NCBI GenBank assembly: GCA_001784565.1
Contig: MFRL01000004.1
Location: forward strand, 1 to 38,117
DNA from: Candidatus Melainabacteria bacterium GWF2_37_15
GTDB lineage: Bacteria; Cyanobacteriota; Vampirovibrionia; Gastranaerophilales; UBA9971
DNA: 38,117 nucleotides
Reading direction: 5' to 3'
In this document: positions 1 to 38,117 of the stretch, piece by piece
How the letters are laid out: each line of letters begins with the position of its first letter
Position numbering within the stretch: position 1 is the first letter of the stretch
Position numbers and translations under genes: made by a program
The notes under the pieces: model-generated
The model's database searches: none
Told to the model about the DNA's origin: nothing
The model's input: the letters and a program-made list of their open reading frames with translations, nothing else

Positions 1-57
1 TATACTTCTTTCGCTATCTATTAATTTTACTTGTCCCATATTTATATTTTGGAACAT
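1..57 (-). CDS. Possible 5' end of a leftward gene, cut by the window edge
   Basis: Reading leftward from an ATG at 57 the frame stays open to the window edge, giving a 19-residue start (MFQNINMGQVKLIDSERSI). A second in-frame ATG lies at 39. No Shine-Dalgarno sequence is visible before either. It faces away from the element interior and would be the first gene left of the lipoprotein block. The fragment is too short for any family call. It competes with the plus-strand frame that starts at 59 and is also open across this stretch, so at most one of the two is likely real here. Confidence 0.25.
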   Translation of the reverse strand, partial: MFQNINMGQVKLIDSERSI

Positions 58-58
58 T

Positions 59-403
59 TTGATAAAAAAATCACAAATTTATTTTAGAACCGGTATAATA
101 AATTTTATAAATCATGAATTTGTAGATTTCTTAATGTTTTTATATAAATGGGAAGTTTCGCCATGGGAAAGTAAGTTGGTCTTAAGAATATCAGAATTTA
201 ATCCAGCATTTAATATGCAGGACAGGAAATATAATCCTGTTCTAAATAATAATGAACAAGATTCAATATTTAACAGGTTAAAAGAGGATATAGACAGACT
301 TGAAACCAAAACCAACGAAACCAGCAAACAGCATTATACTGAGCAAACCCTGCTTTATGCCTTAAGTCCACTTCCCCCTGTAAGGTTAAACCTACTTTTT
401 TAA
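59..403 (+). CDS. Doubtful small hypothetical ORF (114 aa)
   Basis: A plus-strand frame of 114 residues begins at a TTG with no ribosome binding site. The frame is in fact open from base 2, so it could be the end of a longer gene. The middle (NNNEQDSIFNRLKEDIDRLE) looks like a charged helix, and the codons are AT-rich like those of its neighbours. The last 25 residues lie opposite another open frame on the minus strand (270-500, TTG start, containing ESVIKILDTETKEI), so the region may be decayed sequence. No family is recognised. Nothing else is supported between 404 and 501. Confidence 0.25.
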   Translation: MIKKSQIYFRTGIINFINHEFVDFLMFLYKWEVSPWESKLVLRISEFNPAFNMQDRKYNPVLNNNEQDSIFNRLKEDIDRLETKTNETSKQHYTEQTLLYALSPLPPVRLNLLF

Positions 404-501
404 TGTTGTGACTGGTTATGATTTCTTTAGTCTCGGTATCAAGGATTTTAATAACGCTTTCATCTAATTTTTTAGGAATAAAATTGTTCAGGATATTCAA
501 A

Positions 502-951
502 TTAATAAAACTGACAACTTAACCCACGATAATAATTTGCGTCATAAGTGGACTCTACATAATGTTTTGAATTATCAGCAAATTGAGAGGTATATTCTAC
601 ATTACATCTGTATTCATATGAGTTTTTATATGTATATTCATATAACTCATTGGAACCTGATTTTCCATAGAATCCCGTTTTTTTAGGTTTAATAACTAAA
701 TCTCCTTCACAACTATATTTTTTAATTTTGTCGTCATAATCAGAGGTTCTTGAACTTTCAATGTAAATATTAGAAATTGAATTTTCGTCTAACAATTTAT
801 AGTTAAGATTATTTTGTTTAAAAATTTCTATAACTTCTTTTGTTGTAGATTTTGCGCTACAATCAGGCGGTGTTCCTGAGCATCCAGTAAGAACAACAGG
901 CATTGGTAATATAATTCCCAATAGAAACGCTTTCTTAATAATCTTACTCAT
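502..951 (-). CDS. Small secreted lipoprotein, function unknown
   Basis: This 149-residue protein starts with a lysine-containing n-region and a hydrophobic stretch ending in a lipobox (LTGC), so it is probably lipidated at that cysteine, about residue 24, and exported by Sec. The mature part has several more cysteines (PDCSAK, YSCEGDL, YRCNVEY, LSCQFY) that could form disulfides. It ends with a pattern (CNVEYTSQFADNSKHYVE) that resembles small lipoproteins of unknown function, from memory only. I chose the ATG at 951 because AAGGAG lies 8 bases before it; a TTG two codons upstream is only 2 bases from that site. It lies 28 bases after the small HTH gene and is probably co-transcribed with it inside the mobile element. 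Confidence 0.7.
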   Translation of the reverse strand: MSKIIKKAFLLGIILPMPVVLTGCSGTPPDCSAKSTTKEVIEIFKQNNLNYKLLDENSISNIYIESSRTSDYDDKIKKYSCEGDLVIKPKKTGFYGKSGSNELYEYTYKNSYEYRCNVEYTSQFADNSKHYVESTYDANYYRGLSCQFY

Positions 952-979
952 TCGCAAATCTCCTTACTATATAGTTTAA

Positions 980-1174
980 TTATTCTGATTCCTTATTAAT
1001 ATCGATACCCAGTCTGTTTTTTACCCATTCGTCAAAACGTTTGGAAGTTGATTTTCTATTAACAAGATGCGATACAGCACCCTCAGTAATACCAAGTTCC
1101 TGTGCTATCTGTTTTTGGGATATATTCAATTCCAGTAATCTCATTTTTATTTTTAATACAGTCTTTTTGTGCAT
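980..1174 (-). CDS. Small helix-turn-helix DNA-binding protein (Cro-like)
   Basis: This 64-residue protein is almost entirely one HTH domain. The segment ISQKQIAQELGITEGAVSHL, roughly residues 18-37, is a clear helix-turn-helix with the turn at ELGIT. There is no effector domain, so it resembles Cro or a small regulator of a mobile element. It is transcribed divergently from a larger XRE-type repressor at 1322, sharing a 147-base control region, which is the layout of a phage-like or ICE-like switch. AGGA lies about 9 bases before the ATG. The lipoprotein gene follows on the same strand. That it regulates the shared promoter region is inference. Confidence 0.75.
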   Translation of the reverse strand: MHKKTVLKIKMRLLELNISQKQIAQELGITEGAVSHLVNRKSTSKRFDEWVKNRLGIDINKESE

Positions 1175-1214
1175 ATTGCAATATCCTAAAAAATATGATA
1201 ATATCAGGCAAGAA

Positions 1215-1249
1215 GTTTACTAAAGATGTTTACTAATCATTATTACTAA
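1215..1249. promoter_or_regulatory. Repeated GTTTACTAA sites between divergent regulators
   Basis: GTTTACTAA occurs at 1215-1223 and again at 1228-1236, exactly 13 bases apart, and a partial third copy (TTACTAA) is at 1243-1249. The cluster lies in the 147-base gap between the two divergent HTH genes, where operators of a Cro/CI-like switch would be expected. The repeats are seen directly; their role as operators is inference. A third full copy is not present. Confidence 0.4.
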
Positions 1250-1321
1250 ATATCTTAAGTCATGTTAAACGATTTTGTACCAATGTCAATCAACAATTGA
1301 ATGAGTAATTAGGAAAATATT

Positions 1322-1786
1322 ATGAACAAAAATATAAAAGAAGAACTTTCAAAAGAACTCAAAGATATTGGGGCAAGAGTAAGGGAAATCAGGGAAGCAA
1401 AAGGATATTCCATGAGCAAACTGGCAGCAATGTCTGGTTATCAATTAAAATCCGTATCTAATTATGAGTTGGGGGAAAGGAAAGTATCAGTTGAATACCT
1501 TAAATTTCTGAGAGATAAATTTAATGCTAACTTGGAATATATCTTCACAGGTAACGGTAAGATGTTTATTGACAAAGCAGGAGAGGAAAAGAAGGAAATC
1601 CTGAGTCTGTTAATGGAAAAATACAGGGTTGAAGATAAGGAAGTAGAAGCAGTTTTAAAGACATATATTAACTCTGAGTCAGCAAGAGAATTCATTAATC
1701 AGTTTATTAAGGCAAAGAATAAGGACAAGCGTGCCTTTGAATATATTATGAATATAGTAGCAGGCATGAGAGTTCTGTTTGACTGA
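1322..1786 (+). CDS. XRE-family HTH transcriptional regulator
   Basis: This 154-residue protein has an XRE-type HTH near the N terminus, about residues 15-70 (GARVREIREAKGYSMSKLAA, then SGYQLKSVSNYELGERKVS). The segment LRDKFNANLEYIFTGNGKMF closes the domain in the way usual for Cro/CI-type repressors. The remaining ~75 residues are helical and charged and show no peptidase motif, so it is probably not a LexA/CI-type self-cleaving repressor. AGGAAAA lies upstream of the ATG. It is divergent from the small HTH gene at 980-1174 and is the likely master repressor of the mobile element. No neighbour follows it closely; a 345-base gap separates it from the AbiEi gene. Confidence 0.8.
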   Translation: MNKNIKEELSKELKDIGARVREIREAKGYSMSKLAAMSGYQLKSVSNYELGERKVSVEYLKFLRDKFNANLEYIFTGNGKMFIDKAGEEKKEILSLLMEKYRVEDKEVEAVLKTYINSESAREFINQFIKAKNKDKRAFEYIMNIVAGMRVLFD

Positions 1787-1995
1787 GGGCAGGTTTAATA
1801 TTCCAGAACAGTGAACGGTTGGTATTTAACAAATAAGGTACTTGAAACTGTAATACTTTAAGTACATAATCTCACATGCTGAACAAATTTACCAAGAGGT
1901 AATGCGTGTTATAGCATTGAATTAGTTTTATAGTTTTTACAACATAATTAAAAAATAATACTTTAGAGCGATGGATTTTTTATAAAAAAGCGGTC

Positions 1996-2021
1996 ATACT
2001 GCGGTATGTATACCGCAGTAT
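1996..2021. promoter_or_regulatory. Upstream palindrome of the AbiEi control region
   Basis: ATACTGCGGTAT (1996-2007) and its exact reverse complement (2010-2021) form perfect 12-base arms around a 2-base centre. It carries the heptamer ATACTGC and its complement GCAGTAT, which recur in the second palindrome at 2081-2108. The site sits about 35 bases upstream of the proposed -35 element. AbiEi-family antitoxins are known to bind two inverted repeats upstream of their own gene, and this pair fits that pattern. Confidence 0.6.
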
Positions 2022-2054
2022 TTACCAAATCATTATTGTTCTACAATTTGTGTA

Positions 2055-2084
2055 TTGAAATTTGATAAAAAAATATGTTAAAAT
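2055..2084 (+). promoter_or_regulatory. Predicted sigma70-type promoter of abiEi
   Basis: TTGAAA at 2055-2060 and TAAAAT at 2079-2084 are separated by 18 bases, a good match to a housekeeping promoter. Transcription would start near 2091, about 40 bases before the abiEi start codon. The -10 end and the start point lie within the palindrome at 2081-2108, so a protein bound there would block transcription. Confidence 0.5.
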
Positions 2085-2108
2085 GAGCAGTATATATACT
2101 GCTCATTT
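2081..2108. promoter_or_regulatory. Perfect 28-base palindrome over the abiEi promoter
   Basis: The left half AAATGAGCAGTATA (2081-2094) is exactly reverse-complementary to the right half (2095-2108), with no central gap. It contains GCAGTAT (2087-2093) and ATACTGC (2096-2102), the same heptamer as the palindrome at 1996-2021 but in the opposite order. It overlaps the end of the predicted -10 element and the start site and lies 23 bases before the abiEi ATG. The best guess is an autoregulatory operator for AbiEi. An mRNA hairpin is possible but would lie at the very 5' end. Confidence 0.6.
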
Positions 2109-2131
2109 GCAAAAAGAAGTATTTTTAAGTT

Positions 2132-3019
2132 ATGGTCAGATTAACCAAAGAACAAAAAACAATAAAAATAAATAATCTTCTGAATCTGTTTAAAGAGACT
2201 AATAAACAGATTTTTACAACTTTAGACTTAAAGTCTTTAAAAGAAGATGCAATTTTATCTAAATATATTCCTTCTAAAACCACTTTTCCTGAATTTCTTA
2301 CTTTTTTAATTGAAAACAGCATACTAAAATACGTTTGCTTAGATTTTACTAACAGGGACGTTAAAAGACTCTTCTTTGAAGAACCAAATGTATATGAATT
2401 AGCAATATCCATTAATCCAAACTGTTACTTTAGTCATTACAGTGCTGTTTTTATCAACAATTTAACGGATAATATCCCAAAAATTATTTATATCAACAAT
2501 GAACAATCCCCTAAACATAAACAAGAAGAACCATTAAAGCAAATCGATATAACCAAATCTTTCTACAAAGAACCCAGAACCTCCAAGAATATAGCAAAAT
2601 ATAAAGACTACAAAATCTGCTGGTTAAATGGAAAAAACACCAATAACCTTGGTGTAGTTGAAAAAATAATAGACAACAACCTTAAGGTTAAAGTAACAAA
2701 TATTGAAAGGACATTAATAGATATTTCTGTTAGTCCACATTATGCTGGTGGGGTTGTAGAAGTATTAAATGCGTATAAATCAGCAAAAGGACGTTTTTCT
2801 GTGGAAAAAATGGCAAATATGCTGAAAAATATTAATTTTAGATACCCGTATCATCAAGTAATCGGTTACTATCTTGAAAAGGCAGGTTACAAGGAAAAAG
2901 AATATCAGTTATTTCGTGATTTTGGAATTGAATATAAGTTTTTTGTTGTCAGGAATATAGACGACAAGAACAGAGATTTTAACGATAAATGGAACTTATA
3001 CGTTCCAAAATCTCTCTAA
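2132..3019 (+). CDS. abiEi: AbiEi-family antitoxin / transcriptional regulator
   Basis: This 295-residue protein matches the AbiEi family of type IV toxin-antitoxin antitoxins. The N-terminal ~90 residues are helical and could form the winged-helix part. The core has the family pattern YFSHYSAVFINNLTDNIPK followed by a beta-rich section, then NIERTLIDISVSPHYAGG, and a helical end (YPYHQVIGYYLEKAGY) typical of the family. It would bind DNA at its own promoter, where two palindromes lie, and counter the nucleotidyltransferase toxin. Its 3' end overlaps that of the toxin gene at 2996 by 24 bases on the opposite strand, whereas abiE genes are normally co-directional. There is no strong Shine-Dalgarno sequence; AAAGAAG is about 10 bases upstream. 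Confidence 0.8.
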   Translation: MVRLTKEQKTIKINNLLNLFKETNKQIFTTLDLKSLKEDAILSKYIPSKTTFPEFLTFLIENSILKYVCLDFTNRDVKRLFFEEPNVYELAISINPNCYFSHYSAVFINNLTDNIPKIIYINNEQSPKHKQEEPLKQIDITKSFYKEPRTSKNIAKYKDYKICWLNGKNTNNLGVVEKIIDNNLKVKVTNIERTLIDISVSPHYAGGVVEVLNAYKSAKGRFSVEKMANMLKNINFRYPYHQVIGYYLEKAGYKEKEYQLFRDFGIEYKFFVVRNIDDKNRDFNDKWNLYVPKSL

Positions 3020-3868
3020 TTCGTCTACTTTTTCAAGTACATAATCAAAATAGAAGTCAAAAGATTCTGCTGTATGTGTTATTGTTGCCTTAACAGATTC
3101 AAAATCCAGTCTATGCACTTCTCTTTTATCTTTAATGATTTCCAGCAAATGCAGGGGTACTTTTTTTATTTGAAATATTTCTTTTAAAAGTTCCCTATTT
3201 TGTGAATCTTTAAAATTTATTTGTGCTAATTCTTCATTGACAATGAAAATATCGTAAAAGTCTCTTGAACGTGCCTGGTCTTTTCTTGCGCTATTTAAAT
3301 CATACTCTTTCATTTTTTGACAAATTGCTCTTAGTTTTTCAAACACTGTCATTAGCGGGGAGTAGATATAAATATTTACCCCATCAAGGTCAAAACTTTG
3401 TTTACCTTGGCAGTATTCAAATTTACTTATATCTATACTGAATTCTTTGGAATCGTTTTTACCTAAAGTTAAAGATTGCTTTCGACATTTATCTTTGTTT
3501 TCCTGCAATTCCTGATATTTTTCTACTGGAATGACTTTAAAAGTTACCCTATAACCTCCCCAATCATTATATTTATCAGGTTTCATCGGTCTTGAGGAGA
3601 ATTTAATATCAAAAGTCCGTAAGTTTTCTTGAGGGAAATAATTGTTAAACTGAAACTCTATTCTATCAGTAAATGTATCTATTTCTTCCTGTGTAAAGTC
3701 CGTTTCCATAGAGAAATCCAGGTCAAGAGAACTTCTTGTGCTTAGTTTATATGCCAAGTCTATGCAATTTCCGCCTTTTAAAACCAGTCTTTCCATTAAA
3801 ACATCATCAGAAAAAAGAGATCTGATACTTAATTTTTTGATTTTCTCTAATATGTCCAGATTCAGCAT
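2996..3868 (-). CDS. abiEii: AbiEii/AbiGii-family nucleotidyltransferase toxin
   Basis: This 290-residue protein shows the nucleotidyltransferase signature of AbiEii toxins. KGGNCIDLAY (residues 31-40) is motif I, with asparagine where many members have S or T after the two glycines. RSSLDLDFS (45-53) supplies the metal-binding aspartates D49 and D51. The later FEKLRAICQKM and ARSRDFYDIFIV match the family's conserved lysine and RDxYD segment. Such proteins transfer nucleotides to RNA acceptors such as tRNA, giving growth arrest and phage resistance. It runs convergently with the AbiEi gene and so must have its own promoter. An inverted repeat, TTAGTTTT (3872-3879) and AAAACTAA (3891-3898), lies just upstream of its start. 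No strong ribosome binding site is seen. Confidence 0.8.
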   Translation of the reverse strand: MLNLDILEKIKKLSIRSLFSDDVLMERLVLKGGNCIDLAYKLSTRSSLDLDFSMETDFTQEEIDTFTDRIEFQFNNYFPQENLRTFDIKFSSRPMKPDKYNDWGGYRVTFKVIPVEKYQELQENKDKCRKQSLTLGKNDSKEFSIDISKFEYCQGKQSFDLDGVNIYIYSPLMTVFEKLRAICQKMKEYDLNSARKDQARSRDFYDIFIVNEELAQINFKDSQNRELLKEIFQIKKVPLHLLEIIKDKREVHRLDFESVKATITHTAESFDFYFDYVLEKVDELERFWNV

Positions 3869-4026
3869 AAATTAGTTTTCTTTTGCTAATAAAACTAATA
3901 ATATGCTAAAACCTTGTTTCATGAATCCTTAATTAACAGGATATAAAGTTAGATACTGTAGGCATGATTTTTACCTGCCTATGGATTTTTAAAATAAAAT
4001 ATATATAAATTCGTTTTATGCCTCGC

Positions 4027-4117
4027 ATTGTTCCAAAATTGTTCCAAAAATTCTAACAAACCCATATTAATATAAAAACAAACATATAAAATCTGATGGA
4101 ACAAAATTTGGAACAAT
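4027..4117. repeat. TGTTCCAAAA direct and inverted repeats (candidate arm sites)
   Basis: The left block at 4027-4046 contains ATTGTTCCAAAATTGTTCCA, two TTGTTCCA units 11 bases apart. The right block at 4097-4117 carries the same units on the other strand (TGGAACAAAATTTGGAACAA begins it), 50 bases away. TGTTCCAAAAT also occurs on the minus strand at 46-56. The blocks end about 63 bases from the tRNA fragment. Arm-type sites for an integrase or excisionase are arranged like this next to attachment sites; that role is inference. Confidence 0.5.
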
Positions 4118-4179
4118 TTCAAATGTTTTAGTCGATTTTTCATGATATACTTGGGATTGAAGAATGTACCCCCTGTAAA

Positions 4180-4221
4180 CTTCTAAGCGGTAGGTCGAGC
4201 GTTCGAATCGCTCTCAGGGTA
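4180..4221 (+). other. 3' part of a tRNA-Arg(TCT) gene, likely attachment site
   Basis: The sequence begins in an anticodon loop CTTCTAA (anticodon TCT, arginine). It continues with the 3' anticodon strand GCGGT, variable loop AGGTC, a perfect T arm GAGCG-TTCGAAT-CGCTC, and acceptor strand TCAGGGT plus a discriminator A. The upstream 40 bases provide no matching anticodon strand, D arm or acceptor strand, so it is a fragment and not a working tRNA. Such fragments mark the far end of elements integrated into a tRNA gene by a tyrosine recombinase. The intact tRNA-Arg should lie to the left, outside the window. Confidence 0.75.
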
Positions 4222-4233
4222 TTTCTTTTATTA

Positions 4234-5094
4234 TTACGCACTAATTAAATCTTTGGAATTTAATCCAAGATATTCATCAGCTAAAGCCTCATATTTTTGC
4301 AATATATCAGTAGAATCAAGATGTTCCCTCTGCGTATAGAATGCAAAGTGAGATACCAGGGCTTCTCCGCATATTGCTACATATCTATTTTCCTTTTTGG
4401 GTATTGTAACAGTTAGATTATGCTCTTCGTCATCCACAATTTTGTCGTAAATCCTGGCCATATCCTCGCCTGTAAAGCAGATACAATTTATGGAAAATCT
4501 CGCTTTTTCCCATATAATCCAGTATGGAAATTTATATTTGTGTAAGTTCCCGTGATTATAGTGGTGTAAAAATGTGCTGTGTATTATCTCTGCAAATTTT
4601 GGATTTGCCCAGCCAATACGGCAGAGACAATCATAATTAACCATTTGCCTTTTAAACGAATAAACCCCAAATCTTTCGTGTAAATGGCTGCAAATGGCGT
4701 TATTTACTATATTAGCGCCTATGATTGTGGGTTCAGGGTTCTCTATTCTGCATTTAACGAGTTTTTCAATAGCTCCGTTTTCTATCCATACTACATCATC
4801 ATCTATTCTCACATATATTGTATCCGGTTCAGTGCAGCCTTCGAAAAAATACGCAATGGATTTAAATACATCCTTATGGACTGGACGTGGACAGGGTATT
4901 GCCTTAAAAAATTCGGGGTATTGCTGACATAATTGCTCTATATATCTTTTATCTTCCGGATCGCTGGTGTTTACCCACCAATGATGTTCATCAATTATAT
5001 GCCTGTTTGCAAGTAGATACTTTGATAAAATTTTTAAATATCTTTTTCTACCTGCAGGAGTAACCGAAATTATTTTTTTCTTTGAAAAACTCAT
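4234..5094 (-). CDS. GT-A-type glycosyltransferase linked to glf
   Basis: This 286-residue soluble protein looks like a GT-A glycosyltransferase. TIYVRIDDDVVWIE (D98-D100 region) is the nucleotide-sugar/metal-binding DxD motif at the end of a beta strand, and the N-terminal KKKIISVTPAGRKRYLKIL begins a Rossmann-like half. There is no signal peptide or membrane span. It overlaps the end of glf by 47 bases, and its ATG at 5094 has an excellent Shine-Dalgarno (AAGGAGG, 6 bases away), so the overlap is real. Tight coupling to UDP-galactopyranose mutase suggests that it may use UDP-galactofuranose, but the donor and acceptor cannot be read from sequence. Confidence 0.75.
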   Translation of the reverse strand: MSFSKKKIISVTPAGRKRYLKILSKYLLANRHIIDEHHWWVNTSDPEDKRYIEQLCQQYPEFFKAIPCPRPVHKDVFKSIAYFFEGCTEPDTIYVRIDDDVVWIENGAIEKLVKCRIENPEPTIIGANIVNNAICSHLHERFGVYSFKRQMVNYDCLCRIGWANPKFAEIIHSTFLHHYNHGNLHKYKFPYWIIWEKARFSINCICFTGEDMARIYDKIVDDEEHNLTVTIPKKENRYVAICGEALVSHFAFYTQREHLDSTDILQKYEALADEYLGLNSKDLISA

Positions 5095-6205
5095 TTAAAA
5101 CCTCCTTATCAAATAGCTCCAGTGCTCTCGCAACTGCAGCGTCTATATTATAATACTTATATTCGCCTAGTCTGCCTGCGATTATTAATCCGTCGATATT
5201 TTTTGCTTCTGTCTGGTATTTTGCCAGCAGGTCGTGGTTTTCTTTGTTTGCAATAGGGTAATAGGGTTCATTTTTGCCTGGTTCATAGTGTTGCGGGTAT
5301 TCGGTGGCAATAATTGTTTTTTCTGATTTTAAGTCCAGGAAATGTTTGAATTCCGTGATTCTAGTGAAGTCATACTCATTTGGATAATTAACAATAGATG
5401 TATCTTTGCAGAATTCTTTGTCAAATTTTTGGAATTTAAACGCCAGGCTGCGATATGGCAATTTGCCGTATTTGTAATCAAAAAATTCATCAATACACCC
5501 TGTAAATATGAGTCGTTCTGCTTTATGAGTTTTTTTATCAAATTTAGTATTAAGGATTAGTTCAATATTCGGGTGATCCAGCATTTTTTCAATCATTGCT
5601 GTATATCCATATTGGGGAATTGCCTGGTATCTGTCCTGAAAATACCTCTTGTCCCTGCTTATAAGGATTGGAACCCTTGTGAGCACAGATTTATCAACTT
5701 TTTCAGCCTTTATGCCCCATTGTTTTTCTGTGTAATTCTTAAATACATTTTCATAAATGTAATTTGCCAGGAATTTTAAGTCTTTATCATCCTGTTCAAG
5801 TAACTGGGAAATGGAAATCCTGCTGTTATATTCATATTTTTCAAGCAATTTTTCTTCAAGTCTTGTTGCAAGCGTCTTTGGGAAACATTTTTCGATAGAA
5901 TCAAAATTGAATGGAATGTTTACAAGGTTTCCGTCAATAAATGCTTCTGTTTTCAGGAAAAAAGGATGCCAGTTTGTAAATTGTGACAAGAAATCCCATA
6001 CTTTTTTATCATTTGTGTGAAAAATATGAGGTCCGTATTTTTTCAGGTACAGGCCTTCTGAATCAAATTCATCATAACAGTTACCTGCTATATGAGGGCG
6101 TTTATCTATTACCAATACTTTTTCATCAAGTTCGGTCGCAATTTTATACGCCAGTGTAGTTCCTGTAAGCCCTGCACCAACAATAATATTTTTTGAAATA
6201 TTCAT
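5048..6205 (-). CDS. glf: UDP-galactopyranose mutase
   Basis: This flavoenzyme interconverts UDP-galactopyranose and UDP-galactofuranose in the cytoplasm, supplying galactofuranose for surface glycans. The FAD-binding motif VGAGLTG is near the N terminus, followed by the acidic end of the second strand (VIDKR). The family hallmarks YGPHIFHT, YTEKQWG and the C-terminal GRLGEYKYYNIDAAVARALEL (shown in part: GRLGEYKYYN) are all present, and the length (385 aa) is usual. I place the start at the ATG at 6205, because the frame otherwise begins with a TTG two codons earlier; neither has a clear ribosome binding site. The glycosyltransferase gene downstream overlaps its 3' end. A GT2 gene is divergent upstream, with a 115-base shared promoter region. 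Confidence 0.95.
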   Translation of the reverse strand: MNISKNIIVGAGLTGTTLAYKIATELDEKVLVIDKRPHIAGNCYDEFDSEGLYLKKYGPHIFHTNDKKVWDFLSQFTNWHPFFLKTEAFIDGNLVNIPFNFDSIEKCFPKTLATRLEEKLLEKYEYNSRISISQLLEQDDKDLKFLANYIYENVFKNYTEKQWGIKAEKVDKSVLTRVPILISRDKRYFQDRYQAIPQYGYTAMIEKMLDHPNIELILNTKFDKKTHKAERLIFTGCIDEFFDYKYGKLPYRSLAFKFQKFDKEFCKDTSIVNYPNEYDFTRITEFKHFLDLKSEKTIIATEYPQHYEPGKNEPYYPIANKENHDLLAKYQTEAKNIDGLIIAGRLGEYKYYNIDAAVARALELFDKEVLNEFFKEKNNFGYSCR

Positions 6206-6320
6206 TTTCAAATACTAAAAGTTTTTTTTAAATATTTGAATAGCCTGACTGGTCACCGTGAAATCAGGTAAAAATGTGATTTAGTATTTACATCTTTATA
6301 GATTGATGGAAGGAGAGATC

Positions 6321-7328
6321 ATGAAACCATTAATTAGTGTATGTATGCCAAATCATAATTATGAGAGATTTATCAGAGAATCCATAGAAAGTGTGCTTAA
6401 TCAGACATATGAGAATTTTGAGCTGATAATTATAGATGATTGTTCTACTGATAATTCAGTAAACATTATAAAAAGTTATAAAGATCCGAGAATAAAATTT
6501 CATCAAAATGAGCCTAACATGGGAGGTTACAGGACTGCAAACAAGGCGATAAGTCTTGCAAAAGGAGACCTCATAGCGATACTTCATACCGATGATAAAT
6601 ACGGTCCTCACTTTTTAGAAGAAATTGTCAAAGCATACAATAAATTTCCTCACCATAAGGTTTTTGTCACAGCAATTTATAATCAGGATAGTTTATTAGG
6701 AAATTTATTTCCCGATTATCCTTTTAAAACAGAGGGAATTGTATCCCAAAAAGAAGTATTAACCCGATTAGCTTATGAAAACCCTATTGGTAATGGGATA
6801 AATGTCGTAGTACATAAGGATGCTTTGGACAAAAACGATTTTTACAATTTAGAATACAAATATGCAGCTGATCATGATTTGTATATGAGATTAGCTCAGC
6901 AGTATGATTTTATATACATTAACAAGCCTCTTACATATTACAGAAGACATGAAATTAACCTTACTAACAGAGTATTTCTGGAGATGATTAAAGAGGGCCA
7001 TGGAATTTGTAACAAGCACCTGAGTAACAGCAAAATCATTTCAACAGACTTACACAGGAAACTAATCAGGACACAATATAAAAGTATGATTAATAAAGCT
7101 TTTTATATAGGGTTTAAGTACAACTCTCCATCCCTTACCCGAGATCTTTTGAAGTTTTTTAAAGACGCATATCCTGAATTAAAGTACAGTTATAACTGGT
7201 ATTTGATGTATACATTAAGTTTCTTGATAAATAATTTGAGTTCAAAATTATTAACAAAACCATTATTTAAACTGGGCAGGTATTATAGGATGTATATTAC
7301 CCGTAATGTGGAGGCATTGCTTAAATAA
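6321..7328 (+). CDS. Family 2 glycosyltransferase
   Basis: This 335-residue GT-A protein opens with PLISVCMPNHNYERFIRESI and ENFELIIIDDCSTDNS, the nucleotide-binding half of GT2 enzymes. LIAILHTDDKY (about residues 84-94) carries the metal-binding aspartates and DHDLYMRLAQQY the usual later acidic motif. No membrane span is evident. I chose the ATG at 6321 because AAGGAG sits 5 bases before it. In-frame TTG (6303) and ATG (6306) codons lie further upstream without such a site. It is divergent from glf and ends 25 bases from the convergent SLH gene. It likely adds a sugar to the same glycan as the glf cluster; the specificity is unknown. Confidence 0.85.
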   Translation: MKPLISVCMPNHNYERFIRESIESVLNQTYENFELIIIDDCSTDNSVNIIKSYKDPRIKFHQNEPNMGGYRTANKAISLAKGDLIAILHTDDKYGPHFLEEIVKAYNKFPHHKVFVTAIYNQDSLLGNLFPDYPFKTEGIVSQKEVLTRLAYENPIGNGINVVVHKDALDKNDFYNLEYKYAADHDLYMRLAQQYDFIYINKPLTYYRRHEINLTNRVFLEMIKEGHGICNKHLSNSKIISTDLHRKLIRTQYKSMINKAFYIGFKYNSPSLTRDLLKFFKDAYPELKYSYNWYLMYTLSFLINNLSSKLLTKPLFKLGRYYRMYITRNVEALLK

Positions 7329-7353
7329 ATGTTACATTAATTAAAAGACTTTT

Positions 7354-8415
7354 CTATAATTTCGGTTCTTCTATTATCCAACCGCTTGTGAGGTCAACCT
7401 TTATAGGCTGGTCAAGTTTGATTTTAACTACTTTACCTTCTTCAAGTTTGACTTTCCCGCCTTTAATTATTGCCCTTACTATTCTAACAAACCAGTTTTT
7501 AGTAGAATCTGTGTTAATATTTCCTAAAAATGCAGCGTGCTGATTTATCGTGGTATTAATCGTTTTTGTATCAAGCCCTAGTTTTCCGTTTCTTATGAAG
7601 AGTTTCGCAGGCTTTACACTTGTGATTTCGCCATTAACTGTACTGCCCTGTGCAATTAATATATAATTATCTTGTGTTACAAGGTGTTTGTCAGCTTTTG
7701 TGAGGAATACTTCTCCTTCTTTATTTACCTGGCTTTTAAGTGAATTCAATAAAACTACAGGAATTTTTGTTCCAGCTGGTATTGTAGCAACTGTTCCATC
7801 AATTGTAACACCCTTAATTACAATGCCTTCGCCTTTTTTGGCTTTCATTGCATCTTCAAGTTTTTTGTTAGGGTGAATTCTTGCTTCAGCTTGCATATTA
7901 TAGAGGCTGGCTGCGATTTCTGCCCTGCTAATAGGTTTATTAGGATTTTCATATACTCCTATAAGTTTTTTTGCTTTATCCATACCTAGCTGGTTAATAT
8001 TAAGAGCTGATACCATAATTCCCATAGCGTCCGTTTTGGTGATGTTATCTTCAGGTTTAAACAGGTTATCTGATGAATTTTTTATAAGGTCAAACCCGAT
8101 TGCTCTTTGGATAACGTTAAAAGCCCAGTGCTTGTATGGCACATCTGTAAATTCAAAAGTTTCAGTAAGCGGTGCATTTTCCTGATGAAGGGCTTTAAGT
8201 ACCATTGTGGCAAACTCCGCCCTCGTTGCGTTTTCATCAGCTTTAAAGTTTCCGTCAGGATAACCTACAAGTACATCCTCATCAGTAAGGGCTTGAATTT
8301 GTTTATAGGCCCAGTGATCTTTAGACAAGTCAGGGTAGCTTTTAGCCATTGCACTGCCTGTAAACATTCCAATTACCAATCCGGTGATCAGTAGTTTTTT
8401 CAAAACATTATCCAT
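7354..8415 (-). CDS. Secreted SLH-domain protein with a C-terminal beta-rich domain
   Basis: This 353-residue protein has a Sec signal peptide ending near GSAMA. Two S-layer homology domains follow: YPDLSKDHWAYKQIQALTDE..PDGNF..TRAEFATMV, and FTDVPYKHWAFNVIQRAIGF..TKTDAMGIMV. A degenerate third keeps only the last part (PISRAEIAASLYN). The C-terminal ~150 residues (PAGTKIPVVLLNSLKSQ, YILIAQGSTVNGEI) look like a small beta barrel resembling TrbI/VirB10-type barrels, a weak resemblance by eye. SLH domains anchor proteins to cell-wall polymer, so it may tie the envelope layers together. A textbook Shine-Dalgarno (AAGGAGG) precedes the ATG. It is divergent from the TPR/TonB operon, and only 97 bases separate them. 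Confidence 0.8.
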   Translation of the reverse strand: MDNVLKKLLITGLVIGMFTGSAMAKSYPDLSKDHWAYKQIQALTDEDVLVGYPDGNFKADENATRAEFATMVLKALHQENAPLTETFEFTDVPYKHWAFNVIQRAIGFDLIKNSSDNLFKPEDNITKTDAMGIMVSALNINQLGMDKAKKLIGVYENPNKPISRAEIAASLYNMQAEARIHPNKKLEDAMKAKKGEGIVIKGVTIDGTVATIPAGTKIPVVLLNSLKSQVNKEGEVFLTKADKHLVTQDNYILIAQGSTVNGEITSVKPAKLFIRNGKLGLDTKTINTTINQHAAFLGNINTDSTKNWFVRIVRAIIKGGKVKLEEGKVVKIKLDQPIKVDLTSGWIIEEPKL

Positions 8416-8512
8416 TTGTATATTCCTCCTTCTTTGTATTATTCTCGCTACTTGCCCATTAACGTATTAATAAATTATTATATGTTTATATTTGGTTTTG
8501 GCAAGAGATTTT

Positions 8513-10102
8513 ATGAGTGGAAGCAAAAAAGTCTGTCTAGCATTAATACTGGGTGTTATATTGATTAGCGTTCCCTGCTGGGCTATGAATAAAAAAGCCC
8601 GTAAGCACTTTAATAACGCAAATAAACTTTACAAAGCCCAAAACCTTATAGGGGCTAAGGTTGAGTATGAAAAAGCAGCAGGGATTGCTCCAGATGAGGC
8701 TATTATTTACATAAAGCTGGCAGGGCTTTTTTCCGAGCAGGGCAACTGGCAGGAAGCGCTTGAAAATTATAGAAAAGCTGCTATTTTAAGCCTTACTGAC
8801 GGATATTTATACCTTAGTATAGGAAGCATTTTGCTGGAACAAAAGGATTATGAAGGAGCTTATGAGGCTTATATAAAAGTGCCTGCACTTTCGCCTGATT
8901 ATAAATATATTTATCTCAATCTTGCGCAGGTGCAAAACCTAAGAGGCAATGCGCAGGAAACAATTGAGCATTACAAGACTTTTTTATCCTATTATCCTGA
9001 CCATATCAATGCCAGAAAAAGCCTTGCTTCCAAGCTTTTGGAGATAAATAAAGCTGAAGAGGCTGTTAATGAATATGAAACTTTAATAAAAAACAGCCCT
9101 GATACTTTTTATGACTGGGAAAATTATGGTAAAGCACTTATTCTGACTGAGAATTATCAGAAAGTTATTGATGTATTCGCTCCCGTAGTGGAAAAAATTC
9201 CGGATGACTCTAATCTAAGACTTATTCTTGCTACAGCTTATACTAATACAGATGAAAAACAAAAAGCTGTTGATGAATATAAAGAAGTATTAAAAATCGA
9301 TCCTAAGCTAGTCGATGTTAATTTTAATATAGCAAATTTTCTGGATAAGCTGGGCAACGCTGATGAAGCAATTGAATATTACCTTGCATATATTGCAAGT
9401 GTACCGGATAACCCTGATGCTTATTACAACCTGGGCATAATTTATCAGGAAAAAGGAGACTTTAATCAATCTAGTAATATGCTTTTCAAGGGTCTTGAAT
9501 TAAAACCTGATGATTTAAATATTTTAAAAGAACTGGGAAAAAATCACTTATTGCTTGGTGATTATGGAAAAGCAATAGAATATTACAATCAGGCACTGCA
9601 ATATAACAGTGATGACCCTGAAATATACTATAATATTGCTTTCGTTCATAATTCTTCTGATAATTATGATCAGGCAATTGAATATTACCAGAAATCACTT
9701 GCCATAAAAAATGATAGCAAGGTTTTACAGGACCTAATCCAAGCCTACTTGGCTGCAGGGAATAAGTGCAAGGAAAGCTCTCAATTAGCGGAAGCTCAGA
9801 ATTATTATCAGCAGGTGCTTTTGCTTGATCCTGAAAATGTTGATGCAAAATTTAACTTGGGGCTTGTGTTTTTTGACCTTAATGATTATAGCAAGGCAAA
9901 GGAATATTTCATAGAAACAATACAGGTAAACCCCGAATTTCCTCTTGTTTATTATGTTCTTGGGGTATCATTAGATAAAGAAAAGAACTATGCAGAGGCT
10001 CTGGTAAATTATAAACAATTCCTGACTTTAGCACCTGACGATGAAAACGTTCCCGCCGTACAAAAGAGAGTTTCCGTCCTTGAAAATATTAGAAAAAAAT
10101 AA
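8513..10102 (+). CDS. Exported TPR-repeat protein
   Basis: This 529-residue protein has an N-terminal signal peptide (KVCLALILGVILISVPCWA, probably cleaved after CWA). The rest is about 14 tetratricopeptide repeats of ~34 residues, for example GNWQEALENYRKAAIL, DYEGAYEAYIKVPAL, NADEAIEYYLAYIASVPDNP and DYGKAIEYYNQALQYNSDDP. TPR solenoids are protein-binding scaffolds; here it would act in the periplasm or at a membrane surface. I start it at the ATG at 8513, directly before the basic n-region; the frame otherwise extends upstream to a TTG at 8492. Its stop is one base before the start of the TonB-family gene, so the two are translationally coupled and may work as one envelope complex. Confidence 0.85.
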   Translation: MSGSKKVCLALILGVILISVPCWAMNKKARKHFNNANKLYKAQNLIGAKVEYEKAAGIAPDEAIIYIKLAGLFSEQGNWQEALENYRKAAILSLTDGYLYLSIGSILLEQKDYEGAYEAYIKVPALSPDYKYIYLNLAQVQNLRGNAQETIEHYKTFLSYYPDHINARKSLASKLLEINKAEEAVNEYETLIKNSPDTFYDWENYGKALILTENYQKVIDVFAPVVEKIPDDSNLRLILATAYTNTDEKQKAVDEYKEVLKIDPKLVDVNFNIANFLDKLGNADEAIEYYLAYIASVPDNPDAYYNLGIIYQEKGDFNQSSNMLFKGLELKPDDLNILKELGKNHLLLGDYGKAIEYYNQALQYNSDDPEIYYNIAFVHNSSDNYDQAIEYYQKSLAIKNDSKVLQDLIQAYLAAGNKCKESSQLAEAQNYYQQVLLLDPENVDAKFNLGLVFFDLNDYSKAKEYFIETIQVNPEFPLVYYVLGVSLDKEKNYAEALVNYKQFLTLAPDDENVPAVQKRVSVLENIRKK

Positions 10103-10103
10103 T

Positions 10104-10910
10104 ATGGAAGAAGGGATTTCATTGCGGAATTCCTTTATCATATCAGCTTTTGGGCATTTTATTGCAGCGATTTTAGTGTGGTTATTGGTTAAATTAATAA
10201 TATTCCTGCTGTTAATGTTTGGTTTAAATATACCAACTATAGAAAAACCTGAGCCTACGCCGCAGGACATACAATTTGTATTTGTAAAACCTGTAAAACC
10301 TCAAATAAAACAGATAAAGCAGAATAAAAAAATATCCTCAGCAAACAAAGGCGGCAAAAAAAATGCAGTAAAAAAACTAAAACCGGAAAATCCTCATAAA
10401 GGAGAGAGTTCTCCTAAAAACGATGAACCTGATGAACTCTCTATTCCTGTTCCTAAAATTAAACCTTTATCATCAAATGTCGGATCAGGCGCACAGGGCA
10501 GCTCTGGGCCCGCTTCTTCTGACTCAATCTCAGGAGACGGCGATGGAACAGGCAGCGGTAGACGAAGAGACGGTGGACTTGGAAACTCATATGTTATTAA
10601 CAATATTCTGGATAACCCTGACATTACACCGTATATTAATGAACTTCAAAGAAGAATAAACTGGAATTGGAAACCTCCCGCAGGCAATGAAAACAAAAGG
10701 GTTGAATTATTTTTAAGGATTGCAAAAGATGGCAGGCTGGTTATATTAAATATAAAGAAAACATCCCTTAGTGGAGAAATGGATAATGCTGCCTTGAATG
10801 CTGTAAAAAAGTCCCTGCCATTAAACCCACTGCCTTCTAATTATAAGCAGGGTTATCTGGATGTAGTTTTTTCCCTTGATTATAACGTGGTTTCTAAGGC
10901 TACTCATTAA
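10104..10910 (+). CDS. TonB/TolA-family energy transducer
   Basis: This 268-residue protein has one N-terminal membrane span (about residues 12-42, with histidine in AFGHF). A long linker rich in P, K, then S and G follows (QFVFVKPVKPQIKQIKQNKK; GSGAQGSSGPASSDSISGDG). It ends with a TonB C-terminal domain of ~90 residues (PYINELQRRINWNWKPP, VELFLRIAKDGRLVILNIKK, DNAALNAVKKSLPLNPLP). The family transmits proton-motive force from ExbB/ExbD or TolQ/R to outer-membrane receptors, but none of these partners is in the window. I use the ATG at 10104, one base after the TPR stop. An upstream ATG at 10041 would overlap the TPR gene by 62 bases and put a non-hydrophobic leader before the membrane span. 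Confidence 0.8.
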   Translation: MEEGISLRNSFIISAFGHFIAAILVWLLVKLIIFLLLMFGLNIPTIEKPEPTPQDIQFVFVKPVKPQIKQIKQNKKISSANKGGKKNAVKKLKPENPHKGESSPKNDEPDELSIPVPKIKPLSSNVGSGAQGSSGPASSDSISGDGDGTGSGRRRDGGLGNSYVINNILDNPDITPYINELQRRINWNWKPPAGNENKRVELFLRIAKDGRLVILNIKKTSLSGEMDNAALNAVKKSLPLNPLPSNYKQGYLDVVFSLDYNVVSKATH

Positions 10911-10913
10911 TTG

Positions 10914-11075
10914 CGGCGCAGGACACATTTATTGTTTTCCTTTTAGGTTAGCTTTGACGTATAAGTTAATTTTAAGGGGAGAAACTGGCCGCGCAGCGGC
11001 CAGTTTCTCCCCTTAAAAAACTATTTTTACGTCAAAATTAATATGGAAAATAAATAACTAGCCATTACTGCGCCG
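10914..11075. repeat. Hairpin repeat element, copy 1 (162 bp)
   Basis: The element has terminal inverted repeats CGGCGCAG (10914-10921) and CTGCGCCG (11068-11075) and inner complementary segments (TTTGACGT near 10953, ACGTCAAA near 11029). The central hairpin has perfect 23-base arms at 10970-10992 and 10996-11018 around the loop GCA. The same architecture and much of the sequence recur, in opposite orientation, at 12490-12654. The two copies flank the CorC-like gene. It lies just after the TonB stop and could also end that operon, since TTAAAAAACTATTTTT follows the hairpin. A miniature mobile element (MITE-like) or structured intergenic repeat is the best reading; no target duplication is obvious. 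Confidence 0.75.
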
Positions 11076-11185
11076 AGGTTATGTTTTAATTGCAAAACAG
11101 TATAAATAGGGAGTAATACCCTGTTAGCTATATTTTTTCTTCTTTTTTTAGGCTGACATGAAATAGAAATTAAAGATGCTTAAAA

Positions 11186-12475
11186 ATGATTACTGCTGAA
11201 TTACTTATCATATTTATTTTAATAGCGTTAAATGGAATACTGGCAATGTCTGAAATTGCTATTATTTCATCAAGAAAAGAGCGGTTGCAGCAACTTGCTT
11301 CCGAGGGAAATTCAAGAGCACAGGCTGCTTTGGATTTGGCAAATGAACCTAATCGCTTTCTATCCACTATTCAAATAGGAATTACTCTGATAGGTGTTTT
11401 AGCGGGTGCATTTGGTGGAATAACAATAGCAGGAAGGCTGGGTGAACTATTTAATACAATACCTTTTATAAATCCTTACGGTGCTACAGTAGGTTTAACT
11501 GTTGTAGTTATTGCAATTACTTATTTAACCGTGGTTTTTGGGGAGATTGTACCTAAAAGGCTGGCTTTAATTTTCCCTGAAAATATAGCGTCGTTTGTAG
11601 CCCGGCCAATGCTCCTGTTGTCAAAAATTGCATCTCCTGCTGTAAAAATTTTTAGTTATTCTACAGATGTTGTCTTAAAAATACTGGGAATTAAAGAAGT
11701 ACAAGAGCGACACATTACAGAAGAGGAAATTCTTTTACTGCTGGAGCAGGGAGAGAAAGCCGGTACAGTAGAAGAAGAGGAAAAATCTATAGTTGATAAT
11801 GTTTTTAACTTGACTGATCGCCAGGTGGGTTCACTGATGACTTCCAGAAACCAGATTGTATCGCTTGACCTGGAAAATACGATAGAGGAAAATACTCGAA
11901 TAATAAATGAAAGTATTCATAGTATCTTTCCGCTTTGCAAGGGTGGGCTTGAAAATATTATAGGGGTAATTCACGCTAAAAGCCTGTTATCTGAATTTGT
12001 TACCAGAAAAATTACAGATTTATCACAGTTAGCTGATCAGCCATTATTCATTCCTGAAACAATGAAAGCATTTAAGGCATTGGAACTTTTTAAAAAATCA
12101 GGGAAACATTTTGCTTTTGTCGTGGATGAGTATGGGGTTGTTCAGGGATTGCTGACGATTATAGATATATTTGAAGCGTTGGTGGGTGATATTCCAACAA
12201 TTGAAGAAATTATAAGCCCTCTGGCAGTTCAAAGAGAAGATGGAACCTGGCTGCTTGATGGATTATTCGAAATAGATGATTTTAAAAAACTTTTTGAAAT
12301 AGATGAATTACCTGATGAAGACAGCGGCGACTATAACACAATAGGAGGTTTCGTTATTTATCAGATGGAGAAAATTCCTATTGCATCTGAGTATTTTGAT
12401 TGGAATGGATTTAGGATTGAGGTTGTGGATATGGATGGGAATAGGGTAGATAAAGTGCTTTTAACAAAGAAATAA
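11186..12475 (+). CDS. CNNM/CorC-family transporter-like membrane protein (DUF21, CBS, CorC_HlyC)
   Basis: This 429-residue protein has the hemolysin C/CorC family order. A DUF21 (CNNM) membrane domain of 3-4 spans covers about residues 1-190, with FLSTIQIGITLIGVLAGAFGG and VVFGEIVPKRLAL. Two CBS modules span about 205-335 (SLMTSRNQIVSLDLENTIEE; FAFVVDEYGVVQGLLTIIDI). A C-terminal CorC_HlyC domain of ~80 residues follows (DGTWLLDGLFEIDDFKKLF). Members are linked to magnesium or sodium/cobalt export and to heavy-metal tolerance, and the name hemolysin is historical. The ATG at 11186 lacks a strong Shine-Dalgarno. It stands alone between two opposite copies of a hairpin repeat and converges on recQ. 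Confidence 0.88.
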   Translation: MITAELLIIFILIALNGILAMSEIAIISSRKERLQQLASEGNSRAQAALDLANEPNRFLSTIQIGITLIGVLAGAFGGITIAGRLGELFNTIPFINPYGATVGLTVVVIAITYLTVVFGEIVPKRLALIFPENIASFVARPMLLLSKIASPAVKIFSYSTDVVLKILGIKEVQERHITEEEILLLLEQGEKAGTVEEEEKSIVDNVFNLTDRQVGSLMTSRNQIVSLDLENTIEENTRIINESIHSIFPLCKGGLENIIGVIHAKSLLSEFVTRKITDLSQLADQPLFIPETMKAFKALELFKKSGKHFAFVVDEYGVVQGLLTIIDIFEALVGDIPTIEEIISPLAVQREDGTWLLDGLFEIDDFKKLFEIDELPDEDSGDYNTIGGFVIYQMEKIPIASEYFDWNGFRIEVVDMDGNRVDKVLLTKK

Positions 12476-12489
12476 ATCAAAACATAATC

Positions 12490-12654
12490 GTGGCGCAGTA
12501 ATAGATAATTTTTGTATTTTCCATATTGATCTTGACGTAAAAACAACTATTTATATGGTGAAGCTGGCCGCACAGCGGCCAGCTTCACCATATAAAATTG
12601 ATTTATCACGTCGAGGACAAGCCAAAAGAAAAACAAAAAATGTGTACTGCGTCG
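12490..12654. repeat. Hairpin repeat element, copy 2 (165 bp, inverted)
   Basis: Read on the minus strand this aligns with the element at 10914-11075 from end to end, roughly three quarters identical by eye. Its ends are GTGGCGCAGTA (12490-12500) and TACTGCGTCG (12645-12654). The central hairpin has perfect 22-base arms at 12550-12571 and 12575-12596 around the loop ACA on the plus strand. The hairpin tip CTGGCCGC/GCGGCCAG is identical to copy 1. The lower stem differs (GGTGAAG versus GGGGAGAAA) but pairs perfectly in both. It lies between the convergent CorC-like gene and recQ and could serve both as a terminator. Confidence 0.75.
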
Positions 12655-12671
12655 TTTTTAAATAGACACTT

Positions 12672-14513
12672 TTAAATAGGTAGTAAAAGTACCTCAAGAA
12701 AGAGTTTTCCGTATTTATCAAGTTTGGTTTTTCCGACTCCTGAAATCTGTCCCAGTTCCCATAAGGTTTTTGGCATTACAACTATCATATCAATTAAGGT
12801 AGTGTCGTGGAAGATGACATATGGCGGCACATTTTGTTCTTTTGCAAGGGATAACCTCAGTTCCCTTAACTTCATGAAGAGAGCCTCAGACGTTGGATCA
12901 GTAAATGAAGTGCGTTTACGGGTTTCGGTTTTCTTGGATTTTGATGGTTTTTCTTTAATGGTCTCATTACGTAAATAAATTTTTTCCTGTCCCCGAAGGA
13001 TTTTATTTGATTCAGCAGTTAGTTTAAGCGCTCCGAATGCCTCCATATCAACATTTAAAAGTCCTGAAGCGATAATTTGCCTGAAAATCGATTTCCATTG
13101 AAATTTATCGAATTCCTTGCCTATTCCAAAGGTGCTTATTTTATTATGATTAAACCTTTTAATCTTCTCATCTTCTTTTCCTGTAAGAATATTAATGATA
13201 TGAGCTGCCCCAAATCGCTGTTCAGTCCTAAAAATACAGGATAATGCCTTCTGAATCGCAACTGTAGCATCAAATCCTGTTACTGGTTCGAGGCATGTAT
13301 CGCAGTTATCACACTTGTTGTCAGTTTTTTCTCCAAAATATTCCAGTAATATCTGTCTTCTGCACTTCATGGTTTCAGCATAACCTACCAGCGTATCCAG
13401 TTTTTGGTGCTCAATTCGTTTCTGCTCAGCAGGGGCCTCGGATTGATAAATAAATTGCCTTAATTTGACGATATCTTCTGTTCCATAAACCATCCACGCA
13501 TTAGAAGGCAGTCCATCACGCCCTGCTCTGCCGGTTTCCTGATAATATGCCTCGATGCTTTTTGGTAAATCCATATGCGCAACAAACCTGACATCCGGCT
13601 TATCAATCCCCATCCCGAATGCGATTGTCGCAACCATAATCACGCCGTCATTTTTAATGAAATAATCCTGGTTTTTTCTTCTTACTTCATTATCTAGCCC
13701 TGCATGATATGGCAAGGCGTTATACCCTTGACTCTTTAGATATTCTGCTATGCCCATAACTTTGTTTCTGGAAATACAGTAAACAATGCCTGAATCGCCT
13801 TTGTGTTCTGTTTCTATAAAACTCAAAAGCTGTTTTTTCTCATTGTCCTTTGGCGTTACCCTGTATCGTATATTGGGTCTGTCAAAGCTGGAGCTGAACA
13901 CTCGGCCGTTTTCCAGCCTTAAATGCTTAATAATATCCTGTCTGGTAAGTTCATCTGCTGTTGCAGTCAAAGCAATACGGGGAACATTTGGAAAAATGTC
14001 TTTAAGTTTGGCAAATTCCGTATACTCCGGCCGGAAATCGTGTCCCCATTGCGAAACACAGTGCGCTTCATCAATTGCAAATAATGAAATTTTACATTGG
14101 GTTAAAAGGGTAAGAAACCTTTCAGTATTGAGCCTTTCAGGTGATACATAAACTATATCAAGCATCCCTTTTTGCATTTTGGCTTCAATTTCTGCTGCTT
14201 CCTTATTTGATAATGTTGAATTTAATACAGAAGCTTTTATTTCCAGCTGTTTCAACGCATCAACCTGATCCTGCATCAATGCGATAAGTGGTGAAACCAC
14301 AACTACGATTCCTTGCATACATAAGGCCGGGATTTGATAACAAAGGGATTTTCCACCGCCGGTAGGCATCAGTATCAGTGCGTCTTTGCCGTTTATAATA
14401 TGCTCAATGATTTCCGCCTGCTCTCCGCGAAAGGACTTATAGCCGAATATTGTCCGTAATATAACAAGAGGATCAAGAGGTTTTTGCTGTAGAGTACTGG
14501 TCATAGATTTCAT
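12672..14513 (-). CDS. recQ: ATP-dependent DNA helicase RecQ
   Basis: This 613-residue protein is a full RecQ. The Walker A motif is PTGGGKS (residues 50-56), helicase motif II is [19 protein letters not shown], motif VI is [10 protein letters not shown], and the zinc-binding cysteines are [20 protein letters not shown] winged-helix region follows, then a C-terminal HRDC domain ([20 protein letters not shown] through [13 protein letters not shown]). It unwinds DNA 3'-5' in recombination and repair of stalled forks. Its ATG overlaps the stop of the amylosucrase-like gene (ATGA), so it is translated as the last gene of the sugar operon. That is an odd coupling for a repair helicase and may only reflect genome compaction. 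Confidence 0.96.
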
Positions 14514-16669
14514 TTTAACCGAAACAGCACAAAGCCGTGTGATTTTAAAGAAATATTTAAATAATCTTTCTGTGATGAGATGATGTAATCTTCCTGTTTA
14601 AAAAGTTCTTCTAATGTGTAATCAGCAGGTATTTTTGCAATTAAGTCCTGCGAAGATAAATTAGCAAGTGCAAGTACAGGTTTTTCATTTGAAAACTCAG
14701 GGAACTTTATCATTCCAAAAATCGAGTGATGGCCTGTGTGCAAATCGCAGAACTTATAAGACCTCAGCGCAGAATGTTCTTTTCTTAATTTATTCAGTGT
14801 TTTTATAACTCTGAGAGCGGGGTAGTCTTGCTTTAGTGCCTTTTTAAATTCTTCAGCGGTTATTGAGCCTCTTTGCAGCTCTCTTGGGTCTTCACATTTT
14901 TCAAAGGTTATTGCTTTGCCACAGCCCACGTATTCCCGCCCAAGCAGCTTTTCAAGAGTAAAGAATTGTTCTTTTTGCCTTTTTATCATCTGTTCATAGC
15001 GGTTCGCAGCGCCGATTTCTGTTCCATAATAAATAACCGGTGAAGCAGGCATCATATACTGACAGAAAAATGCGGTTGCAATACGCTTACTATTCTTATT
15101 AAGACAGCTTGCATACCTGGCGCCGCCGCTCATACCGTTTTTATAAATAATTCCACGGGGATTAGATTCAGGTTTGCGGATATACTCCCGCATTTTTTCT
15201 ATTTCCTGAATAAAACCCATATAAGTTTCGTCATGATGCTCTATGGGCAGGAGGGGAACAGATGTGTTCAGACCTTCCTCGCCTCGATGATGCACCTGTG
15301 TCCAGAAAGGAGTAGTGTTTTCAAAATAAATCATTTCTCTAAGCATTTGCTGGAGCTGGAAATCAAACAGCGCATCTCCGCCTGTTGTAGTTTTACAGCC
15401 GTTTATTATAGTTTCATGACCTGCATATCCTTTTAACTTAAGTGAAGTAGTAACAACTTCGGGCAGTATTATGGTTTTTGGGGATAAGTGCTTTAAGAAC
15501 TGTTTTATAAGCATTTGTAGGGCATATGTTTCCGGCAGGTCTTTGGCATCAGTGCCGGGCTTTTTAATCCAGTGGGCGATGGCGTCAGTTCTCTTCCCTA
15601 GCACACCAAGGCTTATTTCTTCACCGAGGAAATTAAACAGTTCATCCATTACGTGTGGGTTTTGTAGGTCTAAATCAACCTGGAACGGGTAAAATTCCCT
15701 GTAAAACAGTACATCTTTATCGAGATTTTTTACTTTTTTCCTGAGCCAGAGGGTTTTATCAACATCAGGGAAGATTAAGATCCTTTTAGAAATTACTTTA
15801 TTGCCATTCGCATCATTTTCTTCAAGGTATAAAAACAAATCCCCGTTTTCATCCCTTAAAACTTGATTTATATCAATGTCTTTCCAGTGATCCGGGCATT
15901 TTAAATAATAATCAAAATACTTGCTTTCGCCGTTTAAAGCTTTTAAGAACCACTTATGTTCAGCGGATGTGTGGTTAAATACCAGGTCAGTTGCTATTTT
16001 AAAATTTCGCTTTGTGGCTTCTGTGATGAATTCCCTGAATTTCGCCTCGCCTCCAAAGTCTTCGGAGGGTTTATAATCAGAAATATCATATCCTGCATCA
16101 CCGTTTGGTGATTGATAATGAGGCAGTATATAGATATTTTTTATTCCTATCTCTTCAAGATAATCCAGCTGGTTCTTTAAGGTGGAAAAATTGCCTTTTC
16201 CGTTTTCATCCGTGCCAAAATACTGGACATATGTGTAATACCACGGCTCAGAGTACCAATCATCTGGAATTTTTTCCAAATATTCCTCTGGCATTAGCTT
16301 TTTATATTTAACCAGATTCTTAAAGAATGAAACAAAGATAGCGCAGGCGTCATCATTGTTTTTTGCAAGTGTATTACAGAGTTTTTCAATTATTTTTAAA
16401 TCGTCAGGGTTAGCCAGGCTATTTCCAGCAGTTTTAATATTATATGCTTCTTTTATAGCAGTATCCCTGTCGGAAATAACTTTGCTAAAGAATTCCTCCA
16501 TCTGGGATTCGGAAATTTCGCACTCCACCAGTCTTAAGTAGTCGATTACATGCGGTATTTCATAGTAGGTTTTAGTTTCCAGAATTTTTATAAAATTCGG
16601 GTCTTTTTCGTACTTTTTATAGAAAGTATACTGCTCAGTATCAAGGATTGTCTCAAATTTTACAGTCAC
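14510..16669 (-). CDS. GH13 amylosucrase-like glucosyltransferase
   Basis: This 719-residue enzyme has a GH13 barrel. Motif I is DLVFNHTS (residues 228-235). The nucleophile D362 is in [16 protein letters not shown], whose RxDAxA..K..GT spacing is amylosucrase-like. The proposed acid E404 is in ILPEV, and the third acid D480 in HHDE, with H where most members have N or S. An N-terminal helical domain of ~150 residues precedes the barrel, as in amylosucrase. Amylosucrase transfers glucose from sucrose to a glucan and releases fructose. At about 720 residues it is longer than usual (~640). It starts at GTG, with AAGG 9 bases upstream, and overlaps the transporter gene by 17 bases. Sucrose hydrolysis or phosphorolysis, or another glucoside, are alternatives. 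Confidence 0.82.
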
Positions 16670-18188
16670 AGAATGATACCTTCTTCTCCTTGATGAACTG
16701 TAGCGCTATTATCCCTGCAAACACACACCCTGATGCGACAAGAAACGCAATTGACCAGTTATGTGAACTGCCTAACGTGGTAGTCACAGGGTTTTGTGAG
16801 ATTACCCAGGCTATAAATGTAGCTGATATAAGCTGTGGGCCTGCTATAAACATATTAAATATGCCCATAATTGAGCCTTCGCTGCCTCGTGGCATATAGT
16901 CGCATAAAATCGAGAAAGGTATAGATAATATAGTTGCCCAGGCGACTCCGGCGCACGCCATCATAATAATAGCCTGCATTGGAGTGGATAATGATGGTGC
17001 AAACAGAAATGCAAGTGCTAAAAATAGCAAACTCACGGTGAAAATCGGTTTTTTCCCGAATTTCGCACAGAGATAACCGAGTGGAATTGATAACATCAAA
17101 GCCACGAAGTTAAACGCTACCAGCGCAAGCTGTGCTGTATTTGTGGCTTCCTGGTCCAGTTTCTTCATTAGTGCTATTTTCTGGTAATTTCCCATATTGT
17201 TATCAACTATAAGGGTTTGAATCTGGTCTTTTTTGCCTGTTGATAGCAGTTTTTTATATTCATTAAAAGTATTTTGGACGTTTTGTGTTTCGTAATTTAC
17301 TTCGGATTTCTGATATGATTGCTCCATTTCCTTGTACTGTTTTGTGGACATATCGGGTAATAAGTAGATATTATGCACAATATAAGGAGTTAGATATATG
17401 AACATGCACATAATTCCTACCCAAAGAAGGAATTGAACTCCGCAAAGCTTGTGGATTTCTCTGTCACTCTTTGCAAACACCTTAAAAGCGTCAAATAAGG
17501 TAGGTTTCTCTTCCTGTACTCCTTGTTTGACAGGTTTTTTATATTCTTTAATGGTTAATGATGTGTAAATAATAAATAATACAAGGGCTACAGCGGACAT
17601 AATATATTGTTGTTCAATGTTCATAGGCACGTTAAATAACTTAAGCGCCGGAGCAACGCCCAGCGCAATTACTGAACCAGCACCAAAGGCGAAGTTTAAA
17701 TATCCATTAGCAACAGCGTGCTGCTTAGGGTTTACATTATCAGGAACAAGCGCCCTGTATGGCCCCTGAGATACGTTAACACAGGCATCAATTACCCATA
17801 TGGTAAGAGCAGCTATCAGTAAAGTAGGGGAGAATGGGAAAAATAGCAGCGCAAGCGCACCAAGAAAAGCACCCACTAATATAAACGGCCTTCTCCTGCC
17901 TATTTTCGTCCAGGTGCGGTCGGAAATTGCACCTACAATAGGTTGTACCAACAGGCCGGTTATAGGTCCTGCGCACCAGATAAGCCCGAATAAAAAAGGA
18001 TTTGCGCCAAGCGGTTCAAGCACTCTTGAAGAAAGCGCAATTTGCATACTCCAGGCAAATTGTATGCCTATTATGCCTAAACACAGGTTGAATAACTGCA
18101 TTACAGACATCATTGGGAGTGAACTCACTTCTTTTTCTGTTTGCTGTGGTTGCAGAGTCGGATCCATCGTTTCCTGAATTGCTGACAT
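16653..18188 (-). CDS. SUT/GPH-like sugar-cation symporter (probable sucrose permease)
   Basis: This 511-residue, ~12-span MFS protein carries SDRTWTKIGRRRPFI at residues 89-103, the hallmark loop 2-3 motif of plant-type sucrose transporters and GPH symporters. It also has QFAWSMQIALSSRVLEPLG in the first span. It would import sucrose with protons or cations. An unusual ~75-residue hydrophilic insert (about 277-352, LPDMSTKQYKEMEQSYQKSE onward) separates two spans near the middle. The gene sits between the fructokinase and the amylosucrase-like gene and overlaps the latter, which supports sucrose as substrate. GAGG lies 11 bases before the ATG. Maltose or another glucoside cannot be excluded. 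Confidence 0.82.
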   Translation of the reverse strand: MSAIQETMDPTLQPQQTEKEVSSLPMMSVMQLFNLCLGIIGIQFAWSMQIALSSRVLEPLGANPFLFGLIWCAGPITGLLVQPIVGAISDRTWTKIGRRRPFILVGAFLGALALLFFPFSPTLLIAALTIWVIDACVNVSQGPYRALVPDNVNPKQHAVANGYLNFAFGAGSVIALGVAPALKLFNVPMNIEQQYIMSAVALVLFIIYTSLTIKEYKKPVKQGVQEEKPTLFDAFKVFAKSDREIHKLCGVQFLLWVGIMCMFIYLTPYIVHNIYLLPDMSTKQYKEMEQSYQKSEVNYETQNVQNTFNEYKKLLSTGKKDQIQTLIVDNNMGNYQKIALMKKLDQEATNTAQLALVAFNFVALMLSIPLGYLCAKFGKKPIFTVSLLFLALAFLFAPSLSTPMQAIIMMACAGVAWATILSIPFSILCDYMPRGSEGSIMGIFNMFIAGPQLISATFIAWVISQNPVTTTLGSSHNWSIAFLVASGCVFAGIIALQFIKEKKVSFCDCKI

Positions 18189-18206
18189 GTTTTGATTTAC
18201 CTCGTA

Positions 18207-19190
18207 TTATTTTGCTAAAAATTCTTCTAATTCTTTCCTGGTGGGCAAAGCGCTCATTGCACCCGGCTTTATAGTAGCTAGTGCGCCGACTGCATTTGCT
18301 TTTGTTAAAATAAAGCTGATTTCCTCACTGGCAATGTTTTCTATATCCTGATTTTCAGTATTTATATACTCATATATACCGCCAATCAGTCCTGAAACAA
18401 AACCGTCGCCAGCCCCTGTCATTTCAACTGACGGGACTTTAAATGGTTGTACATAGCCTCTGCCGTTTTTATTTATATAAAATGAACCTTTTTCGCCCAT
18501 TGTTATAACAAGTAATTTCAGGCTGTATTCATTAAAAACCTTTTCAGCTGCGGATTCTATGTTATTTTCTATGCCACTGACCAAGTTTACTTCGTCGTCG
18601 CTGAGTTTTAACACATCAACGTATTTAATAGTCTGTTTTATGACATTAACCGCTTCTTCTACTGATGACCACACTGCCGGCCGCAAATTCGGGTCATAAA
18701 CCTTGATATTATCGTTTTTAGTGTTTTCAAGAATTCTTTTAATTACGTTTCTACTTTTTTCACAAGCCTGTATAAATGAACCAAAATATATAATTGAAGC
18801 GTTTTTAAGGTTATTTAAATCAATTTTATCATACTCAAGCATAGTATCAGCGCATAATGACTTGCTAAATCCCTTAAATACCCTGTTTCCGTTTTTGTCA
18901 GTAAGTACATATGCACATCTGGTACCGGCATTTTCAATTGTTTGAGAATGCGATACATCTACATTAAGTGAATTTAAGTGATTTTTTAACCATTCTCCGA
19001 AAATATCCTGAGAAAATCCGCCTATGAACTGTACCGGATAACCCTGCTTCGCAAGCCCTACAGCCACGTTTGCAGGCGCACCCCCCGGCAGTTTAATGAA
19101 TTCATTCGCTTCGTTCAAATCAAGGGTCTTATTCAGGCATGTCCAATCAACCAACACTTCGCCGATTGAAATGATTTTTCCATTTTTCAT
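18207..19190 (-). CDS. PfkB-family carbohydrate kinase, probable fructokinase
   Basis: This 327-residue protein has both PfkB signatures. LPGGAPANVAVGLAKQG (residues 34-50) is the sugar-binding region, and VEMTGAGDGFVSGLIGG (255-271) is the anion hole with catalytic base D262. ISIGEVLVDW at the start and the overall length match bacterial fructokinases. It would phosphorylate fructose to fructose 6-phosphate with ATP, taking up the fructose released by the amylosucrase-like enzyme two genes downstream. It is the first gene of the sugar operon, 18 bases before the transporter. No strong Shine-Dalgarno precedes the ATG. 2-keto-3-deoxygluconate or ribokinase activity is less likely given the context. 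Confidence 0.87.
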   Translation of the reverse strand: MKNGKIISIGEVLVDWTCLNKTLDLNEANEFIKLPGGAPANVAVGLAKQGYPVQFIGGFSQDIFGEWLKNHLNSLNVDVSHSQTIENAGTRCAYVLTDKNGNRVFKGFSKSLCADTMLEYDKIDLNNLKNASIIYFGSFIQACEKSRNVIKRILENTKNDNIKVYDPNLRPAVWSSVEEAVNVIKQTIKYVDVLKLSDDEVNLVSGIENNIESAAEKVFNEYSLKLLVITMGEKGSFYINKNGRGYVQPFKVPSVEMTGAGDGFVSGLIGGIYEYINTENQDIENIASEEISFILTKANAVGALATIKPGAMSALPTRKELEEFLAK

Positions 19191-19231
19191 ATAAACATTT
19201 TACTTAAAAAAGATGAATATACAACCCGATT

Positions 19232-20026
19232 TTATAACATTGTATAGTCAAAACCCTGCTCTTTTAGCCTTTTCCCCATACTAAATTCAGGTTTAAATTT
19301 GCCATCAGTTTCTTTTGATAATCCGAGTTTTTCTAATAAGGGGCGAACTAGCTTAATTGAGCATAACGGAGAAATTATTGTTAAAGCGGTAGTCATACCA
19401 ATTGCTTCACCGAATTTTTGAGATCCTATAACATTATTGTGGGTTGTTGGATTATTATCAATAAATTTTAAGGTAGTTGTTACAAAACTGTTTTCAGGTA
19501 GTTTATCTGGTTGAACTTCCTTTAAAATGTCCATATTTCCTTCAAGGGCATCCATTATATTGTCTTTTTTGCCTTTTACGGTTTCTTTAACAATAGTGTA
19601 TAGCTTGCTACCTTTTTTAATAACTATTTCCTTCTTGGCTTCTATATTTTCTCTTACATTTTTTAGAACTTTGCCGTTGTATTTATGGATTTCGCTTATA
19701 GTTTTATTAATATCCTTAAGTTTTAATCCTTTAAAACATTTAAAAGCGTTTTTTGCAATTAAATGCCTGCCTAAAAGCAGCCCTCCCACGGCAAAAAGCG
19801 GCGTTAATAGAAAATGAGCGCTCAGTGCAAAAACTTCCTGTAATCCTGCAATACCTGCTGCGTAGTGTCGTGCAGACGGTTTTTCCTTTTTATCCATTTC
19901 CGCAGCTATTATTCTGGTTGTTCCATTTATCGCAACCAAAGCACCCACATAATATTTGGCCATATTTGGAGCTGTAATATGGTTTATAAAGCTTGCTGTA
20001 TTCAGTTTACTTACGGCATTTAACAT
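19232..20026 (-). CDS. Uncharacterised membrane protein, paralogue of its neighbour
   Basis: I do not recognise this 264-residue protein. It has two or three probable membrane spans near the N terminus (NMAKYYVGALVAI, and LQEVFALSAHFLLTPLFAVG to GLLLGR). A lysine-rich helical middle follows (KVLKNVRENIEAKKEIVIKK), with a final span or amphipathic segment (ALTIISPLCSIKLVRPLL). The segment KKEKPSARHYAAGIAGLQEV, about residues 45-64, aligns with KKEEPGKRIYAATRTLVQEG in the next protein upstream, so the two look like diverged tandem copies. The genes are 6 bases apart with AAGGAT just before the start, so they are co-transcribed. The cellular role is unknown. Confidence 0.65.
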   Translation of the reverse strand: MLNAVSKLNTASFINHITAPNMAKYYVGALVAINGTTRIIAAEMDKKEKPSARHYAAGIAGLQEVFALSAHFLLTPLFAVGGLLLGRHLIAKNAFKCFKGLKLKDINKTISEIHKYNGKVLKNVRENIEAKKEIVIKKGSKLYTIVKETVKGKKDNIMDALEGNMDILKEVQPDKLPENSFVTTTLKFIDNNPTTHNNVIGSQKFGEAIGMTTALTIISPLCSIKLVRPLLEKLGLSKETDGKFKPEFSMGKRLKEQGFDYTML

Positions 20027-20032
20027 ATCCTT

Positions 20033-20503
20033 TTATACTCTCAGCTCTGCCATAGGGGTTTTATACGTGTATGATGTTATATCCAGCTTTCCCTGTTGTT
20101 TTTTCATTGCCATTGCATGGACTTTTTCCTTAATGGGAAGTTTGTTAATAACTGTTGTTGTTAAAGGCGGAATAACCAGGTTTGCCAGTGCAAATCCCAC
20201 AGTTGTAGATAGCCCGATAATACCAAGCTTATTAGTGGAGTTTGTAGCCAGTTTACTTCCTAGTGCACCGCATAAAGCAGCTGTTCCCAAGGCGATAGGA
20301 AGAGCGATTCCCTCCTGTACAAGTGTCCTGGTAGCTGCATAGATGCGTTTACCAGGTTCTTCCTTCTTGTTTGTAGCAATTATCCAGGGCATAAAACTAA
20401 TACTGCCCAGCCCTATAAGAATTTGAGGCACGAAAGGGTTAGGCCCCATAAAATTCTTAAGGACTTTGTCTCTTAAATCTACTAAATTTTTTGCTAAAGC
20501 CAT
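20033..20503 (-). CDS. Uncharacterised small membrane protein
   Basis: This 156-residue protein is not recognised. It begins MALAKNLVDLRDKVLKNFMG, then has a hydrophobic segment (PQILIGLGSISFMPWIIAT). The conserved KKEEPGKRIYAATRTLVQEG follows, shared with the downstream neighbour, then two more hydrophobic stretches (IALPIALGTAALCGALGSKL and LGIIGLSTTVGFALANLVIP). The end is polar. It lacks a cleavable signal peptide. No strong Shine-Dalgarno is seen before the ATG at 20503, and the 112 bases upstream hold only AT-rich sequence. It is probably the first gene of a two-gene unit. Confidence 0.65.
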   Translation of the reverse strand: MALAKNLVDLRDKVLKNFMGPNPFVPQILIGLGSISFMPWIIATNKKEEPGKRIYAATRTLVQEGIALPIALGTAALCGALGSKLATNSTNKLGIIGLSTTVGFALANLVIPPLTTTVINKLPIKEKVHAMAMKKQQGKLDITSYTYKTPMAELRV

Positions 20504-20615
20504 TTTGAGTCCAAACCCTATACACTAAAATTAAAACAAGATTTCAACTTTAAATGTCAAAAGATGCCATTATATTAAGGAATATTAAGTTAAATTTTCT
20601 GGAATGTCACGTTTG

Positions 20616-21791
20616 TCATTGTAACAATTCCACCTGTTTTTCTATCATTTGAGCTAAATTGTAATTTTCGACTATAGTCTTTCTTGCATTTGTTTTCAAA
20701 TGATCTAAAAGTCCTTTATTATCAAGCACAAAATCCACTTTTTCGGCGATTTCATTAATGTTAGAGAAATTAAATAATAATCCGTTAACTTCATCTTTAA
20801 TTACTTCCAGCACAGGCGGGGTTGAAGAAGCCAAAACGGTACATCCACAGGCCATTGCCTCCAGCATTGACCAGGATAAAACAAATGGATAGGTTAAATA
20901 TACGTGTGCTGATGATATTTGCAGCAGTTTTAAGTATTCAGAATATGGCAAACTGCCTGTAAAATGCAGTCGGTTCATATCATAATCATATTTTTCCAGC
21001 ATCAATTTCTTGAAAGTTTGTCCTTCTGGCAGTTTTGCGCCATAACAAACCCTGTCTTCTCCTGCTATTATAATATGCGCATTGGGCCGCCTTTTTTGAA
21101 TGATTGATACCGCTTCCATAAACTGCGGGAAGCCCCGATATGGTTCCATTCCTCGGGTTGCATAGGTTATAATTTCATCTTTTTTTGAAAAACCATTAAA
21201 TACCGCATTATCATCCGGTTTAAAATAATTCGTATCAATACCCTCGTGAATTACAGACGTTTTGCTGTGGAATTCCTTTGGTATCTGCGTTAATTGCCAC
21301 TGAGTCGGCGTAATTGCCTTATCGCATGTGTACAAGTCCACTAGAAGATGCGAGTTTTTATACCTGGTTTTTGCTCGTGTATCAACCTGCGGCGGGGAGA
21401 TAAAATCAATGTCGCTGTTATCGGAATTATAAAACCATTCAATGTGTGCAATTATCTTTGATTCAGGGAAAACCTCTTTCATAAACGATACCGGCCCCCA
21501 GGAATGCCCGATTATCACGTCAGGAATAAAGCCCTGATTGCGCAGGTTCATTGCTGACCTTAATGCGCCCTGCCCATGCAGTACTGATTCCTCGGTAAAG
21601 CGTAGGTAATGGTGGGTTTCTGGTCTGACCTCCCTGTGCAAGCCATAGAGAACCTTATGGACTCCGGGTAATTCAGGGCTGTCTTTTCTGTTTGTTAAAA
21701 AAACTACCTGATTATTTTTATCCTGTGCAAGATAGCCTGCGAGGTGTCTGAATTGTGCGGGGAAGTTTCTATGTAAAAACAATATTTTCAT
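20616..21791 (-). CDS. Family 4 glycosyltransferase
   Basis: This 391-residue GT-B enzyme begins MKILFLHRNFPAQFRHLAGY. It has the donor-binding half typical of GT4: IITYATRGMEPYRGFPQFME for strand start and phosphate contact, HFTGSLPYSEYLKLLQISSA, and the E-x7-E-like motif YPFVLSWSMLEAMACGCTVL with VLEVIKDEVNGLLF. It would transfer a sugar with retention of configuration. I start at the ATG at 21791: the frame extends to a TTG at 21854, but that would overlap the RTX gene and place a meaningless leader before the first beta strand. No ribosome binding site is evident. It is 40 bases downstream of the RTX gene. Confidence 0.88.
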   Translation of the reverse strand: MKILFLHRNFPAQFRHLAGYLAQDKNNQVVFLTNRKDSPELPGVHKVLYGLHREVRPETHHYLRFTEESVLHGQGALRSAMNLRNQGFIPDVIIGHSWGPVSFMKEVFPESKIIAHIEWFYNSDNSDIDFISPPQVDTRAKTRYKNSHLLVDLYTCDKAITPTQWQLTQIPKEFHSKTSVIHEGIDTNYFKPDDNAVFNGFSKKDEIITYATRGMEPYRGFPQFMEAVSIIQKRRPNAHIIIAGEDRVCYGAKLPEGQTFKKLMLEKYDYDMNRLHFTGSLPYSEYLKLLQISSAHVYLTYPFVLSWSMLEAMACGCTVLASSTPPVLEVIKDEVNGLLFNFSNINEIAEKVDFVLDNKGLLDHLKTNARKTIVENYNLAQMIEKQVELLQ

Positions 21792-21831
21792 ATTGTGTAT
21801 AATAATTGAAAGTAAAGTTAAAAAAAAGGGC

Positions 21832-23724
21832 TTACATATGCCACACTCCGGCAATAATATTCATCAGCTCTGCACTGTTTTTCACATCTTCTACACTGGT
21901 TAATACAATGCCGTTATTATTTCCATAGGCGGTAATGTCCTGTATAACCTGGTTGGCTTCTGTGTTAGTCATGAACACACCATCATTACCAAGCTGAATC
22001 CTCTCTATCTGATTGGCTGTGACGTCCCAATCCTTAACAATGATTTTGTCAATACCTGCTACATCACCATAATCAAGATAGAACGTGCCTGATGCGTTCT
22101 TAAACAGGGCAATGTCATTCTTTTCAATAAGGTATTCCAGACTGATGATGTCCGGGCCGCCGGAATCCACAACAGTGTCAATTCCATCCCTAGGGCCAAA
22201 AACGAACTTGTCCAGGCCTTCTCCGCCATCGAGCAGGTCGTTGCCTGAATTACCGTACAGGTCATCATCTCCGCCTTTTCCGTATATTGTGTCATTACCT
22301 TCTTTGCCAAAAATATAATTGTCCAGGTCGTTTCCTGTTGCTATATGTGCGTTTTCTTCAAGATATAGTTTTTCCACATTAGCAGGAAGGGTATAGTCTA
22401 CGGAACTGCGGACAATATCCTTTCCCTCGTATGGATTTTCAACTATAACATCACCCGGATCATCAATAAAATAAGTATCATTACCTGCACCGCCAAGCAA
22501 GGTGTAACTTTTGTCCTTGCCATAAAGCGTGTCATCTCCGATTGTCCCGTAAATTGAATCATTTCCCGGGGGTGGAGGAAATAAGGCATCTATTTCCTTT
22601 GAGGTCATAGTAGAACCATCAGCAAAATTTAATGTTTCAATTTTTTGTTGGTTTTCTCCAAACCAACCTACTAGTGTAAGCTTATCAGTTGTGTTTTTAA
22701 TGCTGATAATAAGGTTCTCATCAATTTTATTAAAGTCTAAATTCGTTGTAGTCAGCTCTAGAATATCATTTCCGTTCCGGTCTTCTATAGTGTCATTGCC
22801 ATCGCCAACATTAAATAGATATGAGTCATCTCCATCGAAATCAAGGATAAAATCATCGCCGGTTCCGCCCTGTATTGTGTCATTGCCGCTTAAATCGTGA
22901 ATAGTATCATTTCCTCCTTCTCCAAGTAGCAAGTCATTGCCGCTAAGGTCGTAAATACCATCGTTGCCAGCCCCGCCAAAGATATTATCATTGCCGTTAT
23001 AATCCACAATATAGTCGTTTCCGTCTCTACCATTAATCAGGTCATTTCCAAAAACATCATGAACAGTGTCATTTCCGGCATCGCAGTAAATAAGGTCATC
23101 GCCTTCGGTATCTAAAATAAAATCATTGTCATTTCCGGCATTAACAATATCATTGCCAGCTTCTGTGTAGATGGTATCATAGCCGTCACCGCCGTTAATT
23201 TCATCATTTCCTTCCCCACCGGCCAGCATGTCATTTCCTGTAGCTCCATATAGAATGTCAATTCCTGTTTCTCCAAGCACAAGATCATCGCCTGCACCAC
23301 CATAGAGAATATCGGCATCATTGCCGCCAAAAATATAGTCATTACCATCCTCGCCGTTCATGGTATCGTTTCCGTCCTGACCAACAAGTACATCATCTTC
23401 CGTGCCGCCGTTAAGGCTATCATTGCCTATCTCACCGTAAAGGGAGTCATAGCCAGCTCCGCCATTGAGCGTATCATCTCCATCTCCACCGGCTAAAAAG
23501 TCATCACCGGCATCACCGTTCAATACATCATTTCCGGCTTCACCAAGTAAAAGATCATTTCCGAGTCCTCCTAATAGGAGGTCATTATTTGCACCCCCAT
23601 AAAGAGAATCGTCACCATCATTGCCAAAAAGTGTGTCATTTCCATCCAGTCCAACAAGAATATCATTTCCAAGCCCACCGATAAGACTATCATCTGCAAA
23701 TGTTCCATAGATAGTATCAGCCAT
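21832..23724 (-). CDS. RTX (hemolysin-type) calcium-binding repeat protein
   Basis: This 630-residue protein is built mostly of GGxGxDxLx nonapeptides. The run begins at about residue 9 (DDSLIGGLGNDILVG, LDGNDTLFG) and continues to about residue 305. Shorter blocks lie near 385-415 (YGTIGDDTLYG, LLGGAGNDTYF) and 465-500. Such repeats form calcium-bound parallel beta rolls after secretion. There is no N-terminal signal peptide, and the non-repeat C terminus (to ELMNIIAGVWHM) is where a type I secretion signal is expected. No ABC exporter, membrane fusion protein or catalytic domain is present here, so it is probably a surface or adhesion protein and not an enzyme. GGGGGAG precedes the ATG closely. 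The start is firm. Confidence 0.88.
   Translation of the reverse strand: MADTIYGTFADDSLIGGLGNDILVGLDGNDTLFGNDGDDSLYGGANNDLLLGGLGNDLLLGEAGNDVLNGDAGDDFLAGGDGDDTLNGGAGYDSLYGEIGNDSLNGGTEDDVLVGQDGNDTMNGEDGNDYIFGGNDADILYGGAGDDLVLGETGIDILYGATGNDMLAGGEGNDEINGGDGYDTIYTEAGNDIVNAGNDNDFILDTEGDDLIYCDAGNDTVHDVFGNDLINGRDGNDYIVDYNGNDNIFGGAGNDGIYDLSGNDLLLGEGGNDTIHDLSGNDTIQGGTGDDFILDFDGDDSYLFNVGDGNDTIEDRNGNDILELTTTNLDFNKIDENLIISIKNTTDKLTLVGWFGENQQKIETLNFADGSTMTSKEIDALFPPPPGNDSIYGTIGDDTLYGKDKSYTLLGGAGNDTYFIDDPGDVIVENPYEGKDIVRSSVDYTLPANVEKLYLEENAHIATGNDLDNYIFGKEGNDTIYGKGGDDDLYGNSGNDLLDGGEGLDKFVFGPRDGIDTVVDSGGPDIISLEYLIEKNDIALFKNASGTFYLDYGDVAGIDKIIVKDWDVTANQIERIQLGNDGVFMTNTEANQVIQDITAYGNNNGIVLTSVEDVKNSAELMNIIAGVWHM
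22780..23720 (-). repeat. 27-base tandem repeats encoding RTX nonapeptides
   Basis: On the minus strand the RTX gene is a long array of diverged 27-base units of the type GGnGGnnATGATnnn. They encode consecutive calcium-binding nonapeptides. The units are coding and in frame, so slippage or recombination between them would change the beta-roll length without breaking the gene. This is not a CRISPR array: there are no identical repeats with unique spacers. Confidence 0.7.
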
Positions 23725-23898
23725 AATAACTCCCCCTAACTTGCTCTTGTAATCTTCTAAATTTCCATTTCAGTAAAAAGCAAAATTTAAATTAAATCAT
23801 TCCTCATGTGTCCATAGTTTTTTATGATAAAAATCTTTACAATCTCATTAGCAATTTTTTAAATTCAGGTTCATTAAAAAATAAAAAGGAGATAATTA

Positions 23899-25434
23899 AT
23901 GAACCTGATAAATTTTTATGTACCTGGAAAAAATACAAGTCTGTCTTTTACGGGTTTATCAAGAAATTTAGGAAAAAGAGCCTATTTCGACCGGAAAGAA
24001 ATGGAGGAATGGGAAGGAAAAATAACAGATAAAGTTGAAAAACGTAATACCCCTTATGCCATAGTTGGGAGCATCCCGCATGAATGGGTTCAAAAAATCC
24101 CTGAAGCCAACAGGGAAGTAGTTATAAAAGAGCTATATACAAATTTAGGTGAGATTTTTTCAGATTTAAGAGAAAATAAAAATGTAGAACTAGCATCAAC
24201 TAAACTTAACTCAGCTTTACACAAAGCAAATATATTATCTGAGAAAGAAAATGTAAGTTTGCACTCGTTTGGTTCAGGCAGATATGGTACAGCATTTATA
24301 CTTGATGAAAATTTTAAATTACTGAACCCTAAAAATATAGCTAAATTGTACAACCTGTTTTTTAAAAGACAGGGTGGTAAATACGTATTTAAGTTATTTC
24401 ATGATGTGAATACTACAAACGACTACCACGGTACTTATATCGAAGCAAATAAAGGAATGTATTGGCGGAAAACCATTGAAGAACCAGCTAGAGGTCAATA
24501 TGTAGAAGGGAAAACCTTAAATAAAACTGACAGCTGTAAATTTTATTTTGCTGATCTTAAAAATGGCTATATGGTAGAAAATCCTGCTTTTATGCCGCCA
24601 CCTAAGAGACCTGTTCTCACTGAATTATTTGGATTAATAAGAAGAGATGAAGAAAAGAACCCAACAATTAACGGTTATAATTATGATTATGGCGGAATTG
24701 AGGCTGACTTTGTCCTTTCAAAAAATAAAACAGCCAGATATGTTTATAAAGAACTATGTCAAACTCCTGCAAATCAAAGATTAGAAAAATGGGAGTCTAT
24801 ATATAATGATAAAAAAGCCTGCAACTATAGTGACAGATTAAAGGGCCTGGCCTGTGGCATAAATCTTATAAGAAAACAGATTTGTTCTCCTGTCATAGAT
24901 GATCTTTTTACAAAATTAGCAATACACGATGATAATGCTATCAAAATAGCTTTGGCTGGAAACCTTGATTGTTTACCGGAAGAATCCCAGATAAAATGGT
25001 TTAAAACATTAGCAAAAGATGCTGATAGATACACTAAAATAAATCTTGCGCATAACCTTGATAGCATAGGTCGAGCTTGTTTTGATGGCTCAAAGGAAGT
25101 ACAAGATTTCAAACCTGCAAAGGACTGTTTTAATTTATTACTAGATGATGATAATAAAGTTAGATTTTATCTTGCTAAGCAGTTTACGTGGTTGCCTAAA
25201 GAATCCGTAGAAGGCTGGTATGAAGTGTTTATAAAAAATGCTGATAATCAGCTTAAAACAGGACTAGCTGTACGACTTAATTGTTTACCGGAAGGATCCA
25301 GAGAACGCTGGTTTAAAATATTGGCAAAAGATGCGGATGATTATAATCTAAAAAAGGCTCTGCGTGAGAGGGGTCTCCGTTGCTTACCCGATGAGGAATC
25401 TTGGAAGCGTTGTAAAGAATTGCTGGAGGATTAA
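23899..25434 (+). CDS. Uncharacterised protein with kinase-like and HEAT-like regions
   Basis: I do not recognise this 511-residue soluble protein. SFGSGRYGTAFI (residues 123-134) resembles a kinase glycine-rich loop and YVFKLFHD (162-169) a strand-3 lysine (K165). RRDEEKN (248-254) and NYDYGGIE (261-268) could be degenerate catalytic and DFG motifs, at roughly kinase spacing. From about 330 to 505 the sequence shows HEAT-like repeats with a recurring core (AGNLDCLPEESQIKWFKTLA; VRLNCLPEGSRERWFKILA). The N terminus has SFTG at 16-19. A strong AAGGAG lies 8 bases before the ATG. It is divergent from the RTX gene and ends overlapping the convergent GT-C gene by 4 bases. Host-directed or signalling roles would be guesses. 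Confidence 0.7.
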   Translation: MNLINFYVPGKNTSLSFTGLSRNLGKRAYFDRKEMEEWEGKITDKVEKRNTPYAIVGSIPHEWVQKIPEANREVVIKELYTNLGEIFSDLRENKNVELASTKLNSALHKANILSEKENVSLHSFGSGRYGTAFILDENFKLLNPKNIAKLYNLFFKRQGGKYVFKLFHDVNTTNDYHGTYIEANKGMYWRKTIEEPARGQYVEGKTLNKTDSCKFYFADLKNGYMVENPAFMPPPKRPVLTELFGLIRRDEEKNPTINGYNYDYGGIEADFVLSKNKTARYVYKELCQTPANQRLEKWESIYNDKKACNYSDRLKGLACGINLIRKQICSPVIDDLFTKLAIHDDNAIKIALAGNLDCLPEESQIKWFKTLAKDADRYTKINLAHNLDSIGRACFDGSKEVQDFKPAKDCFNLLLDDDNKVRFYLAKQFTWLPKESVEGWYEVFIKNADNQLKTGLAVRLNCLPEGSRERWFKILAKDADDYNLKKALRERGLRCLPDEESWKRCKELLED

Positions 25435-27146
25435 CGCGGTTTATAGAGTATTAAAGGGGAGTTAGGAACGAATAAAACATTCGGCTTGTAAGGATTTTCG
25501 ACTTTTCCGACTATTTCGTGATTTTTAAGAACTTCTTTTTCTTCGATGTATTCGCAAATATCGAGTTTGCAATCTTCAGGAAGTAAAAAGTATGTTTTGT
25601 TTAAAATATCTGAAGAATTCATCAGCGCCTGTATATTTTTATTTTTACTGCCTTCATGCGGGTCATAATACGTCGCCCCAGGTGATACACCATCAAAAAT
25701 ATACACTATCCCTGGCATTAAATACCCAATAAGATAATCATTCTGCTTGAATTCAGCTTTTTTCATTAGATCGTTCAAATTTTCGAGAAAAATCTTTGTT
25801 TCCTTATCTACTTTTAGATGCTCAAGCTTTTTAACGTTTTCTACACTGTATTTCTGGGCCGTTAAATCATCATTAAGTCTGAAGGGATTTTGTATGTATA
25901 GGAAATAGAGATGTGAAATACATAAAATGATAAAGATTGATGAGAAAAAAATGTTTGTTATTTTTATGTAAAAATTTGGAGCTTCAGATAATAGATTTAA
26001 TACAAAAAACACCGCAAAAATCGGTGCCATATGCAGGTATGTCATCATTGTTATCGGGGCGCCCGACCCAAAAGCCATAATAAAAGGCAGAAGCATCAGA
26101 AAACTAACTATATAAACAAGTTGCTGTTTATGAGCATAATTTTTTTTCGTAAATAGAAAAAATATTAGTTGAAAAAGTACCAGTAGCAAGAACGCTGGCA
26201 TAGCAACATGGATATTCCCTTCACTTGATAATGGGGCAAATACCATACTTGATAAAAATGCCGTTATAAATAAATAAAAGGTAAAAAAGCCAAGTATATA
26301 GGTGTATTTATATTTTTTAATTCTGTACGAAATTAACGTGATTATAAAAACCAGTAAAGGAATTGAGAAATATTTAAATAAAGACTTTGCGGCCATAATA
26401 ATAAAATATGAATAATTATCTAAAATAATTTTTAAACTATGAGAACTACCTGCACTTTTTGAGAGCGCAGAACTCAAACTGGAAAGGAAAAAGCCAGGGG
26501 ATTCAAAAAATGTAAAGTAGGCTACAAGTCCCAACAATATTCCGGGAAATAGTAATTTACAATACTCAAATGTTTTTCTTTCCAAAAATAAAAATATATT
26601 TAATAAAAATAAGTAAACTATTCCCGTAGGAAATTTCACCATTACATCAAATGCCAGCAACACTCCTGCAAGTAATAGAAAGAAGCTTCGTGCGCCCCCA
26701 AGATATAAAAGAATAAACCCCGTAGCTGACAGAACCAGAAAATTGTTTATGTCATTATATCCTAGCACTCTAAATAAAATAAAAATAGCTGCAAGGTTGC
26801 CTATTGAGATGAATAAATAGGCAGATAGTTTACTCCATAAGCCAGACGTGAGGTCAAATTTGTTTTTTAAATATTGCCATAATCCCGTAAAGAAAACATA
26901 ACTTCCCAGCAGGTTAATAATAATTGTAAGTAGTCTGTAATGGTATATTTGCGGGTTCATCCACCCAAAAAGTTTACTTACAATAATAAAATATCTTGAA
27001 GTAGAATTATAAAGCCAGGGTTTTTCGTACATTAAAAGGTAAAAACCCTCATCAGTAATTTCAAAACCTCTGAACGCCACATATGTAATAATGACAACAA
27101 AGGCAATGAATACAGCTAATAAGATTAATCCCCACGTACGTTTCAA
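25431..27146 (-). CDS. GT-C membrane glycosyltransferase (PMT/ArnT-like)
   Basis: This 571-residue protein has about 10-12 membrane spans and a soluble C-terminal ~170 residues. The first extracytoplasmic loop contains FEITDEGFY (about residues 28-36), the acidic DE position where GT-C enzymes such as PMT/ArnT place their catalytic aspartate. These enzymes move a sugar from a polyprenyl-phosphate donor to an acceptor outside the inner membrane. The adjacent GT2 (29925) is of the type that makes such donors. Its ATG overlaps the stop of the methyltransferase gene by 4 bases, and it is the last gene of the glycan operon. The substrate is not readable from sequence. Confidence 0.75.
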   Translation of the reverse strand: MKRTWGLILLAVFIAFVVIITYVAFRGFEITDEGFYLLMYEKPWLYNSTSRYFIIVSKLFGWMNPQIYHYRLLTIIINLLGSYVFFTGLWQYLKNKFDLTSGLWSKLSAYLFISIGNLAAIFILFRVLGYNDINNFLVLSATGFILLYLGGARSFFLLLAGVLLAFDVMVKFPTGIVYLFLLNIFLFLERKTFEYCKLLFPGILLGLVAYFTFFESPGFFLSSLSSALSKSAGSSHSLKIILDNYSYFIIMAAKSLFKYFSIPLLVFIITLISYRIKKYKYTYILGFFTFYLFITAFLSSMVFAPLSSEGNIHVAMPAFLLLVLFQLIFFLFTKKNYAHKQQLVYIVSFLMLLPFIMAFGSGAPITMMTYLHMAPIFAVFFVLNLLSEAPNFYIKITNIFFSSIFIILCISHLYFLYIQNPFRLNDDLTAQKYSVENVKKLEHLKVDKETKIFLENLNDLMKKAEFKQNDYLIGYLMPGIVYIFDGVSPGATYYDPHEGSKNKNIQALMNSSDILNKTYFLLPEDCKLDICEYIEEKEVLKNHEIVGKVENPYKPNVLFVPNSPLILYKPR

Positions 27147-27745
27147 TCTTTTATTCCTTCCATAATTATGTGAGTGTATGGAATATTTATTAAATTATGC
27201 GTGATTTCTGTTTGTACGTTGCTAAAATGGTATTTTGCAAGCTTAACATACTCTTCTTCGTTCCTTACAAACTTGCCCCTGTCCATATTTAAAATAAATC
27301 TCACTAATAACGACTGATTTCCCGCAAAACAGCCGTCGAATGTTATAAATCGCCCGCCTTTTATAAGGGAGTTTTTAGCAAGCTTAAAAAGGCTGATTGT
27401 CTGTTCATCTGTTAAATGATGCAAAATACCTTTTGCCAGTACTATGTTAAAAGATCCTAATTCAGTCAAGTCACTTCTGACCTCTTCACAAAAGAATTTC
27501 CCGCGATTTTTAAACTGTTTTTGTGCTGCATCAATATATTTTTTATTAATGTCGAACCCTGTGTAATCTATATTTTCAGGTAAATATTCAAGAATATCCC
27601 CAGTTCCGCAGCCAATATCAAGTATTTTATCTCCTGGTTTTATTCCAAACTTTTTAATCAGGTTATTGCGATGTTTTTTAGAGCTAATTATTTGTTTAAA
27701 AAGTTTGTATATTAGAGGTTTAGCAAGCAAAAAATCTTTTAGCAC
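27143..27745 (-). CDS. Class I SAM-dependent methyltransferase
   Basis: This 200-residue protein has the SAM-binding motif ILDIGCGTGD (residues 41-50). The acidic end of strand 2 follows (YTGFDINKKY), then FNIVLAKGILHHLTDEQ as motif III and GGRFITFDGCF as the later strand. It belongs to the Methyltransf_11/25 type and may modify a sugar or lipid of the glycan made by its operon. It overlaps wecE upstream by 7 bases and the GT-C gene downstream by 4, so it is translated as part of that unit. Target unknown. Confidence 0.85.
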   Translation of the reverse strand: MLKDFLLAKPLIYKLFKQIISSKKHRNNLIKKFGIKPGDKILDIGCGTGDILEYLPENIDYTGFDINKKYIDAAQKQFKNRGKFFCEEVRSDLTELGSFNIVLAKGILHHLTDEQTISLFKLAKNSLIKGGRFITFDGCFAGNQSLLVRFILNMDRGKFVRNEEEYVKLAKYHFSNVQTEITHNLINIPYTHIIMEGIKD

Positions 27746-28890
27746 TTAATGGCACCTCTTTTGCAAAACTCTTTTATTTTTGCGGTTATAACATCAATTT
27801 CTGAATCACAAAGCCCCATGTGCAACGGTAGCCGCAATAACGTATCGCTTATTTTGTCCGTAATATCAAGATTTCCTGATGTTTTTCCGTATTTTTTCCC
27901 GGCAGGAGAAGAATGCAGAGGCACATAATGAAATACACTGGAAATACTCTTTTCTTTTAGATATTTAATAAGCTCAGTCCTTTGTTCAAGTCTGTTTAGC
28001 AAAATATAAAACATATGAGCGTTATGTTTAGTGTGTTCGGGTATAAATGGAATCTTTATTTCAGTGCAATCTTTTAGATTTTCATAATATCTATTCCAGA
28101 TTTGCAGCCTTCTTTCCGTTATTTCTGGCGCAAATTCCATCTGCGCAAGCAAAAATGCGGCTGTAAATTCCCCGGGGAGGTACGAAGAACCCATATCCAC
28201 CCACGTGTATTTATCCACTTCGCCCCTGAAAAATTGGCTTCTGTTTGTTCCTTTTTCCCTGATAATTTCAGCTCTTTCAATGAACTTTTCATCGTTAATT
28301 AATAAAGCCCCGCCTTCTCCTGAAATCACATTCTTTGTTTCATGGAAACTCATAGTTCCAAAATGCCCAATCCCACCAAGCGGTTTGTCTTTATATGTTG
28401 CCATAATGCCCTGTGCTGCGTCTTCTATGACATACAGGTTATGTTTACGGGCTATTTCCATGATTCTGTCCATTTCGCAGCCCACTCCAGCGTAATGGAC
28501 AGGTACTATGGCCTTTGTTTTTTCTGTGATTGCAGCTTCAATCTTATTTTCATCAAGGTTTAACGTATCAGGCCTGATATCAACGAAAACAGGCACTCCG
28601 CCTCTTAGAACAAATGCATTGGCCGTGGAAACAAACGTATAAGAAGGCATTATAACCTCATCGCCCGGCTGAATATCGATTAAAATCGCCGCCATCTCCA
28701 GAGCAGCTGTGCATGAATGGGTTAAAAGCGCTTTTTTACAGCATTTATTTTGTTCCAACCATTCATTGCATTTTTTTGTAAATGGGCCATCCCCTGAAAG
28801 TTGGCCGTCAAATATGGCTTTGTTCAGGTAATAGAACTCTTTTCCAGTTACGTAGGGAGTATTAAACTTTATTTTACAGCTTTTCTTCAT
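27739..28890 (-). CDS. wecE: dTDP-4-amino-4,6-dideoxygalactose transaminase
   Basis: This 383-residue DegT/DnrJ/EryC1-family aminotransferase closely resembles E. coli WecE/RffA by memory of the sequence. Shared segments include IQPGDEVIMPS(Y/F)TFVSTANAFVL, PVHYAGVGCEMD, EDAAQGIM and REKGTNRSQFFRGEVDKYTW. The PLP lysine is K186 in SFHETKN. It adds an amino group from glutamate to dTDP-4-keto-6-deoxyglucose to make dTDP-Fuc4N, a sugar of surface polysaccharides. The enzymes that make its substrate (RmlA/RmlB) are not in the window. It overlaps the sulfotransferase gene by 17 bases and the methyltransferase gene by 7, inside the glycan operon. Confidence 0.92.
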   Translation of the reverse strand: MKKSCKIKFNTPYVTGKEFYYLNKAIFDGQLSGDGPFTKKCNEWLEQNKCCKKALLTHSCTAALEMAAILIDIQPGDEVIMPSYTFVSTANAFVLRGGVPVFVDIRPDTLNLDENKIEAAITEKTKAIVPVHYAGVGCEMDRIMEIARKHNLYVIEDAAQGIMATYKDKPLGGIGHFGTMSFHETKNVISGEGGALLINDEKFIERAEIIREKGTNRSQFFRGEVDKYTWVDMGSSYLPGEFTAAFLLAQMEFAPEITERRLQIWNRYYENLKDCTEIKIPFIPEHTKHNAHMFYILLNRLEQRTELIKYLKEKSISSVFHYVPLHSSPAGKKYGKTSGNLDITDKISDTLLRLPLHMGLCDSEIDVITAKIKEFCKRGAIKC

Positions 28891-29947
28891 AAAAATTCCT
28901 TATATCTTGTTTTAAACTTACTTGTTTAATTCGTTGAATTTCTCTGTCTAAATTTGGTTTTGACGTGCTGAAATTTGGCTCAAATTCCGGCCTTGTTATG
29001 CTGAATGGTTCTTTATAGCTAAGAATATATTGTTCATAGTTGCTTGTGTCAATGTTTACGTCATAACCAAGGTGCTTCATTTCAGGGAAGCACGTTGCTT
29101 CAATGTAATTAATCATTTCTTGCGGCATTAATTCTTTGTATTTTCCATGCGAATCCTGAGAGATTCCTGAATAATTCTGGTTAAATGAAGAATTCCCGAC
29201 CCAGTCTGTATGTAACATGTCGTCGTTAAATTTTTCTATTTCAAGGAATTCAGCGACTTTATTTAATGTGACTAAGGGGTCGTTAACAAGGTCTTCGTAT
29301 TTTATAAAAGCGAAGTTTTTATTGTTTTCCAGATGAATTTTAAAAGCCACACTCTTCCGCCAATTCTGAATATTAAACAGCGTAGGCCTGTGTTTACCTA
29401 TATATTTTTCAGAATCCCCGAAATTAAGGGACGTTATGACATCCCGCGGATCCCTGATGATTAAGATGCACTTTACTGAGTTATTAACAAAAAACGGGAA
29501 AAATTCCTCACAAACTATTTCTTTTGAGCCTATGTATTTACTTTGCTTGTTTTTTTGCATTATATAAAGCAAATTTTTGAACTGGTTAATAAACAAATCG
29601 TCTGTTATCCGGCTTTTCAGGGTATTAATATCATCTAACTTCGTAAGTTGGCCGGAATAGTCCTGCATTTGCTCAAATAGTTCAATAATTTCCCCTGATT
29701 TTATAAGTAATTTTGATAAAAAATCATTCAAATCTGATATTGTATAGCGTTTCTCAAAGAAACAATTGCTAAGAACATTATATTCATTCTCATAACCAAG
29801 AGAAGAGAGAAACTTTTTCTTTGCGTGAATGAATAAATAAGGAAAAGGCTGAGACAACACAGTCATATCAGGATGGCAGGAAAGTAACTTATCAAGTAAA
29901 GTAGTGCCAGACCTACCAGTACCGCTAATAAACAGGAGGTTTTTCAT
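28874..29947 (-). CDS. PAPS-dependent sulfotransferase family protein
   Basis: This 357-residue protein has the 5'-phosphosulfate loop FISGTGRSGTTLLDKLLS (residues 6-23) and the 3'-phosphate site CILIIRDPRDVITSL (160-174), the two signatures of sulfotransferases. FIKYEDLVNDPL is a further family segment. It would transfer sulfate from PAPS to a carbohydrate or other acceptor. In this operon, with wecE and glycosyltransferases, a sulfated glycan is the simplest inference. It overlaps the GT2 gene by 23 bases and wecE by 17. The last ~70 residues are divergent. Confidence 0.87.
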   Translation of the reverse strand: MKNLLFISGTGRSGTTLLDKLLSCHPDMTVLSQPFPYLFIHAKKKFLSSLGYENEYNVLSNCFFEKRYTISDLNDFLSKLLIKSGEIIELFEQMQDYSGQLTKLDDINTLKSRITDDLFINQFKNLLYIMQKNKQSKYIGSKEIVCEEFFPFFVNNSVKCILIIRDPRDVITSLNFGDSEKYIGKHRPTLFNIQNWRKSVAFKIHLENNKNFAFIKYEDLVNDPLVTLNKVAEFLEIEKFNDDMLHTDWVGNSSFNQNYSGISQDSHGKYKELMPQEMINYIEATCFPEMKHLGYDVNIDTSNYEQYILSYKEPFSITRPEFEPNFSTSKPNLDREIQRIKQVSLKQDIRNFYEEKL

Positions 29948-30878
29948 TAATATTTCCCCCTATTTTAGTTCTGATAAAATAAGTTGGCCTATTTTCAATA
30001 TTTTTAATGATCCTGACTAAGTATTCCCCAATAATTCCCATGGAAAATAAAATTGTGCCGCCGATAAACAACGAAGAAACCATCACAGATGCCCATCCCA
30101 CTATGGGTATGCCGAAAAAGAGCTTTTTCACGATAATAAAGATCGCAAAACAAAAGCTTATTAATGAGATAAATATTCCGATTAAACCTGAAATTTTTAG
30201 TAATAAAGAGGAATTATTGATAATTAAATTACTAAAGACCATCATCATTTTAATAAGCGAATATCCGGTTTTACCCTCTTTTCGTTTCTGATGAGTAGCT
30301 TCCACATTAACAACATCCCTGCTTATATTAAACATTAACGCCGGGATAAAGGGGTTCACTGTTTTTATCTGCAAAATTCCCTGCGCTACCACATTATTGA
30401 TTAGCCTAAAAGACGATAACCTTATATGCTTTGGCTTTTTTATTAGCTTCTCATCAAACCACCCCTTGATATTACTGGTTATAACTTTAAACAAAGAATG
30501 TTTCTTTTTTTTGAAGCACGCTATTACTATGTCGTGGTGCTGCTCTTTTAATAATAATGGGATGTCCTCGGGCTGGTGCTGGAGATCATCGTCCATAGTA
30601 ATGATGAGATTACCCCTGGCAATATTTATTCCGCATAAAGTAGCCGCCTGTTGCCCGAAATTTTGGGTTAAGCGGATGCTTATTACGTTAGGTTCGCTAC
30701 TTGTAAGCTCGTTTAATGTTTTCCATGTGTCAGGATTTAAAGAAGCATCATCGACAAAAATTATTTCAAAATCTTTTTTTATTACAGAGCTAAAAACGTT
30801 TTTAATCCTGGCTGTAAGTTCTCTTAAACTCTCAGAAGTGTTATAAACAGGAATTACTATCGAATAAAATTCACCCAT
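29925..30878 (-). CDS. GT2 glycosyltransferase with two C-terminal membrane spans
   Basis: This 317-residue protein combines a GT2 catalytic domain with two membrane helices (about 224-247 and 262-290). FYSIVIPVYNTSESLRELT, IIFVDDAS (D43-D44) and LIITMDDDLQHQPEDIP (92-108) are the conserved parts. The topology matches ArnC/GtrB/DPM-type enzymes that load a sugar onto polyprenyl phosphate. The likely partner is the GT-C enzyme four genes downstream, which would use such a lipid-linked sugar. It lies 3 bases after wbqC and overlaps the sulfotransferase gene by 23 bases. Confidence 0.87.
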   Translation of the reverse strand: MGEFYSIVIPVYNTSESLRELTARIKNVFSSVIKKDFEIIFVDDASLNPDTWKTLNELTSSEPNVISIRLTQNFGQQAATLCGINIARGNLIITMDDDLQHQPEDIPLLLKEQHHDIVIACFKKKKHSLFKVITSNIKGWFDEKLIKKPKHIRLSSFRLINNVVAQGILQIKTVNPFIPALMFNISRDVVNVEATHQKRKEGKTGYSLIKMMMVFSNLIINNSSLLLKISGLIGIFISLISFCFAIFIIVKKLFFGIPIVGWASVMVSSLFIGGTILFSMGIIGEYLVRIIKNIENRPTYFIRTKIGGNINEKPPVY

Positions 30879-30881
30879 AAT

Positions 30882-31592
30882 TTACCCAAAACTCTTCATA
30901 AACCTTGTGCTGTTTTGACCCTGGTTAAAGATCAGGTCTATTATACTTACAGCGTGCTCAAATGATGGATACAACTGATTATACTCCGGGTAGCCGGAAT
31001 AGTCCATCCACGTTAATTTTATATTTTCCTGCTTAAATAAGTCCTCATCAATATAGTTCCTTGCCGCAGGGCCGGAAATATATTCAGACGCATTCAGGCT
31101 TTTACATATATTTATCAGCCTTTCAATTCTTCCTCCTGATAAATCGTACTGGTTAGACTGGGTTATGTTTGTTTTTATGCCTAAGATATCGTTTATTTTT
31201 GTTAAAAATGCATAATTAATCTCGCTTAAATATTCATTGGTGCAGTTTTGGTATAATTCTTCAAAAATTTCCTTATAATCATTGAAATATTCGGCTTTTG
31301 AATAATTAAGAATAATAGTGTCCCAGTGTTTCTTGTTCCAGTCTTTATCAACAATTTTTGTTTCCCTGATGGACCGGCCGCTTGTTAGCCTCCCGGATGT
31401 TTCCACAGGGATACTCAGCCATTTAACCCCATTAGGAGTCTTGATTTTATTCCTGTTTCTCCAGTCATTTTTTGTGTATTGCACGTCGTCATAGATTACA
31501 AACTCATCAACAGAGTTTATTAAATCAAAATATCCCTTCCACGGAATATAATTGGATTGTAAAATAGCTACTTTTTTATTAAAATTAACCAT
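30882..31592 (-). CDS. WbqC-like family protein
   Basis: This 236-residue protein matches the WbqC family: KKVAILQSNYIPWKGYFDLI, EFVIYDDVQYTKNDWRNRNK, the LSIPV stretch and SGPAARNYIDEDLF are all recognisable. The family sits in O-antigen and dideoxy-sugar gene clusters and is thought to act in sugar modification, possibly N-acylation of amino sugars. Proximity to wecE, which makes an amino sugar, fits that idea. I use the ATG at 31592, because the frame otherwise opens with a TTG at 31601. No ribosome binding site is visible. It starts only 23 bases from the divergent methyltransferase gene. Confidence 0.85.
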   Translation of the reverse strand: MVNFNKKVAILQSNYIPWKGYFDLINSVDEFVIYDDVQYTKNDWRNRNKIKTPNGVKWLSIPVETSGRLTSGRSIRETKIVDKDWNKKHWDTIILNYSKAEYFNDYKEIFEELYQNCTNEYLSEINYAFLTKINDILGIKTNITQSNQYDLSGGRIERLINICKSLNASEYISGPAARNYIDEDLFKQENIKLTWMDYSGYPEYNQLYPSFEHAVSIIDLIFNQGQNSTRFMKSFG

Positions 31593-31615
31593 ATAAATCA
31601 ATAATACATTATATA

Positions 31616-32395
31616 ATGCCTGACATAAACAATTATTTTGATAATAAGGAACAGGAAAATATTTCTTATCCCGAATGGGGATATGATGGAAATTTTAGGG
31701 TTGAAGATGTTTCTTTCTGGCATAAACACAGGATAAACTGCATAAAAAGCCTGCTATTGAAATACATTAAAGATGAAATCTTTTTCGATATAGGAGGAAG
31801 CAACGGATATAACTGTAAAACTCTACAGGACAGCGGAATTGAAACAGTTTTAATCGAGCCTGGCATTAAGGCTTGCCAAAACGCCATGCAAAGAGGGGTT
31901 AAAAATATTATTTGCTCCTCAGCAGAAAACGCCAAAATAAAAGAAAATTCAGTTAGCTTTATGGGGCTTTTTGATGTGCTTGAACATATCGAGAAGGATG
32001 TGGACTTTTTAAAATTTTTAAACACTAAATTAACTGACAAAGGCCTTGTTTTTATGACAGTACCAGCTTACAGCTTCCTCTGGTCAAAATGTGATGAAAC
32101 TGCAGGACATTTCAGGCGATATTCCTTAAAGGAAATTAATAAAAAACTGAATGCAGCAGGTTTTGATGTTGTTTATTCAACTTATATGTTCTCTTTTCTG
32201 GTTTTACCCATTTTTTTATTAAGAACTATCCCTTCTTGGTTGGGTATTAACAAATTAAAAGCTGAAAATACTGAAAATCAGCATAAAACAAAAATACCAA
32301 ATTCTCTCTTGGATATGGAACTAAACCTGATAAAACAGGAAAAAACCATCCCATTTGGCTCAAGTTGTTTAGTTATTGCTCGCAGGAGAATCTAA
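31616..32395 (+). CDS. Class I SAM-dependent methyltransferase
   Basis: This 259-residue protein has the SAM-binding segment IFFDIGGSNGYNCKTL (residues 55-70), then VLIEPG as the strand-2 acidic end, FMGLFDVLEHIEKDVDFLKF as motif III with the common FDVLEH, and GLVFMTVPAYSFLWS. FRRYSLKEINKKLNAAGF is typical of the Methyltransf_23/11 type found in glycan clusters. A hydrophobic stretch near 205-225 may touch the membrane. It is divergent from the wbqC-led operon and its stop overlaps rocD by 4 bases. The ATG overlaps a TATAAT sequence (31612-31617), so the start or promoter assignment is uncertain. Target unknown. Confidence 0.82.
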   Translation: MPDINNYFDNKEQENISYPEWGYDGNFRVEDVSFWHKHRINCIKSLLLKYIKDEIFFDIGGSNGYNCKTLQDSGIETVLIEPGIKACQNAMQRGVKNIICSSAENAKIKENSVSFMGLFDVLEHIEKDVDFLKFLNTKLTDKGLVFMTVPAYSFLWSKCDETAGHFRRYSLKEINKKLNAAGFDVVYSTYMFSFLVLPIFLLRTIPSWLGINKLKAENTENQHKTKIPNSLLDMELNLIKQEKTIPFGSSCLVIARRRI

Positions 32396-33588
32396 AATAC
32401 TTGCGCCATGCGCTCATAAATAAAATCAACCTGGTCTTTAGTTATTATCAGCGGCGGAGAAATCCTTATTACAGTGCTTCTTGTTTCCTTGCAAAGGATT
32501 CCGAGCTGTTGTAGTTTTTCACAGTATGGCCGTGCAGGTTCGTCCAATACTATACCTATAAACAGTCCCCTGCCTCTTACCTGCTTAATATGAAGATTTT
32601 TAATATTTTGAAGCTTTTCTAAAAGGTAAGCGCCCATTTTAGCTGAGTTTTCAGCAAGGTTTTCCTCCAAAAGCACTTTCATTGCTGCTCTTGCAACAGC
32701 GCATGCGAGCGGATTGCCTGCAAAGGTACTGCCATGCTCACCCGGCTTGAATACACCCATTATTGACTTATCAGCCAGCACGGCAGAAACAGGATATACG
32801 CCGCCTGATAATGATTTTCCGATTATAAGCACATCAGGTACAGCATCCTCATGCTGGAAAGCAAACTGTTTACCTGTCCTACCGAGGCCGGTCTGGATTT
32901 CGTCCAGCATAAGCAGCACATTATTTTGTTTGCAAATTTTCTGTGCTTCCTTAATATAACCTTCGGGCGGAATCACCACGCCGCCTTCGCCCTGGATGGG
33001 TTCCACGAGGAATGCACAGGTGTTTGGCGTTATAGCGTTTTTTAACGCTTCAATATCACCATAAGGAATGATTTTAAATCCCGGTGTTAATGGCGTGAAA
33101 TTATCCTTATATGCCGGTTCGCTGGAAAAACTTATTACTGTTGTGGTTCTTCCGTGGAAATTGTTCTCACAAACTATGATTTCTGCCTTGCCATTTTCAA
33201 TTCCTTTAACTGTATATGCCCATTTCCTTGCGAGCTTAATAGCTGTTTCCACTGCCTCAGCGCCTGTATTCATAGGCAGTACGCAATTTATACCGGCAAA
33301 TTCTATTAATTCTTTGAAAAATAGCGGAAGTTCGACATTCCTGAACGCCCTGGAAACTTGCGTTAATTTATCCGCCTGTTTTTTCAGGGCTTCTACGATT
33401 TCAGGGTGGCAATGTCCCTGGTTAACGGAAGAATACGCGCTTAAGCAGTCAAGGTATTTATTTCCTTCAATATCATACACCCATACTCCTTCTGCTCGTT
33501 CTATTACAAGGTCAAGCGGTTTATAGGTAGTTGCACCGAGTGTATCTTCAAGTTTTATATAATCTTCAACAGTTAAAGCATTCATCAT
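32392..33588 (-). CDS. rocD: Ornithine aminotransferase (class III)
   Basis: This 398-residue enzyme moves the delta-amino group of ornithine to 2-oxoglutarate, giving glutamate semialdehyde and so linking arginine and proline metabolism. The N-terminal EDTLGATTYKPLDLVIERAE and QGHCHPEIVEALKKQADKLT, MNTGAEAVETA (pyridoxal phosphate contact), MLDEIQTGLGRTGK (D229/E230) and LIIGKSLSGGVYPVSA (PLP lysine K258) match RocD. Length is as usual. A near-ideal GAGGAGGT lies 7 bases before the first ATG. A second ATG follows immediately. It is a single gene converging on the methyltransferase. Acetylornithine aminotransferase is a less likely alternative. Confidence 0.92.
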   Translation of the reverse strand: MMNALTVEDYIKLEDTLGATTYKPLDLVIERAEGVWVYDIEGNKYLDCLSAYSSVNQGHCHPEIVEALKKQADKLTQVSRAFRNVELPLFFKELIEFAGINCVLPMNTGAEAVETAIKLARKWAYTVKGIENGKAEIIVCENNFHGRTTTVISFSSEPAYKDNFTPLTPGFKIIPYGDIEALKNAITPNTCAFLVEPIQGEGGVVIPPEGYIKEAQKICKQNNVLLMLDEIQTGLGRTGKQFAFQHEDAVPDVLIIGKSLSGGVYPVSAVLADKSIMGVFKPGEHGSTFAGNPLACAVARAAMKVLLEENLAENSAKMGAYLLEKLQNIKNLHIKQVRGRGLFIGIVLDEPARPYCEKLQQLGILCKETRSTVIRISPPLIITKDQVDFIYERMAQVF

Positions 33589-33641
33589 AGTAATTACCTC
33601 CTCACACTATGATACTTAAAAAAGATTATAAATACAGAAAT

Positions 33642-34442
33642 TTATGATCCTGCCCTGCCTGTGAGCAATCCCTGAATAGCCTGTAATTTCTGGCTAAATT
33701 TCCAGTCAAACAGCTTAGTGTCTTTTAAATTTAAGAACTCTGCTTCTTTAGTTGTGAATAAAGGTTTATTAGCTAAAGAATCAACAAATTTTCCATAATC
33801 CTTTTTCATTGGTGCCGTAAATTTAAATCTTCTAAACGGTGCCATAAATCCATTTTTCATAAAATTCCAGGATAAACCATCATATGTGAACGCTTTTCTG
33901 AGAGATTGAGCTACTGTGCTGGTTTTTCCTGCTTTAGATATATTCTCTATGGATCTTACAGCTTTCACTGCCCCCAGTGCACTTAATGCTGAGCCGGTTA
34001 TTATTTTTCCCAGATTATTTCCTTCTTTTTCCAGATCGTCCCATTTTTTGCCTGAAATTAAACATGCCGCTTTAATGCCTAAAAGTCCAAATCCAAATAT
34101 ACTTCCAGCAATACCTGCTCCTGTCAGTACTGCAAACCCAAGCGGAGTAGAAGCCATTGCTGCGCCTACGATCATTAGCGGTACGGAAATAAACGGGTTT
34201 TCAACTATGCTTTTATATATATCAGTAAAAAACTGTCCGGTACCTTTTACAACATTTTTACCAAACTCTAGAAATGAAAATTTGCCGTCATTAGCAGCAT
34301 TGTTTCGCTTATTAAAGGTGTCTTTTATCTCAGGAATTTTAGTAGCAGAAAAGCCCGGTCTTGTGGCGGTAAAGCCACCGAACTGAACCGAATCAGCAGG
34401 TTTTACACTGTAAATATTGCTATTAATGCCTGTAGACGCCAA
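33642..34442 (-). CDS. Uncharacterised protein with N-terminal SVQFGG motif and membrane segment
   Basis: I do not recognise this 266-residue protein. SVQFGGF lies at about residues 18-24, then a polar linker. A long hydrophobic segment follows (ISVPLMIVGAAMASTPLGFA through AGIAGSIFGFGLLGIKAACL), enough for two helices, then a basic and helical second half (FMAPFRRFKFTAPMKKDYGK). The proposed start is TTG with GGGAAG 6 bases before it. An ATG upstream is in another frame, so the start is uncertain. It is 53 bases downstream of and co-directional away from rocD's start, and divergent from the next unknown gene. No function can be given. Confidence 0.6.
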   Translation of the reverse strand: MASTGINSNIYSVKPADSVQFGGFTATRPGFSATKIPEIKDTFNKRNNAANDGKFSFLEFGKNVVKGTGQFFTDIYKSIVENPFISVPLMIVGAAMASTPLGFAVLTGAGIAGSIFGFGLLGIKAACLISGKKWDDLEKEGNNLGKIITGSALSALGAVKAVRSIENISKAGKTSTVAQSLRKAFTYDGLSWNFMKNGFMAPFRRFKFTAPMKKDYGKFVDSLANKPLFTTKEAEFLNLKDTKLFDWKFSQKLQAIQGLLTGRAGS

Positions 34443-34547
34443 ACCAAACTTCCCATATTTCTTCCTAATTAAATAAAAACAGAAAGTATCCCAAAATTGC
34501 GCTTATCCATCTAATGTAACGAAATGTTAAAAAATAGCAATTTTTAA

Positions 34548-34564
34548 ATAAACAAATTGTTTAT
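34548..34564. promoter_or_regulatory. Small inverted repeat in divergent promoter region
   Basis: ATAAACAA (34548-34555) and TTGTTTAT (34557-34564) are exact reverse complements around one A. The site lies in the 177-base gap between two divergent unknown genes, about 55 bases before the start at 34620. It could be an operator, but AT-rich inverted repeats of this size arise often by chance. Confidence 0.25.
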
Positions 34565-34619
34565 ATAAACAGGAAGGATTAGGAAAATTTACGACGAGAT
34601 ATAAGGGAGGGAGCTAAAA

Positions 34620-35561
34620 ATGGTTTATTCTAGAGTTGCGGATAGTTGTGATTGTTTACAAGGTTTTGGAAATTATAGAAATATAAATCCTGACAAAGCT
34701 CGGGTAATGCTGATGGATATTTTTGGTCCTGAAGCTGGGCCGGATATGATAGATCGTTTGGAAGAAGAGTGTCCGGAAATATTTGGTAATAAAAATGAAA
34801 GATACCTTGATAGACGGTTTAAAAATATATCACGCCATCACCAGCAAGCAGCCAGGCGTGAGGAAGCTACAGAAGCTCTTTATACACTAATGGATTATTT
34901 GAATAATAAAGATGAGTATAATAGTGATTATTATGATGAAATGCAGTTTTCAAATATTTATGATGATTCATCAGCGCCTGTAAGGATTAGAGCTGATAAA
35001 TTCCCTAAGAAATATAATCCAAGATCAGTTGATAATGAATACATTGATTCACCAGCTCCTATTCAAATTAGAGCTGATAAACATCCTAAGAAGCACATTC
35101 ATAATGAAAGACAAGTTGTTGATAATACAGAGTTTTTAAATGAAGCGCTAAAAGGAAAATCACAGGATGATATCGTTTCAGTAGACAAAGAAACTGGCGT
35201 GATTAAAACAAAAGAAGCAATGGGCGATAACTGGGAAAAACAAATTATAGATGCAAATAAGGAAACTTCAACAAAGACTCGTAATATCGATCAGGGTTTC
35301 TTAAGCAGAGCTGGGCAGTTTATCAAAGGTTCAGTTAAAGCATTCCCACCTTTAGCGCTGGCATTTTACGGAACTGAAGGCTATAAAGATATCGCGGATA
35401 GTGTAACCGATGGATATAACTATGAGCATGAATATTATGAAAAAGGAATGAAAGAACCAATAAAAGCTACAGGCAGGACAGAGCAGGAAGCCATAGAAAA
35501 TGCACTTAAATTAAGGGAACAATATCGTTTGGAAAAAGAAACTCAGGATTTTAATTTCTAG
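34620..35561 (+). CDS. Uncharacterised protein with a duplicated IRADK motif
   Basis: This 313-residue, highly charged protein is not recognised. DSSAPVRIRADKFPKKY (residues 116-132) is repeated as DSPAPIQIRADKHPKKH (143-159), a 27-residue unit. The N-terminal third is helical (EATEALYTLMDYLNNKDEY), and a weak hydrophobic patch lies near 237-250 (GSVKAFPPLALAFYG). The C terminus has GRTEQEAIENALKLREQYRL, probably an amphipathic helix. A strong GGGAGGGAG precedes the ATG. No signal peptide is seen. A hairpin at 35581 likely ends its transcript. No close neighbour shares its strand except the small membrane protein 79 bases on. Confidence 0.65.
   Translation: MVYSRVADSCDCLQGFGNYRNINPDKARVMLMDIFGPEAGPDMIDRLEEECPEIFGNKNERYLDRRFKNISRHHQQAARREEATEALYTLMDYLNNKDEYNSDYYDEMQFSNIYDDSSAPVRIRADKFPKKYNPRSVDNEYIDSPAPIQIRADKHPKKHIHNERQVVDNTEFLNEALKGKSQDDIVSVDKETGVIKTKEAMGDNWEKQIIDANKETSTKTRNIDQGFLSRAGQFIKGSVKAFPPLALAFYGTEGYKDIADSVTDGYNYEHEYYEKGMKEPIKATGRTEQEAIENALKLREQYRLEKETQDFNF
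34965..35096 (+). repeat. 81-base direct repeat within the 34620 gene
   Basis: GATTCATCAGCGCCTG begins at 34965 and GATTCACCAGCTCCTA at 35046, an exact 81-base period. The conserved part runs about 51 bases in each copy and encodes the two IRADK units. Differences are mostly at third positions, so the duplication is old and kept under selection on the protein. Confidence 0.6.
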
Positions 35562-35580
35562 AGAAATATTCTTAATTTTT

Positions 35581-35613
35581 GTAAACGGGAGCGTCAAAAG
35601 CGCTCCCGTTTAC
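35581..35613 (+). terminator. Likely transcription terminator
   Basis: GTAAACGGGAGCG (35581-35593) and CGCTCCCGTTTAC (35601-35613) form perfect 13-base arms around TCAAAAG. It starts 20 bases after the stop of the upstream gene. The T tract that follows (TTATCTT) is weak, so termination may be partial and the small membrane protein gene could be reached by read-through. Confidence 0.6.
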
Positions 35614-35639
35614 TTATCTTGTATTACAATTGAATAACT

Positions 35640-35954
35640 ATGAATATACCTTCATTAATATTTTTAATAAGTCGTATTGCAGTAATACTAATGCTTTTTT
35701 GGGCAACAAGTATCCATCCATACTCCTATTACATACTATTGCGCTGCGTAGTTTTTATTGTGGCAGGTTATACTACCTTTAAATTTTATAAACACAATAA
35801 ACCCCCGGTAAAATATCTAGGCATGCTTGTCTTCGCTGCAATTTTCGTGCTTTTTAACCCTGTCTTTGTTGTTCACCTTAATCAACAAAGCTTATGGGTG
35901 ATTATAGACATTATTACCGGGATACTGTTTGCGTTATCCTTTATATTTATTTAG
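35640..35954 (+). CDS. Small integral membrane protein (DUF6804-like)
   Basis: This 104-residue protein is nearly all membrane: four hydrophobic segments, ISRIAVILMLFWATSI, LLRCVVFIVAGYTTF, LGMLVFAAIFVLFNPVFVVH and IIDIITGILFALSFIFI. The pattern of a short N-terminal span, a YYILLR segment and an NP within the third span resembles DUF6804 proteins, a recollection and not a search. There is no clear ribosome binding site. Its 3' end overlaps the convergent binding-protein gene by 8 bases. Function unknown. Confidence 0.6.
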   Translation: MNIPSLIFLISRIAVILMLFWATSIHPYSYYILLRCVVFIVAGYTTFKFYKHNKPPVKYLGMLVFAAIFVLFNPVFVVHLNQQSLWVIIDIITGILFALSFIFI

Positions 35955-36792
35955 CTGTTACAAAATTTAGCTCTTTTAAAGCGTTCCGCACCTCAGGATT
36001 AGTACAAATCTTTAAATAGTCCTGAATATTCTGCTGCTCTTTTTTGTATACAACGTCGAGCTCTATTGTTGCAGGATATTTATTACTTAAAATATTCTCC
36101 TCAGTTGGCTCCACTCCATCAAATGGTAAAATTTTTATACGTACGCCTTGTTTTTGTAAATAAACAACAGTACTAAGGGAAGTAAATCCTATGGCTCCGG
36201 GCATGTCTGCTACAAAACTTACTGTTTCTAACGATGAACTAGTTATATGAGTATCGTGGGATATATACTCGCCGGGTTTATCTTTAGGCTGGCCAGGATT
36301 TTTTAAGCCAAAATATTGCTCAAACAGTGATGATAAGCTATTTCCCGACTTTTCAGAGCAGATAAATATCCGCTTATTCCAGTTATTTACTTCTTTCCAG
36401 TTTTTGGTTTTCTTGGTGTATATGTCTAAAACTGTATTCCCGTCTATTTTTTCAATAGGATTCTCAGCATTAACAACAAATACCAGCGCGTCAAACCCTA
36501 AATTTAAATAATTCAATTTAGGTGATTTCTCATCCCTGCCGGAAAGAATTGATACTACCCCAATATCAGCAGCCCCGGTTTCTACTTGTTCCATTATTTT
36601 TTTGTCGTCATTAGTGTTTAGAACTATTGACTGGTTGTGTTCTTTTTTATAAATTTCGGAAATTCTCTTGGAAATAGGACTGGTCAAGTTTGAGTCGGAA
36701 ACAGAAATTGCTTGTTTCTGTTCTTTCTTTTGCTCTATGCCAAGAAATACCAGAAAAATAACTACTATAACAATTAAAATACGCTTAAACAT
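35947..36792 (-). CDS. PstS-like periplasmic binding protein
   Basis: This 281-residue protein has an N-terminal hydrophobic segment (ILIVIVVIFLVFLGIEQ) acting as signal peptide or anchor. A type 2 periplasmic-binding fold follows. GAADIGVVSILSGR, ALVFVVNAENPIEKIDGNTV, the following DIYTKKTKNWKEVN (typical of PstS loops), GNSLSSLFEQYFG and PGAIGFTSLSTVVYL match phosphate-binding-protein-like PBP2 domains. It would capture phosphate or another anion outside the membrane. No PstA/B/C transporter lies nearby, so a sensor or orphan role is possible. There is no cysteine lipobox. Neighbour on the same strand is the FAD oxidoreductase, which ends 14 bases upstream. Confidence 0.78.
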   Translation of the reverse strand: MFKRILIVIVVIFLVFLGIEQKKEQKQAISVSDSNLTSPISKRISEIYKKEHNQSIVLNTNDDKKIMEQVETGAADIGVVSILSGRDEKSPKLNYLNLGFDALVFVVNAENPIEKIDGNTVLDIYTKKTKNWKEVNNWNKRIFICSEKSGNSLSSLFEQYFGLKNPGQPKDKPGEYISHDTHITSSSLETVSFVADMPGAIGFTSLSTVVYLQKQGVRIKILPFDGVEPTEENILSNKYPATIELDVVYKKEQQNIQDYLKICTNPEVRNALKELNFVTAK

Positions 36793-36805
36793 ACAAAAAT
36801 TATAG

Positions 36806-38026
36806 CTAAGTTTTTACATGGAGTAAATGGCTTAATTTGGCTCCCTGCGATAAAAGCGTTTCGTGGACAGCTTTTATATCGACTGTGTGAAGATTACCTG
36901 TCCTGCCGGCAGCATAAGCCGCAGCAATTCCGGCTGCCTGCCCTGTAGCCATACAGCATGGGATTTCCCTGAACATATCAAGCAATTTATGCTCAACAGA
37001 AATACACCTACCCGCAAAAATTACATTCTCGCTTTCCTTGGAAACAAGGCAACCATAAGGCACCTGAACAAATCCCCTACCCGAATCTGTATAATCAGGC
37101 GCCAGAGCAATAACATCATCAGACGTCCTGGTTACATCTTTCTGTGTAAAATGATACATCCCTCTAATCCTTCTAGAATCCCTCACTCCAATTTGTGATG
37201 CTGTATCAATAAGATAGCCCTGCTCAAAACCGGGAATCACTTCCCTGAACGCTTTAATAATGTGTTGTATCTGTCTGCGTCCAATTATTTCAGCTTTGGT
37301 TAAATCATTAGCATCAGTTATATCAATATTTTCAATAGTTGAAATATTAAACCACGCCTCGTAGGAGTGCATAGTTGGTACCCAGCCACCCATTTTTGTT
37401 GATATTCCGTGTTTATTAAGTAAATTTTGGTAAAATTCCCTGTTTTCCCTGATGAATTTTGACATACTCGCTGTGTCAATCCCGCCCACACGGAACCCCA
37501 GCGTCACAGGAAGTCTGTTTTCCACTTGTTCTATATCAAACGGAAGCTCGCAGTACTTCGCAAGGTCCCCGTCTCCCGTCGCATCAACAAACATTTTCGC
37601 TTTAAAAACCCTGGTGCCGGATTTACTTTCTGTAATAACCCCTGAAACTCGATTTTCTTCTTTAATAACGCCGGAAACAAACGTGTGATAGTATGGAGTT
37701 ACATTATTTTCCTCAATCATCAAATCAAAAACATACTTCATTGATTCCGGGTCAAACAATACATGCCTTCCAACATCCCGAGTAGCTCCCAGTTCAGTTA
37801 GCCTGTTTATTGTTTCCTCGCAAAACCCTTTGATAATCCTTTCTTTGCCGTTTGTCAATCCAACAAGTAGAATAACCAGCCCACCTGTAGCTTGTCCGCC
37901 GAGGTAGCCATATCTTTCAACAATAGCAGTTCTCGCACCTGTTTTTGCCGCAGAAATCGCAGCGCTTACTCCTGTAGGCCCGCCGCCCAGCACAATTACA
38001 TCATATTCTCCTGTTGTTATTCCCAT
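36806..38026 (-). CDS. FAD-dependent oxidoreductase (FAD_oxidored type)
   Basis: This 406-residue protein starts with a dinucleotide-binding motif, VIVLGGGPTGVSAAISAA (residues 10-28), followed by an acidic strand end (AIVERYGYLGGQATGG). The GGQ/TGG pattern and the later MFVDATGDGDLAKY and VIFAGRCISVEHKLLDMFRE (with MATGQAAGIAAAYAA near the C terminus) place it in the FAD_oxidored family. These are flavoproteins of mostly unknown substrate, some next to sugar-catabolism genes. It overlaps the upstream YhcH-type gene by 10 bases, so the two are probably one operon and may handle the same sugar. No signal peptide. Confidence 0.85.
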   Translation of the reverse strand: MGITTGEYDVIVLGGGPTGVSAAISAAKTGARTAIVERYGYLGGQATGGLVILLVGLTNGKERIIKGFCEETINRLTELGATRDVGRHVLFDPESMKYVFDLMIEENNVTPYYHTFVSGVIKEENRVSGVITESKSGTRVFKAKMFVDATGDGDLAKYCELPFDIEQVENRLPVTLGFRVGGIDTASMSKFIRENREFYQNLLNKHGISTKMGGWVPTMHSYEAWFNISTIENIDITDANDLTKAEIIGRRQIQHIIKAFREVIPGFEQGYLIDTASQIGVRDSRRIRGMYHFTQKDVTRTSDDVIALAPDYTDSGRGFVQVPYGCLVSKESENVIFAGRCISVEHKLLDMFREIPCCMATGQAAGIAAAYAAGRTGNLHTVDIKAVHETLLSQGAKLSHLLHVKT

Positions 38027-38117
38027 TTAATCTTAATTACAGCCTTTTTAACATATTCAGGTTCTTTGACACAAATCCTCGGCATATGTGCATCCTGTGG
38101 AGTAAATATAACAAAAT
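38017..38117 (-). CDS. YhcH/YjgK/YiaL-family protein, C-terminal end only
   Basis: Only the last 32 residues are in the window. They include VIFTPQDAHMPRI followed by VKEPEYVKKAVIKIKWE. The pattern F.P.DAHMP...VK.P..VKKAVIKI is the C-terminal metal-site end of YhcH/YjgK/YiaL (EbgC-like) cupin proteins, which are found with sialic acid and other sugar catabolism genes. The stop at 38017-38019 lies inside the start of the FAD oxidoreductase gene, in another frame. The rest of the gene is beyond the right edge. Confidence 0.6.
   Translation of the reverse strand, partial: FVIFTPQDAHMPRICVKEPEYVKKAVIKIKWE

Follow-up and report, generated by a model that had tools for sequence, protein, structure and literature searches.

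Inverted palindromic segments flanking a CorC-like gene are probable members of a new MITE family with hairpin interiors

Why does a CorC-like gene lie between two long palindromic segments that are inverted copies of each other? The window analysed here, a stretch of 38,117 nucleotides from Candidatus Melainabacteria bacterium GWF2_37_15, raises this question, and a sequence-only reading of it had offered three answers: a MITE-like dispersed family, a composite unit able to move or invert the gene, or a regulatory bracket. The two segments, W1 and W2, are real homologues in opposite orientation (77% identity by BLAST, query bases 7-177 of 177). The GCGCAG/CTGCGC ends, inner GACGT/ACGTC pairs and central hairpin described in that reading are all present in both, and its coordinates were nearly right, except that the first core starts slightly earlier, with a longer element end outside it (Table 1). 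Both segments fold strongly, with z = -11.6 for W1 and -10.2 for W2, and 0 of 200 dinucleotide shuffles folded equally well for each. The W1 core begins 2 bases downstream of a TonB-like stop codon, while W2 is placed in the gap between corC and recQ, whose 3' ends converge. Elsewhere in the window, a 630-aa ORF (21832-23724, minus strand) contains many GGxGxD-type repeats and by eye resembles calcium-binding RTX proteins.

Table 1 Features of the W1-corC-W2 region (window coordinates)
Feature	Position	Strand	Basis or remark
TonB-like gene (TonB_2), upstream neighbour	10041..10910	+	Pfam
TAA terminating the TonB-like gene; left-hand side of a possible W1 target duplication	10908..10910	+	Tentative, by analogy
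W1 core, palindromic, MITE family	10913..11075 (covariance model to 11076)	+	BLAST, folding, covariance model
W1 central hairpin, perfect 23-bp stem, loop GCA (inverse of the commonest loop TGC)	10970..11018	+	
W1 right-hand terminal inverted repeat, 18/25 bases as in the family end	11078..11102	-	Shuffle mean 13.1, 99th percentile 16
TAA abutting the right end of W1; right-hand side of a possible target duplication	11103..11105	+	Tentative
CorC-like gene (CNNM, CBS, CorC_HlyC)	11186..12475	+	Pfam
Stretch like the inner half of the W1 terminal repeat, right behind the corC stop	12476..12489		By eye; negative score
W2 core, palindromic, orientation opposite to W1	12490..12655	-	BLAST, folding, covariance model
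W2 central hairpin, perfect 22-bp stem, loop TGT (family orientation)	12550..12596	-	
RecQ helicase gene, convergent with corC	12672..14513	-	Pfam

The core proved to be a dispersed repeat. The blastn and covariance-model searches that the sequence-only reading had proposed returned 23 copies in the genome of origin (G000; 2,265,768 bases in 102 contigs, 92% complete), 19 by the covariance model and four further by BLAST (C59, C64, C10 and C18:8439), and a solo terminal end without a core copy lies at C84:11453. Nearly all are outside ORFs: a script-based scan found no ORF of at least 60 aa overlapped by 40 nt in 22 of the 23 copies, the exception being a 65-aa frame. Among 10 genomes of the family, a DNA match to the core occurs in G000 alone. 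The covariance model (R1), run with strict filters against 146 genomes of the order, matches three and is strong in G000 only; its matches in G002 (32.6 bits) and G037 (27.8 bits) were inspected and not counted as core copies. The right border of the core differs among five copies. A second close pair lies at C53:16096-16255 and 18625-18785, 2.5 kb apart and in the same orientation. To our knowledge, the interior resembles no named family. A phage or plasmid origin was rejected for lack of any match in phage and plasmid collections, and the exact core pattern has 0 matches in viral contigs. The exact 18-base end occurs in two viral-contig records with phage-like genes nearby, where no transposase was recognised among the ORFs listed; we regard both as probable chance matches.

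Comparing the flanks outward from the core revealed that the element extends beyond ~165 bp into a longer terminal inverted repeat with a consensus near TACCAAATTGCAATCAATGCATAAC. Taking the 99th percentile of shuffles as the cut-off, at least one end is recognised in 7 of the 23 G000 copies and both in 2; the seven are an undercount because some loci are offset, with L222 and L159 placed by eye. W1 has no terminal repeat remaining on its left side, and end scoring found none above the 99th percentile on either side of W2. One of the two-ended copies (C18:8289-8519) is flanked by TTA on both sides and the other has unequal flanks, giving one duplication in two.

The ends recur outside the genome of origin. 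A profile built from 12 G000 ends (R2) gave, at E <= 1, at least 20 matches in G000, a number that is partly circular because the profile comes from there, together with at least 128 in G002, at least 12 in G008 and at least 1 to 10 in each of the other seven genomes. The matches in G002 (best E-value 7.5e-6) and G008 (best 0.0026) are independent of the ends used to build the profile. The G002 elements with family ends are ~145 bp long. Fifty regions were extracted around R2 matches (49 from G002, 1 from G008), of which nine gave no end pair; distinct end pairs number 41 (40 in G002, 1 in G008), L338 having been left out (42 to 41) as lying in the same place as L293. Identical 3-bp flanks surround 36 of these 41 elements, against 17.0 +- 2.8 when right flanks were shuffled (0 of 20,000 shuffles as high). 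The duplicated triplets are TAA (20), TTA (12), TCA (2), TGA (1) and CTA (1), so that 35 of 36 fit TNA with CTA as the exception, and the fourth flanking base matches in no duplication. In 3 of the 30 elements with wider flanks (L361, L362 and L363), the TAA that was duplicated also terminates a reading frame of 175 codons or more, a count that leaves out L358 for its doubtful left end.

Because of these ends and 3-bp duplications in a related genome, W1 and W2 are best read as decayed non-autonomous MITEs with TNA targets, and the first answer of the sequence-only reading is supported. In our judgement they are unremarkable members of a new MITE family: very probably they are separate decayed insertions of one non-autonomous DNA transposon family. 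Intact members carry inverted-repeat ends of the type TACCAAATTGCAATCAA..., enclose a single long palindrome with a perfect hairpin at its centre, and insert at 3-bp TNA sites, mostly TAA or TTA, duplicating the target. Among the R2 end matches listed, none belonged to an autonomous element or was accompanied by a transposase; mobilisation would most likely depend on a DDE transposase acting in trans and generating 3-bp TNA duplications. Insertion beside stop codons would spare genes, and by analogy with the G002/G008 elements W1 may tentatively be placed as an insertion at the TAA that terminates the TonB-like gene, its left repeat now missing.

The hairpins carry a second record. The central hairpin is present in 22 G000 copies and missing in L226 (C58:27870), where it is cleanly gone, as a palindrome deletion or a collapse in the assembly would leave it. 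Stems are perfect in 16 of the 22, with 4 G-T pairs and 5 mismatches in 451 pairs (summed by hand), and their sequence is variable; in G002, 33 of 35 are perfect, with 0 G-T pairs and 2 mismatches in 696 pairs, all as found by a script that is biased toward paired stretches. Where stems differ among copies, both arms are altered together. The loops also vary. G000 has TGC (7), GCA (3), TAC (4), TTC (3), TGT (3), GAA (1) and AAA (1), with two loop types present in both directions, and G002 in fixed orientation (n = 35) has GTA in 19, TAC in 9 and others in 7. In a weakly resolved tree built from the outer sequences (1 of 23 inner branches starred), at least nine loop changes are needed to account for the nine TAC loops among 28 GTA/TAC copies. 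Outside the hairpin L289 and L308 do not differ at all, yet their loops are opposite; loops also differ within the well supported tree pair L311/L329. Interior sequences are unlike between genomes, and what is common is the design: a perfect stem of ~20 bp with a 3-base loop.

Template switching between the arms of an inverted repeat homogenises the arms and inverts the spacer, as described in PMC8604942 in the parts consulted. The paired stem changes, the lack of G-T pairs in G002 and the inverted loops therefore point to DNA template switching rather than RNA selection. After insertion, arm-to-arm template switching during DNA synthesis would keep the stem perfect and flip the loop. Another reading is that one shell, defined by TACCAA ends and a TNA target, holds unrelated palindromic interiors in different genera, each with the same stem-and-loop design, and that the hairpins are made perfect and the loops inverted not by later replication errors but because movement itself passes through a hairpin, one arm templating the other, so that both features would be the mark of every transposition. 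We regard this as unlikely.

A different proposal is that the core itself is mobile, as a REP- or ERIC-like palindrome carried now in a TACCAA shell and now in a second element. Such a second repeat, with ends AATGTCGTCAACTTAAG, encloses four core copies, and two more have one such end (in the form AATGTCGTCAAC, on both sides in the four and on one side in the two). In addition, at least four copies (W1, L222, L145 and L226) have a sharp left edge at GCGGCG, beyond which their flanks are unrelated. However, no target duplication was found at the core edge, and L212, which lies inside the second element, by eye retains pieces of TACCAA-type flank, so that nesting is simpler. We thus consider mobility of the core improbable. 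The second repeat has 12 exact end matches in G000 and one each in G004 and G005; because several sit at contig ends, it probably represents an insertion sequence at which the assembly breaks. Its sites include G000:C5:78, C17:61, C31:93, C59:22778, C83:11758, C84:64, C91:10543, C96:10187 and C97:78, among others, and it often adjoins short GC-rich palindromes such as GGGCTAAAGCCC; it looks like an insertion sequence targeting REP hairpins, although no transposase of its own was seen. G000 further encodes two Y1_Tnp (RAYT-like) genes of 175-176 aa, L253 (C71:1418) and L254 (C67:12106), each flanked, by eye, by short palindromes in inverted pairs whose stems differ in sequence. Since it is these other palindromes, and not those of the family, that flank the RAYT-like genes, an origin from a resident RAYT/REP system was rejected, which also argues against a mobile core.

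The family could instead be a structured RNA, or a bidirectional 3'-end element such as a terminator or mRNA stabiliser, kept for its function. The strong folding of W1 and W2 fits this idea, as does the bias toward gene 3' ends: by crude ORF calls, 26 of 44 flanks in G000 and 32 of 48 in G002/G008 are gene 3' ends, and among the 21 G000 copies with both flanks called, eight lie between convergent frames versus four between divergent ones. Purifying selection against promoter hits, however, predicts the same bias, which may reflect tolerance rather than function. Terminator-like matches number nine against 2.0 +- 1.6 in shuffles, but these are mostly two hairpins counted repeatedly with weak T tails, and T before the stem with A after it is the reverse of a terminator. 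G002 stems without G-T pairs and with inverted loops are unlike RNA selection. A known RNA family was rejected as the identity, as no Rfam family reaches gathering thresholds in the window. Together, these results make an RNA function quite improbable as the explanation.

The idea of a composite or local unit, in which the inverted copies brought corC in or exchange sequence through its inversion, draws on the distribution of corC and on the proximal arms of the two copies. The gene is patchy, occurring in 3 of 10 family genomes (E <= 1e-50), and its neighbourhood differs in each. The locus has no synteny in G002, where the TonB-like gene is followed by an agmatinase-like gene (named by eye), or in G005, where the recQ neighbourhood holds a peroxiredoxin gene and no corC; neither an empty site of W1 or W2 nor an inverted corC locus was found in these comparisons. 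Among 13 copies compared, nine with broken or very different right arms having been left out, W1 and W2 match each other best in the arm that faces corC (74%, bootstrap 0.86). The distal arms, however, are not paired, W1 being closest to L212 (93%) and W2 to L221 (81%), and L222 on another contig by eye has the W1/W2 tail too, so that a shared subfamily suffices for the likeness of the proximal arms. No target duplication was seen at the outer edges of the whole W1-corC-W2 unit, and the nearest corC relatives, which place the organism in Candidatus Gastranaerophilales and lie in G004 and G005 (L031 and L032, 71% identical), have no element beside the gene or, at the thresholds used, elsewhere in their genomes. 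With 24 copies placed at random, 32% of trials contain a pair no more than 1.58 kb apart (P = 0.32). A composite unit is thus highly improbable, and the other two suggestions of the sequence-only reading, a mobile corC unit and a corC-specific bracket, are not supported and were set aside. The segments are neither confined to this locus nor always found beside corC, which is probably bracketed by two family copies through chance.

Our analysis thus traces a pattern resembling a gene-specific bracket to a mobile family that can be named. The many closely similar copies, with stems changed on both arms and loops turned round, would amount to a natural record of how a DNA hairpin is maintained without RNA selection, and this bears on the use of compensatory changes as evidence for structured RNA. 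The wider gain is one shell that holds different palindromic interiors across genera, together with this record of hairpin rewriting. In the open-licence literature searched, such repeats are apparently undescribed in this uncultured bacterial group.

The family resembles known bacterial MITEs, which in the sections consulted of PMC3733652 include RUP, NEMIS, ERIC, Nezha, EFAR and others. It shares with them a size of 70-300 bp, terminal inverted repeats, a non-coding interior, a location near genes, strong folding and target duplications, the last seen here in the related genome. Unlike the MITEs listed there, it has its own end sequence and a TNA target, and no match in Rfam (for the window) or in the phage and plasmid collections. 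The 3-bp TNA duplication that the G002/G008 elements display is also that of the IS1031 group of the IS5 family, as given in parts of PMC12016507; the ends differ, beginning GAACC in the one quoted member compared and TACCAA here. REPs and REPINs moved by RAYTs are likewise palindromic, intergenic and biased to gene 3' ends, and G000 has two RAYT-like genes, whereas the REP size stated in PMC3733652 is 20-40 bp against the ~165-bp core. CGTC-tagged REPs are resembled by the interiors of L285 and L286 (G002) and L303 (G008), where the palindrome CGTCATTGCGAG...CTCGCAATGACG lies between TACCAA ends, as if such a REP sat in a MITE shell. Finally, arm homogenisation and spacer inversion, the marks of template switching, are found here as well; in the portions consulted of PMC8604942 and PMC8794818 they are described in yeast genes and RNA hairpins, whereas here they appear in multicopy mini-transposons of a bacterium.
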